64,000 nt of DNA from Chaetoceros tenuissimus (taxonomy: Eukaryota > Bacillariophyta > Thalassiosirophyceae > Chaetocerotales > Chaetocerotaceae), in contig BLLK01000020.1 of NCBI GenBank assembly GCA_021927905.1, forward strand, positions 930,001 through 994,000, given 5' to 3'. The notes under the pieces are model-generated. The model searched no databases, had not been told where the DNA came from, and saw nothing but the letters and a program-made list of their open reading frames with translations. This document shows positions 1-64,000 of this stretch, in pieces. How positions within the stretch are numbered: the stretch's first letter is position 1; the number at the start of each line of letters is the position of its first letter. A program made the position numbers and the translations under genes.

Positions 1-2082
1 ATCATTGTTAGCATGCAACCATTTGCTCAATGCCCTTGCACTCATGGATCTCGCATCAACTGAGTCAACTGATAAAATATAATCTCCTACTTCCACAATG
101 TCTTCAAGAGGTGATGCAGGTTTCACGTGAACAATCTTGGGACCGGCCGACGAGGTCTTGACAATAAGTCCAAGACTTTTATTGGTTGGAACCACAACTT
201 CATATGGCTCTCCTGTCAATGTGATTGAACCACTACAAGAAGATCTACCTGAAAGGGACGAGACAACTGAAAGAGAACTGTGTCCTCTAGATACTTGAAT
301 GTTTTCATGAGACATTGTGTTTGAAATCTTTGGAGTTTTCTCGGACATGAGACCAGAAATAGTTCTTTTGAACCCATCACTTCCGAAATTAGTGGTTGGA
401 CCAAAGCAAGCAAACATTCTCTTCACACCTTGGTTGATAGCCTGCAAGTTCAAAGAGTCCTCACTGCTTTCTTCGTCAAGATCTCTTCTGTCTTCTTCTC
501 TCACACGGTATCTTGCATGCTGAACTGGCAAAGAGTCTAATGATGGATATACTTGAGGTTCTTCCTTTGGCTGAAGAAAAGAGTGAAGATGTGAATGGGT
601 CAAAGCACTATCATTCCGCAAAGAATCAGTGGTGGTAAGCGTTCCACTTGCCATTGAGCTCGAGGTCAGGGACATCATGAAGTTATCAGGATCTGGGACA
701 TATTCACTTGTTGTATCGGAGTAAGTTAATGAAGAGAAGCGATCATTATTCACAAAAGCAACGACATTGTTCTCCTCCTCAGCTCTTTGTTGGATGTCCT
801 CTTGTTCTGCCTCGAAAACACGTATGTTGCTTCCAAAGGAGCTATTGCCATCTAGTTGAACATGGGTTCCATTTCTCAATCGCATTCCAACAAACATTGC
901 AAGGACCAGAGCACCACCTCCTATTCCCAAACCAATCTTCATAAACAATCCTTTATTGGATTTGCTTTCTTCGTTGGGTTTGTCAGCTTGAGTGGCCATG
1001 ACAATACGTGTCAGCTCCTCGTCTATATTTGCTTCTTCAATAGCAGCTTCTACTCTTGTTTCAAAATCTCTAGCACTTGAGGGGCTATCTAATGTCTTTC
1101 CCACAACGGTAACGTCACACTCAAGAACTGATTCGTCATTCGCTTCCTTCAAGGTCCTTCCATTACTAGATGTAGAAGACATCAATCGGTAAGATTCAAT
1201 GTCCACAGAAACAATCAATAGATTCTCATCAGTCAACATTATAGATTGAACCAAGAGGGATTCAATGGATTCAACTTCAAAATTATCCAATTCTCTTGTG
1301 ATATTGAATATAGTCTTCATACTGACTGTGTGCAGAGAATCTTGAAAGGTACTAGGATCCTCAGATACTTTGATGGATGGTTTAGAAGAAGGATCAGCTG
1401 AAGGAATATCGGAATGTTTTGATGTGGGGTGACTGGACGATGAAATACTAGGAGCGGTCGTAGGCATGAGCGAAGAAGTGACTGAAGGTTGAACAGACTT
1501 TATGACTGTAGGCATATCTGAGGTTTCTTTCGTTGGATGAAGAGAAACATTTAATGTAGGAGTCTCGGATAAGGTCTTGGATGGGCTAGATGAAGAAAAT
1601 ATGGATGGCTGTAGTGTTTCGAAAGTACTAGGATTGGAAGACTGCAAAAGGGATGGAAAGAGAGATGGTCTGCTAGTAGGACTCGAAGTTGGTGATGCAG
1701 AGAGATTCATGGACGGAAAGACTGAAGAACCGGTAGTTGGTGCTACAGAAGGACTAACGGACGGAGTTGCTGATGAATTGGAGGCTTCCGATGCTTGAAG
1801 CATTGCTGGAGATTTGGACGAGGTAGCAGCTGTACTAGGACTACTGTAATTACCATTCACCACCGGAGCTTTGGTTGAATAAGATGATTGAGATGGACTG
1901 CTTGTTTTACGAGATTTGAGAGCGCCATAGTAAGTTGATTCCTCTAATTTTCTTCCATTGTGTCTCTGTAAAGCTTTCCTTTTCATTTGTCTACGAAGAA
2001 GTCTATGGGAATCGACTTCTGCACTAAGGAATGCAATTAGAAGGAGAGCTGCTAAGATTACTGAAGTCATTACGTTCTTCAT
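1..2082 (-). CDS. Single-pass membrane protein with PS-rich ectodomain and cytoplasmic PDZ domain (3' end outside window)
   Basis: An uninterrupted frame of 694 codons runs from an ATG at 2082 to the window edge, so the C-terminus is missing. Residues 1-22 form a signal peptide (NVMTSVILAALLLIAFLSA). Residues about 60-235 are a Ser/Pro/Thr-rich tract with many PSxxPS-type units, common in diatom extracellular and wall-associated proteins. A folded-looking segment follows, then a Gly-rich membrane helix at about 378-400 (KIGLGIGGGALVLAMFVGM). The cytoplasmic part is acidic and serine-rich. It ends in a PDZ-like domain from about residue 615, with GLIVKTSSAG, VKPASPLEDI and VGDYILSVDS matching the ligand loop and the core strands. 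PDZ domains bind C-terminal peptides, so this could link the cell surface or silica vesicle to intracellular partners. The domain order is seen in the sequence; the role is inferred. Confidence 0.8.
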   Translation of the reverse strand, partial: MKNVMTSVILAALLLIAFLSAEVDSHRLLRRQMKRKALQRHNGRKLEESTYYGALKSRKTSSPSQSSYSTKAPVVNGNYSSPSTAATSSKSPAMLQASEASNSSATPSVSPSVAPTTGSSVFPSMNLSASPTSSPTSRPSLFPSLLQSSNPSTFETLQPSIFSSSSPSKTLSETPTLNVSLHPTKETSDMPTVIKSVQPSVTSSLMPTTAPSISSSSHPTSKHSDIPSADPSSKPSIKVSEDPSTFQDSLHTVSMKTIFNITRELDNFEVESIESLLVQSIMLTDENLLIVSVDIESYRLMSSTSSNGRTLKEANDESVLECDVTVVGKTLDSPSSARDFETRVEAAIEEANIDEELTRIVMATQADKPNEESKSNKGLFMKIGLGIGGGALVLAMFVGMRLRNGTHVQLDGNSSFGSNIRVFEAEQEDIQQRAEEENNVVAFVNNDRFSSLTYSDTTSEYVPDPDNFMMSLTSSSMASGTLTTTDSLRNDSALTHSHLHSFLQPKEEPQVYPSLDSLPVQHARYRVREEDRRDLDEESSEDSLNLQAINQGVKRMFACFGPTTNFGSDGFKRTISGLMSEKTPKISNTMSHENIQVSRGHSSLSVVSSLSGRSSCSGSITLTGEPYEVVVPTNKSLGLIVKTSSAGPKIVHVKPASPLEDIVEVGDYILSVDSVDARSMSARALSKWLHANND

Positions 2083-2526
2083 CTTTATGTTTGTTGAAAA
2101 ATGAGAGCGTCATGCATTGTGTGATAATTTTGAGAGTAGAGAAAATACGTTGAAAGAAAGATTGAAATAGACATGATGTTGTGATTGAATCACATTCAGT
2201 CATTTTCTAGTGTAAACTTCTACCACACTGATTTGCCTATGTGCTTAGTATTGGAAGATGATGAGAAGTGACCTACATCTTAGAAATTTCAGTTTGGATA
2301 TTTTTTGGAGTGAGGGTTTAGCGGTTTGTTCTAGAAGGCATGATAGGTACCATACCTTGGAAATAAAAATAAAACTTTTTTCTAAATTGTGAACGTTATT
2401 TGACGGTTATGGTAAACATGGACATCATCTTGCCAAAAAGCAAAAAGCACACACAAAAGCTGGATCACCTCATATTCTAATTAGATCGCTCATTAGAATA
2501 CATTCACCAGCAAGACAGAGTTGCAA
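2083..2526. other. Divergent intergenic spacer
   Basis: This 444-bp AT-rich spacer separates the start codons of the leftward PDZ gene and the rightward gene at 2527, so it must hold both promoters. I see no coding potential, RNA gene or clear motif. Confidence 0.6.
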
Positions 2527-4443
2527 ATGTCGTTTATTCTAAACCCCTTCAAGAACATCTGGGGTGAACCAGCTCCAGAAAAGATTGTTTGTCCGGCAAC
2601 ACCAGGCTTGACGACTTTGCTCGACACTGCACTCTTTAGAACCTATGAGGGACAACTTACAGCCACAGTTTCATCAGCAAATGCAACTCTTCATGCTTTC
2701 CTAGAACTCAAATCGCAAGCTAAATATCTCCTAGACGCATGCTGCATTGCGATCCCTTCCTCTTCAAAGGCCTTATCGTCCAACACGTTAAACTCCAAGC
2801 AACAAAAACAGAAACAACTTGAATATGCAAAATTGAATACATTAGAATCTTTTGCTAGATTTTGTATCGAATGCTCCAATGAGGCTATTGTGCAAATCAT
2901 GACTGATAAATTATCATCCTCGGCGAATTTGCCTCTAGACACTAATTCTAATTCAGATGCATCGACGATTGGTTTGCATATGCAAGAGACAGATGTGTTA
3001 CAAGGTGTTCGTTCTAGTCAAGATAATGCATGGGCTGAAGTTGCATCACGTCTTTCATCTGCTCAGCAGCATAGATTGAGAGAGAAGGACTGTTGGGAAT
3101 CTACGAAATTATATTGCTGTGACTATGTCTGGGCAGACGAGGCGCAATCTCAATGTAAAAGATTGGTGAGAGGCATGGTGAAGCATGATGCTGTGGAGCA
3201 AATGATTATGGTGATTGACTATGAAAATGAACATGTCTTGCCACGTTGTGATGGGGATACTAGGGACGAAATGCTATATAGATATGAAATGGTCATGAGA
3301 TTGTTGAGAAATGATTTACCACTTCGTCTGCATCAATTTAGACAAGGGATTGAGAGTGACATTGTTGTTTCAAAACGTCTATATTTGGTCAAGAATGAAT
3401 ACAGGGCTCCTTTTAGAAGTTTTCTAGAAGCACATATTCATGTTCAAAAAGCTCCATCTAGGACTTTGGTGATGGAATATATAAATCTGCACAAGAATAA
3501 GAAGACAAAGGAGTTGAAAGAACGAAGGACTCAAGCAAATCAAACCATTCAAGAGAGTATCAGGAGTGACATTCTAACAAAGGTCCTGACAATGGAAGAA
3601 AAGTGTGAAACACTTGAGGTACACATGGCAAAAATGCTTCTCCCATTTTGTGAGGTATCAAGACTTCTCATGGATGGCAGGACCGTCGTGCCAATTGTAG
3701 AAGTTCCTGATATGTTGGAACCTGAGGATGTGCTTCGTATGCAAGAACTGGTAAAGCGCTTAAAGAGACTACTATGCAAAAAGTTAGATCGGGACTGTTC
3801 TACTGGAATCCGCCCACTTTTGCTAGACTTGCAAAATGTCCCTCGTGATGCTTCATCTGTAGGAGGCATCGACCCCTTTCATTCTAATACTTTGTCAGAT
3901 ACTAGCAATACTGAGTCTATGATCAAGTCTCGTCTCGAAAAGATGTGTAGCCTTTTGACATCGCTCTACGAAATTGGCAAAGGCAACAAATTTGGTATTG
4001 AAAAGAAGGAAATTGAATCATTGTCATCAGGAATCAGAGCTTGCTCAAACTTTAATGGTTTAGATTTCACAAGTACTTATTTGGAATGGCACGACATGAG
4101 CAAAGAGCAAAATTCAATCTTGCTTGGTAGTACACAACAGTCAATTAGTAAATTGTCAGATACCATCAGGGAAGCAGAGATTGAAGTATCAATTGCAATG
4201 GCATCTAGTCAAGCTTTGTCAATTGTCTTACAAAGAATAGACATGCTTGAAAGAGACAGACAAAAGAAGTTTGAGATTCTTCAAGATATGGTACAGGAGT
4301 GCTGTCTTCGTGAAATGGATCTAGTTTTAGATCTTCGAATGCCAGCCATAAGTACGATACTACATCTACCAGATATCAAATCTGTTTCTGGCCTCTTCAA
4401 CATGGCTTTAGAAATTGCTGGGTATGAAGTTTCTTTGTATTAA
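2527..4443 (+). CDS. Unrecognised alpha-helical protein, 638 aa
   Basis: A single-exon frame. The first ATG, at 2527 (MSFILNPFKNIWGE), is the natural start; the frame is open two codons further upstream but only from a TTG. The protein has no signal peptide and no membrane segment. It is predicted to be largely helical, with heptad-like stretches around residues 345-375 (KNKKTKELKERRTQ) and 530-600. Charged helices and scattered Cys residues recall eukaryotic cytoskeletal or trafficking adaptors. I do not recognise the family and assign no function. The stop lies 78 bp from the stop of the convergent protease gene. The coding call rests on frame length and protein-like composition. Confidence 0.7.
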   Translation: MSFILNPFKNIWGEPAPEKIVCPATPGLTTLLDTALFRTYEGQLTATVSSANATLHAFLELKSQAKYLLDACCIAIPSSSKALSSNTLNSKQQKQKQLEYAKLNTLESFARFCIECSNEAIVQIMTDKLSSSANLPLDTNSNSDASTIGLHMQETDVLQGVRSSQDNAWAEVASRLSSAQQHRLREKDCWESTKLYCCDYVWADEAQSQCKRLVRGMVKHDAVEQMIMVIDYENEHVLPRCDGDTRDEMLYRYEMVMRLLRNDLPLRLHQFRQGIESDIVVSKRLYLVKNEYRAPFRSFLEAHIHVQKAPSRTLVMEYINLHKNKKTKELKERRTQANQTIQESIRSDILTKVLTMEEKCETLEVHMAKMLLPFCEVSRLLMDGRTVVPIVEVPDMLEPEDVLRMQELVKRLKRLLCKKLDRDCSTGIRPLLLDLQNVPRDASSVGGIDPFHSNTLSDTSNTESMIKSRLEKMCSLLTSLYEIGKGNKFGIEKKEIESLSSGIRACSNFNGLDFTSTYLEWHDMSKEQNSILLGSTQQSISKLSDTIREAEIEVSIAMASSQALSIVLQRIDMLERDRQKKFEILQDMVQECCLREMDLVLDLRMPAISTILHLPDIKSVSGLFNMALEIAGYEVSLY

Positions 4444-4521
4444 TCAAAGTAAAGAAACAGTATTTTCAAATAAACAATACGGAATTTCATATTAATACGC
4501 TATTATACAAATTGTTTAGCA

Positions 4522-6138
4522 TTACTTTTCCTCTGCTAGAAGATCTTCTGTATCAAAGCTGTTCTTGATGGAAACCTTATCTTGCGTGAACCAGATTTCG
4601 TGTCTTCTTGTATGAAAAGCGTGAACTATCGGTAACAAAAGTAGGAGAATGGACAGAAAGAGTATAAATCTCATGACATAGATGAGGTAGCAAAGGATTG
4701 ATCCTTGTTCGCATAATCTTTCGAATTGCTCTTGTTGCAACAATTTAGCTACTTCCTTCTGAGAAACATACGGGTCAGGAAATTCTGTATTGAAAAGATC
4801 ACAGTTACTTTCTGCAAATCCAATTGATTTACTGTCGTTGTCGAAAAGGACATTGTGTCCTCTCATAAAGTTGGATCCTAAGATACTCGTCTTGAAGTCA
4901 TCATGGAATGTAAGCGATGGCACAAAGGTATGATTACGGATGTTGTAAGTCATGTAGCTGGAGCTAGGAAGTGCAATCAATGCATTCTCTCCTTCCGATG
5001 AAAGCATTTCAAACATGAGTGTAGGCCAAGTCTTGAGTTCCTCGGCTGTTACATGAATCTCTTCATTTCGATCCGGAAATGGTCTACCCAATGTCTCGAT
5101 AAACACTTCGTTTATTGTAGGTTGTAATGATAAGGGAAGAACACTATCAGTCGAACCACTATCCAAAATAACTCCCAAAGAATTAATTTTGGATCGGTCA
5201 TTATGGACTAGCATAGAATTCGATAAATCAATATTATGATTTGGGCCTCGTATCCTATTACCTCCTCCTGGAGCTATGTGAATAGCGCTGATTTGAACAT
5301 GATAATAATTAGATTCTCGTGATGGATCCAAATCAAAGTAAACCATTTCTGAATCATTAAGACGATGATCAGCTCCTCCAAATGATACGGACCCAATGGT
5401 ACGATCTCTACTAGGTGTCAATGAAGAGAATGGGTACTTTTTGTGACAAATGGAGAATTTATTCTCTGCAATGGCACCACTTGCATGAAGCTGGTTGAGA
5501 AAACTGCCTTTTGCTCGGTTCAAACCTATGATACCATCAGCTTTTTGATCTTTGAATTCACCATAGTTCTTTCTCATACATGTGAATTTGACTCCTGCAG
5601 TAGTTAACGCCATCAAATCAGTTTCTCCTGGATTTGATAAAGCTACAATGTCTTGGACTTCTTGACCTTGCCACGAAGAGCCTTCGATGTAACTTGATGA
5701 TGATGCACAGGTATTTGTCTTTTTATCACATTGACTATTGAAACACTGCGAACAAGTCAGTTCTTGAAAAGTAGATGACTGCGATGGTTCAAACAATGGA
5801 TCTGTATGGCCTTCTCCACAATCTATACAGCCTTGACAAGGCAGAGCAACAGATTCTGATCCTGTATCCAACATCACTGTTTGGCGTTGAGGTGGACTGC
5901 CTATATAGATCTCAATGTAATATGCCCCATAACCCTGATATGCAGGTATTGATTGACTAACTTTTGATATTGGGTTGATCATTAGACTCTGTTGGTTTCG
6001 AGAAGCCCGTAGGAAAGAAGAACTGTCAAGGTATCGATGATTGTCAGTTCTGCCATTGACTGAAGTTGCCATTGAATGTGACTTTGCCAGACTCAACAGG
6101 CTTGCAAAGGAGAATGTTAATATCTTTGCTGTCTTCAT
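4522..6138 (-). CDS. Membrane-anchored pepsin-family aspartyl protease (plasmepsin V/BACE-like)
   Basis: A 538-aa A1-family aspartic protease. The two catalytic motifs are DTGS at residues 91-94, after YYIEIYIGSPPQ, and DSGST at 326-330. An N-terminal signal peptide (residues 1-20) and a hydrophobic helix at about 481-507, followed by a 30-residue tail, make it a type I membrane protein. A Cys-rich insert after the first Asp (CQGCIDC at 101-107, further Cys to 144) resembles the nepenthesin-like insert of plasmepsin V and related ER proteases. The family cleaves peptide bonds with two Asp residues in the secretory lumen. An ER, Golgi or vacuolar location is likely. The class is certain; the closest subfamily is a judgement from the insert and the anchor. 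Confidence 0.92.
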   Translation of the reverse strand: MKTAKILTFSFASLLSLAKSHSMATSVNGRTDNHRYLDSSSFLRASRNQQSLMINPISKVSQSIPAYQGYGAYYIEIYIGSPPQRQTVMLDTGSESVALPCQGCIDCGEGHTDPLFEPSQSSTFQELTCSQCFNSQCDKKTNTCASSSSYIEGSSWQGQEVQDIVALSNPGETDLMALTTAGVKFTCMRKNYGEFKDQKADGIIGLNRAKGSFLNQLHASGAIAENKFSICHKKYPFSSLTPSRDRTIGSVSFGGADHRLNDSEMVYFDLDPSRESNYYHVQISAIHIAPGGGNRIRGPNHNIDLSNSMLVHNDRSKINSLGVILDSGSTDSVLPLSLQPTINEVFIETLGRPFPDRNEEIHVTAEELKTWPTLMFEMLSSEGENALIALPSSSYMTYNIRNHTFVPSLTFHDDFKTSILGSNFMRGHNVLFDNDSKSIGFAESNCDLFNTEFPDPYVSQKEVAKLLQQEQFERLCEQGSILCYLIYVMRFILFLSILLLLLPIVHAFHTRRHEIWFTQDKVSIKNSFDTEDLLAEEK

Positions 6139-6551
6139 CTTTTGATTTTATAATAGCAGTCAATGTTGATTGATTGATGGATGCAATGGCCTTCCTTCAT
6201 GAAATCAATGAGTGGCAGTGAAGAAGAATGAAACCTTCACATGATAAAAAAGATGAGAACAGTGAAGAAGTTCTCCTAGAATCTAAATGGACACTAAATA
6301 CATGTAAAAAAGCGTGTCAACACTCGCAGAATTTTCCGTTGGAATCCGTTGGGAAAAAGTCATTTCCCGTCATTACTTGGCTCTACCCGCTCAAAAATTC
6401 TTTATGTAGCTAGCTCGAATGAGGACCAATGAAAAAAAAGCTGCCTCATTCATATTTTCGATTGAATTACGAATAGGTCTATTTCAAAACATCAACCTAT
6501 ATAGTTCTTACATCTCTAGTTCACATATATCTCATATTTAAATACACTAGC
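6139..6551. other. Divergent intergenic spacer
   Basis: This 413-bp stretch lies between the start codons of the protease (leftward) and the dioxygenase gene (rightward). Near 6340-6370 there are two close copies of TCCGTTGG. A 61-codon frame here looks random. Both promoters must lie in this stretch. Confidence 0.5.
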
Positions 6552-9005
6552 ATGGTTCAAAAGGAAAAAGATTCTTTGATTCCTCATCTCAATGCTGCTG
6601 AAAATTTACCAGAATATCTTCAACATGTGCGTGAAGACATACTCACCAAAGGATATGCAATTATTCCTTCTTTAATCACAGAGCAAGAATGCAACAGTGC
6701 AGTTGAACTTTTATGGGATTTTGTGCAAGATACATCTGGGAGCTTAGTCGATAGAAACAATGCAAAGTCATGGTATCCTCAAAATGGTTTGCATCCACTT
6801 TCTCAATCTGCAAATGAAAATAATAAACTCGAGGAAACTGAAGATCCTTGGCCTCACACTGGTTATTCATCTTTTCCAGACATGTTTCAATCTTTAGGTG
6901 CAGGTTATCTTCTAGGTCCAATACGTGAAATATTAGCTGAGAGAGTTTTTGAACATTTGTATGGAACAAAAGAGTTGCATGTTAGTAAAGAAGGATTTAC
7001 ATTTGCTAGACCGACACAAGTCACTATTGATGATGAAACCTATGAATGGAGACGACCAGAGCAAATGACGCAAGTCAAAGTTTGTGGAAAGACTCAAGAT
7101 GGAAATTTAGGCGAACATTATGATCAGGGTCATGATACGGAAGGACTCTTTACTATTCAATCGTCTGTTGCCTTTATTGATCAAAATGAAGAAAATGGAG
7201 ATGGACATTTTGTATGTTATCCACATTCACACTCCGAAGTACATTCTGATATAACAAAAGATATTTACAGAGGAAAGTTTTCCTGGGTCCCATTAACGAA
7301 TGAAGAAATTACAAAGTTGAATGAGTCTGGGATCAAAGCTCAACATATTTACTGCAAAAAGGGGGATGTTATTCTGTGGCGTAGCGATCTTGTACATGCA
7401 GCTGTGCCGCCATCCAATCAAACCCCTAATTTTAGAGCTGTTGGATATTTCAGCTATAGCCCAGCTTCTTGGAGTCCTTCATTTCCTGATGTATGGAAAA
7501 CTAAAGTAGACGCATATAGATGGTTCAAAACTGGAGATCATAGAGCATTTGACGAGAGTTGGCATGATCACAAAAGAGGTTCTGATGATAGTAATATAAT
7601 TTTGTCACGCCAACGCCCTTACTTTCGTTATAGCCCACCAAATGTATCAATCAGATTGGCTCAATTATATGGTTTATTACCGTATTTGGAAGATAAAGAT
7701 GAATTTCAAAAAGCCATCGAACGCGCAACAATCAGGGGTGTAAGATTTACTGAGGGAAATCTATTCGATGAGCGTCGTTCTTCATTTGAGCCAATAATGA
7801 CATCTATTTGTCAATCAATTTCGCTTACTGATGGATCTGCTTTACCTGGTCAGGATAAATATCTTGGGGGGATGTGTAGTCCATGTGGCAACTTCATCTA
7901 TGGTGTTCCGGGTCATGCAAAAAGAGTCTTGTGTATAAATACAAAAACAAATGAAATGTCAATGATTGGTGATAGCTATAGTGGTCAATTTAAATGGCTT
8001 AGGGGACTTGAGGTGCCATCAGGAGCAATGGGTGAGAAAGCAGAGGAATTTCCATCTGGATGCTGTTTAGCTCTACCATCCAATGCTTCAAGTGTGTTGA
8101 AGATTAACTGCGCGACAAATGAGGTTACAACATTTGGCGAGCTTGAAGAAAAGGGATGGTTGTATCATGGAGGAAATCTTGCAGATGATGGGTTTGTCTA
8201 CGCAATTCCAGCAAACGCAACGAGGGTGCTAAAGATAGACCCACGAAATGAAACGCTGGAATTAATCGGCCCTGAATTTCCTGGACGTCAAAAATGGTTT
8301 GGCGGAATCATGGGTGCAGATAAATGTATTTATGGCATTGCCCAAAATGCAAATGGCGTACTGAAAATCAATCCTTTTACTCAAGAATGTACAATTTTGG
8401 GAGAAGGAACACTTGGAGATGGGCAATGGAAATGGCATGGGGGCATGGCAATTAACGATGGCAAGAAGATCATTGGCTTTCCAAACAATGCCGATACTGT
8501 TTTAGTTATTGATGTAGAGGAACAGTCAGTGTATGAAGTTGGTGATGCTTCCATCCTCAAATCTGGAAGGCATAGGATTCCACAAGATAGAAGATATAAG
8601 TATCTTGGAGGTGCATGTACTCAGGATTCTAAATATACTTATCTATTTCCGTGTGATGCAGAGCGTGTTTTAAAGATCAACAATGACACTCTAGAACTCT
8701 CTCTGGTAGGACCAGAATTATTGGAAGGAGAAAACAAATATCAGAATGGTTTTGTCAGTTCAGATGGTTGCCTTTACGGAATACCCCAACGCGCTGCTGG
8801 AGTCATACGAATAATTCCTGAAACAATTCATGGTCGTGAAGGAGAAGGAGATGTAGTTGATGTTCTTTATTGCGGTGACGAATACGTAGGAGTGAAAGAT
8901 AAGTTTGAAGGAGGTGTTATTGATTTTGATGGAGCTATTTACTGTATACCTTTACGAGCAAAGAAACTCTTGAAAGTCATTCCAGCAACGAGGATAAATA
9001 GCTAA
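6552..9005 (+). CDS. Phytanoyl-CoA dioxygenase-like domain fused to beta-propeller-like repeats
   Basis: An 817-aa single-exon protein. Residues about 25-320 are a PhyH-type Fe(II)/2-oxoglutarate dioxygenase. The iron ligands fit H189 and D191 in GEHYDQGHD and H282 in DLVHAAVPP, with R295 placed to bind 2-oxoglutarate. Residues about 430-817 consist of seven or so repeats of roughly 50 residues, each with a core like YGVPGHAKRVLCI, YAIPANATRVLKIDP or YGIAQNANGVLKINP and a preceding KW/KY-GG segment, as expected for propeller blades. There is no signal peptide or membrane segment, so it is probably cytosolic. PhyH enzymes hydroxylate lipids, small molecules or natural-product precursors; the substrate here is unknown. 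The propeller may bind substrate or partners. Confidence 0.85.
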   Translation: MVQKEKDSLIPHLNAAENLPEYLQHVREDILTKGYAIIPSLITEQECNSAVELLWDFVQDTSGSLVDRNNAKSWYPQNGLHPLSQSANENNKLEETEDPWPHTGYSSFPDMFQSLGAGYLLGPIREILAERVFEHLYGTKELHVSKEGFTFARPTQVTIDDETYEWRRPEQMTQVKVCGKTQDGNLGEHYDQGHDTEGLFTIQSSVAFIDQNEENGDGHFVCYPHSHSEVHSDITKDIYRGKFSWVPLTNEEITKLNESGIKAQHIYCKKGDVILWRSDLVHAAVPPSNQTPNFRAVGYFSYSPASWSPSFPDVWKTKVDAYRWFKTGDHRAFDESWHDHKRGSDDSNIILSRQRPYFRYSPPNVSIRLAQLYGLLPYLEDKDEFQKAIERATIRGVRFTEGNLFDERRSSFEPIMTSICQSISLTDGSALPGQDKYLGGMCSPCGNFIYGVPGHAKRVLCINTKTNEMSMIGDSYSGQFKWLRGLEVPSGAMGEKAEEFPSGCCLALPSNASSVLKINCATNEVTTFGELEEKGWLYHGGNLADDGFVYAIPANATRVLKIDPRNETLELIGPEFPGRQKWFGGIMGADKCIYGIAQNANGVLKINPFTQECTILGEGTLGDGQWKWHGGMAINDGKKIIGFPNNADTVLVIDVEEQSVYEVGDASILKSGRHRIPQDRRYKYLGGACTQDSKYTYLFPCDAERVLKINNDTLELSLVGPELLEGENKYQNGFVSSDGCLYGIPQRAAGVIRIIPETIHGREGEGDVVDVLYCGDEYVGVKDKFEGGVIDFDGAIYCIPLRAKKLLKVIPATRINS

Positions 9006-9055
9006 CCGTAAATGCTTCCCTATCATTTTTGAATGTCAGTACGAGGAGGAGTAAT

Positions 9056-9285
9056 TCTTTTTCTTCATACACAAATCATGTATAATCAAAGCATTAAGAA
9101 AAGTTTCTCTTAAGTCAAATCGATGATGATCTGTGGCAATCAAATCACAATCTAAGATGGGGGGAATTATGAAAGATGGAGAGGAAGAATCCAAATGGAT
9201 TTGGATCTCTTCAATAATTGGGATGGATCCTCCGAGCTCTTAATGACCATGAGTCCAAGGATTCCCATCATAACAACACGGCTCT
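9056..9285 (-). pseudogene. Decayed copy of the 3' end of the neighbouring FCP gene
   Basis: Read leftward, 9285-9195 matches the last coding bases of the FCP gene ending at 9498: the segment for MMGILGLMV is kept, and GGATCCATCCCAATT is shared. A one-base deletion just after MV puts the remainder out of frame and removes the original stop context. The match continues into 3' UTR-like sequence (AAATCATG-ATAATC, AAGTTTCTCTTAA, CAAATCACAATC) down to about 9056. Only the C-terminus and UTR are present; no body of a second FCP gene remains. It reads as the leftover of a tandem FCP duplication, or as a local duplication of the gene end. It is non-functional as a protein. Confidence 0.8.
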
Positions 9286-9585
9286 TGTTCTTTTTCTTTA
9301 ATAGACAAATCATGAATAATCTAAGCATTAAGATAAAAGTTTCTCTTAAAATTACGAGGATAGTAATAGCAAATTTCTTTCTCCTCTTTAGGGCAGGCTC
9401 TGGTTGTCAAAGCGCTGATGGACTGTGCCAGTCAAATCACAATCATTTCTTGTTTGATATATTAGCAACGGTACATTAGTAATACATACAAATGGATTTA
9501 CATCTCTCCAACAATTGGGATGGATCCTCCAAGCTGCTCATGAACCATAAGTCCAAGGATTCCCATCATAGCAGCACGTCCGTTG
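9056..9585. repeat. Imperfect tandem duplication of FCP C-terminus plus 3' UTR
   Basis: Two diverged units lie head to tail. Unit A (about 9056-9285) and unit B (about 9286-9585) share ACAAATCATG, AAGCATTAAG, GTTTCTCTTAA, TCAAATCACAATC, AATTGGGATGGATCCTCC and GTCCAAGGATTCCCATCAT in the same order. Unit B contains the functional FCP stop codon; unit A does not encode a working end. Indels between the units explain their different lengths. The stretch from 9006 to 9497 holds nothing else that I can see. Confidence 0.8.
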
Positions 9586-10094
9586 TTCAACTCAATTCCT
9601 CTCTTGGAAAGCTTGGTCTCCTCATCGAAGGAGTCCCATCCGAAGTCAAGAGCTCCGTTACGGAAGTCACCTGGGAACTCAGCCTCTCCAGTAACATCCT
9701 TCATTACGAAAAGCTCGAGGAATCCAACGAAAGCTACAATCTGAAGAAGTCCAGCTTGTGGGATAGCGTTAACTGCTGCCCATCCATCTGGGATAGAGTC
9801 GAAGGAGGTTCCAGAGTAGTCAATGTCTCCTGGAAGGTGAACTCCAGCACGGGTGATGATGTTTCCAAGGAATGCAAGCTGAGCAATACGTCCGTGCTTT
9901 ACCTCAACGTAACGAAGGCGGTCGAAACGTTCTTGGTCAGCATCATCAAGAAGTCCAAGAGGATCGAAGAATCCAAGTGGTGGCTGTACTCCAAGCTCAG
10001 ACTCGAAAGCGTTAAGAGCAGTGGAGGTTTGTGCTACCTGGGAAGGAGCGAAAGCAGCAGCAGATGCGATAAGGGATGCAAGAATAAGCTTCAT
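9498..10094 (-). CDS. Fucoxanthin-chlorophyll a/c binding protein (Lhcf-type antenna)
   Basis: A 198-aa thylakoid antenna protein. The N-terminus MKLILASLIASAAAFAPSQ is a signal peptide ending in the ASAFAP motif, the diatom mark for import into the complex plastid. Helix 1 carries the chlorophyll-binding ExxHGR motif (EVKHGRIAQLAF) and helix 3 carries the matching ELNNGRAAMMG motif. Membrane helix 2 lies at about residues 105-125 (LLQIVAFVGFLELFV). The length and the spacing of the three helices fit the Lhcf class of diatom FCPs, which harvest light with fucoxanthin and chlorophylls a and c. The gene has no intron. Its codon use is strongly biased (GGA, CTT, AAG), as expected for a highly expressed gene. 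A broken copy of its 3' end lies just downstream. Confidence 0.97.
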   Translation of the reverse strand: MKLILASLIASAAAFAPSQVAQTSTALNAFESELGVQPPLGFFDPLGLLDDADQERFDRLRYVEVKHGRIAQLAFLGNIITRAGVHLPGDIDYSGTSFDSIPDGWAAVNAIPQAGLLQIVAFVGFLELFVMKDVTGEAEFPGDFRNGALDFGWDSFDEETKLSKRGIELNNGRAAMMGILGLMVHEQLGGSIPIVGEM

Positions 10095-10477
10095 GTTGAT
10101 TGATTACGTTTGAGTTTTGTGTTTTTTAAATTTGTGAGAAGAAAATGAAGCTTTTGTGTTCCAATGCATTGGATTTCCGTTCTCGGATCTTCACGCTGAG
10201 AAGACTTCAAGGTGTCAGAAAGGCCTAAAAACAAGCCTACGTGGATTGAATTTTGGATATTTGGAATCTTTTCGGTGTTCCGGGTGTTCAAAGACCCGGC
10301 TTAATTTAAGGTAGCTAGGTACTTACTCTTAATTAGCGCTGCTCACTGCTAATGGATGAGAGCGAGCGAGCAGCATTGTTGTTTGTTGGTGGTGGCTTCT
10401 GCTTGTTTGTCGTCTGCTGCGAGCATGTAATATGAAAAGATATTGCATTTATAAGTGTCATACAAGGTTTATATTGT
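10095..10477. other. FCP promoter region
   Basis: This 383-bp gap lies between the FCP start and the stop of the next leftward gene, so it carries the FCP promoter and 5' UTR. Apart from the CCAAT palindrome at 10161, it has a GC-richer segment near 10265-10300 (GTGTTCCGGGTGTTC, AAAGACCCGG). No RNA gene is visible. Confidence 0.5.
10161..10172. promoter_or_regulatory. CCAATGCATTGG palindrome in the FCP promoter
   Basis: A perfect 12-bp palindrome made of two CCAAT boxes facing each other, starting 67 bp upstream of the FCP ATG. CCAAT is the NF-Y core. The position suits a proximal promoter element, but function is inferred from sequence and location only. Confidence 0.4.
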
Positions 10478-11869
10478 TTATTGAAAGAGCACAGTCAAGA
10501 ATTCCATTAAACTTCTCCAAAAGGAAATGGAAAGTATTTGTTTCAGACTGATTTTGAAAATATGAGGTGCAATCTTTGGAAGTGTCATTGCTGCAGCAAC
10601 TCCAAGGGCTGTAAATATTTGACGTTTGATCATTAACCTTTGCAAACTTTGCACATCTGTGCTCTTCAGACTCTTCATTACGTTTCTAGTTTGCACCTTT
10701 TCCTTAGAGCAATCCATCATATCATCCAATTCATCACAAAGTTCTCTCTCCAACCAACTTCTATAGATGATATCTTGCTGTAGTTTATCAACATTTGCTT
10801 GCTCAGCTTTCTCGTCATTATTCTTAACTTCTTGCATTGCGATAGGAGACTCTACCTCTACTGCGGTAAAAACACTTACTTCATCACTTTGCTCCATGTC
10901 CACTGTCGAGTTGACTTCATCATTCTCTTCTATGGAATCCATTTTCAATTCGTTATAAGTATTGATTTCCATTGTTTTCTCAGAAGAATTCAGTGATTCG
11001 GGTGGATTAGATTCATCTTCGGAATCTGCATTTACTACTTCGTCTTCAATTTCTACGAGTACATGCCCTTCAGTTTCTTGAGATTCGTCACTTTCCGTAG
11101 TTGTCTCGAACGTTTCATGCAATGGCTCTTTCAACTGACCTTCAGCGGAGACATCTATAGACACACCATTCGAGTTTTGAAATAAGTTGTAGTTATTCCC
11201 AATCAAGATTCCTCCAACAACCAACATAATTGTGATACTCTGTATCTGAATCCATCGGAAACTTCGATTACTAAGCAATTCAGACTGTAATTTTGTTTCT
11301 TGCAGCATATTTTTCATTTGTTCGTCTTTCTCAAGTAACAGCTGTTTCAAAGCATTGATATCTTCTGAAGTTGACTTGTCACATGTATCATGAGGTGAAT
11401 CCGTTCTTTCAATTTTGACATAGTCGGCAGGTCGAGAAATAGTAGAAGCAGCTGCAGTACTGATATCATCTCGCGACACATAACTCGCTACAGATTCCAT
11501 TTCTGAAAGAGTCATTGCGATATTTCTGAGCAGTTGAGCATTTCGATCTGTGTTGAATGATGAATTTGTATGTTGACAAGTAGTATTTGTCTCTTCTTCA
11601 TGAATGGTTTTCTGTTCCTTCAAAGCTGTCAATTGTTTCATAATCGCAACAACAGCCTTATATGCCTTGACAAATTCTGCTTTTTTCCTCCGTGCATCTC
11701 TTTCTGAATTAATTACTCTTGTAGATTCATACTCTGATAATCTCTGTTCAATTGCTCTCAGTTGCCCTTGTAAATCAGATACAGCCTGAGCTAGGGTAGT
11801 TACACTTTTTGCAATGTTTGCAATTCCTACACCCTCGCTTTCACTAGGACTTTTCACCGCATTACTCAT
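10478..11869 (-). CDS. Coiled-coil protein with one membrane helix, unknown function
   Basis: A 463-aa single-exon protein. Residues 15-50 and 55-95 look like coiled coil (LAQAVSDLQGQLRAIEQRL; RKKAEFVKAYKAVVAIMKQL). A third helical stretch at 168-200 runs into a membrane helix at about 207-225 (IQIQSITIMLVVGGILIGN). The segment at 235-360 is acidic and low in complexity. The C-terminal 55 residues are again hydrophobic or amphipathic (FTALGVAAAMTLPKIAPHIF) and may bind membrane. There is no N-terminal signal peptide. The arrangement recalls tethering or membrane-shaping proteins, but I recognise no family. Confidence 0.7.
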   Translation of the reverse strand: MSNAVKSPSESEGVGIANIAKSVTTLAQAVSDLQGQLRAIEQRLSEYESTRVINSERDARRKKAEFVKAYKAVVAIMKQLTALKEQKTIHEEETNTTCQHTNSSFNTDRNAQLLRNIAMTLSEMESVASYVSRDDISTAAASTISRPADYVKIERTDSPHDTCDKSTSEDINALKQLLLEKDEQMKNMLQETKLQSELLSNRSFRWIQIQSITIMLVVGGILIGNNYNLFQNSNGVSIDVSAEGQLKEPLHETFETTTESDESQETEGHVLVEIEDEVVNADSEDESNPPESLNSSEKTMEINTYNELKMDSIEENDEVNSTVDMEQSDEVSVFTAVEVESPIAMQEVKNNDEKAEQANVDKLQQDIIYRSWLERELCDELDDMMDCSKEKVQTRNVMKSLKSTDVQSLQRLMIKRQIFTALGVAAAMTLPKIAPHIFKISLKQILSISFWRSLMEFLTVLFQ

Positions 11870-12392
11870 TGATTAATTGAACTGAAAATGCACTACCTTG
11901 GATCAATTGAAAATACAGAAATATATAAGTTGGTACCATACAAGTATGGTAGTACTATCCAAAGGATGCTTTCATGTTTTGATGATGTGTGTAACACCAA
12001 TTTAAATAAGGTAACGGTATACTCCAACGGCAATTGAAAGTGTCACAATATGATTGTCAAAAGGCACTAATTTAAAAGGTGCACGAAAAATTGGAAATCT
12101 CTCAGATTCAATTCATTCATTTCAACTCGCACTGAGTTATTAAAAAATCAAATAATATCTATTCTTGTTTAATGTATCTATTTTTATTGTATTTATATTT
12201 CTATATGTTCATGTGGATACATATACGTGTCAGTAGAATAGTAGAATATATCATTCAAAGAAGAGGTAGTAAAACTGGCTCCTCTTCATCATTTCACTCC
12301 TTCGTATACTTGTATGAGTTTCTTCCTCCTTAATGTGATGATTATATGGCTTTCATAACATCTCTCTAGCTAGCTATCTGGGTATATGAGAA
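11870..12392. other. AT-rich intergenic spacer
   Basis: This 523-bp region holds the promoter of the leftward coiled-coil gene and the 3' flank of the small gene ending at 12393. It is very AT-rich around 12140-12220. Nothing else is recognisable. Confidence 0.5.
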
Positions 12393-13017
12393 TTACTTGT
12401 CGATACCACCAGAAGAATCTTGATCTCCTTGGTCTCGTCCATCATACAATTCTTTGAAGGACTGTACTGAGCGGCTCCTGCCACGCTGTATCCTGTGTAC
12501 CATTAAAGATGAGGTTAGATTCATAGGATTTTAAGATTAGAGATTCCATACAAGAAATATGGGAATAAGAACCGTATCCCAACGATCACATTAGAGATGA
12601 AGAATCTTACCTATTGTACATAGCCACTGTTTGTTGTTGATATTCGTATCTCAATTGGCTCATGGCCAGAGTCTCCTTATTCTCGTATTCGCTGCTTTTA
12701 ACACTACTGATTGCTATAGGGGATGATTTCTTTAGTTGCAGAGGTAAGAACTTGCTCTTGTTGTTTTCATTATCACTGACATTGCTTGATGATTCACTAC
12801 ACATGTTGTGAATATTCATTGGTAAAAAGATTGCTGTTTTGATCTTGATTTGTGAATAGACCGGGGTCACTGGTATTGAGGTTGGTTTTGTACTTCTGTT
12901 GGAAATCAGGAAGTTTTGTTTTATGATGATTCGGAAGTATTGAGTACTTACTAGGGTACATTCCGGAGTATGTTCATTGATGGTGGAGAAGAAAGATTGT
13001 ATATTTTGTATTTTCAT
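12393..13017 (-). CDS. Small two-exon protein, unknown function
   Basis: The exon 13017-12611 joins to 12492-12393 across a 118-bp intron (12610-12493). The donor is AATAG/GTAAG and the acceptor CACAG/GATAC. The joined frame reads through MYNR to IQRGRSRSVQSFKELYDG and ends GGIDK at a TAA (12395-12393). The predicted C-terminus, Arg-rich then Gly/Asp-rich, looks protein-like. The start is uncertain. The outermost ATG at 13017 gives about 168 aa. The stretch around 12945-12890 has a good donor (CTA/GTAAGT) and a good acceptor (TTTCCAACAG), so an additional intron is possible, or translation may start at the inner Met near 12820 (MNIHNMCSESS), giving about 100 aa. No family is recognised. Confidence 0.5.
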
Positions 13018-13536
13018 GATGAATCTCTATGTCAAAAAAGTCATACAAACTTTAACTTCCGGGCTTACAAGCGAATGTTGAATCTTCGTAGGGTCATTGT
13101 CTACTCTACGTCAAGATCACGTAGAAGTCGCGTCAAGCCTACGTCATTTATTTAAGAGATTTCGGGGTGGCTTGTGAACACTGGAGGAATGCGGAAGGAC
13201 TAAAACCTCTTGCAGGATTTGATTTTGTATGAAGGATTCAATCAATTATTGTGCTATCCAATCAGGGGCTCTCATTTCTTCGTCCATAAATTACTGAATC
13301 ATCCGATGAGATGTCAGCAAAAACAAATACTTACTATATTTCCATTTCCATGACTATCTTGGAGTCGTCATTGGAAATAAGTGCTAGACTTCGTATGTAA
13401 TGTAGGTGCAGAGTTCAAAATGTATAAACCAAGTCATTGTTTATCAAACAAGCAATATTTAGTTTTAAAAGCGATCTGGCATCAATCTATGCAACTCAAA
13501 ACTGAAATCCACTCTTTTTTCTTTTTTTTTCTAACT
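13018..13536. other. Intergenic region upstream of the small gene and downstream of PABP
   Basis: This 519-bp stretch contains the bZIP-like cluster at 13108-13146 and the 3' flank of the PABP gene, including a T-rich tract at 13514-13530 that may belong to the PABP 3' UTR. No other gene is visible. Confidence 0.5.
13108..13146. promoter_or_regulatory. Cluster of three CO2/cAMP-response-like elements
   Basis: ACGTCA occurs at 13108-13113 and 13141-13146, with GCGTCA (reverse of TGACGC) at 13130-13135: three hexamers in 39 bp, all in one orientation, with spacings of 22 and 11 bp. TGACGT, ACGTCA and TGACGC are the three elements described for the CO2/cAMP-responsive carbonic anhydrase promoter of Phaeodactylum, bound by bZIP factors. 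They lie 90-130 bp upstream of the outer ATG of the small leftward gene. Function is inferred. Confidence 0.4.
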
Positions 13537-15501
13537 CTACTCTGAAGCAGTATGAGCCTCAAGTACTAGCAATGCTTCAGTGATCTTGGAGTTCAATGCA
13601 TCAGGACTCTCAAGAAGATGAAGAAGCTCTGAGTTGTCCATCTCAAGGAGCATACCTGTGATCTTTCCTGCAAGCTCTGGCTGGGTGTTGTGGATAAGAG
13701 GATACAATCTCTCTCCAATCATGTTCTTTTGCATTTCTGGAGAAGCAGATGCAAGAGCAGCAGCGGTCAATGGCTCATGTGGAGCTGGTGGAGCAGCCTG
13801 TTGTGGCTGAGGAGCTGGTGGTTGCTGTGGCATTGGTGCTGGTGGCATTCCTTGTCCAGCATTACGTGCCTGCTGGTTGAACTTGATTCCAGGCTGTCCT
13901 CCTTGAGATCCACGTCCTCCGCGTCCACCACGACCTCCACGTCCTGGCATGTTCTGGTATCCAGGCATTGGGTATCCCCCACGAGGCTGTTGCATCATTG
14001 GGTATCCTCCACGTCCAGGACCTCCGCGTCCTCCCATCATTTGTGGCATCATTGGGTATGCAGGTTGCATACTTCCTCCTGGTCCAGGTCTGTACATTGG
14101 CATGTTAGGGTATCCCATTGGTCCCATAGGTCCACGTCCCATAGGCCCTTGTGGTCCTCTCTGGTGCTGAGCCTCAAGTTGTGCTCTACGAACCTCCTTT
14201 CTTTGTGCAAGAGCAACAAAGATTGGCTTGTTTCCAATGATCTTTCCATTCATTTCATTTACAGCACGAGTAGCTTCCTCTGGGGTAGAGTAGCATACGA
14301 AACCGAATCCCTTGGAACGCTCAGTCTTGAGGTCCTTCATTACGCGAGCAGAAGTGATGGTTCCCATAGTTGCGAATTCATCACGGAGCATATCATCAGT
14401 AACAGTCTCATCAAGGTTCTTAACGTAAAGATTAACTCCTTGGAATTTTGAAATACGGTCCATCTTTTCAGCTTGGAACTTTGCTGTAAGCTCACGCTCA
14501 CGTTCACTCTTCTTTTGTGCACGTCCAACGTAAAGTTCTTGCTTCACAGTTTCTCCATCAACAGTGGTCTCAACTTCTTTTCCATTGAGAGCTTCGATAG
14601 CTGCAACAGCTGCGTCGTGTTCAGCAAAGTTAACGAAACCGAATCCAAGACTACCAGGTTCATCCTTTTCTTCCTCAGCTGGCTTTTCTTCCTCGGTTGC
14701 TTCCTCCTTCTTCTCGCCATCAGCGGATTCAGCAATAGCTTCGTCCTCCTTTGGAACTCTCTTCTTACGCTTGTTCTTAATTCCCATTGTAACAGCAGCA
14801 GAGACAACTTCTCCAAATTTAGCGAATTCTTCATTGAGCTTCGCAGAATCCCACTCAAATGGAATATTCTTGATGTAAAGGTTAGTGAAGTCATTCTGTC
14901 CAGGACGAGTGCTGCGACTCATGAATGCTCCAACTTGTACCTCCTGTCCATCAAGGAGCATACCATCAAGTTTTTCGATAGCAGCCTTGGCAGCCTCATC
15001 AGTTTCATAGTGTACGTATCCATATCCTTTGGAAGCTCCAGTCTCTCTGTCAGTGACAACCTTACAGGAGAGAATGTTTCCAAAGAGAGAAAAGGTATCG
15101 TACAATTGCTTGTTGTCAATGGACTCGTTCAAGTTCTTGACAAAGATGTTACCAACTCCAGAGCGACGAAGGGATGGATCTCTCTGACTCCACATGATAC
15201 GGCATGGTCTTCCCTTGATATCAGTGAAATTCATAGAGTCAAGAGCACGCTCTGCATCAGCCATCTGATGGAAATTAACGTAGGCATAGCCGAGGGAGCG
15301 ACGGGTGACAGCATCACGACATACGCGGATGGAAGCTACTGCTCCTACAGCGTTGAAGACCTCAAAGAGGAGTCCCTCATTTACATCAGGTGCAAGGTCT
15401 CCGACGTAAAGAGATGCGTTCTGGAAGGATCCTCCCTCTGGACCGGTTTGCTCAGCAGCTCCAGTGTTTGCAGTTTCAGGCTTGGTTGCTTCAGTAGACA
15501 T
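13537..15501 (-). CDS. Cytoplasmic poly(A)-binding protein
   Basis: A 654-aa single-exon protein with the full PABP layout. RRM1 is at about 29-105 (LYVGDLAPDV, LGYAYVNF), RRM2 at 117-194 (IFVKNLNESI, KGYGYVHY), RRM3 at 206-330 (LYIKNIPFEW, LGFGFVNF) and RRM4 at 356-433 (LYVKNLDETV, KGFGFVCY). A Pro/Gly/Met-rich linker carries RGG repeats at 491-531. The C-terminal MLLE/PABC domain is at 577-650 (QKNMIGERLYPLI, KITGMLLEMDNSELLHLL). PABP coats mRNA poly(A) tails and recruits translation and decay factors through MLLE. RRM3 contains a charged insert at about 241-284 that is unusual. Codon use is strongly biased, as in the FCP gene, consistent with high expression. Confidence 0.97.
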   Translation of the reverse strand: MSTEATKPETANTGAAEQTGPEGGSFQNASLYVGDLAPDVNEGLLFEVFNAVGAVASIRVCRDAVTRRSLGYAYVNFHQMADAERALDSMNFTDIKGRPCRIMWSQRDPSLRRSGVGNIFVKNLNESIDNKQLYDTFSLFGNILSCKVVTDRETGASKGYGYVHYETDEAAKAAIEKLDGMLLDGQEVQVGAFMSRSTRPGQNDFTNLYIKNIPFEWDSAKLNEEFAKFGEVVSAAVTMGIKNKRKKRVPKEDEAIAESADGEKKEEATEEEKPAEEEKDEPGSLGFGFVNFAEHDAAVAAIEALNGKEVETTVDGETVKQELYVGRAQKKSERERELTAKFQAEKMDRISKFQGVNLYVKNLDETVTDDMLRDEFATMGTITSARVMKDLKTERSKGFGFVCYSTPEEATRAVNEMNGKIIGNKPIFVALAQRKEVRRAQLEAQHQRGPQGPMGRGPMGPMGYPNMPMYRPGPGGSMQPAYPMMPQMMGGRGGPGRGGYPMMQQPRGGYPMPGYQNMPGRGGRGGRGGRGSQGGQPGIKFNQQARNAGQGMPPAPMPQQPPAPQPQQAAPPAPHEPLTAAALASASPEMQKNMIGERLYPLIHNTQPELAGKITGMLLEMDNSELLHLLESPDALNSKITEALLVLEAHTASE

Positions 15502-16327
15502 TGTTATTTAATTTTTCAAAAAAAGGTTGATTGAATTCGAATTGCGAAGTAGTTATAAGATTGATGATCTGCCAGATCGATATGTAACCAAATGATTTGC
15601 TTTTTCTACGTAGGAGATGAAAAGTGAGTTAGTTCATTGCATAGGAAAAGCAAAGGCAGGTTGGTGCTTGTTGGTTGGCTTGGGTTCCAACGAAAAGCTA
15701 GCTGGAAAGCATTCTGGCTTTGAGAAAGGAGCGGTCGAGATTGAAAGGGGGGTTTGTTACTGTTACTGTTACTAACGAGTGGCCAGTTTTTGATAAAATG
15801 AATGGCTGGAGAGGGTCTTGACTCATAACCCGTGGAAGTCATTTCTTCTTCTCTACCAGCAACGGTTTCTTGGAACATCCCAATTGAACTCTACTGCTGG
15901 AGAATGCTTCGATCCTATGCTAGAATTTCTTGTTTGCAATCAATCTTTTGCACACCATTCTCTTTTTTTTTACTTACGTTTGTTTTTTGTGGTCTAAAAG
16001 ACTCGTCTTACTAGTCTTAACTAAGTAGAAGTTAAGCGCTTTTTTCTAGTTTTTTTGAGTTGATGATGTTGCTTTGTTTGTTGCTGCTTCCTTAGCAGCT
16101 GGTGGCTGGTGGCGTGCATGAAGGAAGTTGTGTGGGACTGGCTGGAGTCTTATAGCCAGATTGACATGCAACAAGGCTATTTCTTATGCAGCTAGTTGGA
16201 ATTGAAGGATGGATACATTGACAGACGACAAAGGCATCATTATTCTTTTGTTTTTGTAGTTTTCGTGTTGTCCTGTCTCCGCAAGCTCTTTGTACACACA
16301 AAGAAATGTTGAAATCTATAACCCTAT
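15502..16327. other. Long intergenic region upstream of PABP
   Basis: This 826-bp region includes the PABP promoter and the 3' flank of the next leftward gene. It has three tandem TGTTAC units at 15755-15772 and T-rich tracts near 15960 and 16045. Open frames of 60-90 codons on either strand have no protein-like features. No RNA gene is recognised. Confidence 0.5.
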
Positions 16328-19300
16328 TTATTTCTTATCGTTCTTATTAAATGCAACTAATGGTTTCTTCGTTGGATACCTTTTGGATGAAGGTGTGAAG
16401 AAGCCATGAATACCAGTAGCCTTGGAAATCTGTTTCCTTTCATCTCTAAAGGGAACATTTTCTCGTCTCTCATGTCTTTTTGGAGTGAAAAATCCATGAA
16501 TTCCAGTTACTTGAGAAATTTGCTTTCTCACACTTCGTAATGGAACGTTGCGTTTTTGTATTTTTGGTTTTCCATCAGGGAATTGTGGTTCCTTTAGTTC
16601 CAAGGAGGGCTTTTCTTGATCAACTTCATTATCGTCTTTCACTTCCTCTTCTATTTTGTCATTAGAAGATGTCATATCCGAAACTTCCTCTTTCTCTTTA
16701 TTCTCTTCACAAGCTTCCACTGCTTCATCATCAAAACTTTCTTTCTCGTTAGTAATAGAGGAAGAGTCTTCGTCGTCTTCTACTTCTTCATCATCATTTT
16801 CTTCTACTTCCAACTCAGAACTTTCATCCAAGTCCATGTAGTCTTCTTGCTCCCCTCCTCTTGCATTCACAATCTCATTTTCAGATGACTCAGCATCTTC
16901 CAAGTCCCAGCCTTCATCAAACTTTTGCTCATGGTAAGTTGGTGTCTCTTCCTCCAATGGCTCTTGCTCTTCTACTATTGGTGACTCTTCGTCATCATAG
17001 GACTCAAATGTAGGCGTCTCGACTTGGTTGCAATCTGTTGATGGACATGGAACAGGCTCTTCGTTTGTACTGTAACCTTGTTCAGACTCTGTTGGAAGTT
17101 GGTACTGACTGTAAATTTTCTCTTCATTATACTCTTCTTGAGTAGTTTCTCCAGATTGTTGATACTCATATCCGTACCTCTGATGCTGATACATTTCATC
17201 ATCGTCGACCGGCTCTTGTGACATTGGTGGTGGAGGAGGTGGTGGCGGCTGAAATTTCTCCTCATGAATATCCTCCGACGAAACTTGACGAGAGTCTAAC
17301 TCTTGGTTTAAACTTTCAATTGCATATTCTTTTGATTCTAATTGCTCCTTCAACTCCTCTAATTGTGCAGTTGCAACAGACAACTGTGATTCAAGATCGA
17401 CAATCTTTTCAGCTCCAAAGTCTTTTTCGTAGGTTAGTTCCTCAAGATCTTTTTGAAGTGAGAAAATTATATCAGCCGATTTACTAATCATTCCATCTTG
17501 TTCCTCTAATTTCTTTTTGGTTTCTTCTTCTAGAACTTTCAAGTTGTCAAGATCCTTTTCTCTAGCAACAAGATCACTAAGCGTCTCACGACTCTTGGTT
17601 TCTGCCTCTTCCAATTCTGATTCTAGTTTCGAAATAGTGTTTTTGAGTTCATCAATACTATCAGTCAGAGTAGATACCTCTAATTCGAGTTTGGTAGTTC
17701 GATCTAATAACTCCGCTTTCTCTTCTTCGAGTGCCTCCTTTTCTTCACTAACAAGCTTCATCTCATTTTGTAGACTGTCCATTTCAATTTCCATAGCAGC
17801 AGTCTTGTTTACCAGTTCTTCACACTTTTCTTCTCTAATAGCAATATCTCTTCTTGCCATGGCAAATGAAGCAAGTCTTTCCTCAAGTTGGTCGACATAA
17901 ACACTGATCATGGACATGCGAGAGTCAGTTTCATTAATCTGACTATCCTTGAGTCTAAGTTTTTCATTGAATGATGCCAATTCCTTGGTATGATTTGTTT
18001 TCAATCCCTCAATTTCCCCTTCCAGCGTTTTTACATTCTTCTTCGCCACCTTTAAGTCTCCTAAAAGCTTCTTAGTCTTTGGAGCTTCTTCCTTCATTTC
18101 CTTTTGCAATTGCCTCAAAGCTGCCTTCAAAACAACCTTATCTTCTTCAAAAACCGCAACTCTATCATTCAATTCATCAATCAATGAATCACGAGATTCT
18201 ACCATTTCAGCAATTGCAGAATTATTTTGCTGAGTCATTGCAAGTGCTTCCTCAAGCTCTTCCACATTTGCCCTTTCTGCTTGAAGTGCATTTAACAGTG
18301 TAGATCGCGCTTGTTCCTATAATTCAAAATGCGTCAGAATTGAGAATGGAAAAGCAATCCATAAACTAACCTCCTACATAAAATACAAGACGTACCTGAA
18401 GTTTCTCAAGTTCTTCATCACTTTCATCTGTAGTATCATCATCATATCCCCAACCAAACAACCATGCAAAGAATCCCTTACTTTTCTGACTCTTTTTTCT
18501 TGCAACTTCAGCTTGATATTCTTCCTTTTGTTTCTCCAATCTAGCCATCTCAATACCACAAGCCATACTCTCCAATTCCCTCTCCTTCTTTTTCAATTTC
18601 TGTTTCAAAACTGAAATTTCCTCTTGTTGACAATTACTTTTCTCATTCCAGTCTCTACACTGTTCCTCCAAACTAACAATATTACTTTGTATTTGATGAA
18701 TGGTTTCTCCCAATTTGGTACAATTGGCTTTAAACTCCAAAGCAGCATTGGATTCCGCACTCGCATACGCTTCAGCATCAGCAACTTGTTCCATTAACAA
18801 ATCAATTTGTGATTGATGCAATTCATTGGTACGTTCCGATTCTACAAGTGTTGAAGTTAGATTTTGAATCTGTGTGTATAAATCTTGTTGAGTGTTTACT
18901 AAATGATCAATTTCAGATTGGTAATCGTAGTACTGGTTTGGTGCATTGTATTCGTAGTTGTTGTCCATCTCTGGATGTTCCCATTGTTGCGGTTGTGGAT
19001 AATGCCATCCTTGTGGCGGTGGTGGCATATTTGGCCCATTGTTCCAATGCTGATTGGGAAATTCTTCAACCTTCTCTTGTTGCTGCGTGTTGGTCTGTTG
19101 TTGAGGAGGCGGTGGTGTTTTCTTGGAAGCATCTTTACCATCATCACTTTTATCATTTGCATTCTTGGGTGGTGGCGGTGGAGGAGGCATAAATGCTTTA
19201 TTCGGTAGTCCGCTATTCATGATTTGAGGAGGAGGCGGTTGAGACATGTTGCCTTGACTTTCATGTTGATCTTCATCTTCTGGAATGTTTGCACCAACAA

Positions 19301-19433
19301 TTTTACTAAACCAGCCTGGTCCCTTTGAAGGAGTGGATGGTACCGACGATGCATTTACTTGTGAAGTCGACGAGATGAATATAGCAGTCGAAAAAAGTAG
19401 CACATGTGCTACTAAAATTCTTTGAAACATCAT
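16328..19433 (-). CDS. Secreted/endomembrane long coiled-coil protein with C-terminal twin GIHGFFTP motif
   Basis: Two exons, 19433-18396 and 18316-16328, with a 79-bp intron (donor CTTCAG/GTACG, acceptor ATTATAG/GAAC). The junction is in phase (EKLQ then EQARSTLLNAL), giving about 1008 aa. Residues 1-28 form a signal peptide (ILVAHVLLFSTAIFISS). Next come proline runs (PPPPPPP), then a long coiled coil from about 170 to 690, broken near 325 by a WLFGWGYDDD segment. A second proline run is followed by a highly acidic tail. The last 75 residues hold two copies of a motif: VRKQISQVTGIHGFFTP and ERKQISKATGIHGFFTP, each with a basic flank. No enzyme domain is visible. A structural role in the secretory path, cell wall or silica vesicle is possible but unproven. 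Confidence 0.85.
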
Positions 19434-19901
19434 TTTGAGAATGCTTTCTTGTTAAGTGAATGAATTTGCCGCAGTGCTTCCTAATAGATATAAGATGAAC
19501 TCAGTTGCTCTTTGCTTTTATTTCCTTTCAATGAGACTCAAACTAATTTCAGTTCAACAGTTGACTATCTTATCTGTAGCTGTAGTTTCAGGCCTACTAT
19601 GAATATATAGATACCTATTCCTTTTGTGTGCTTGAAACTGGTTCACTGATGCAATCAATGAAGCAACTGTCGTTTTTGATGTATCTTTTTTGACTGAAAC
19701 GCGTGGAAGCTGATGTAGATGATGTACGTACTAACATACTTAGCCAATTACAAAGATGGGACTCAGTGGTGCTTTCGCAGCCAAGGAAACAGACAACAAA
19801 AAACGGAGGACAGAGGTGAACAAAACCAAATCGAGAGATATTGAAACTATTATATATCACATTCCATCTCTTGCTAATGACATTGGATCTTTTCTTCCAA
19901 C
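19434..19901. other. Divergent intergenic spacer
   Basis: This 468-bp spacer separates the starts of the leftward coiled-coil gene and the rightward dioxygenase, so both promoters lie here. No motif stands out. Confidence 0.5.
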
Positions 19902-21521
19902 ATGACTAGAAACATTACAACCTCTCTCATTTTTCTGATGGCGCTTCATGCTAAAATAAGAACATCAACTTCGTTCTCAAGCATGACCATGGCAAGTAGG
20001 CCATCTACTACGAAAAGATCTGGAAAAGGAAGGATGCAAAAGTCAAGGAATGGAAATTCAAAAAGAAGAAACAACCAAAAGCAAGGAAACATCAAGTCAA
20101 GTCCAAAACCTACCATGAAGAAAATATTTACTTTGGAAGAAATATCCAAAATGACTATACCACAAGCTATACAAGAATCATCCTCTTCCCATCAATTATT
20201 AGAAACAAGTAGACGAATGTGGCTTCCATCCGATGAAAACTTGGCACCACATTTGAAAACACAGAGAATACATCATGAAAAACGTATCAAGGCAGCTAGT
20301 CAATTATTGCAAAAATTAGGGGATTGTCTTGGGAATGAAGTGGGTGTTAAGTATCATTCAGAGATTTGGATGCAGGCATCTGAAAATGGGTTGAAGCGTG
20401 CTATTCTTGCTGCATCGATTCCATTTGTAAAAGATGGTGTTGATGATTTGGACAGTATAGATGGTAAAAATGTTTGTATGACTTTGGAAGGTTTGCATTC
20501 TATTATAGGGTTTACTTTGCCAAATTCATCTTCAAAAGATATGCAAGAATTAGATTCTGATATTGTTGAGTGTATAATACGGCTTGTTTCATGGGCTGAT
20601 GATTTGGCATGGTCTTTGCCTATGCACGAAGTATGTCAAGTTCGATGGGCGATCAAAGGAATTCATTCTAGAATTGGACATTTACTCTACGATGAGAATG
20701 ACTTGCACAATATCAACAGCGTTATTGAGAATTTGGATCTACGTGTCTCGAAATTACCCTTTGATATCATTCCATCATGCATAGATTGGAACAAGGAGGT
20801 AGATGATAATATCATGGGCAGATTACTGGATGATATACCATTCAACTTTGATATCATCACTACAAGGACAGGTGACAAGGTGGAGGAGCGAAGAGGGACT
20901 TCATGGGTAGCAGCCGATGATATCGGTGCCCTGGCTTACAGTGGAAAGATGATGACTCCCCATCCTCTTCCAGATATAGTCAGTCAAGCAATGAGGCGAG
21001 TGGAAGAATACATGATTGAACATGAATCAAATGAGCAGATTGAATTATGCTGTGATACTATAGGATCTTTCTTTGATTGTGCTCTCTGTAATCATTACCC
21101 TAATGAAGATTCCGCATGTAAATTTCATACCGACCCGGAGCATGGAACTCTTTGGCATCGTTTGACTTGTGTTGTCAGTGCTGGTGATTCAGAAGTGAGA
21201 AAGTTTGCCTTTAGGCCTATTCCACAGATGAATGAATGGACCAAGTATGAGACGAAAAAGGGAAGAAATGCTGCTATCCCGAAAAAGCCTGACGATGCAA
21301 TTATTCCTGCAGTGATTCCTTTATTTCCGGGAGATGTTGTGAAAATGGACAATGAGTGCAACGATCTATTTCATCATGCTGTGTATGGAGGACAATCTCT
21401 AGGAAGTTCCATTCCGTCTCGCCAAAGTGATGGTAGAGTCAGTCTAGTTTTCAAGAAGGCAATAGATCGAGGAAATGGAAAGAAGGGACATGGTAGAGGA
21501 AGGAGTACTAGAAGACTTTAG
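19902..21521 (+). CDS. AlkB-like Fe(II)/2-oxoglutarate dioxygenase, probably organelle-targeted
   Basis: A 539-aa single-exon protein. The C-terminal domain (about 380-525) has the double-stranded beta-helix signature of AlkB-type oxygenases: H409 and D411 in KFHTDPEHG, H491/H492 in LFHHAVYGG, and R512 in GRVSLVFKK. The spacing fits two His, one Asp and a 2-oxoglutarate-binding Arg. A hydrophobic N-terminus (ITTSLIFLMALHAK) followed by TSTSFSSMTMAS resembles a diatom plastid bipartite signal. Next comes a very basic linker (about 35-75) that could bind nucleic acid. AlkB enzymes remove methyl groups from nucleic acids or modify proteins. The middle region (about 80-370) is helical and unrecognised. 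The fold is fairly sure; substrate and location are inferred. Confidence 0.75.
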   Translation: MTRNITTSLIFLMALHAKIRTSTSFSSMTMASRPSTTKRSGKGRMQKSRNGNSKRRNNQKQGNIKSSPKPTMKKIFTLEEISKMTIPQAIQESSSSHQLLETSRRMWLPSDENLAPHLKTQRIHHEKRIKAASQLLQKLGDCLGNEVGVKYHSEIWMQASENGLKRAILAASIPFVKDGVDDLDSIDGKNVCMTLEGLHSIIGFTLPNSSSKDMQELDSDIVECIIRLVSWADDLAWSLPMHEVCQVRWAIKGIHSRIGHLLYDENDLHNINSVIENLDLRVSKLPFDIIPSCIDWNKEVDDNIMGRLLDDIPFNFDIITTRTGDKVEERRGTSWVAADDIGALAYSGKMMTPHPLPDIVSQAMRRVEEYMIEHESNEQIELCCDTIGSFFDCALCNHYPNEDSACKFHTDPEHGTLWHRLTCVVSAGDSEVRKFAFRPIPQMNEWTKYETKKGRNAAIPKKPDDAIIPAVIPLFPGDVVKMDNECNDLFHHAVYGGQSLGSSIPSRQSDGRVSLVFKKAIDRGNGKKGHGRGRSTRRL

Positions 21522-21587
21522 GCTTGTAAAGTAATCAATGTTGAAACATGTAATATAAAGATTCAATTATATCTTATACACAGTATT

Positions 21588-22952
21588 CTACGCATCAATC
21601 AGCCACTGAGAACAACCTCTTCCCGAAGAGCAATCAGTACAGCAAGGTCCATCACTTTCATATTCAAGCAAATCTTTTCTTTTCTTGTAAAAGTTTCGAA
21701 GTGCACGATCTTTGATTACGAAACAGAAGAGAGCTTCGAATTTGCTATCCACATCTCTGCCTCTTTTGAATGGCGTTGGAGGAGCCAAGTTGGCTGCATT
21801 CTCACAAAATCGAACACAAAAACGCACCCACGCACTGACTTTCTCATAGTTTGTAGTTGATGAATGTTGTCTAAACTCAATGGTTGGCTGTCTTCCATTC
21901 TTGAGGTTTTGAAGATTCAACTTATAATATCTGCCATTTGGACACATAACATTTGCTAATTCTTGAGTGTCTGAACAATTCGAAAGCAAATTATGAGCAG
22001 CCCAGATACCACTCATGTACGATGAACGCGCTTGATCTTTGACAGCTCTTGCGTTACTCTGAAAGTAACGATCAGATTCATTGCTGCCACTACGTCTTGA
22101 CTTTGGCATGAAAGCATCCATTGCATCTTCATACTTGATGAATTGCTGACAGATCTTGACAATTTGTCTATGTGAATATTTGGAAACATCTACATGGCAG
22201 TGAAAGCCACATGATTTATTGACACGGACATTTTCACCAGAGAGGCCTCTTAGAATCTTGTTGACTTGAGAAAGACCCCCTCCTGATCTCAAAGGAGGCG
22301 AAACAATTTCAAACCGGTTGCAATCTGGCTGTGAGATATTGCATGTAATTGATCCATCTGGTACTAGTTTCCAATGATCTGAAGTACTTCGTCCTCCACT
22401 CCAGGTATCAATAACATCTATTTGCAAATCATTTGTCTCTTCCAAGTTCTGTGCAATCTGATATTCAGAATTATAGCTAGGCGACGACATTTCTAGTTCG
22501 ATCCCAAACTGGGCGTCATCTGAAAGTGCTGCCATACGAAATGGTCTTTCATGACGAGGTTCATTGAATCTCATGACAGCACCTTTTCGCTGTCTACTTT
22601 CTGGCGTGAAAGATACGTAATGCGAAACATCGTGTGTGCTGCCTCCACTGCCTCTAATCTTGATTTCAGCAGTGAATTGCCCAAACACGCTTTGTCTCGT
22701 CGCGAACCGCCAAGCCTGTGCTCCATTTGGTCTTTTCACTGGTACCGGTGTATTATGTACAAACTTTGGCGGAGTAAAGGTACTTCCTAGATCAAAGGTG
22801 ACACGTTCAATCAAATCTGGATTGTCAAGGACATCAACATAGATGGTAACATCGTGTTGCTTCTTTATGCCGCGTCTAGCCGAATAGACTGCTGCATCGT
22901 CAGGTATTTTACTATATGTGTTACCAACAATGAATTGAGCTGATCCTCCCAT
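21588..22952 (-). CDS. YEATS-like domain fused to a putative GS-fold amidoligase
   Basis: A 454-aa single-exon protein. Residues about 30-115 look like a YEATS-type beta sandwich (HDVTIYVDVLDNPDLIERV, FGQFTAEIKIRG). Residues 149-400 are an amidoligase domain (Amidoligase_2 type): FGIELEM at 149-155, HWKLVPDGS at 193-201, FEIVSPP at 214-220, SCGFHCHVDVS at 247-257, YYKLNLQNL, IEFRQHSS and AWVRFCVRFCENA. These Glu and His residues match the metal/ATP-binding core of the glutamine-synthetase-like fold. Family members are predicted to join a carboxylate to an amine. The C-terminus ends in a Cys-rich stretch (CCTDCSSGRGC). A paralogue with other partner domains lies 2.4 kb away. YEATS domains bind acylated lysines in eukaryotes; here the assignment is tentative. 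Confidence 0.8.
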   Translation of the reverse strand: MGGSAQFIVGNTYSKIPDDAAVYSARRGIKKQHDVTIYVDVLDNPDLIERVTFDLGSTFTPPKFVHNTPVPVKRPNGAQAWRFATRQSVFGQFTAEIKIRGSGGSTHDVSHYVSFTPESRQRKGAVMRFNEPRHERPFRMAALSDDAQFGIELEMSSPSYNSEYQIAQNLEETNDLQIDVIDTWSGGRSTSDHWKLVPDGSITCNISQPDCNRFEIVSPPLRSGGGLSQVNKILRGLSGENVRVNKSCGFHCHVDVSKYSHRQIVKICQQFIKYEDAMDAFMPKSRRSGSNESDRYFQSNARAVKDQARSSYMSGIWAAHNLLSNCSDTQELANVMCPNGRYYKLNLQNLKNGRQPTIEFRQHSSTTNYEKVSAWVRFCVRFCENAANLAPPTPFKRGRDVDSKFEALFCFVIKDRALRNFYKKRKDLLEYESDGPCCTDCSSGRGCSQWLIDA

Positions 22953-23310
22953 ATTTAAACTGTTTTATGTCTACTAGATATCTTGTGTAGTATCTTTCTA
23001 TTTGTTCTTTTGCTTATTATCATAGAGTAACTTAATCATTGAGTATTATTATTATTTGTTCTTTTTTGCTTGTGTGTTTGTTGTTTGCTGTCCACGCTGC
23101 CCGTTCTATCTTTGTCCATGGCATTCTTGTAATCCCCTTTCGTGCCTTCCCCTGTTCAAAGAAACAAGACAATGCGAAATTATATTTTCATTGGTAGCAA
23201 ATAGCAATGGTAGAGCGTTGCCTTTATTCTTAATATTTAGACAGAAAAGCTATTTTTTTAAAAAAGGTATAGATGTCCTCGCAACAATAAATCATTCCCA
23301 TAATTGTATC
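22953..23310. other. Intergenic spacer
   Basis: This 358-bp spacer holds the promoter of the YEATS-amidoligase gene and the 3' flank of the MYND gene. It has T-rich tracts at about 23050-23100. No coding signal is convincing. Confidence 0.5.
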
Positions 23311-24954
23311 TCACCATTTGAACCTAGGGGTAGCTGATGCCGGATAAACAGTACAATCTCCGTTTTCATCAAAAGATGCTTTCATAAAAGTCTTCATTCC
23401 TGACCAAGTCTTTTCCTTCCTAATTTCTCTCACAATTTCTTTGAAACCTGAAGTTCCAGGATCAATGAAGAACTCGCAGTATCTGCTCTCATCATATACC
23501 ATAATTGGTTGACTATCATTACAACACTGAAGTTTGATGTAGAACTTTTCATTTGCTCTAATACCTCTTGGTTTCTTGTAGCCTTGAGCTGCATTGTTTG
23601 ATGGTTTTGTAGTACCACCAGACTGGAGAGATACCCTTGCAGAATACATGCCATTATTCTTTGGCTTATCCAATTTCACGCCACTACTGGCCAATTGACA
23701 TTCGTTCTTGTGACCTTCTTTCCAATGAGCCACTTGACATTCTCGATCACAATACCGTGCCTTCTTACATGCAGAACATTTCGCTCCACCTGTTTCACCA
23801 AGTTCTTTATTGCAAAAAGCACATTTTGTGTGTGCTTCCTTTTGCTTTGCTTTTGCTTGGCGTGATCCACGCTTCGATGCAGTATCCATAATCATTTGTG
23901 CAACGCTACTCTGGAAACGACCCATTCCTTGACACATGCTGAATGCAGAAATTCCATCAGCATCCTTTGTATGGATATCAGTATTATGCTTCTCCAACAA
24001 GAATTCAGCAACGTCATCTCTGTTTTGCATTATTACTTCCAATAGAGAAACTTGACCCATACGATCTCGAACATCAGTAAGGGGTGTCATGGGTTTGATG
24101 GAATCATCTATCAAACGTAAATTCTCCAGTTTTGTCTTGACTGGCTTTCCTTCAATAAACACTGTTCTTCGACCAGTATCAGGATCAAATCCGCCCACAA
24201 TTCCCCTCTTGCCATTCCAACTCTCTGCTTTTAAGCCAAACAATTCAACTTCATAGCCAAACATGTGATGAGATTTTGCTGCTTCGATACACATTTCAAC
24301 TACATTCAAAGTCATTTTGGTAGCCATACCGCCTGCGCCATAGTGCACCACAGTCTTACCGAGTACATCCTGAGCATAAGGATTGGCTCCATTTTGCAAT
24401 AGAATCTTTGCAGTTTCTTCATGATTTGCCATTCCATTAGGTACCATAAGATTCTTCCCTGCACTCACGATACCCAATAAAGGGCTCAATCTCATACTTG
24501 TTTCTCGGTGTTCAAGCAAATGAATAAGATCTAGATTGCGACTAGGTACTATTTCCTCAGACTTGCAATCATGAATCATTTTCTTGACAGATAAAGGCTC
24601 ACCAACTACACATAATTTCCACAAGGGAGCGACAACACTTTCAGATTCCATATTGGTAAGATGAGCATGAATGTCTCCTCCAATGGAATACAATTCTCGT
24701 GCACTGTCTCTAAGATTCCTATTTTTGATAATGTGTTGATCGCCATTTCCATATGGATCTTTGTCATTCTTTTTACAATCTGTTCCCATTTCAATCAGTT
24801 TGTTACGCATGAGTTTCTTTTGATCTGCGAGGGACATGCTATCCATCATATCCATTTGGGAAAAGGATTCACGCATGCCCTGCTCGCTTACAGATTTCCA
24901 TGCTTCTGATATAGCGTTAGGTTTGAAAGGTTTCTTTTTACTCTTTTTTCCCAT
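23311..24954 (-). CDS. Ankyrin-repeat protein with MYND zinc finger
   Basis: A 547-aa single-exon protein. Ankyrin-like repeats occur at about 170-215 (EETAKILLQNGANPYAQD, GKTVVHYGAGG) and 290-345 (MGQVSLLEVIMQNRDDVAEF, LLEKHNTDIHTKDADG). Between them is a short SH3-like or PxL-type segment (WNGKRGIVGGFDPDTGRR). The MYND finger at about 381-421 has the complete Cys/His pattern (CAFCNKEL, CSACKKARYCDRECQ, HWKEGHKNEC). MYND domains bind proline-rich peptides, and ankyrin repeats mediate protein contacts, so this is probably an adaptor. The basic N-terminus (GKKSKKKPFKPN) could be a nuclear signal. It lies between the two amidoligase genes and starts opposite the UIM-amidoligase gene, with which it shares a 423-bp divergent promoter region. 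Confidence 0.88.
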   Translation of the reverse strand: MGKKSKKKPFKPNAISEAWKSVSEQGMRESFSQMDMMDSMSLADQKKLMRNKLIEMGTDCKKNDKDPYGNGDQHIIKNRNLRDSARELYSIGGDIHAHLTNMESESVVAPLWKLCVVGEPLSVKKMIHDCKSEEIVPSRNLDLIHLLEHRETSMRLSPLLGIVSAGKNLMVPNGMANHEETAKILLQNGANPYAQDVLGKTVVHYGAGGMATKMTLNVVEMCIEAAKSHHMFGYEVELFGLKAESWNGKRGIVGGFDPDTGRRTVFIEGKPVKTKLENLRLIDDSIKPMTPLTDVRDRMGQVSLLEVIMQNRDDVAEFLLEKHNTDIHTKDADGISAFSMCQGMGRFQSSVAQMIMDTASKRGSRQAKAKQKEAHTKCAFCNKELGETGGAKCSACKKARYCDRECQVAHWKEGHKNECQLASSGVKLDKPKNNGMYSARVSLQSGGTTKPSNNAAQGYKKPRGIRANEKFYIKLQCCNDSQPIMVYDESRYCEFFIDPGTSGFKEIVREIRKEKTWSGMKTFMKASFDENGDCTVYPASATPRFKW

Positions 24955-25377
24955 GATGCTGTGTTTTTATTTATGAATATTTGCATTTGCATTCATTCAT
25001 TTTGATTGCCTGATGACCGCTGACCGCTGACCGTTTTAGAAGCTTGAGATCTTTGCAGCTCTCTCCCCTCTTTTTTCTATTTCATTGATTCATAGTACAA
25101 TAGTATCTATTGTACATTTGAAGCATTCCTCATTTTCTATTTCAACCCCGCTTGTTGATCAAAAGTACTGAGACTATACTTACGTTCGTTCTTTTTTTAC
25201 ATCCTTCTTGCGTACTTTGCCTGGTATAGTATTCTACGCAAAACAAACAAATTCTTCTTTGATACCCTCAGCCAACACAAAAACAACATTCGATACTTCT
25301 CTTCATCCTGTCCATAAATATCCAAGTAACTAGGATATGTTTCCATTCTCACCTACACTGCTATCATAGGTTGAGTT
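24955..25377. other. Divergent promoter region of the MYND and UIM-amidoligase genes
   Basis: This 423-bp region lies between the two start codons. It contains a heptamer direct repeat at 25014-25033 and T/C-rich sequence around 25070-25200. Sharing the region could let the two genes be co-regulated. Confidence 0.5.
25014..25033. repeat. Three tandem TGACCGC heptamers
   Basis: TGACCGC at 25014-25020 and 25021-25027, then TGACCG at 25028-25033. They lie 60-80 bp upstream of the MYND gene start. This may be a binding-site array or a short slippage repeat. Confidence 0.45.
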
Positions 25378-26772
25378 ATGAATGAATATGTCGACGATGA
25401 ACAGGATGAGGAAATGCGAAAAGCTATGGAAGCCTCGCTAGAATCCCACTTTCATCATCAACAAGCACAGAGACAACAAGAACTTGAGGAACAACTGGCT
25501 CTAGAGCAATACCTTGCTGCGGAAGCAAGAAGGAAACAGGAAGAAGCGGCCGCAGCAGCGTTAGTTGCAGTATCGGAGATGCAGGACCAACAAATAGCAA
25601 TTGCTATTCATGAATCCTATGATTCGGTAAAGAGACAAAGGACAAATCAAGAAATGAATAATTATCTTACTTCGTATACAGTTGAAAGATCAGAAACAAA
25701 AGCGGTAGGAAGTTGGGATTGTCCCTCGTGTACATTAGTTAATGATCCATATGCTGGACATTGTAAAGCATGCGGTGTAAAGGCTCCTTTGCATGTGCTT
25801 ACATTCAAGAAATTCCCAAATGAAATGAGATTTGGCCTAGAGGTTGAGATCATTGTCCCCAATGGAAAAAGAGATGGATTTACATATGAAAGCATTGCAA
25901 AATCTTTGTCTAAATTTGGAGATAGGGTTGAGTACAGAGGTTATACACATGAGACAAGCACACATTGGAAAATTGTCACGGATTCTTCACTTCAATCCAA
26001 GAATGACAATGATTTATGCTTTGAATTAGTATCACCAATATTAGTCGGCGAGGGTGATACTGGTTTGCAAAGATTTCGAAATATTATGGACGCAATTGCA
26101 AGAATTGGTATCAGCACTAATGCAAGCTGCGGATTCCATGTTCACATTGATGCGGAAAATTCTTCGCTCAAAAATCTCAAGGCAATCAGTAATTGTTTTG
26201 TATCTTTGGAAAATGCATTTGATCTTTTGGTGGCGTCGAAACATTCACATGCAAGCAATAGACGGACCAATCAAAATAAATATATTCAGTCAAATAGGCT
26301 TGCGTTTCAACAATTGTCCAATAGGCAAAGATGGAGCAGTATTGCTGAAGTGCGAAATAGATACGAATTGGTGGAGCTGATGAATCCAGAATCAAGATAC
26401 TACAAATTAAATTTGACAAACTTGACAAAAAGGAATAGACCTTCTACTATTGAATTTCGACAGTTTGGAGGAATCGAAGATCTACAGGAAGCAGAAATTT
26501 GGGTTCGTTTTCTAGCTGCCTTTTGTGAGAATGCAAAACGAGGCAATATTCAAGGATGTCTCTTGTCAGAAGAGTCGCCAGTGTTTGATGAAATGCGATC
26601 TTTGTTCAATTTGATTGACGACACAGGGTTAGAAAGTTGGTACACAGTAGACAGACAACTTTTCCATGGACACAGTATCAAAAATGAGTGGATGTGTAAA
26701 ATCTGTTATCGAAAGTTTGCAAACAGTCGTAGCCTCTCACAGCATTGTAGTGCTGTCGGTCATAATAGGTAG
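25378..26772 (+). CDS. UIM and RanBP2-type zinc finger fused to a putative GS-fold amidoligase and C2H2 finger
   Basis: A 464-aa single-exon protein. Residues 11-23 (EEMRKAMEASLES) match the ubiquitin-interacting motif; a second UIM-like helix is at 71-83 (QQIAIAIHESYDS), with an Ala/Glu-rich helix between them. A RanBP2/NZF finger lies at 113-132: WDCPSC, then TLVN, then CKAC. Residues 150-395 are an amidoligase domain: FGLEVEI at 152-158, HWKIVTDSS, FELVSPI, SCGFHVHIDAE, YYKLNLTNL, IEFRQFGG and WVRFLAAFCENAK. The C-terminus is a C2H2 finger (CKICYRKF, then H and H in QHCSAVGH). UIM and NZF modules bind ubiquitin, so the enzyme may act on ubiquitin or ubiquitinated proteins. The domains are seen; the activity and target are inferred. 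It is paralogous to the YEATS-amidoligase nearby. Confidence 0.85.
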   Translation: MNEYVDDEQDEEMRKAMEASLESHFHHQQAQRQQELEEQLALEQYLAAEARRKQEEAAAAALVAVSEMQDQQIAIAIHESYDSVKRQRTNQEMNNYLTSYTVERSETKAVGSWDCPSCTLVNDPYAGHCKACGVKAPLHVLTFKKFPNEMRFGLEVEIIVPNGKRDGFTYESIAKSLSKFGDRVEYRGYTHETSTHWKIVTDSSLQSKNDNDLCFELVSPILVGEGDTGLQRFRNIMDAIARIGISTNASCGFHVHIDAENSSLKNLKAISNCFVSLENAFDLLVASKHSHASNRRTNQNKYIQSNRLAFQQLSNRQRWSSIAEVRNRYELVELMNPESRYYKLNLTNLTKRNRPSTIEFRQFGGIEDLQEAEIWVRFLAAFCENAKRGNIQGCLLSEESPVFDEMRSLFNLIDDTGLESWYTVDRQLFHGHSIKNEWMCKICYRKFANSRSLSQHCSAVGHNR

Positions 26773-27452
26773 GTGAGGGTAATGAAGGAAGAGTAATGAA
26801 CGATAAATAATGTTCTTTATAGCATACAAGCAGCAGTATATTATGAGCTTAGTAGATTGAGCAATGAAATAACGCCGCAAAATTTGTCCTCATTCAACTC
26901 AACCATTCGCCGCTTCGCCAGAATTTCTCTTCTTTCCAATGCGAAGCCACATCGATTCTTCATCAACTTCGACCTCAAAAGGAGTCCTGCGTCCGTCACT
27001 CTTTCATTTTTTTGTTTTCGAGAGACTGACCTTCGGTACGTATGTATGTGTAGCTCAGTACGTGGATAAAAATGGCGCGATAATTAGCGCGCACTTTCGA
27101 AGGAATTTCTCCTTTGTCAAAAGTGTTCTCAAAATTGCATGAATGGATGGATATGTCATTTTCTCATTGTTGCAGGTTCAATGTATCATTTTTACATGCT
27201 TGGTTTCCGTTGGAAGACATTGTGTCGCATAATTCTGTAAATTCAGTGTGTAAATCATAAAACTTACTTAGGTGGGCCACGAGACAGAGTTATTATGACC
27301 GGTCTGGGAATGTTGAAGCTTGTGCTTCCCAACGATGTTGTGCACATGAATGGAACTTTTCACTTTTCACCCTCTCTAGTCGTCGGTATTTCTCATTATT
27401 CATACTTTGCTAAACTGGAACATAGTAGTAAAGTACATTGTGGAAAGAAGAT
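26773..27452. other. Intergenic region with promoter of the DUF1800-DUF1501 gene
   Basis: This 680-bp stretch has an imperfect GC palindrome with AT centre at 27075-27092 (GCGCGATAATTAGCGCGC) and a hairpin-like TGGGAATG...GCTTCCCA near 27305-27332. Open frames here look random. No RNA gene is recognised. Confidence 0.5.
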
Positions 27453-30400
27453 ATGAAGAAGTTTCTCACAACTCTCTTCTTTCTCCTAGTACTATCGACG
27501 ACTAACCTCGCCGTTACAGTTCTAGCGAACAACTATGGTTGCCCTTTACCTGGAGAAGCCCCAGTGGATGTCGAAAGTGAGTATATCTACAAAAGTTTTG
27601 CCGTCTGACAAACTTTCCCTCAAGTTGAAACACTAACAATAACTTTTCCTATTTTTCATGCCATTATTTTCCCATGTTTCTATCTTAGTTCCTCCTGACC
27701 ATGATATCACCAAGAAATTCAAGGTAGTCGTGGGTAACAGCGAGAAGGATCAAGTTTGTATTCTTTATCGTGTTGTAGCCAAAGATGCAAGTGTCGACAT
27801 TAATTCATTCTCCAAAAACTCAGAGAGCTCCCACTTCATTCTAGAACCTGTGGCGAGAAGCTACCACAAAAAGAATTGGCATGCAGTGGCTGGACCATAT
27901 TCTGCATCTGTCAAGGTCAAAGAGTGTGTTCAGAAGGTTTGTACTTTTCGCTTTCCTGTCGTCAAGTCGGATGATTCCAAATATGTGTTTATGACCTTTG
28001 AACATAAGCTTGAAAGTGAGGAAGCGGAAAGAGCTCGACTATTAAGTAGAACTACGTTTGGTCCAACACTTGAAGAAATTAGGAATTGGCCTTATGGAGA
28101 AGGTTTGAAATCTTTTGCTGATTACATCCAAGCTCAAATCGATCTTCCAATGACTAGTTGGCGAGCTTATTGGAGAAAACGTCTTGATTCCAAATATACA
28201 ATGTGGACGCAAGGGTCTAGATTAGAAGCCATGCATCCATGTGATCAGTATTCTCGTTGGTCAGAGTACGCTCTCAATTTCTGGGACCAAAATAGATTAA
28301 CCATCACCATCACTAAAATTGATCCTGACGATCCAAATAGTAGACTTTTGATGTCATATAAAGATGGAGAGCCACTAACACTCGTAGATGAATTTGTACC
28401 GGGGCGACTTCGTGGGGCAAAATTAGGTAAGTTCACAAGTTATTTTCCAAAACGCCGCTACATCTGAACATTTATCTCACTTCAAGAGTCTATTTTCAAG
28501 ATTGTACCAAAGAAGAAGTTGCACCATATTGTGGCGAAGGGGAATACTTAATAACAAATAATATCGGAGGGTTGCAAGGAGAAATATTTTATCGACCAAC
28601 CTCGGGTCCAGCGACCCTTGGACTTGTGACTTTTCACAACCCGGTCATTGACCTTCCTGATTCCCTTATTAACGATCCAAATGCAGTAAAGCCACTGAAA
28701 CTCATCACATTGCCTAACGAGTCGGAAATGCAATTTTTGAGAGGGGCAGATAGAGGCTTTAGAGATTATATCCAAGCAACCTATAGAATGATGTCTGATA
28801 ATTGGTCGGGAAACGAAGATACGTGTAATGGATTCAAAAATGAAGAGGGGAAATGGTTTTTTTGGGACATTTTAGGGAAGGTTGGTGATACTGGTAAAAT
28901 TTTGAGGTATACTCCTTATGCTAGATTCAGGGACAATACTGTTGAAAACCCTTTACCGGATGGTGGCGCCCTTAAGTTTGATCATTTTGGTCCTCAGAAA
29001 TGTATCACTAGTATTCCTGATTTCACCAACATCCACTCATGCCGTCTGTCAAATGGGGTCGGTTGTGTGCCAAGATTTTTGGAAATGCAGCAAAACACTA
29101 AGGAAACAGCCGAGTCCGTTTTAGTCTGTGGGAGTAAGTATATTTCTAGTGGCTCCATACCGCAATTTTATTTGAAAAATTCATCTCATCGTAATATAAT
29201 TATAGCGCATGGAGAAGTAGGACACGACCCAGGATTTGAGGATTTAGATTTCGATAATGCATTTAGGTAAGTTGTGGCTATATTTCCTACTCTGAAAAAT
29301 GCCTCTTGTGAAGTTATCATCTCAAAATATAAGTTTCTTCTTTCTCATAATTCCAGGATGAGCTACCAAGCATTTATGGGATTACCATGGGGAGATCAAT
29401 GGGTTAATGTTTGGACCACAGTTTTATTTGAGGCTAAAGATCAGTAAGTGGTACAGACATGAGATCTGAGAATTAGAATATTTCTTTACATCAAGGGAAG
29501 GTCATTGACAACTTGCATGTATTTCCTTATCACAGGTTGAGACAGAGAATTGCTTGGGCCCTATCGCAAATATTTGTGATAAGCAAAGGATCAATTACAG
29601 AAGAAGGCAGTGGGAACGAATACTTGCTACATTACCATGATATATTTGTTCGCAATGCATTTGGCAACTATCGTGATATCATCAAGGAAGTTTCTTTTTC
29701 TCCTGTCATGGGAGAAATGCTTACTTACCTTAATGGTATCAGCGCTCCTCGGAAGTATCGAAACGATCAAAGTGTTGTAGAGGACCCAGACGAGAATTTT
29801 GCCAGAGAAGTAATGCAGCTTTTCACTATTGGATTATACAAATTTGACACGAGTGGCAATGTGCTTCTGAACAAGAAAGGTGTCCCTGTTACAACTTATA
29901 AAAATCAGGACGTCCAAAATTTCGCTCGAGCCTGGACAGGGTTTACCTATTCATCGCGAAGAGACAATCTTGAAGGACGACCATATTTTCCAAATCGCAT
30001 CAATCCAATGTTTTTGGTTGGACACCGTAGAGATCAGTTTCCTAAAACAGATTTGCATCGTGGTTTCATAGGAGACAGGTATGTTTGTAATGCCTTCTGT
30101 ATGTACTTTTTATCTCATGGCTTCTCAAATTCTCGTCTTTTCGAATTGAAAATTATTCAGGTATCCTGAATGTCGTGCATTACCGGAAAAGCAATTTCTT
30201 AAGAGTAAGTTTGATGATGTATTCTTTAGTTACATATATATGGTTCAGCAAACTGTAATAGACCAATCATTCTAATCTCAATTTCAATCTAGTCGGAGCA
30301 AAGTATAGACTACTTGGATCGATCAACTTTCCATACATGCATTGGGAAGGTCAATATGAAGGTGGTACTAAGGTATACCCATGGCGGAAAAGTCCAAATT

Positions 30401-33400
30401 TCAAAAGATTAGAGTAAGTACGAGTTTTCAATAACATTTGTAAAGATTTGTTTGTGTTTGCAGAACCTCAACAAACTCCCCTTGATAGACTTCAAGAATC
30501 TAGTGCTTTGTACCAGAAGCTATGCAACTCAGCCATTGCCAATGGCTCTTGCAATTATTCAGTTGAAGTAGAACTAGACGCAAACTTGGAATGTGACGGT
30601 GAAGAATGTGACATTGATAATCCAATTGTTGTCATGATTCAGGACGATCCTCCCATCTACTATGAATGTGAGTAAATTCAAATGCCTAAGATCAAATGTA
30701 TGATCTCTTGAACTCACCCAAGTATCGTCTTCTTTCTTTCAATAGATCTCAAGCCTGCATGTGTTGATCTTGTTTTCCAAGAATCAACAGATCTTGCAAA
30801 GATTGTGGATAGATATGGACGCGTTATGTGCCTCGATAAAGACGATATTGACGTTGCACATCCTGTTTGTTGTGATGATCCTTCTGTTGTTAAAATTGAG
30901 TAAGTTATTTCGATATTGGAACATTCTTACCCATGACCCTTAGCTCACTTATTTCTTGAAAACAGTTGTATGTTCTCCGCCGAAAGGACTTCATATCATA
31001 CTGCAATGGAGAGATGCCAAGTGTGTGATTTGCAATTTGTACCATATTCCACCCAAACACAAGCACAATGCAAATTCTATGACTTACCAAATTCTGGATT
31101 TCGAAATTGGTATTGGACAGATAAAGGATGCGCACCAATGCAGTTGAGAGTGAGACAAGATAGTTTTATCTCAGCGATTCACAATCCAATCATTGACAAA
31201 TTTGAACAGCAAGTGGAACTGGCTGTGAATTCAACAAACATCAATTATTTCCCAGTTCATTGGAAAAGAAAGAACTATCCAACACCTTCGAAACAGTGCA
31301 ATGGTATCTGTGTGCTGGAAGAGGACACATGTTTGTGTTCAGTTGAGATAAGTAGAGAAGCTGTTTTCACTGGCTCTCTTCCAACGACCAGCAATGAATG
31401 TCTTCAACTGAAAATTGGAGCACCAAATCCCCTGTCATTGGGAGATGAATACATTGAACAAACTGATGCTAATGCAGAAGTTCGAGTGTGGTTCCACACT
31501 AATGAGCTGGAGTTGACCAAAAACAGCATCTTTTCATGTGTTCACAATGAACGCCGAGTGTTTGTAAGAAATGCTGAAAGTATAGTATCTATACCTGGGT
31601 CAGACTTTAGTTTCCGCAATCCGCCAAGTCTGATGAGACTGGCCTATCCGGATACAAGAGATGCTCATTATGAGACGGACGCGGTTATTGATGAGTTATT
31701 CTATCATGAAAACACACCACCCTTTGTTGCAAAGAGTATACTCAAAAGATTTGGGTTCAGCAATCCTTCTCCTCGCTTCGTCGAAACTGTGTCTAAAGCC
31801 TTTGCATCAGGAATATTTGTGAAAAGAAAGAAGGGCATTAGCATAGGTTCAGGTAAAAGGGGCGATCTTGCTGCGACAGTTGCAGCAATTCTTTTGGACA
31901 AAGAAGGAAAGACACCGGTACTCGATGCAGATCCTTCCAGCGGTGCTCTCAAGGAGCCGGTGATGAAATATTTTCAATTAATGAGATCTCTGGGTTTTCG
32001 GAAACACCCTTCTATTGTTTCACCACGAATTAGAACCATCAGTTCAGGACAAGAAGCATTTGGAGCTCAAAGCGTCTTTAGTTTTTTCCTTCCAGATTAC
32101 AGTCCAAAAGGCCAAATGGCTTCAAGTTCTCTTTCAGCACCAGAAGCAGAGCTTCTTGACACACCTAGAATCACTGGTATCATGAATGGCATGATTTCAT
32201 TAATTGATCTTGGTTTGAACAACTGTCTTGGGGGTAAGAATCACAAAACATCGCGTTCATTTTTTCCAATTTTATAATTATTATCTCACTATATATGAAA
32301 TCAATATGAAGGATGGGGTAAAGAGAACATTGTTTGTGGGGTTATCACCAGCAATAATCTTAATTGGAATAGGACAGATGTGGCTGATGGGCTTCTATCA
32401 TATGAACCAGCATCAGATATGAGTGCTGAAGAGGTCATTGATGAATTGGCTTTGGTTCTGACAGATGGACGACTCAACAAGGCATCTCGAAAATACATTG
32501 CTAATGCGTACAGAGAAGACTATGCCGAAACGAATAATGCAAGAACTAGTAGTCTCCGTCTAGCGCAAAAGTTAATACTTTTGACCCCTGAATTCCATTC
32601 GACAAATGTTGTGAAAAGCACGAAGAAACATAGACCACAATTTCAAGCGGGGACAAGTGAGAAACCTTACAAAGTAAGTTACAACTGTAAAGAAATGTTT
32701 GCATTTTTGCAGGGTTAACCATTGTTCTTTTTTCATTTACAGGCGATTGTGGTTTTGAATCTTTGGGGAGGAGCAGATAGTAAGTTCTAGTGATGAAATC
32801 CCTTTGAATGAAAGATGTTTACAATCCATTCTAATCTTTCATATTTTTCTGATAGGCTACAACATGCTGATGCCCCACAGCAATTGCAAACAAGAGGATG
32901 CTTTCGAATTATACAAACTAACTAGTGGGCCAATGGCTATTGATAAAGACAAAATGCATACTATATCTGTCGAGAATCAGGACTGTGGTACAATGGCTGT
33001 CCACCCACTATTAAATTCCCTTCGTGATATGTATAATGATAAAGATCTATCTTTCATTGGGAACCTAGGCATGCTACAAGAGAGTCGTGTCAATAAAAAC
33101 AATTGGGCAAAAAAGCACAAAAAGATACAGCTATTTGCTCATGACAAAATGCACCAAGAGACACTGAAAATGGATATTTTTGATGAAGGACAGGTGTGTA
33201 CTACTCTTTCAACGAATACAATATTTATTTCATTCCTACAACCTACTAAATGATTATTTACTTTACATAGGGGACAGGCATGGGTGGCCGCATAGCAGAT
33301 GTCTTGAGTGATCGTAGTAAAGGGTATGATTTTGTTCCAAATGTCATAAGTACTGAAGGTAATTCCTTTTTTGCAAGAGCGGATACAGTAGATACAATCA

Positions 33401-34232
33401 CTACAAGAGGAAGTAGCTACGGCCAATTCGCCCCTAGTCCACGCATTCCTAGAGAAACAAGTACTCACAATGTTGACAATCATATTTTGAATCTAAATAA
33501 TGCAACTCGAGCTGGATCATCATTCTATGGTGACATTTGGTCTGATGCAGTCTATCACACTCTTGGTGAAAATAGATTTTTGTATGATACATTCAGGAAA
33601 GCAACCCTTAAAACTCAATTTCCTGGTCCTAGCTGGGGTGATATGGCAAATGTTGCAAAGATCATATCGACAAGAGAGGAAAGGGGCGCAGACCGTGATG
33701 TCATTTATGCCAATACCTGGAGTTGGGATCATCACTTCCCTAGTCACGATTTGTTAAATTACTATGTTGAAAGATTGAACAACGAAGTGATCGGCTTCAA
33801 AAATGAAATGCTTGCTCAAGGCCTATGGGATGATGTGGTTGTGGTTGAAATGTCTGAGTTTGGAAGAACCTTTTCTTCGGCTGACCATGCGTGGGGGGTA
33901 AGTTACAAAATAGAATACATGTTTGATAAATGTTTGTGATTCTTCTGAATATCAACTAACGATGAATATTACAGGGAAATTACTTCATTGCTGGAGGACA
34001 GGTAGATGGAGGAAAAGTCCATGGGACATATATTGAAAAAATGAGTGCAGATCACCCCTCAGTTTTCCGTCCGGGAGTAACGATACCAAGTACATCATGG
34101 GAAAGTGTGTGGAATGGAGTAGCACAGTGGTTTGGTGTCAAAGAGGAGGACCTTGATCAGATATTACCAAATCGTTGGAAATTCGATGCTGAAAAAATGT
34201 GGAACACGACTGATTTATTCAAAAATGCTTGA
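27453..34232 (+). CDS. Secreted DUF1800-DUF1501 fusion protein, 15 exons
   Basis: Exons by splice signals and frame: 27453-27576, 27689-28426, 28501-29266, 29357-29443, 29536-30078, 30161-30204, 30293-30413, 30464-30667, 30746-30899, 30966-32233, 32312-32673, 32743-32779, 32856-33193, 33271-33897, 33975-34232; about 1,870-1,890 aa. Exon 1 encodes a signal peptide (KKFLTTLFFLLVLSTTNLA). The DUF1800 part runs from RLLSRTTFGPTLEEI through LRQRIAWALSQIFVIS to PFVAKSILKRFGF and MKYFQLMRSLGFR, with Cys-rich inserts. The DUF1501 part begins IVVLNLWGGADSYNMLMP and includes EFGRTFSSADHAWG and GNYFIAGG. In bacteria the two families are usually adjacent genes for exported proteins of unknown role; DUF1501 belongs to the alkaline-phosphatase/sulfatase superfamily. 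The exon 7/8 junction is out of frame with the best donor (30414, GTAAGTA). A weaker donor at 30362 (GAAG/GTGGTA) restores the frame. Confidence 0.82.
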
Positions 34233-34322
34233 ACCTAATCAGTTATTTCTATACGATGTAACACATTATTTCACCGAATGAGTTCTAGTATTGTCTTTTC
34301 ATTATTCATTACTAGTATCATA

Positions 34323-37169
34323 CTAGATTTCCGCCATTCGTTGTGAAGCTAGCTTTCTTTCTTTCCACTTTCGAATCAAGTCTCCAGAGTTTAAGTTTAA
34401 AGTTTTCAACTTTCTACCCTTTTTGTCGCTATCATGTGTCTTGATGGAATGCTTTGATTTACGATTCTTCCACCCTGCCTTCACAGTTCTTAGGGACTGA
34501 GACGATGGTACATTGTTCATGAGGTTTCTATTGGTATGAGGTTCGCTTCGCTGCAAAGCAGATCTTAAAATATGCAATCTCTGTTGTCTCTTTACTTCAA
34601 TTCTCTCTCTAATGAATCTTTGTATTGTGATGATACTATCAATGGTCTTACAGTAGGTATTTCTTGTACTATATGCTCGCCAGCGTGATTGGATGTCACT
34701 TGCTGCGTTATGCATCCATTCTTTTTCTCGATTTTGTAGAAAAGATCTTGTAGCTCTCTGGAGTAAAATAATATTACAAATACACGCTTCATACTTTTTT
34801 CTAGCAATATAAGAGCGAAAAACTCTTTGGATGGAAGTTGCACAATATGACTCAACATTGATACAGTCTCTAACCCACCAGCCTCTCCATGTTTTTTGGA
34901 TCTGAACCGCTGCTAAGTCATAAAACTGAAATGCGGCTTGTTGTAGAGCTCGCTTCCTCGACCTCTTTCTCTCTAAAATACCATGCAAAAAGTTTTGGAT
35001 AGTCAGCACTGCAGCATATCTAACCATTGTTTTTTTGTATGCCAAATGACGCCGGAAGAATGTCTGTATGACAATCGCTGCAACAATTTTGAGGAATTCA
35101 TCGCCTTCTTCTTCTTCTTCTTTGTTACTGTATTCCTCTGGATCATTATCATTTGCTGGTTTACTGTGTATAGAGATTGATTTGTTTTTTGCTTGAATTA
35201 CTTCTTCTTGTTTCGATTCAGCTGATTCAACTTTACGACTACTTCTTCGTAGGAGGTAATCATCCATTTGAGAGTCGTCGAAAATTGCAAATGATCCAGC
35301 GGGCTTGATTGGCGAGGGCTGATCCCATGATGCATAGAAAAGAGCATTCTCATTCCTATAATGTCGGACTTGATCAGAGAGAGTACATGATGTGTTTTGT
35401 ACACTTGTGCTTTTGACTGAAGTTTCGTTTGCTTGTGTACCTTCTTTTTCACCGTCTTGAGACGATCTAGAAATCATACTTTTCTCTATACGGTATGCTT
35501 CACTAGTTTGCAACACGAGTGGCGACATCATATCATGACTGGTACCAAGACCTCTTTGGAAATGTCTTGTTGGTGTTTTACTATCACATTCAAACTTTCC
35601 CTTGTTCATCAGTGGTGACATGAAATCATGCGATTCATTACCTTCCCTCCGTCTTTGTTCAATGAGTTCCGAATAATTTGCATAGTTGACACTATTCGTC
35701 TTTTGCTGGGCAGATGAAGATGATGAGTGTAATGGTGGCTTTGATTTCTGAGTGCTGGTAGGTAATTGGCTGTGTTTTTTGCCATTAGAAAAAGGAGGAG
35801 ATGGCTTTGACTTCTGGGTACTGTAAGGTAATTGAATGTTCTTATTGTTGATATTGCCAGCCTGTTCCTCATTACTCGTCTGTTTCTTAGTAAATGATCT
35901 CCCTCTCTTGACTTCATTGGTTGATTTTTCCAATGATTGTGACTCAAATGGGATGGATAAAATTCCAGAAGTCAAAAATCTACTAGAGCCATCACTAGTC
36001 GCATCCATAACTTTTTGACTTTTCATATATTGTTCTTTGGACATGGACTCATTTGACAAAGTATAATGTCCATATTTCTTTCCTTGATTTGAATATAATT
36101 TCTTTCCAGTAGTGTTGTCATTCTCTTTTTGCGAAAATTTCTTGGTATTAATTTTTGCAATAGGACTCAAATCATTTCCAATCATTTGACTCTTGTCTAG
36201 AGGTTCGTACTTTTTCATTCTGTTGGATACTCTCTGTTCCCCTAGATCTGAAGAGTTGGAACCTGAATTAGAGCCAGAAGAACTACCATTGGAATCCCCA
36301 TTATTCCCCTTATTAGATCTACTTCGATTCTTCTTTTTACCTCTAATTAGCATTTTGACCGGTGATGTATTTTTGGTCGCAGATTGTTTGTATTGCTTCT
36401 CTACAGAAGATGCATACTCCAAGAAAGCATTTGCTCGATCTCTCAACAAGTGTTTTCGTGAAATTCCAGTTCCTACTGTACTTTCGTCCATTGTATCAAA
36501 TTTATGAAAGGAGTCAAAGTCTTGAACAGTCTGTTGTTGCGGTGCATTCTCCATGGTATTTGAAGGAAAGAATGCATTGTCTTGAATACTATCATCATTA
36601 CATGGTGTGACTAGTGGCACATGGTGGATAAATTCAGAATCACTAGTCAAAGGAGCATGCACTGGTGGGCATTTGACATTATTGAAACGTTGTTGTTGCT
36701 GGAAAGGATAAACTTGAATACCTTTGTTTGAAACCACCGTCCAATCATCGGCATGTGCAAGAAGAGACCCCTTTTCTTTTTGTTCTGTATCAATATGACG
36801 CCGCTCTCTATTTCTGACTGGACTCATGTTCAATCTAGTCTTTTTTGGTTTTGATTTCCGCTTCGAAGCTTTCCGAATGTCTTCTTGTTCTGATATCGGA
36901 GATCGTTCTTTGCTCATGACAAATTTATTCAACAATGGTCGTCTCTTTTCCGAGGAAGTCGTATGCGATGCGATGCTTCCGTGAATAGATGATGCAGTAG
37001 TACTGGTATAAGTAGGCCTTTGACTTCTTTGATGATCACTTGGCGTTTTCATGTTATACTGTGCCGTTCTTGTCTGATGTCTATATTGCTGCGATACCAT
37101 TGGGCTTGGCATGTATTCTCTTCCTCCTTCTGACCGAGAAGGAAAGTACTGAGGAACGTTTCTTCTCAT
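34323..37169 (-). CDS. IQ-motif (calmodulin-binding) protein with long disordered N-terminus
   Basis: A 948-aa single-exon protein. Residues 1-690 are basic, Ser/Asn/Gln-rich and apparently disordered, with short repeats such as LPYSTQKSKPSPPFSNGKKH / LPTSTQKSKPP near 455-490 and SHDFMSPL / SHDMMSPL near 530-570. Residues about 705-885 carry at least six IQ-like segments: AAIVIQTFFRRHLAYKK, AVLTIQNFLHGILERKR, AAVQIQKTWRGWWVRD, ATSIQRVFRSYIARKKYE, ASDIQSRWRAYSTRNTY and IITIQRFIRERIEVKRQ. IQ motifs bind calmodulin or related light chains. No motor or kinase domain is present, so it resembles cytoskeletal or centrosomal IQ scaffolds rather than a myosin. It converges on the DUF1800-DUF1501 gene with 90 bp between stops. 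Confidence 0.85.
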   Translation of the reverse strand: MRRNVPQYFPSRSEGGREYMPSPMVSQQYRHQTRTAQYNMKTPSDHQRSQRPTYTSTTASSIHGSIASHTTSSEKRRPLLNKFVMSKERSPISEQEDIRKASKRKSKPKKTRLNMSPVRNRERRHIDTEQKEKGSLLAHADDWTVVSNKGIQVYPFQQQQRFNNVKCPPVHAPLTSDSEFIHHVPLVTPCNDDSIQDNAFFPSNTMENAPQQQTVQDFDSFHKFDTMDESTVGTGISRKHLLRDRANAFLEYASSVEKQYKQSATKNTSPVKMLIRGKKKNRSRSNKGNNGDSNGSSSGSNSGSNSSDLGEQRVSNRMKKYEPLDKSQMIGNDLSPIAKINTKKFSQKENDNTTGKKLYSNQGKKYGHYTLSNESMSKEQYMKSQKVMDATSDGSSRFLTSGILSIPFESQSLEKSTNEVKRGRSFTKKQTSNEEQAGNINNKNIQLPYSTQKSKPSPPFSNGKKHSQLPTSTQKSKPPLHSSSSSAQQKTNSVNYANYSELIEQRRREGNESHDFMSPLMNKGKFECDSKTPTRHFQRGLGTSHDMMSPLVLQTSEAYRIEKSMISRSSQDGEKEGTQANETSVKSTSVQNTSCTLSDQVRHYRNENALFYASWDQPSPIKPAGSFAIFDDSQMDDYLLRRSSRKVESAESKQEEVIQAKNKSISIHSKPANDNDPEEYSNKEEEEEGDEFLKIVAAIVIQTFFRRHLAYKKTMVRYAAVLTIQNFLHGILERKRSRKRALQQAAFQFYDLAAVQIQKTWRGWWVRDCINVESYCATSIQRVFRSYIARKKYEACICNIILLQRATRSFLQNREKEWMHNAASDIQSRWRAYSTRNTYCKTIDSIITIQRFIRERIEVKRQQRLHILRSALQRSEPHTNRNLMNNVPSSQSLRTVKAGWKNRKSKHSIKTHDSDKKGRKLKTLNLNSGDLIRKWKERKLASQRMAEI

Positions 37170-37621
37170 CTTAGGAACTGTTTGAGATTGTGAATTATAA
37201 AAGTAGATGGCTTCGTTTGGTTGGCTAATATGCTAAGCTTATCTTGTTGTCTAATAGATAACTTGCTTGGCTCAAATGCAAAATCTAAACAAGGTAAGCA
37301 AACTTTGTCGTTTCTTCTCTGCTACTATCCAAAGTGACGTAGAGGCAAATTGGAGTCTACTTTTCGAATCAAGTCTTATCCAGGAACGTATCGGATTCTT
37401 CTCTCTTGTTTCCAATTCTTTATCCAGTGAATGGTTATCAAGACTCCAAAAGCAGAGATGGCCTTTGTTTTCTGTTGAACTAACGATGATACACATACTA
37501 AAAAAGTTGCGGTTGTCAAAAGGAACAGAGGAGGCGCACATGGCACAAGTATCAGTCGTGTAAGGAATAAATTTTAACGTCTACAAACGGTTTATTCTCC
37601 TTCATATTTTTGGTTTCTCCT
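37170..37621. other. Intergenic spacer
   Basis: This 452-bp spacer holds the promoter of the IQ gene and the 3' flank of the sulfatase. A rightward frame of 95 codons from 37276 has no recognisable feature and I do not call it a gene. Confidence 0.4.
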
Positions 37622-39252
37622 TTATTTCGCTTTGGATTGTGCCTTTAAAAATTGTTTTCGTAACTTTTCCAAAATTTCTGTATGAGTATCATTCCTAGCC
37701 AAGTCATTAATTTCATAATGGTCTGTTGGAAGATGGAATAATTCCGTGTAATTGTGTGTTGGCCAGTAAATATATTTATAATCCTTGCGAACCAATGCTT
37801 GTACTGGTATATGCCCTGTATTACCAGGTATACCAGGATACTCATAATACCACTTTCTTCTCCACTTTTGTTTCGTTCTTTTCCTTGATTCTTCTGTGTA
37901 CAATATACTCATATCTCTTCCCTGCATTCGTTTGGGTATGTCACTACCAGCTGCTGTTAACATGGTTGGTGCAAGATCGATACTTAATGTAAATTCATCA
38001 TTCTTGGTACCTATCAAGTCTTTTCTCATTCTTGGATCCTTTATAATCAATGGAACTTTGATACTTTCTTGATGTGCATACCATTTATCAGCTAAACCAT
38101 GCTCGGAATGATAATATCCATTATCAGTTGTGAATATAATCAGTGTATTGTCTGTAAGATTCTGTCGATCTAGTTCATCCAATATCTTTCCACAAGTCAT
38201 GTCTACACCTGATATGAGACGGTAGTAATTCTTAATCATCTTTTGAGCCTTGTTGGGTTCATCAAATCGGTCTCGCCAACGACTTCTACCATCGTTTTGG
38301 TCGTTGAAGAATGGTGGAAGCTTTTTCCAATATTCATCCGTGCATGTTGGACCAAATGTAATATTTCCATCTTGATAAAGATGCTTTGTCTTGTTCTGAG
38401 GAAGATATTGTTCTGGATTGCCCTTTAGATGGTATATAAAGTGAGAATAATATAAATTATGAATCAAAAGATTTCTAGACATAATCATCTTGCAAACTTG
38501 TAACTTACATCCCAATGATGAGGACTGAAAAAATTCACAAACAAAGCAAAGGAATCGTTTACATTTTTCCTTTTATTTTGAAGAAAATCAAGAGCATCAC
38601 GTTCGTTCATGTCTGTAATGTGATTTCCTTGATCGTCAAAGTGAAAGCCCCAATAGTTTGTACTAACATTAAACATATGACCTTGCAATCCTCCCGGTTG
38701 CCATTTTCCAACTGCACCAGTGAAATAATTATGTTCGGTCAATTTCCCATAGAGAGTTTCATTCCAGTAATCATAAAATGGCACAGGTTCACCCAAATTG
38801 AGTGTTTCATGTCTAGCATAATGCTGTCCTGTTGCCAAGCATGCTCGCGAAATCCAACAGATACTGGTGGTCACTGCATTCTCAGTAAATAACATTCCTT
38901 CTTTGGCAAGTCTATCTAAATTTGGCGTATGTACTTGAGGATTTACGTATCCCAACGAGTCAAATCTCCAATCATCTCCATAAAGAAAGACAATATTCAT
39001 TTTTTCATTCTGTTGTAAATCTCTTTTATCTTGCAAGGGTGGAGGATGATCAAAGCTATCATCATCGTTTTGCAACAGTATATTCTCTTCACTATTTTCC
39101 ATGGATAAATGAAAGTTCTGTAAATCTTCCAAGAAAGCTTTACCCGTCGTTGTTGAAAGTAGCACTAAACCTGGAACAACAAACACTATTGTAAGTAGAA
39201 GGAAAGCCGCCATTTGACGGCTTAGTTTTGGGCTGGTCTCAGATCGTTTCAT
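37622..39252 (-). CDS. Membrane-anchored sulfatase (arylsulfatase / iduronate-sulfatase-like)
   Basis: Two exons, 39252-38509 and 38422-37622, with an 86-bp intron (donor GGGAT/GTAAG, acceptor TCTAAAG/GGC) joined in phase at HHWD/GNPEQYL, giving 514 aa. Residues 13-33 form a hydrophobic signal anchor, so the enzyme faces the lumen or outside. The sulfatase core is clear: NIVFLYGDDWRFDSLGY at 86-102 with metal-binding D93/D94, HTPNLDRLAKEGMLF, and FTTDNGYYHSEHGLADKW. The active-site segment is TTSICWISRACLATGQ with C132; this Cys should become formylglycine, but the usual CxPSR is CWISR here. Several Asn-X-Thr/Ser sites suggest glycosylation. Likely substrates are sulfated polysaccharides, which is inferred from family. 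Confidence 0.9.
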
Positions 39253-39313
39253 AGTGCTGCATTTGTTTGTAACCCAATGTCGTACACTTCTAATGCATCA
39301 AGGTCGTAGTAGT

Positions 39314-39408
39314 AGATGTTCGATGTTTAAGCACTCTTTTGCGATTGTGTAATCATCTAAATCAGGGATTAGATGTTCAATGTCCAAGCACTTCTGTGAT
39401 TGTATTCC
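39314..39408. repeat. Imperfect 57-bp-period direct repeat
   Basis: AGATGTTCGATGTTTAAGCA from 39314 is echoed by AGATGTTCAATGTCCAAGCA from 39371, and TTTGCGATTGTGTAATC by TCTGTGATTGTATTCC. The two units lie in the promoter region of the sulfatase gene. Confidence 0.5.
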
Positions 39409-39440
39409 CCATGTTTGATCAATCCTCTCTACTACATATC

Positions 39441-39460
39441 CGTCCTCCGTCCTCCGTCCT
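39441..39460. repeat. Short CGTCCTC tandem repeat
   Basis: Nearly three tandem copies of CGTCCTC in the spacer between the sulfatase and ORC5 genes. It is probably a simple slippage repeat. Confidence 0.5.
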
Positions 39461-39762
39461 CTCTATCAAAAACAGTTAGTTCTGTTTGCAGTGATGAAGT
39501 GTTGAGTTGTTGCCGTACAAATAATGAGACTCGTAACCTCAAAGCTGTGTTGTCTATAAAGAAAGACCTTTTGGTTAAGGCGGCAGCAAAATACAGATAA
39601 CAGAGATGAAGATCTCATTCATTTTGGCTTTATTGTGTGATAGGTACTCACACTTGTAAACCCTCTAATATCAATACACAACAAGCACTACTTCACAGTC
39701 TTTAACTTTGAGATAGGGAGACGCTTGAATATTGAGTCCGAGTTCTACTTTTAGAACGAGAC

Positions 39763-42700
39763 ATGAGCATGAATGAACCAAGTCCAGATGACAATGATGA
39801 ATCATCTCCAGAATGGACACATTTATCGTGGAAAAGAAATAATACAAATCAAGAACCATCTGAATCATCAAAACAAAGTCCAGCTATAAATGGAAAAGCT
39901 AATCAAGGTCGAAATGAGTTGCTATGTTCGTCCGTCAAGAAATTAAAGAGTTACAATAAATTGAGTCTATCCGATACCAAACGAAGAGTGAAAATGATGC
40001 ATGAGCAAACGAAGGATGATTCTGAACCTTTAAATGATGAGATGATGACATCGGTACCTAATAATGGAAATTCATATATTTCACCAGTGGCAAAAAAGAG
40101 AAGGAGAAATGATGGATATGCTATTGAAAATGATGACTACTCTGAAGAGTTCAATGATGACATTGCTTCAGGCTTATGTACTCAACCTGACTTTGATGGT
40201 GAAATGTACATGAATGATGTTGCAATGGATGCAAAAACACCAAAACGATCAGGAGTTTCTATACCCTATAGAGCCAAGGCTGAGCCACAAGAATCCATGG
40301 AAGAATCATTTACAAAGAAAGATTTATCTTCCGATGACGAAGATGATGATGATGAAAGTCACGAAAGTTCCATTTTAGAACGTAGGAAAAAGAATATTCA
40401 ACGCAACCAAGAACGATTGAAAATGATTGGTTTATTAAATTCAGCTACAAAACCAAAAGAAGATACAACTCAATTGGAAAAGAAAGATATCAAGGGGGAA
40501 ATACAAATTGAAACTGGTAATTTGAATCAAAAAAGATATGCTACAGGAATGTTATTTGCTTCAAGGCACAATGGACTGGTTGATAGTCATGATGATGTAG
40601 ATCATCTGCATTTTGATGATGAAATAGATTCATCTCAAAGCATATTCGAGGACTTTCCTCATCGACGAAAACAGATTCGTTTGTTGCAAAGTTGCTTCAA
40701 AAATACAGTGAGACAAATGGACATGGATATCGAAATGGATGAATATGGAAACACTCTCAACCCGTACATCCCATCACCAGTTTTTGTAACGGGACCAGGA
40801 GGTACTGGAAAGACAGACGTGGTACAAAGGATTCTAAATGATTTGAAAAGGGCACGCTGTTCGACTGCGAAGAATATAGGGAAAGCGCAGACCAACTCTC
40901 CGATTGGCATTGCATACATTGATTGTTCTACAGTTGAACCATACGGATCGGGAGCTAGTGCTATATTAGAAAGTTCTTTTACACAATTAGCGAGGCAAAT
41001 GGACTTGACTTCGAAGCATGCTCTACAACTGGGGAATAGAGGTAGAGCAAATAGTTCTGGAAGTATATCGTTGTTGAGTGATGGAATGAGTAGTCTAGAT
41101 TCTCTCAGCGCAGATGACATGTCTGTAGATAGTTCTTTAGATGGAGATTCAGTCGGAGGTGATAGCTTCAATGATGACAATGGTCTTGATTCTGTAGTTG
41201 GTGATGAAGAAGACATGCTATTGAATTATTCTTCAAAATATAAATCAAAAGGTAGAGATATCTTCAAAGAGACCAAATCGAAAGTCCCAAAGATAAGCAG
41301 TAATGAGAGTCAAAGTGGAAGTAGAAGAAGTCGTAGAGCTGCAAGGAAGCCTGGACAATACAAAGAAACGACAACAGCTACATCGAAGAAAACGAAATCT
41401 TATGGACCGAATATTGGAGCATTGACCACACCTGCAGCTTTTGGAAGATCGATATCTCAGTTCTGCGGAATATCAGAATACAACTCATTTCAAAGAGGGT
41501 GTGCATTTTTAGTATTGGACCAAGCTGAGAAACTTCTTTCCTTCTCGAATAGCAAGCAAAAAAGCGAGCTACATACAAACTTTTTATCGGAACTATTGCT
41601 GCTCCCGAAAGTTATGCATCTTAATCTGACAGTTATTGTGATAACCAACAAAATGTTTCTGGAGCAAACAAGTAAGTGTTTGAAATCTAATTTTATTTAC
41701 AGATTCTTGTAATCATATCATTTACATAAATGTGACTCCCTCAATAGGAATCAGTAATATAGAAGCACCTGCAAACAAATTGGGTACTATCAAGGAAGCA
41801 ATATGTCCAATTAGTTGTTCGTTTGATGCATATCGCAGTAGAGAGGTTTATCGTGACGTAAGTAGTATCTGTAATTCTGTCCTTACATTTCAGCTACAAA
41901 AACAAACTCACAGAATGAATACTCGTAGTTACTTTGCACAAGGCACATGACGAAGCTTGTAGTAGGAGAAAATCTCACAACCATGCCGTCCGATCACCAA
42001 ACACTTATCGAACAATTGCATCGGTCCTTGATTGACATTGTCACACAGAATACAGAAAGTATTACATATGATATTAGGGAAATTTTGCGTCTAGTCCGCT
42101 TGTTGTGGCCAATATATCTCAAGCCAATTAAGAAAATGGACTCATCAAGACTATCTCTCACTCAAAATAAAAATGTAGACAGGAATTTACTCGAAGAACT
42201 TGGTCAGCACCTAAGACCTCACATGCGCCAAATTGTGCCAAAGTGCATGCTTCGTTTGGGGCGTACAATCTCATCTGTTTCAGATACCACTCCAACTGAA
42301 CTAAGGGCAAATATCGACGAGATTAGCAAGAAACTACCATACCTAACAAAGTTTCTTCTATTGGCTGCATATCTTTGTCAGACAAATAAAGCTGATCAGG
42401 ATCGTATTCTGTATACAAATCAAAGGACAGGTCAACGGACAAACAGAGGTCAAGGTCGAAAGAAAGCTAGCGAAAGTGAGGCACTGACTCATGCTTCGAC
42501 ACAAAAATCTCGGCAAGCAATGAAATTGAATCGGGTGGCATATTTTCCATTAGAACGACTTCTGTCTGTATACAGCTCTATCTGTAACAAGTATGCAGTA
42601 AAACAAGAAGAATCTGTAGAAAGACAATTGATGTCCTATCAGCAAAGTTTAGACAAGAGTGATGACTTAGGCACCCCAATAGATGTCAACTCACTTGGCA

Positions 42701-42918
42701 ATATATCACTTTTAAGCAGTTTATCAGAACTTCGCCAACATGGATTCATTCGCGAGCTATCATCCAATGTGTTTCAGTATCTAGGTCACACAAACTTGGC
42801 ATATACAAAAGCAGTGACAAATGCCAAGTTTACATGTACCGTAACAGAGAAGGAGGCCATTGCAATAGCACAAACTATTCATTTCCCCCTTCACGATTAC
42901 CAATTGCAACACAAATAA
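39763..42918 (+). CDS. ORC5: Origin recognition complex subunit 5, enlarged
   Basis: Three exons, 39763-41671, 41748-41857 and 41929-42918, joined in frame, give 1002 aa. Junctions are ACAA/GTAAG to AATAG/GAATC, and GTGAC/GTAAG to CTCGTAG/TTAC. Residues about 1-300 are acidic and disordered (SSDDEDDDDE). The AAA+ domain has Walker A FVTGPGGTGKTDVVQ at about 341-355, IAYIDCSTVEPY, and a Walker-B-like FLVLDQAEKLL near 580, with an insert of about 130 disordered residues between them. The C-terminus carries the ORC5 signature: LPYLTKFLLLAAYLCQTNK, YFPLERLLSVYSSI, FTCTVTEKEAIAIAQTI. ORC5 binds ATP in the origin recognition complex that licenses replication. Human ORC5 has about 435 aa, so this one is more than twice the usual size. 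Confidence 0.9.
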
Positions 42919-43735
42919 TGCTAAACAAATGAACTAGACGAGCTTCTTTAAACTCACTATTTGGGTAATATCATTCGTACAGATGTTCACCGAGAGTAAT
43001 AAGAATTCTAGCGAATATTCTGATTCTCTTTATATCAAGAATAACAAAAGAACATTCGGAGAAATAAACATGGATTTTATTCTACTGTAGTAATGTATGA
43101 GACTATCGCTGGACATAAACATATGGATAGGGCAATGGATTTAACAAATGAATTGTATGCATAGCGTGTATTATTTGAATCATATTTATTAAAGATGATG
43201 CTGGCTATGCATACAATATGAGGTTTAGAAAGAACTCGTCTTGTTGATAAATTGCGACAATGAGCTGTGGACTATGCAATGTTGGTAGTAGTGAGGAATA
43301 GATATTGATCTTGAATAAATGTTTTTTGTGGAAAGAATATAAACTTTATGTGGAATAAAATTGGGCAAAAGGATAGAGATAGTAATGTAGTTGGTAAAGT
43401 AAGCATACAATCATTTTGTTCAATATCCCCTTGACAAATTGAAAACGACTGCAGCATGATTTTTTCGGTATTGCGCAGTTCAGCAATAATATCTTCGAAT
43501 AGTTTCGTTTAATAACATTCACGGCTTCTATATCAGTAATACATTGGAGGAAATTAGGGCATCATGAATAATACTCGTACAATAAGAATGTAGAAAAAGA
43601 GATTCTATTCCAATACTCATCAGAGACTTATTATTTCCGTTTGACTTTTGAATATGAATCTGATCACTTGTACCAGTGCTACCTAGCGAAGCAATTATAA
43701 AGAATCCAAACAAAATGAAAAGACTTTCACCAAAC
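42919..43735. other. Intergenic region between ORC5 and the HesB-like gene (tail to tail)
   Basis: This 817-bp stretch lies between two convergent genes, longer than most tail-to-tail gaps here (50-160 bp). It contains the inverted repeat at 43152-43217. Short open frames on the minus strand (up to 94 codons) are AT-driven and have no features. Confidence 0.5.
43152..43217. repeat. Perfect 14-bp inverted repeat with 38-nt spacer
   Basis: ATTGTATGCATAGC at 43152-43165 and its exact reverse complement GCTATGCATACAAT at 43204-43217. In RNA it would fold into a long stem-loop. It lies 234 bp past the ORC5 stop. It could be a 3'-end or processing hairpin, or the remnant of a very short MITE-like element. 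Confidence 0.7.
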
Positions 43736-44374
43736 TTATACATTTGGATCCAAAACATTCCCTTCACGATCCTTGAAAGAAGGTGCAAAAGAGCCATCCT
43801 TTGCAATCTCAATATCCATCAACCCTCCAAGCACTTTCATAAAAGCATGACTATGAATATAAAGTTTCTTCAAACCATCGCCATCACTTTCACTCGGCAG
43901 CTTGGGTGTAATCCCATCACTTAGAACTTCCAACGAAACCCCTTCATCATCTTTGGCAATTTGATGTTCACGTACAAATTCTAATGCAAACACCATTTTC
44001 ATTTGTCCAGCTGTACTCATTTGATATTTCAATATAACTCCTATGACATCATCCGGTGCATTTTCCAACAAAGCCTTTAGGAATTCACGTGCTTTGGGTG
44101 TCAAGTTAAGTGCTGCTTTGCGTGGTACAAAGCCCCGTTGTTTCTTCTTCTTTTTTGTATCGGATGCTTTTGTATTTGTAATTTCTACAGAAAACTTTCG
44201 TACGGACATCTTTGAATGATATCCTTGTCTTGTTTCCTGAAGAGATACTGCATGATTTACTGCATGTGATAGAGGGGAAGCTATCGATTTACTACTAGAA
44301 AATGATCTGGTAAATGTAGACGAGGAAGATCTACATCTCCTATTTACATTTCTGAGAATTGAATGAATTTTCAT
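43736..44374 (-). CDS. HesB/IscA-like mitochondrial protein without the iron-ligand cysteines
   Basis: A 212-aa single-exon protein. Residues 1-65 are rich in Arg and Ser with no acidic residues at the start (RNVNRRCRSSSSTFTRSF), typical of a mitochondrial presequence; RKFS near 60 may mark cleavage. The mature part resembles the A-type Fe-S carrier fold: LNLTPKAREFLKALLENAP, then a beta-rich stretch, then LYIHSHAFMKVLGGLMDIEI and a final GSFAPSFKDREGNVLDPN. True IscA/HesB proteins use three Cys residues; none is present in the mature part here, so it cannot bind iron in the usual way. The family assignment is from fold-pattern resemblance only. Confidence 0.55.
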   Translation of the reverse strand: MKIHSILRNVNRRCRSSSSTFTRSFSSSKSIASPLSHAVNHAVSLQETRQGYHSKMSVRKFSVEITNTKASDTKKKKKQRGFVPRKAALNLTPKAREFLKALLENAPDDVIGVILKYQMSTAGQMKMVFALEFVREHQIAKDDEGVSLEVLSDGITPKLPSESDGDGLKKLYIHSHAFMKVLGGLMDIEIAKDGSFAPSFKDREGNVLDPNV

Positions 44375-44793
44375 ATTTAGATCAGTCTTCTTCTGCTCCC
44401 TTTTCCTTTTTTCTTAGCGATGCTGCTCCTAGAGGCAAGAATCTGAATGAATGAATAGTTACAGTAGCCTATTTCAATCCATGTAAGGCAGTCTAGTTCT
44501 CTGTTACGCAATGTCGTTTTCTCTTCATCGCATGGCATGTTCATGATATACAGCCATTTGTAGGTCCATTTTCACCCCCTCTAGCCTAAGTCAACACACC
44601 GAGAAAGTAGAATTTACTGAAGGGTGGGGTCAACTTTAGACCATAGAGTAAATACAGAGGAAACTTGAAAAAGAGAAAAGATATGCAGAATAATGAGACT
44701 ATTAAACACATAGAATAACTTTAAACTCTTGAAGATTCATCCTATTCAAAGCGGAACTATTCCCTACACTTTCTTATATCACATCTACACAAG
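44375..44793. other. Divergent spacer between the HesB-like gene and MIOS
   Basis: This 419-bp spacer holds both promoters. No motif or RNA gene is evident. Confidence 0.5.
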
Positions 44794-47700
44794 ATGGACT
44801 CTTCAGGTGAGAAAAATGTTCCAGCAGCTCCCTACCCTCCAATGATCTCATCTGCTTTTAGCAGTAGAGGAAGATCGCTGTCACTATCCAAGCATTCAAG
44901 CTCCTCCGCTGGGAAAATATCCAAGCAACACATGATGAATAGTCCACCGCCTTCTAGAATTAATGTCACTAAACGGAGATTGCCATCTAGGGTTGAGTTC
45001 TTCAATAGTGAAATATATGGCTCTGTCAATTGTAAGGAACATTTACATCCTCATCAAGGAGAAATGATGCAGATGCAGAATCAAAGTCATGGTCAGTCTC
45101 TTGGAGAAGGGAATGTAGAGGGATCTACTTCGAATCCAAATTTGACAGTTTATGGAAATAACAATATGCCTCCTTCTGCATTGAGGAAAAAGAGAGTAGG
45201 TGCGAGTGCTAGTGCCATGGGGAAGAGATTGGGTCCAGTCCTTTTAGATTTAAGATATTTTACGTCCGAATCTGCGAATCCTACAAATAGCATTGAAAGC
45301 AATCCGAAACGTGCGACAACATTTGCGATTTCAAGAGGAATTGCAGCATTGGGAACTGGTAATGTTTCGACTGCGTTGTCAAGTACATGTCTTTCTTTTC
45401 GGAAACTTTACGATGGTCAAGGGAACTTGGTGCAAGATGATGTTTTGTCAAATCCGAATTGTACCATTCAAGTTGCAACAGGTTTGACGACTGGTGCATT
45501 GTGTATTCATTCTCTTCGAAATATTGGACATTATATTCCACGCAAGTATTCAAGACTTAATGAGAATATTGAGAAAATGAGTTTGGAAGAAAGGACAGAG
45601 TTGATGAAAGTTGTAAATGAAGTGGAAGAAGATGAAAAGTATCATGCTTGGGAAATTCTTGACTCGGCCAAATCTCAAGATGCAACTGTATCCTACTTCT
45701 CGCATTATCAGCCTAAAAATCATAGATCAGCGTCAACTGTGGCGTGGAATTCGTATGCATCTCAAAATCATCTTGTTGCCATTGGAATACTTGGATCAAG
45801 TGGGATGTCAGGTGGTGCTGATGGAGCAAGTAGTAGAGACGTCGGAGGAAGAGGTAATGAATTTGGTAAAGAAAGAGACTATGGTGCCCTGATTTGGGAT
45901 GTAGGAGCGAGTCAAAAGGGGATGCGACAGAGTACGTTTGAGATAGTCTTTTCTTGTCTTCATTATTGCTTTGCTCAGAACTAATACATTTGTCATTTTC
46001 GTTGATAGCACCACTTTTACGCTTGGCTCATAATGCGGGTGTGTCTTCTGTTAATTGGTTACATAACGGTAATCTTCTAGCTGTTGGAGTACAAAGAAAT
46101 ATTCAAGTCTATGACATTCGAACACAAGGGAGAAGCAAACCTCCAATCACAATTCAAGCTCATGATAATGCTGTGCATGGAATTCGTGTAGATCCATTAT
46201 CTGATTATTTTGTTTCTTTTTCGAGGGCTCCTCAAGAGCCGGTGAAAATTTGGGATCTCAGAAAGACTGGCACACATGTGACTGAAATCAAATTTGTATC
46301 AGAAATCAAGCTACAAACAAAACGAACAACTGGATCAGATGCAGCAGTGACTGAACAAAACATTGTAGCTGATGTAGCATGGGGTCCAAGCTCACATGGT
46401 ACTTTGACTGTAGCATCAAATGACTCCTTACGTTATTATGAAACTAGAATCAATCCAAGCCGCCCAATGCTTACTAGAATCACCAATGCACAGTCCCAAG
46501 TACAAAGTGTTGCATTTCAAACGAGATCGAAAAAGGTTCAAAGAATGCTCGCTGTGGACATTGATGGGAGTGTCAGTGATCTACCATTGCATCAGGTATC
46601 TCCGGTGAGCATAAGTCCTAGAGATGGTAGAGTAGTAAGTTCTGTGGAGTCTGATGTTTTTTCTGGATCTCAATCACAAGGTAAGTCCCCATGCACCTCA
46701 TGCCCTTATTGCTTTTATTATGTCTAATGATTGATCTGTTCGTTGTAGGACCCTGTGCAATGGAAAAGAACACATTTGATATAACAGAGGATATATCGGC
46801 AACAATGATGCGTCGAGCGCGATGTTTGCATGTAGCAAGATACTCTACCGATGCGAGTTCAAACTTGGAAATGATTTCTCGTGAAATTCATACAATAAGA
46901 ACTGAAAGCAATCTGAATGGCAATCTTGAGTATACATCATTGATTTCTTCTTGCGAACAGCTGTGGAGATTGTGGAGTTGGATTGATAGAGTTGAACAAC
47001 TATGTGCGAGGAAGGAGAAGGATATTAACATCGCTATTGATGAAAGAAGACTACCCGCTAAAGGACTTCATGATGCTGGTCTCTTGAGCCTTTTGAGAAT
47101 GAATAGGAAAGACACTAAAGATGTATCAACATTTGATAAATCTACCATATCCCCTCTTTTCAATAGGAAAATCTTTGATAGTCCAATGAGACGTGCTGCG
47201 CTGACAGCCTGTGGATGGTGTGACCAGTATGGGGTTCAAGAAGCCCTTTCTAAACTTGAAGCACGTGGGAAGCATGAGAAAGCAGCAGCCCTAGCTGTTT
47301 GGAATAGTAATATCGGTGAAGCTGTTGCTTATCTTCAGAGAGGTGCAGATTATATCCGATCCCAGGAATGTGACGATCCGACTCTAAGGACGAAGAATTC
47401 TCAATATGCTGAAACACTTGAACTTTTTGCCATGTGTAAGTTTGGGATTCATTTTTATCTATATAGCACATCATCTGTATCTCTCTAACCATCATATTTA
47501 GGTATCGCTGGATATAATGGAAGTATAGACAGCGATTCTCCCACAGGAGCCGTATGGAGAAAAGCTTGTGAAAAACTTCTCGAACGTTTCAATGGTGAGG
47601 AGTACTCCACTTTCAAGCGACGTGGATCATATCTCCGCGCTGTTTGCTCATTTCTAATAAAGACATCAAAACACACGGACGTGAGAGATACACTAGATGA

Positions 47701-48637
47701 CAAAGATTTGAGTCTTTCGGATAGATGTGCCTTTGCATGTATTTTTTTGTCTTGGCAAGATCTGAAAGAATTCCTTGAATCCAGTGTCGCAGCATGTATT
47801 CAAGAAGGACATCTCGAAGGTATTCTCATAACAGGCTTGAATCAGGAAGGAATTAGACTCTTGCAATCCTATGTCGATATTCACGCAGATGTTCAAACCG
47901 CTGCTCTTGTCTCGAGTCGGGTCATTATTCCACCTCACTTTGTAAAGGAAACACAAGTTTGCAATGAATGGCTTGAAAAGTACCGAGAAATGCTGAACAA
48001 ATTTCAGATGTGGCAGTCGCGTGCACTCTTCGATGTTGGACGCGTCGAACTCTTGAGAAAACTCAAACAACGATCAGAAGAAAAGGAGCCAGTGCATACA
48101 GGAACAATCAGACCATTAAGAGCTGCAAATATCATGTCACAAAGAAGACGTAATATGGCAGGGGGTAGACAGAATGACACCGAATCACCATCGCAATCTT
48201 TCCCTCCTCAAATTCAAGCAAGATGCAACTATTGTAATACCACATTGTCATTGTCACGTTTAATGAAACGGCAAGATGGAATTGCAAATAACTGGCTTTC
48301 AAAAGCAAACCCTATTTTGTCTTGTTGTCCAAACTCTCAATGTCGTAAACCTCTTCCACGATGCGCCATATGCTTGTTACCTCTTGGATGCTTGAACCCA
48401 TATTTAGAGCTGAGAAAGGGGAAGCAAAATGTTGATGATTTATCTGAGCTATCGAATCTACCTTTTGCTGAATGGTTCACGTGGTGCATGAAATGTAAAC
48501 ACGGGGGGCACGCCCACCATATGGTCGGTTGGTTCTCTAACCATTCAACCTGCCCAGTGAGTAATTGTGATTGCAACTGCGAATTTGATTCAATTCAAAA
48601 ATTGAAAAGACCTCAAATGACAGATGATCATGAGTAA
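44794..48637 (+). CDS. MIOS: GATOR2 complex subunit MIOS (WD40 plus C-terminal zinc-ribbon)
   Basis: Four exons, 44794-45931, 46009-46680, 46749-47435 and 47502-48637, all joined in phase 1, give 1210 aa. The WD40 part includes LRLAHNAGVSSVNWLHNGNLLAVG and VKIWDLRKTG. A helical region follows (MRRAALTACGWCD). The C-terminal zinc module is diagnostic: CNYCNTTLSL, CCPNSQCRKPLPRCAICLLP, FAEWFTWCMKCKHGGHAHHM, GWFSNHSTCPVSNCDCNC, closely following the animal MIOS pattern. MIOS with WDR24, WDR59, SEC13 and SEH1L forms GATOR2, which activates TORC1 in response to amino acids. The N-terminal 130 residues are a Ser-rich extension. The stop codon lies inside the first copy of a 124-bp tandem duplication. 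Confidence 0.93.
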
Positions 48638-48878
48638 TTTTGATAAGTACTACCTATCCTGTCAATATCATCTCTATTGTTCAGTTAAAACTTCTTCAGT
48701 CACAATAAGAAATATATTAACATATATTCAATGATTTAAAGTTTATACTTATGCTGAGTAATTTTGATAAGTACTACCTATCCTGTCAATATCATCTCTA
48801 TTGTCCAGTTAAAACTTTTTCAGTCACAATAATAAATATATTAACATATATTCAATGATTTAAAGTTTATACTTATGC
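48631..48878. repeat. 124-bp tandem duplication spanning the MIOS stop codon
   Basis: Unit 1 at 48631-48754 and unit 2 at 48755-48878 are the same apart from three substitutions (TTCAGT/TCCAGT, CTTCTTC/CTTTTTC, AATAAGA/AATAATA). Each begins TGAGTAATTTTGATAAG, so each carries the last Glu codon and the TAA of MIOS. The near identity points to a recent event. Both copies lie in the 3' UTR apart from the first few coding bases. Confidence 0.95.
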
Positions 48879-49099
48879 TGCGCACTCACTATCACCATGC
48901 TTTCTGGTTATATTATACCCGCCCTATTGTCATTGGAATTATCTTTTTATATGGCTATGTCCTGCTCTTGTACACAGCTATAAAACAAGAATGACGACAT
49001 TTTTTTTCTTCTTCTCCTTTTCCTCCATTCATCATTCACACATACATTCAATACATTGAGTCAAGCGATAACATCTGATCTATTTTCATATACTTAATC
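48638..49099. other. MIOS 3' flank and promoter of the RCC1 gene
   Basis: This 462-bp stretch consists of the 124-bp duplication and about 220 bp of T/C-rich promoter-like sequence before 49100. No other gene is seen. Confidence 0.5.
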
Positions 49100-51258
49100 A
49101 TGGCTCCAAGATCTGAGGAAGAGAAAGCTCGACGTAAAGCTGAGTTTGAAGCAAGAAAAAAGGCTCGACAAGAAGCGAAAGGCAAGAAGGAAAAGGAGGA
49201 AGCAGAGAAAAAAGCTGCTCTTGAAAAGTTGAAGAATCTAAAAATTGATTCCGATGAAGATGATTCAAATGATAAATTTTGCTACATATTGACTCTTGCC
49301 GAAGATGCTCAGAATCAAATTTATAGTTTTTGTTCCGCAAGAGATCTAGGATGTATTTCAATGACATGTCGAAGCGTAAACTTTGGAATGGGCGAAGCTA
49401 GGATTTATCACATCTTGTCTCGTTTGAATTCTCAAGCTAGAGTTGACGAAGTAGGAAAGTTAATGGTTCCAATTCAGTTTGCTAAAAACGAAAAGGAATG
49501 TAGATGTTTATTGGAATCTGCACTTATGGGAGGTGGAGAGACTGGGCGACTTGTGACGAAAAAAATGAAAAAGAGCAGTGAAGGAGACGCAGATGAATAT
49601 ATTGGCTTTGCTCGTTTTCTGGAAGAAGCTTTACTTGGATACTCTACCCAAAAAGTACCTGGGCAAAAACCTGCGTTACTTCCACCTATGATAAATGGTC
49701 GTTTTGCAAGTGTAAGTCCAGAGCATTCTCTTTGTCGTCTTGGAGGAGATGGACTCACTACGGGTGCAGGAGGTTCTGGATGCGCTGCATGGGGTGTAGG
49801 AAAACGCGGACAATTGGGTAATGGTAAAAGAAAAGATGAGCAACATCCTAAAAGACTTCTTGGACTTGGATATGGTGGTAATCGTATCGTTCAAGTCAGC
49901 GCCGGAGGGGGATTAGTGCGCGTAGCGCATAGTTTACTTTTAACGTCGACAGGACAGGTGCTATCCTTTGGAACTGCCCAATATGGTCAATTAGGACATG
50001 GATATAGTGCGGGAAAGCAGCTACCGGATGTATTACGCCCACAAGTGTTGGATGGATTGAAATACCTTCGTTGTATCTGTGTAAGTGCAGGAGAACTCCA
50101 TTCCGCCGTTGTTACAGAAGATGGCGATTTAATGGTTTGGGGAGATGGATTCTGTGGACAACTTGGTCTCGGTGATAAACGTCCACAACTGGAGCCAGTA
50201 CTTGTAGAAAAGGGTGGTCTTGAAGATGAATGTATCTTGACTGTTTCATGTGGAGCTCGTCATACATTAGCAGTCACAGAGGAGGGAGAAGTATGGAGTT
50301 TCGGTTTAGGTCATTTTGGAGTATTGGGTCGAAGTTTCACACCGTAAGTGGATTCGAATTTACGACAATAATATTTTACATGCTCATTACTCATAATGCT
50401 CATTATATACCTACGAGTAGCTATGAGTACTTCAACAACTCAGCAGTGGCAGGTCTTGGAGTAGACGACGAAGAAATTCAAGTAGAAGTTGCAGTAGAGC
50501 ATCAGGATCCCCTTCAAAATATTGAACACATGGATGATGAAATCAGGCAACAGTTGGATCTTTTAAGTAATCTTACTCTTGATGATGGTAGCGATCAGTG
50601 TATTCCAAAGGTCATTGAAGCATTGCAAGGAATCAAAATTATTGGTGCTTGCGCTGGCCACAGACATAGTATATTTTTGGATGCAGAAGGTAACGTATAC
50701 ACTTGCGGAGATGGATCAGGTGGAGCCTTAGGGCATGGCGATACATCTAGACAGGATTTTCCAATGAAGGTAATGTATTTCGAAGAGAATAATATCAAGA
50801 TTATGCAAATAAGTGCTGGAGTTGATATGAGTATGGCTGTCTCAACGACAGGAGAAGTGTATGGATGGGGTAATGCAGTTGGAGGACGCATTGGAGTTAT
50901 CAATAAAGATTACACAAAGGACTATGTCACTCTTCCTCAAAAGGTTAATGTTATTGGGGAAAATGGAGAAGCAAAGCAAGCGGTAGATGTCGAATGCGGT
51001 TATGTACATTCCATGATTGTATGCGTCGATGGAACCGTTTTCATGTGTGGAGATGTCGAAACTGATGAACTTGATGCTGTCGATAATAAGTTAGTACCAT
51101 TGACCCCAGGATCCCATCGTGAACCAAAGCAAATACCAGATTTTAATATATGGCACAGATTACCCGAACCAAAGGAACAGAAGAAGCAGACAAAATGGAA
51201 GAAATATGGAAAATATGAATTGAAGGGAAGATCTGCGATGTTGGCTCAAGGGGATTGA
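49100..51258 (+). CDS. RCC1-repeat (beta-propeller) protein with basic coiled-coil N-terminus
   Basis: Two exons, 49100-50343 and 50418-51258 (or 50421-51258), give 694 (693) aa; both acceptors, GAG and TAG three bases apart, keep the frame (FTP-SYEYF or FTP-YEYF). Residues 1-55 are a Lys/Glu/Ala helix ([18 protein letters not shown]). Residues 60-95 may be an F-box-like motif ([19 protein letters not shown]). RCC1 repeats follow: [57 protein letters not shown], then [14 protein letters not shown] and [12 protein letters not shown] in exon 2. RCC1 propellers serve as guanine-nucleotide exchange factors or as substrate-binding modules of E3 ligases. Which applies here cannot be told. Confidence 0.9.
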
Positions 51259-51623
51259 TTAGATGAATCATAGCTTGTGTAATATCTATAATATTCACTG
51301 AACTATCCCAATGACATTTTTAAAAGATGAATGATGTGGAGGAAGTTTTGATTTTGAAATTTTTCGTTTGGCGCACTACTAGACCGAAATTACCTGAAAA
51401 AGGATTCTCAAGTCTCAAATAGAAGTGAAATAAGTGAGATCATGTCTTGAGAAGCCCTATTCACGACTGTTGAGAGGCCATTTATAAGGCCATTTTCATT
51501 TATAGCATTTTTTTGCGCGGGAGAAGAAGCGACGACGATTGCAGTGCATCATCAACATGAACTTGTGTTCGTTCCACAACATTCCAAAACACATCAATTT
51601 ACAAATTCACGACACACTGCAGC
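51259..51623. other. Intergenic spacer
   Basis: This 365-bp spacer holds the RCC1 gene 3' flank and the promoter of the next gene. No motif stands out. Confidence 0.5.
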
Positions 51624-52924
51624 ATGGCTTTTGACCGTCCAATCGAAGCAGATAGGGTAGACGATGGAAATCTCATATCTAGCTTTGTGAGAGCACCAAT
51701 AACAGGGCCAATCATGTGGGTTTTGAATGGTCTGCTATCTGAAAACAAGGAAAACAATAAATCCCTGGCAACCATTGCCGAAGGCAAAGACAATGCTTCC
51801 GAAAATGGATCAACTCACTCATCTGTAGACAGTCTAAATGATCTAGAAACAAAGAATACACTTTATGACAATAGCAACACAAGTTCAAATTCACTAAGGA
51901 GGAACAACTCGAACTTTCAGACATTGTCACGAATAAGATCTGTTTCTTCTACTCTAGAAGAGGAGGAAGGAATGCTGATCAGGAAGAAAAACAGAAAAAT
52001 GAGCTGGAGCGATGAAAGCGGTCAAGACTTGGTACAGTACTACGATGAGGTAAGTTCAACACATGTATTCCATAGAGGAAGGTAGGGTAGCTTCCTAGAT
52101 GGATGGATTTCATCAAAGTAGATGCAAAACAGCTGGAGATGAAACAGTACTTGAAACTCTAACCGTTGAGATTTTAACGGATGATGTTTTCCCGCATTTT
52201 TCGTGACACCCTGAAATCATCCTCGGAAGAGCGTTGCGAAGCGTCACGTAATAGTAGCATCATCCAACATCATCACTGATCTCTGCTGTCACGTTTTTGT
52301 GTTACCCAACAAACAAACACTTGATGTAATAAACTACATCACAATCAAGAAGCATCAGCTTTTTGTTCAGCGCTTTCGTGTTCAGTGATAGCTGGCAGAT
52401 ACTGGGTCCATACTTATTTATCCAGACTGCTAGAAGCTTACCCTACTTCCTACTTATTATTTGTTTCAATCATGTCATCACACACCTCACCATTCTCTCT
52501 CTTTCCTCATTGGGATTCTCTTAACTGCTCGTCACACCAGTCAAATAAAGCAGATGATTCCTCAGACTCTTCCAAGCATCAACTCAAAGCAAGCAGAAAA
52601 CCAAACATCAAATCGGCAATGAGGTCGAGCACAAGGAAAACAATACCCAACATGCCAAGCAATGGGAAAGGAATACCATCTAATACGAAAAGTGGTTACA
52701 TATCACCTCAATGGGGGTGGTACATAAGCACCACTCCTCCTACTCCTGAATATCACTCACAGAATCAAGCAGTACTATCTCAAAATATGAACAATTCACA
52801 GAGTGCTATGAGTAAAAAAACTTGGAATCCATCCACTGCGCCAATTCAAGAAGTGTCGTCTAAACCTGTTTTTTCCAAACGTGCACCTCAATACAATGGA
52901 GATTGGCCTTCAGTGCCTCTTTAA
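51624..52924 (+). CDS. Disordered protein with SWSDE and GWYISTTPPTPE motifs (one gene with long intron, or two genes)
   Basis: Preferred model: exon 51624-52049 joined to 52541-52924 through a 491-bp intron (donor GATGAG/GTAAGTTC, acceptor with a pyrimidine stretch ending CACACCAG/TCAAAT). This is in frame (YYDE/SNKADDSSDSS) and gives 269 aa. The N-terminal half ends with RKMSWSDESGQDLVQYYDE; the C-terminal half has GYISPQWGWYISTTPPTPE. Both look like conserved short motifs in an otherwise Ser/Asn-rich, disordered chain. Alternative model: two separate genes, the first ending at 52085 (153 aa) and the second starting at the ATG at 52472 (150 aa). The intron would be several times longer than others in the window, which keeps the alternative open. 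No function is known to me. Confidence 0.55.
52161..52195. promoter_or_regulatory. MYB-like AACGG pair and E2F-like TTTTCCCGC
   Basis: AACCGTT at 52161-52167, TTAACGG at 52174-52180 and TTTTCCCGC at 52187-52195 lie within 35 bp. AACGG cores and TTTCCCGC are cell-cycle promoter elements in plants and animals. They sit inside the proposed long intron, about 280 bp before the ATG at 52472, and would make sense if that ATG starts its own gene. Weak evidence. Confidence 0.25.
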
Positions 52925-53070
52925 GGTCTAATCTCATAAATATTTGTCCATTGTTGGACAGCATGAATATACATTTATTTGGAAGCCTGGACTTTATTTT
53001 AAATTTATAATGTAAAATACTACATGTGACCTAATCGTTAGTATGTTTTCATAGTTTGCCTTTAGTCACG

Positions 53071-54888
53071 TTATTGCAATGCCCCAGACTTTTTCAACTT
53101 CTTCATCAGATCCAATTGTTTCTTTACGTCTACAAGAGTATTTGCAGCAATCGTTCCACTAGCAGCGACGCCAGGAAGTCCTATACCTGGGAAACAGGTA
53201 TCACCACATGCTAAAAGGGATTTTATTGGTGTAGTGGCACCTGTGAGATCCCATACGTCCTTTCCTTCCGAAGGGGCAGGCCCATAGGTGCCTCGAAATC
53301 TTTGATTGTAGCGACGATGGGTCAATGGAGTTCCTACGATACTTATTGCTTTGTCATCCTTTGCTCTTTCTCTTACATCAGGTATGACAGTCTCAACTGC
53401 CTTCCAAAGTGCTTCGGCCTTTTCATTTTTGAGTGCTTCGTATCCATCTTTGCTGTTATAAGTTTGCGATGTCCTGGAGTTTGGACTGGATCCGACCTTT
53501 CCAGAATCTTTTCCATCTTCCAAAAATCCTTCCCAGTCTTTGAAGTCTTCACTGGCTGCAGTGTAAGCATGGACGATATGATATCCTTCTGGTGCTAGAC
53601 TCGGATCCGCAACCGTAGGGATTGAAATAATGACAAGATTCTGTTCTGCAGTAACGTCCAAGTCAAAGTTGAGAATGGAGTGGTGCATTTCTAGATCATC
53701 TGGAAGACCTTCCTTTGGAATTCCCAAATGCAAATGCATAAAGGAGCCTGTCATTTCCATACTGTCAGCTTGTTTTTGAACTTCTGCAACTGCCTTATCT
53801 ACTACAGATCCAACCTCTGCATCATTGCTATCTTTTAATATGCGAGCCATATTCCATAAAGGTGCATTGCTCACCACTCCCTTCTTTGTCTTGATAATTT
53901 TCCCATCTGAAAGGACTACTCCTGAACAATGAGCTTCACCGTTCTTTTCTTCCAATATAAACTTTTCAACACGAGAATTGAGACGTAATTCACCTCCATT
54001 ATTGGTCAGACCCTTGATAAGTGCTTCGATCAATGCATCCATTCCTCCCATTGGATAATCTAGTATTCTATCTTTTCGATGCAAGTCACCCATTGTATAA
54101 CTAACAGGGGCAGCTTGTGTATGAGCTGCATCTAAACCACTGAGAGCAAAAGCCAAATAATCAAACCACTTTACAAGAAATGGGTTCGTCAGTGAATATT
54201 TTTCCATTGTTGTACCTATAGTCAAAAACTTTAAGAGATAACCTGCAAGAGATCTAGCAGCAGATACATCTCCTCTCAAAGCAAATGGTGGAATATAACC
54301 CGATACCTCTGTCAAACCACCATTTTTCAACATTTCATCTCGAAATTTTTCAAACTCTATTCTGGCTTCTTTTCCAGCCTTGTCTTCAATAGCTTTCTCC
54401 CATAAACCTGAATCACCTGTTGTCAATTTAAAACTTTTGTTATCTGCATAATCATATACAGACCATCCATCATAAGTATACCAATCAATTTCATCAGCAG
54501 TACCAATAGCATCCAAAACTTGTCGTAAAGGATTGGTACTTTTAGAACTAAGTCCACTAATTAGCGATGGACCAGAATCAAATCGAAATGGAACGCTTTT
54601 ACTCGCTTTACTAAATCTTGAAAAGGAATGCGCAACTCCCCCCGCAGTATCATGAGCTTCTAAGCAGATTGTGTCAAGACCATATGTTGCTGATAGTGCT
54701 GCACATGACAGCCCACCAAATCCTGATCCAATGACTACAACATCTACTTCTTCTACATTTTCTTGAGTTGATGAATGGAGCTTTGTGGTCTTTGAAGGAT
54801 GTGTGGAAAACGTAGATGATGTAAATGATGCAACATTTCGTATTGTTGCAAGTGCCACAAGGGCATGAATAGCATTTGATAGTTTCAT
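53071..54888 (-). CDS. CRTISO-like carotenoid isomerase / FAD oxidoreductase, plastid-targeted
   Basis: A 605-aa single-exon protein. Residues 1-25 are a signal peptide ending VASFTSSTF, an ASF-type plastid import motif, followed by a Ser/Thr-rich transit region. The dinucleotide-binding fold starts at VVVIGSGFGGLSCAALSA (50-67) with the acidic E near ICLEAHDTAGG. FDSGPSLISGL, the long central substrate region with YPMGGMDALIEALIKGL, and the C-terminal LLACGDTCFPGIGLPGVAASG are typical of the CRTISO/phytoene-desaturase-like family. CRTISO enzymes isomerise cis-lycopene to all-trans-lycopene in carotenoid synthesis. Diatoms have several CRTISO-like paralogues, so this one could act on another substrate. 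The family is secure; the exact reaction is not. Confidence 0.9.
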   Translation of the reverse strand: MKLSNAIHALVALATIRNVASFTSSTFSTHPSKTTKLHSSTQENVEEVDVVVIGSGFGGLSCAALSATYGLDTICLEAHDTAGGVAHSFSRFSKASKSVPFRFDSGPSLISGLSSKSTNPLRQVLDAIGTADEIDWYTYDGWSVYDYADNKSFKLTTGDSGLWEKAIEDKAGKEARIEFEKFRDEMLKNGGLTEVSGYIPPFALRGDVSAARSLAGYLLKFLTIGTTMEKYSLTNPFLVKWFDYLAFALSGLDAAHTQAAPVSYTMGDLHRKDRILDYPMGGMDALIEALIKGLTNNGGELRLNSRVEKFILEEKNGEAHCSGVVLSDGKIIKTKKGVVSNAPLWNMARILKDSNDAEVGSVVDKAVAEVQKQADSMEMTGSFMHLHLGIPKEGLPDDLEMHHSILNFDLDVTAEQNLVIISIPTVADPSLAPEGYHIVHAYTAASEDFKDWEGFLEDGKDSGKVGSSPNSRTSQTYNSKDGYEALKNEKAEALWKAVETVIPDVRERAKDDKAISIVGTPLTHRRYNQRFRGTYGPAPSEGKDVWDLTGATTPIKSLLACGDTCFPGIGLPGVAASGTIAANTLVDVKKQLDLMKKLKKSGALQ

Positions 54889-55199
54889 TTCTTTTTATGA
54901 AGAAAGTAGAAGTGGTGGTATTGTAGAGTGCAATGAGTGAACAGTAATACTTGAGTAACATTATTGTGTCCGTCGATGTGTTTCATTGTTGCCTGACTCA
55001 TTGTCAAAGGGGCTATCTGCATTGCTGTTGGAAAAAATGAAGATAAATAAAACGGTTTATTGACGGTTTGGAGGCAAGACGAAAAAGGCTCTACTTTCGT
55101 TTTTCACTTTTCACTCACTTTTCACTTTCAGTTCCATTCTTAATCAAAAGAAGTCCACAGAGACTCGATTACAAGTTCAAATTACACATCAAAGAAAGA
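54889..55199. other. Divergent spacer between CRTISO-like and CFAP298 genes
   Basis: This 311-bp spacer carries both promoters. TTTTTCACTTTTCACTCACTTTTCACTTTC around 55100-55130 is a run of CACTTTT units in the 5' region of CFAP298. No other signal is seen. Confidence 0.45.
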
Positions 55200-56253
55200 A
55201 TGGTAGTCATTAGTCTGAAAGGAAGCGAAGGAGATGGTTTTCTATTCGAAACTACGACGAAAACACCAAACGAAACCCTCATTGAGCAACTGGTTGAAAT
55301 TCAAAATTTACGTCTTCGATCGAAATTAATTATTGCTTCAGTCCGTGATCTTGTAGAATATGGCCCATACAAGAGTGATTTGGAGGAGGTATGTAAAGTT
55401 TCGTTACTATATTGCTTTCGTGATTATCTCTCGCTGACTTTTGAAATTTCAGATTCAAGAGAAATTACAAGAGACGACTTTAGATGCACCAGTTGTTGGT
55501 TGTAAGATTGACCCTTTAGGGAAAAGAGTTGGGGTACCTCCAAGTGATGAAGAGACTGTGAAAATGCTATTAGATTCATGCTTGGATCTTGAAAAATATG
55601 TAGACAAGGTAGGTCTTTTTCAATTTTGCTTGCTTTTATTTTTTGTTAAATTCGAATCTCATCTCTCTCGTTATAGTCACAAGTTCAAAATAGGATAGCA
55701 ATCGATAAAGAAACATTGGAGGATAAAATTGCTCAGATTCGTGGAGGAATTGTAGCTGCATATCCTGATGGTCTACCAGAAGATGACTTGGTAAAAATTG
55801 CATTAGATGGCGTTTCGTTGGAGGTAAATTTCAAATCGCTTTCATTGGATATCTTCAATTTTCTTGTATAGCTCATTGCAAACCTATCTTTTCATTTAGA
55901 ATACAAATATTGCAGAAGAAATGTTGAACCCACTGGAAACGTCACTATGGTCAGCAGGTAAAGAATTCCAAAGAGGACAACTACTCTCTGATAGACTGGG
56001 GACAAATGAAAAGACCAAAATTATTTGCAAGTTTCAAACAAAAGGGTCTGGTGCTCCCACTAGAGAGCCAATAGTCAATGAAAAGGAGCGAGAGGCAATG
56101 ATGGCACATTACTTCAAACGACAAGAGGAGTTGAAGAAGTTGGCTGAGGCTGAAGATGATGATTACTTGAATTCACAATGGGCAGATTCCAAGGGGATGA
56201 AAAAGAGCTTGCAGGGGTTGTCAAGCATCAAGGCACCGGGTCTTCGATTTTAG
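55200..56253 (+). CDS. CFAP298: Cilia- and flagella-associated protein 298 (Kurly / C21orf59 family)
   Basis: Four exons, 55200-55388, 55453-55608, 55677-55823 and 55900-56253, each a whole number of codons (all introns phase 0), give 281 aa; the human protein has 290. Introns are 64, 68 and 76 bp. Family landmarks are clear: MVVISLKGSEGDGFLFET at the start, KIDPLGKRVGVPPSDEE, IAQIRGGIVAAYPDGLP, LWSAGKEFQRGQLLSDRLG, NEKTKIICKFQTKGSGAPTR and EELKKLAEAEDDDYLNSQWA. CFAP298 works in cytoplasmic pre-assembly of dynein arms and in cilium polarity. It is expected only in organisms that build motile cilia, so this gene suggests flagellated gametes. It is tail to tail with the AAA gene, 52 bp apart. 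Confidence 0.95.
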
Positions 56254-56305
56254 TATGTTTAGATATCAAGAATTTTCACAACAGTCATATGCATTATTCT
56301 CCAAT

Positions 56306-58927
56306 TTATAAATTAGGTATAAAGTAGGAAGATTGTATGTTGAATTTCTGTGAAACGTCAAGATCTTTCCCTTCATATATAATTTTATGTAGCGCTTTCA
56401 TCTTTGCTGCTTCACAAAGTGAAAGAATTTCGGTTGCACTCTTGTCTGCAGTTCTCATTACAACTGCATCAATTAGTTGAGGCAAATCCTTTGGATCAAA
56501 GAAACCTGATGATGAGAAGTCAATTTCTAGGCCATCAATTTCTTTGGAGAATATTTCTCGCCGTGCAGCCATACTCGGCTTTTCAAGTCGGAGACTCTTT
56601 TCTAAGCGTCCAGGACGTAGTAAAGCCGGATCTATCCACTCGGTCGGATTGTTTGTGATACCAATAATTGCAATCCCCCCTTCCTTATCACTTTCTGATG
56701 AGACACCGTCCATTTCGACTAGTAATGTTGATAACAGCCGATCCATTGTACCCTCTGTTGTATTATCATTTCCTCGAAGAGGAGCAATATTTTCTATCCC
56801 ATCAAGAATGATTATGCACGGAGCAGCGGCGCGGGCAGCTTCAAAGAGTTTATGCACATTGCGCTCGGATCCCCCAACCTCTTTATGAATTAAAGTATTA
56901 CAAGGCACTTCGAGAAGTCGGATGGACTGGTTCAAACCTGCAGCAACAGAAGCGCAATGATATGCTAATTCTGTTTTGCCTGTACCAGAGTCCCCGCACA
57001 ATAAAACTCCAGAATTTGTTATTTTTCGTCGTGTTTGGATGCCATCAGTAGCGTTGCCATACAAAAGACTTTGAAGTTCGTCTTGGCAACACAATGGTGC
57101 AACGATCATATTTTCCAACTGTTTCCATGCCTCAAAAGCATTATCTCCAAATAGAGGAAGAACTTCATTACCATTTTCTAGAACTACTCTTTCTCTTAAT
57201 TCTTTGGCAGACAAGACACGCATTTCAATGACTCCTGCATTTGGACTTGATTTGATAGAGTCTGGTAATATACTCTGAATTGCTTCCGAAAATACAGTCA
57301 GTCTCTGAAGTTGAGTTTCTTCTGATTCAGAAGTAGGAGTTTGTTCCACCGCTTCTCGACAAAATTGTGCAATATCTGCTCTCGACCTACCAACCGTTGC
57401 CAACACAATCTCTGATAAGGCTTTGCTAACTTTTTCTGTCATGATTTTCACATCAAGGCGCAGACATTGACTAATTATTTCTTTTCGTTCAACATGAGAC
57501 GGATCCCCGAGTTGAAAAGTTTTGTTGAAACGATCACTTTCCAGCGATGTCCTTGTCGTTGCAATCACCAGAATATTTCCGAAATTGTCATTTCTCTCCA
57601 AGTTCTTTTGCATTGTGTCCATCAATGAATAAAATACATCGCGCGATCTAAATGCAAGATGACCTTGTCTTTCGCTTATTTGACCCTGATTGACATCTTT
57701 ATGTATTTGGCTGTTCTCAGTCGGGAAAAGAAGATGATCAATATCATCAAGAAGCAGCAAGATCTTTTGTATAGATTTTGACATTGATGCTATGTATGTA
57801 AAAAGAGAAGTAATAGCATCTTCAAATGACCCCAGCGAAGAGCCATAGAAATCAAAAGGTATCTTTGGGCGTATGACAAGATGAGTATCGTTATTTTTCA
57901 AAGCCTTTTCAATGTGGTCGCATATGTACGTCTTTCCTGTACCTTCTTGTCCGTACAATAGAACGAATGTGGCTCCTACATTTTCCATTTCATTGAATTC
58001 ACTCAAACAAGGCACATCTTTCTTTTGTAGCGGGAAAATAGTTGATCCAGTGAAAAGGTTCACAGCTTCCTGAATGGATTCTGATTGTAATATTGCCTGT
58101 CTCATGGCATTAGTTTCCAAACTTCTATTTTCATTAGTTGAGATTTGTATTTTCGACGCCTCTCCCATAGATGTTGGTGACTCTAAAATGTCTCCAGAAT
58201 TTAGAGCAATATCAGGAAAAAGTAACTCCAAAATATTCTTCTTTGAATTCGACCAAAACTTTTCATCAAGCTTGTTACAACTGCGTATTCCTGTCGATAA
58301 TGATAAAATATCTTTGACTGTGTTTGCAACCAACGTTTTATCTTTCTCACTGTTCAGGTATGAATATAAAAGTCCACTTGTCAAAATTTCATCGATATAG
58401 CTCAAACTTGATGATTCCCAGTGCAATAAATCCAAGTATTGTTGTGAAAGCTGCTGTAATATGAATGCCATCATTGACAATTCTAGATTAGACGAACAAA
58501 TACCAATAACTTCCTGTCTAATGTCCAGGATGATTTTCCTTTGTACTGCAAGACAAGCTCTATATGAACTTGACCTATCAGATAATAAACTTATGGAAGA
58601 TTCCAATATGTCAAATGCCACAGGGTCTAGTTCATCCTTGCTAATTACATTCAAGGCCGCTTCGACGAACGTTCGTATCTCCTTTGATAAAGTCATCCTA
58701 TCTTGTTCATGATTATCCATCGCATTCAAGACGCTATCGACATCATCATCACTATGAACATCCGAGTCAAATCTGTCCAAGAAATCATTGTATTCGTTTG
58801 CTGAAAAGTGACCACTAAGAGCTAAGATCACAAACGCACACTTGGAAATATTACACAAAGCTGGAGAGAATTCAGGTTGAGTCTTTTCCGATTTTACTGC
58901 CGATGATTTCTTCTTTTTCTTTGCCAT
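56306..58927 (-). CDS. Divergent double AAA+ ATPase (Cdc48/PEX1-type)
   Basis: An 873-aa single-exon protein. The N-terminal 300 residues are helical and unrecognised, after a Lys-rich start (AKKKKKSSAVK). The first AAA module has Walker A LLYGQEGTGKT at about 322-332 and Walker B ILLLLDDIDHLLFP near 390, where the second acidic residue is Asp, as in the inactive first module of PEX1. The second has Walker A LLCGDSGTGKT near 645 and Walker B IIILDGIENIAPLRG near 709, where Gly replaces one of the two acidic residues. PALLRPGRLEKSL near 770 is the second region of homology with the arginine finger. Such ATPases pull on protein complexes. PEX1 is one possibility, but the match is weak and ATP hydrolysis may be impaired. 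Confidence 0.8.
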   Translation of the reverse strand: MAKKKKKSSAVKSEKTQPEFSPALCNISKCAFVILALSGHFSANEYNDFLDRFDSDVHSDDDVDSVLNAMDNHEQDRMTLSKEIRTFVEAALNVISKDELDPVAFDILESSISLLSDRSSSYRACLAVQRKIILDIRQEVIGICSSNLELSMMAFILQQLSQQYLDLLHWESSSLSYIDEILTSGLLYSYLNSEKDKTLVANTVKDILSLSTGIRSCNKLDEKFWSNSKKNILELLFPDIALNSGDILESPTSMGEASKIQISTNENRSLETNAMRQAILQSESIQEAVNLFTGSTIFPLQKKDVPCLSEFNEMENVGATFVLLYGQEGTGKTYICDHIEKALKNNDTHLVIRPKIPFDFYGSSLGSFEDAITSLFTYIASMSKSIQKILLLLDDIDHLLFPTENSQIHKDVNQGQISERQGHLAFRSRDVFYSLMDTMQKNLERNDNFGNILVIATTRTSLESDRFNKTFQLGDPSHVERKEIISQCLRLDVKIMTEKVSKALSEIVLATVGRSRADIAQFCREAVEQTPTSESEETQLQRLTVFSEAIQSILPDSIKSSPNAGVIEMRVLSAKELRERVVLENGNEVLPLFGDNAFEAWKQLENMIVAPLCCQDELQSLLYGNATDGIQTRRKITNSGVLLCGDSGTGKTELAYHCASVAAGLNQSIRLLEVPCNTLIHKEVGGSERNVHKLFEAARAAAPCIIILDGIENIAPLRGNDNTTEGTMDRLLSTLLVEMDGVSSESDKEGGIAIIGITNNPTEWIDPALLRPGRLEKSLRLEKPSMAARREIFSKEIDGLEIDFSSSGFFDPKDLPQLIDAVVMRTADKSATEILSLCEAAKMKALHKIIYEGKDLDVSQKFNIQSSYFIPNL

Positions 58928-60397
58928 CTTTCAATATATTGAGCGTATACTGTCACTTTCAGGCTAATGTTTCTACACTTCTTGATGTTTTCCCTTCGGA
59001 GTTCATTACATGAACACACAGCATACATTCAAAAAAACAAATATCGATGAATGGTAGAAAAATGAGATGATAACGGTTGTAACGGCCTTACTATCTTCAC
59101 TTTTCTATTTATGACACTCACTTCCCAGTAACTTTTTCCTTATTTACAACATAATAGACACACTTTCATTCTAATCAGATCAGTTATGGATGATCACCGT
59201 CCACATCATTGATATTGTACTCGTCGTTTTGCATCGGCTTGTCGAAAATTTTGAGTGAATCACAAAACGTACGTAGCTAAGCTTATTATAAATTTAGCTC
59301 GAAAAATACTAGTGCTGAACTCGTAAATAAAAAGACAGCTTAACTTATTACTACAAGTAAGTAGTTTTGGTGGACAAGCAATTTCTACAACTCCCTTGTA
59401 TATCTATTCCTCAAAAGTGTCAGATTCTAGAAGCATTTCGAAAATCTTACACAGAGATAGTGTGTACCTTAGTTCCAAAATCCCTTCTTTCTTAAGCTGA
59501 GGAAACAATAGATCATATTCTTAGCGTCAAAATGCACCATAGGCGCTCCAAATAATTAGACTGCGATTGAGATATTTCTAGGAATTATTTTGAAGGTAGC
59601 CTCAGTTCGGAAGGTAAGCACAGAGAAGCTTCATCTGAGTTGCTACTGCTTTTCCATTTTTTTACAAAAGAGATGAAATCTTTCACATTGTATTGGATAT
59701 ATAGCAAATGCCTATTTGGCACAAATTAAGCCACGCTATAAAAAGCCTATTCGTAAAGGATGTTGTTAGAAGATATCTATTTCAACAAAAATATTTGCAT
59801 GGGGGGAATTGTATCAAAGACTATTGAGAACACCGAAGTTGGGATAAATTAATGATGGCGTCACACCCGTCTCTGAAGCACAGTCCTCTTCCATTTTAGA
59901 ATCAGACGGCGTGCCGATCTTGCAGTGAATTTTGACCGATACACATCATTTAAGGACAAGAGTATCGGCTTCGAATCATGCGTGAAGTGATTTCGAGTTT
60001 GCAAGATAAAGTTTCTTTCGCTTACCTATCTCATATTGAAAAACATCAGAAGTAGATGTATAGTTCATCACTTGGTTCACTAAATTGTAACTTTATCGAT
60101 CATGCTCATTGTGGTTATGAAAAACATTATGACATGATGATCAATCACAATCATCTGTTGCTCACTAAATAATTTCAATTCAAAAGAATGAGATAGAAAA
60201 TTGTGTGGACAGGAAGCCCTCCTCATTTACCCGTAGTTTACCTGATTGTAGACGTTGTAGGTTATGATACCCTGCAAACCACAAAAGTGCAAAAGTGAAA
60301 ATAAAAAAAATCACTTTTTGTGGGAATTCTAATAATAGTAAATTCAAATACTTGACTGACCGCCGTAATTGAAACTTTACATATATAAAAGTAGATA
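58928..60397. other. Gene-poor region of 1.5 kb with several small inverted repeats
   Basis: This is the longest stretch without a gene in the window. It contains hairpin-capable sequences: TACACA/TGTGTA at 59448-59453 and 59461-59466; GTAGCCTCAG against CTGAGTTGCTAC at 59596-59605 and 59635-59646 (10 pairs with a 2-nt bulge); and CCGATAC/GTATCGG at about 59936-59942 and 59963-59969. I recognise no tRNA, snRNA or 5S gene. The AAA gene promoter is at the left end (AACGG cores at 59072 and 59081), and the PPIL3 promoter is at the right end. Confidence 0.4.
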
Positions 60398-60946
60398 ATG
60401 TCAATTACTATCCATACATCGCTGGGGGATCTAAAGTTTGAGATATTTTGCGACACAGCGCCAAAAACTAGCTTCAATTTTCTTGCATTATGTGCATCGA
60501 ATTATTATGACAACTCGATATTCCATAGAAATATGCGTGGCTTCATGATACAAGGAGGCGGAATCGGAGACACGGGGAAAGGAGGGGAGTCTATATGGGG
60601 TGGTAATTTCGAGGACGAGTTTCATCCAAGTAATCTGCATGACAAGCGAGGAATGCTTTCCATGGCAAATAAAGGGCCGAATACGAATGCATCTCAATTT
60701 TTTATAACATATGAAAGTCAGCCTCATTTGAATAATGTCTACACTGTTTTTGGAAGAATGTTGGAGGGTTGGGATGTACTTGATAAATTTGAAAAACTGC
60801 CTGCTGTCGGAGGGCCTAAGAAGAGTATGCAATACAAGCCCAAAGAACCGCCTGTAATTAAAGGCGTGACAATACATGCGAATCCGCTTGCAGATGAATT
60901 CATAGTGTATCCAGATAAAAATGGAGGGCCAGAAAAGTATCAATAG
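60398..60946 (+). CDS. PPIL3: Peptidyl-prolyl isomerase, cyclophilin PPIL3 type
   Basis: A 182-aa single-exon cyclophilin. It starts MSITIHTSLGDLKFEIFC and continues PKTSFNFLALCASNYY, IFHRNMRGFMIQGG, GNFEDEF, GMLSMANKGPNTNASQFFITY and HLNNVYTVFGRMLEGWDVLD, matching the short PPIL3 class along its length (human 161 aa). The isomerase residues are present: R and F of HRNMRGFMIQ, the QFFIT segment and the H of PHLNN; the usual Trp contact position is not obvious. PPIL3 is a spliceosome-associated nuclear cyclophilin. A 20-residue C-terminal extension (DEFIVYPDKNGGPEKYQ) is extra. The gene is convergent with EMC10, 161 bp away. Confidence 0.93.
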   Translation: MSITIHTSLGDLKFEIFCDTAPKTSFNFLALCASNYYDNSIFHRNMRGFMIQGGGIGDTGKGGESIWGGNFEDEFHPSNLHDKRGMLSMANKGPNTNASQFFITYESQPHLNNVYTVFGRMLEGWDVLDKFEKLPAVGGPKKSMQYKPKEPPVIKGVTIHANPLADEFIVYPDKNGGPEKYQ

Positions 60947-61107
60947 GTTTAAATTAACGTATGCATAGTAGGGAGTTATATATTGTTACTTTGAAAACTA
61001 TTAAATAATTCTAAATTGTAAAGAAACTTTTTTGGTCACATGATAAATGTTTGGCTTTCAATGTTATCATCATGACTATGTTTTTTCTCGATTCTCTGAA
61101 TCATCAT

Positions 61108-62104
61108 TTATCCTCTTTTCCCTCTTCTTTGCCTTGATCCTGATGCACCCGCTGCAGCTGCTCCAGCGGTCGCTGCTCCAGCACTTGCTGCTCTGCCTTG
61201 TTGAGGTGGTTCTTCTCCGCCAGTTAATGACATTAGAGTAAGAGGGAGAATAATGTACCAATATTTCCTCAAGAAACTTTGATTTGCAGTTGCTTGTTGA
61301 GCCGCCTCCGTTTCTGGATCAAATCCAGTATCTTGTGCATCTGGACCTTGACTATTATCTCCTGACTCTCTATCATTTGTAGCAGTCTTTTTTGCTCGCT
61401 TTATCCAATCATAACCTGGTGGTGGCTTGGTGGATGGAAGCACTGTTGGAATTGTCAATGCTGGCTTTGATGTACTAAAACTCACTGATGTTCTAAACTT
61501 ATAACCCTTTTCGTTTTTTGTTTCAACAAGTGGTTTTTGTTCATTGCATGGAGCTGCAAGTGGAGACACTAGTGGTTTGAATGAAAGAGATATGATTGAT
61601 CCTGTACTTCCCAAAGTCAATGCGATTTCTTCCCTATTTATTTATTTAAAGTGAGCGGAACCATGAAAAAAGATGCCTTGAAAGTGGTTCTTGTTCTACA
61701 GAAAACCGAGAAGTAAATTAAAAGACTATTTTTCATACATACCTAAACTTTGCTCTCTTGACATCACATGACGGAGAGCTCGCTAATACAGACATTCCAG
61801 TTTCTTCATCTTCAATCTTTACTTTGTAGAATCCATTCTTTGCTACGATCTCGTCCAAGCCTGTTAAGATATCATCTCCAATAACTTCCAAATCATCCTC
61901 TGCGAATTTAGACACGAGTGATCCATCTTCTTCTTTTACTAATTGAATTGTTCCTCTCGGCTGAAACTCATTTTGTGCTACAGAATGATAAAGCTTGAAT
62001 GTTTTCAATACAGTTGTGCTCTGTTTCTCTGTTGCTACTTCACTGGAAGCTACTTGAGCGACACAAAATATTGCGTTCAAGAATGACAGCACATGAAATT
62101 TCAT
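61108..62104 (-). CDS. EMC10: ER membrane protein complex subunit 10
   Basis: Two exons, 62104-61743 and 61633-61108, with a 109-bp intron (donor GTTTAG/GTATG, acceptor AAATAG/GGAAG). Joined in phase at AKFR/EEIALTLGSTGS, they give 295 aa. Residues 1-20 form a signal peptide (VLSFLNAIFCVAQVASS). A beta-sandwich-like lumenal domain follows (FKLYHSVAQNEFQPRGTIQL, FYKVKIEDEETG, IISLSFKPLVSPLAAPC). Near the C-terminus FLRKYWYIILPLTLMSLTGG is the membrane anchor, followed by a low-complexity Ala/Gly tail; animal EMC10 has the same YWxYIxP anchor and a Gly-rich tail. The EMC inserts tail-anchored and multipass membrane proteins in the ER. Confidence 0.85.
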
Positions 62105-62610
62105 CTTGTTAGATATTACTTTTGTTGTTCTTGACCACTATCAATCCCCAGCGCACGCTTTCAACGCTTCCTTTATCAAATACTCAGTGAATATACTATT
62201 ATATCAATGCAGGCCTACTTTTCTGTGACTCTTTTTAATTCAACTATGTACATACCTTAGTAAGCACTCTATCTAAATCAATAAATTGCAGCAGAAGCAG
62301 AGAACAAGTCTGCTAAGGTATGTGTGGCTAGATTACAGAGCCATTTAAAATCAGACGTCGTCATTGGTGAGCACCATTTGTTGTGAGGGAAGTTAAGCAG
62401 TTTCTTTGCAGAATAAACATTATGCCAAGCCATAGTTCATAGAAATAATATTCTCGGATTAAGAGGCTTATCTAATTTATTACAAAATTCTTTTTGTTTG
62501 TTAGCTAGCAACTTTTATGAATTGCTTCCCTTCGCAAGCAATTCGACCCAAACTGAAAACTGTTGTTCAATCAATTACAAAATCGCAACGCGATCAAAGT
62601 ATGAAATTAT
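62105..62610. other. Intergenic spacer
   Basis: This 506-bp spacer holds the EMC10 promoter and the 3' flank of the lumazine synthase gene. No gene or RNA is recognised. Confidence 0.45.
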
Positions 62611-63371
62611 TTAGAAGAAACCTGGTCCCTTCTCTCTCTTTGCTGGTTCACCCTTGGATCCTCCTTCCAATGGAGTTGCAGTTCCAAATCCCATACCAGT
62701 TGTTGTCTTTCCTCCTGCTCCAAGAGCCTCTTGACGCAATAGCGCCATCTCTACTGCGGTTTTTCCCCAGTCATATCCGTGGTTGTTATCATCACTAGAT
62801 CTCTTCTTCACCTGTTCCTCATTCAAACAAGTCAAAACACCAAATACAACTGGAATATTAGTCTGGATTCCAACATTCATGATAGCCTTTGAAGTAGCAT
62901 CGCAAATATATTCAAAGTGCATAGTATCTCCCTTAATCAATACTCCAGCAGTGATGATTGCATCTACAGTTCCACTTAAAGCAAGATACTTTGCTGCAAG
63001 TGGAAGCTCAAAAGATCCAGGAACAGAAGTTTCGAAAATATTATCTTCTTCAACATTGCATTCTTTGAGTGCCTTCTTTGCTCCGTCTACGAGATTGGTT
63101 ACATGTTCATCATTCCAACGTGTGCGGATGATTCCGATACGAACCTTGGATCCGTCAAGTTCTCCAAATGATACCTCACTCTCTGCAGCCTATTTTCAAG
63201 AGATTTGTTTTGAATGAGAATGATGTGAAAAAATGAGAAAAGAGCAAAGATATGTAAAATATTCTTCCTTACATTGAGAGAAGTGCGGAGAGCTGCATTA
63301 TTTCCTACAGGAGCGAATCCAAATACGGAAGTAGCCAAAAGGGAAGTAAATAGGATAATTCTGCTAATCAT
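62611..63371 (-). CDS. 6,7-dimethyl-8-ribityllumazine synthase, plastid-targeted
   Basis: Two exons, 63371-63273 and 63189-62611, with an 83-bp intron (donor CTCAAT/GTAAGG, acceptor AAATAG/GCTGC), in phase, give 225 aa. The ATG at 63371 is preferred because it starts a signal peptide (MISRIILFTSLLATSVFGFAP) with the GFAP plastid motif; the frame extends further upstream without features. The enzyme core is clear: VRIGIIRTRWNDEHVTNLVDGA, ETSVPGSFELPLAAKYLA, VDAIITAGVLIKGDTMHFEYI with the catalytic His, and IPVVFGVLTCLNEEQ. It condenses 5-amino-6-ribitylaminouracil with dihydroxybutanone phosphate, the next-to-last step of riboflavin synthesis. A C-terminal Gly/Lys-rich extension of about 30 residues is extra. 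Confidence 0.94.
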
Positions 63372-63770
63372 TTTGTTATATTGTAGTACAATTCTTATAA
63401 TATCGACAAGGTTTATTGTCGAACATGCCATTACCATCATCATTGAAAGATGTTCAGAAAACAGAGGAAGGACGTGGAAGATATCTTTCTATCCTTTTCA
63501 GGTAGGGATCTCATATCGTCCTAGCTGAGTGTGGTTCACTCTAGATAGGATTTCGTTCTTTCTATCTTCATCTGGCGTCATTGGATTTTAGTGAAGCAAA
63601 TTTATGCAATCCTTCGTACGTGGCTTATACAAATTATATGAAGAGCTAGATTATATATAATAGTATTGTAACCATAAAATCAAGGAATAATGATGCATTT
63701 CGAAATGGTGTTTGAAACTCTTCCATAGCTCATTTTTTATAATGAGTCGCCTGCTTTTCATAGAATCAAC
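63372..63770. other. Intergenic spacer
   Basis: This 399-bp spacer holds the lumazine synthase promoter and the 3' flank of the partial gene. It is AT-rich around 63640-63700, and no motif stands out. Confidence 0.45.
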
Positions 63771-64000
63771 TCAAGCTTTCCATGCTTCATCTATTGATGA
63801 ACCTCCTCGTTCTGCTGCTGCTTGTACCCCTCTATCCAATGGTGCCCATTCTGGTTTGCGGGCATCCCATAGATCGGGATCGTATCCAACTAATGGTCGT
63901 ATTTCATCCTTAATTTTTGCTACATTTTTCCAAGCATCCCTTTCATTCTTGAGAGATGGTATTGATAATGAAATTGCATACATCCAAATCATTTTCGCAT
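63771..64000 (-). CDS. C-terminal part of an unrecognised protein (5' end outside window)
   Basis: An open frame of 76 codons enters from the right edge and ends at the TGA/TAA-type stop at 63771-63773. The visible end reads SLKNERDAWKNVAKIKDEIR, then LVGYDPDLWDARKPEWAPLD, and closes SSIDEAWKA. There is no in-frame stop up to the edge, so the gene continues outside. The composition is soluble, and Trp/Asp/Pro-rich segments suggest a real protein. I do not recognise the family. Confidence 0.5.
   Translation of the reverse strand, partial: AKMIWMYAISLSIPSLKNERDAWKNVAKIKDEIRPLVGYDPDLWDARKPEWAPLDRGVQAAAERGGSSIDEAWKA

Follow-up and report, generated by a model that had tools for sequence, protein, structure and literature searches.

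Introduction

What does an enzyme of the glutamine synthetase fold modify when a single diatom gene joins it to a zinc finger of the NZF kind, many of which bind ubiquitin? The question is raised by P0001, a gene of Chaetoceros tenuissimus (genome of 41.0 Mb in 68 contigs) that lies in a 64,000-nucleotide stretch of contig C14 (positions 930001-994000), referred to here as the window. An earlier note on this DNA had read P0001 as an amidoligase fused to two UIM-like helices, an NZF and a C2H2 finger, and had proposed that it adds an amino acid or peptide to ubiquitin or ubiquitinated proteins.

To our knowledge, the marking of proteins by the glutamine synthetase fold has so far been tied to bacterial pupylation, and we know of no NZF protein of the ubiquitin system (NPL4, TAB2, HOIL-1) that is fused to an amidoligase. 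Should the proposal be true, the ubiquitinated proteins of eukaryotes would be open to a second kind of marking chemistry, a direct ATP-dependent amide ligation, and P0001 would be an example of a phage-type enzyme turned regulator of proteins.

Results

P0001 is a single open gene

P0001 is a real gene: an ATG frame of 464 codons runs without interruption along the forward strand, over exactly the coordinates first proposed. Its domains were assigned by a Pfam profile scan of the protein, in which 13 families were listed at E 10, and by a profile search of the genome. In window coordinates, the features are:

25378..26772, + strand: P0001, 464 aa, with a long helix, an NZF, an Amidoligase_2 domain and a C2H2 motif
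25393..25689, + strand: predicted long charged helix with two UIM-like motifs (residues 6-104; motif cores start at 13 and 73)
25708..25776, + strand: NZF / RanBP2-type zinc finger (residues 111-133; profile and spacing pattern)
25822..26523, + strand: Amidoligase_2 domain, glutamine synthetase fold (residues 149-382; profile, fold and invariant columns)
26695..26763, + strand: C2H2-type zinc finger motif (residues 440-462; full pattern, profiles below cut-off)

RING, HECT, RBR and U-box domains were absent from the 13 families listed for P0001. Neither P0001 nor its neighbour P0002, described below, was matched by PADLOC (defence families), and NCBIfam gave no family match; a defence-family identity for the two genes was dropped. 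The structure model of P0001 had a mean pLDDT of 80.6.

The amidoligase domain is complete and keeps its core

The enzyme class of P0001, an amidoligase of the glutamine synthetase fold, is well supported. Pfam family PF12224 (Amidoligase_2) matched residues 149-382 with 114.5 bits (E 9.6e-33, cut-off 22) over model positions 2-244 of 245, which bears out the amidoligase assignment of the earlier note along the whole profile; the genome search gave 117.1 bits. We aligned P0001 and P0002 with 45 of the 154 viral and bacterial loci that were fetched, and scored invariance on those 45 alone. P0001 agreed with all 26 columns invariant in the 45 relatives, so that the predicted Glu/His core (E155, E157, E216, H254, H256 and E359) is retained. 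R295, K343, N345 and R361 are also among the shared residues, and we take these ten positions to correspond to the metal and substrate ligands of glutamine synthetase. Conservation reached 95% or more of the 45 relatives at 38 columns, and P0001 and P0002 each agreed with 34 of these.

In the structure model the amidoligase part had pLDDT values mostly around 90 or higher, with a dip at residues 291-300, and it matched the glutamine synthetase fold. Foldseek matched it to YbdK (E 2.9e-6), glutamine synthetases and GmaS, and VIA-align superposed the model on a glutamine synthetase over 236 residues (Z 14.6, rmsd 4.7). The solved structures of YbdK, glutamine synthetase and GmaS thus have their fold in common with P0001 over 230-250 residues; they differ from it in sequence (about 10% identity), act on small molecules and carry no reader domain. 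Fold and core thus hold up, and the catalytic activity of P0001 is predicted from its family.

Dop (E 1.4e-3) and PafA (E 7.9e-3) of the pupylation system appeared at lower ranks. Because Dop is among the fold matches, P0001 might be pictured as an eraser that removes an amide-linked modification from ubiquitin-marked proteins by means of the same fold. Dop and PafA, however, are only 8-9% identical to P0001 and rank below the glutamine synthetases, YbdK and GmaS, and we consider this reading very improbable.

Cyclotransferase neighbours suggest a gamma-glutamyl amide product

The likely chemistry is suggested by the neighbours of the viral relatives. Enzymes of the GGACT type (gamma-glutamyl-amine cyclotransferase) open gamma-glutamyl amides. 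Relatives were present in 41 viral records, which stem from 37 of 80 IMG/VR loci and from 4 of 5 phage loci; of these records, 26 contained a GGACT profile match at E 0.001, 23 of them above the cut-off. In the IMG/VR records the match was found in 24 of 37, in every case on the same strand and 160-1792 bases downstream of the amidoligase; one of these is L015, the tree neighbour of P0001 and P0002 (see below). A GGACT gene also lies downstream of the amidoligase in Bacillus phage 055SW001, and in Arthrobacter phage Kovu the amidoligase is directly preceded by a gamma-glutamyl cyclotransferase and directly followed by a glutamine amidotransferase. The picture is weakened by the remaining 15 of the 41 records, which had no GGACT match; among them are those that hold the two phage matches listed first for P0001, one being a 6.6-kb fragment.

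As a baseline, two viral GGACT proteins used as tblastn queries matched 44 and 130 of 50,697 phage records, a contrast that is rough because tblastn is less sensitive than a profile search. Of the 14 control genomes, which are all cellular, 9 have GGACT somewhere. Two members of the GGACT family (43.8 and 30.5 bits) are encoded in the C. tenuissimus genome, on contigs C54 and C46 and not on C14.

Because GGACT-type enzymes open gamma-glutamyl amides and adjoin the relatives, the amidoligase family most likely makes such amides. This suggests a gamma-glutamyl amide as the product, which is more specific than the "amino acid or peptide" proposed before, and ATP-dependent gamma-glutamyl amide ligation is the likely activity of P0001, judging by its family. 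The same neighbours would suit small gamma-glutamyl amines equally well, and the closest solved folds all act on small molecules. P0001 could then be a metabolite enzyme that, like GmaS and glutamine synthetase, turns a free amine into its gamma-glutamyl amide, with fingers that merely place or regulate it. We regard this as a doubtful reading, though one to be taken seriously; three amidoligase copies with three different protein-reader or ubiquitin modules, described below, suit protein substrates better.

The NZF is real and its link to ubiquitin plausible

That P0001 carries a RanBP2-type finger, as the earlier note had claimed, was confirmed by two routes. The zf-RanBP profile matched residues 111-133 with 25.2 bits (E 9.7e-6) in the protein scan, just below the cut-off of 27, and with 30.4 bits in the genome search, the only one of the two in which it passed the cut-off and where it ranked 8th in a list of 25. 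The pattern W-x-C-x2-C-x3-N-x6-C-x2-C at residues 113-132 was obtained in none of 20000 shuffles of residues 1-145. Most of the finger was modelled with pLDDT below 50.

Ubiquitin-binding NZFs have a Thr-aromatic/hydrophobic pair and a later hydrophobic residue, and this third contact position is Met in NPL4. In P0001 the sequence reads as a Thr-Leu pair with Ala at the third position. Compared with the NZFs of NPL4, TAB2 and HOIL-1, P0001 thus has the same spacing and a Thr-hydrophobic pair, but Leu in place of Phe/Tyr and Ala in place of Met. RanBP2-type fingers can also bind Ran or RNA. A phmmer search of P0001 against the PDB placed RanBP2 and Nup153 best, ahead of NPL4 (E 0.0061). RNA-binding fingers of the ZRANB2 type have an Arg pair; on reading the sequence we found no such pair between the Asn and the third Cys of P0001, and rejected that type. 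In our judgement the NZF is real and its link to ubiquitin is plausible.

Three other NZFs in the genome lie at the ends of proteins encoded at L169:986-3130 (minus strand), L167:93-1535 (plus) and L170:37-1227 (plus). By eye, without profiles, these proteins resemble a photolyase/cryptochrome, a Wss1/SprT protease and a bromodomain protein, respectively.

UIMs are dropped and the C2H2 motif stands in part

The two UIM-like helices proposed for the N-terminus fared less well. Residues 6-104 were modelled as a single long helix, which allows UIMs and does not demonstrate them. The protein scan, which reported families up to E 10, did not list the UIM family PF02809, and a genome search with this family, which weak matches can escape, gave 14 matches without P0001 among them. 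UIM_2 (PF23625) matched at E 4.8. When residues 1-110 were shuffled, at least two UIM-like motifs arose in 8.2% of shuffles and an acid-rich one in 3.2%. With negative profiles and motifs this frequent in shuffled sequence, UIMs as originally described were dropped.

For the C-terminal C2H2 finger the outcome was mixed. The full motif C-x2-C-x3-F-x5-L-x2-H-x5-H is complete at residues 440-462 and was obtained in 0 of 20000 shuffles, whereas the C2H2 Pfam profiles (E 0.15 and 0.29) stayed below their cut-offs. The region was modelled with pLDDT below 50.

A YEATS-type sister and a broken RING copy suggest probable protein substrates

A second intact amidoligase gene, P0002, lies 2.4 kb from P0001 on the opposite strand, and one further gene sits between them:

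21588..22952, - strand: P0002, second intact amidoligase with a YEATS-type domain (454 aa; Amidoligase_2 120 bits)
21807..22514, - strand: Amidoligase_2 domain of P0002 (residues 147-382)
22614..22853, - strand: YEATS-type domain of P0002 (residues 34-113; pYEATS profile)
23311..24954, - strand: ankyrin and MYND-finger gene (zf-MYND 40.9 bits, Ank_4 35.3 bits)

A functional link of the ankyrin-MYND gene to its two neighbours was not apparent. P0002 is 31% identical to P0001 over the amidoligase part and agrees with 23 of the 26 invariant columns, missing three. Its amidoligase part was modelled well, and residues 1-69 and 82-135 had pLDDT below 50. The pYEATS profile matched P0002 with 26.0 bits in the protein scan (cut-off 26.9) and with 28.9 bits, above the cut-off, in the genome search. 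A stronger pYEATS match (49 bits) is found elsewhere in the genome, at C27:630747-630947 (plus strand).

The third amidoligase copy found in the genome lies on the same contig about 0.8 Mb away (C14:1748499-1748842) and is broken by internal stops; it contains a 107-base repeat at 97% identity. Its C-terminal part can be read in one frame:

L004:1073-1564, - strand: C-terminal frame of the broken copy (163 aa; amidoligase end, RING, tail)

The amidoligase end of this frame scored 24.5 bits (cut-off 22), and a RING (zf-RING_2, 36.4 bits, cut-off 27.3) lies in the same frame between the amidoligase core and a tail that resembles the tail of P0002 (45% over 51 columns). Since this copy is broken, an amidoligase with a RING finger may be non-functional in this strain. 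The three copies thus bear three modules: an NZF in P0001, a YEATS-type domain in P0002 and a RING in the relic.

As the copies carry three different modules of the protein-reader or ubiquitin type, the substrate of P0001 is probably a protein, and the YEATS sister and the RING relic strengthen the idea that P0001 may modify ubiquitin-tagged proteins. The choice of targets through ubiquitin is possible, since ubiquitin is bound by NZFs that have a Thr-hydrophobic pair and since a sister copy has a RING. For the ubiquitin-directed ligase of the earlier note, the enzyme class therefore stands and a plausible link to ubiquitin is provided by the NZF with its Thr-hydrophobic pair and by the RING in the sister copy, but the UIM leg of the argument is weak.

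The same modules could also bring the enzyme to chromatin. YEATS domains are chromatin readers in eukaryotes, P0001 has a C2H2 motif, and by eye the other NZFs of the genome sit on photolyase-, Wss1-protease- and bromodomain-like proteins. In such a scheme NZF, YEATS and C2H2 would lead a ligase to histones or repair proteins, with ubiquitin at most an address. The YEATS-type domain of P0002 argues for it; yet this domain scores higher with pYEATS than with the eukaryotic YEATS profile (26.0 vs. 20.3 bits), and prokaryotic YEATS domains are not necessarily chromatin readers. We hold a chromatin or DNA-repair ligase to be rather unlikely.

Almost all relatives read in viruses and bacteria lack the fingers

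Relatives were searched in viral and bacterial collections (phage records, IMG/VR, GTDB contigs and BFVD). With tblastn, P0001 matched 59 of the 50,697 phage records at a best identity of 33.8%, and the 20 of these 59 matches that were listed all cover P0001 only from residue 136 onward. An IMG/VR scan with alignment A2 gave 127 relatives, 80 of which were kept, and GTDB contigs gave 74. Pattern-based IMG/VR scans with P0001 alone and with P0002 alone, which see only part, confirmed no relative. In BFVD, annotated amidoligases of the giant viruses Catovirus (A0A1V0S9H8) and Hyperionvirus (A0A3G5ADB8_2) matched the P0001 model.

Reading frames were examined for 61 of the 154 loci (80 from IMG/VR and 74 from GTDB), four of them short or cut (L036, L052, L113, L114). 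A CxxC pair was absent in 60 of the 61, hence NZF and C2H2 are absent from these relatives too, and the fingers of P0001 look like eukaryotic additions for this reason. The exception is L110 from a Nitrospirae bin (644 aa, L110:2299-4230, plus strand), with a zinc-ribbon-like stretch of 19.1 bits, below the cut-off of 25. By eye, SWIM-like Cys/His stretches flank it on both sides.

In a tree of the amidoligase frames, P0001, P0002 and the viral row L015 grouped together with support 88/89 (not starred), and the tree program warned that long branches meet. Without P0002, P0001 remained with L015 (SH-aLRT 82); without P0001, P0002 moved weakly (57) to L040. Nine of the 61 frames, near-duplicates or short, were omitted from the first tree and 12 from the later two. 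P0001 and P0002 are not firmly placed beside L015, and by these trees the two genes may go back either to a common origin or to separate capture.

The grouping with L015, together with the finding that all relatives come from viruses and bacteria, giant viruses included, would fit a gene captured from a virus or bacterium and kept, for instance, for defence or surface chemistry, with fingers unimportant for catalysis. The sampling, however, was one-sided, being confined to viral and bacterial collections; the placement is unsure given the long branches; and PADLOC found no match. We judge plain capture to be improbable.

Discussion

The reading that we prefer, tentatively, makes P0001 an ATP-dependent ligase that, guided by its NZF, attaches a gamma-glutamyl amide to ubiquitin or to proteins carrying it; this reading may well be the right one, although we would not yet call it probable. 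By analogy with its family, P0001 would activate a carboxylate with ATP, the gamma-carboxyl group of glutamate being the likeliest, and join it to an amine. The attached modules suggest that the NZF would hold the partner protein by its ubiquitin, so that the amide would be placed on ubiquitin or the ubiquitinated protein without an E1/E2/E3 chain. The chemistry would resemble that of the pupylation ligase PafA, but steered by a ubiquitin reader. Several observations weigh against this reading: profiles do not support the UIMs, RanBP2-type fingers can have other partners, the third contact position is Ala, the finger has low model confidence, the RING copy is broken, 15 viral records lack a GGACT match and the diatom's own GGACT genes lie on other contigs. 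PafA and Dop share the fold superfamily with P0001 and are its protein-modifying members; apart from their low identity, they differ from P0001 in the ubiquitin-type reader that P0001 carries.

P0002 would act in the same way on proteins selected by its YEATS-type reader, and the two genome-encoded GGACT proteins would be candidates for removing the mark. A wider speculation, to which we give little weight, is that diatoms may have a small set of protein amidoligases independent of any E1/E2/E3 chain, each reading one mark (ubiquitin through NZF, acyl-lysine through YEATS, or an E2 recruited by RING) and writing a gamma-glutamyl amide that GGACT enzymes erase, a mark-on-mark system derived from an enzyme of phage type. 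The proposed ligation itself is open to direct tests, since two intact genes that have different readers sit 2.4 kb from each other.

With known Amidoligase_2 proteins (PF12224; phage and bacterial, PHROG 2443) P0001 shares the full-length domain, the invariant columns and the fold. The relatives that were read are mostly 250-370 aa long, 60 of 61 without CxxC, and P0001 adds the helix, the NZF and the C2H2 motif. The domain family is known, and the NZF-amidoligase combination appears to be a variant of it, as judged against the open literature and the viral and bacterial relatives. Iyer et al. 2009 is reportedly the founding amidoligase analysis and may describe eukaryotic fusions.

In titles and the first lines of abstracts in the open literature we found neither a eukaryotic amidoligase tied to ubiquitin nor an NZF-amidoligase fusion accompanied by copies with YEATS and RING modules. 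At that same level of title and abstract opening, no item combined amidoligase with YEATS, and amidoligase together with diatom led to phages of OM43 bacteria only. Excerpts of published work mention putative amidoligase genes in fungal genomes (PMC3158057, PMC8982410), and an excerpt of a prophage study connects the amidoligases of phages with an altered host surface (PMC11318856). Enzymes of the CDC123 type are described in PMC4431377 as predicted eukaryotic non-ubiquitin ligases that act on proteins; they differ from P0001 in having an ATP-grasp fold and not the glutamine synthetase fold.

Other observations in the window and genome

Further along the window, a DUF1800 gene lies in two pieces at 29513-32277 (plus strand; 100.3 and 47.7 bits); the pieces may be exons of one gene whose start lies further upstream. 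RCC1 repeats occupy two overlapping frames at 49100-51258 (plus strand), perhaps a spliced gene or a tandem pair. Across the genome, the silicon-transporter family had 11 matches, as befits a diatom, all above the cut-off and the best at 705.6 bits; one of the 14 control genomes was matched, below the cut-off. At C17:442278-446357 (minus strand), three silicon-transporter domains stand head to tail in a frame listed as 1459 aa, and one of the matches there displays two internal stops.
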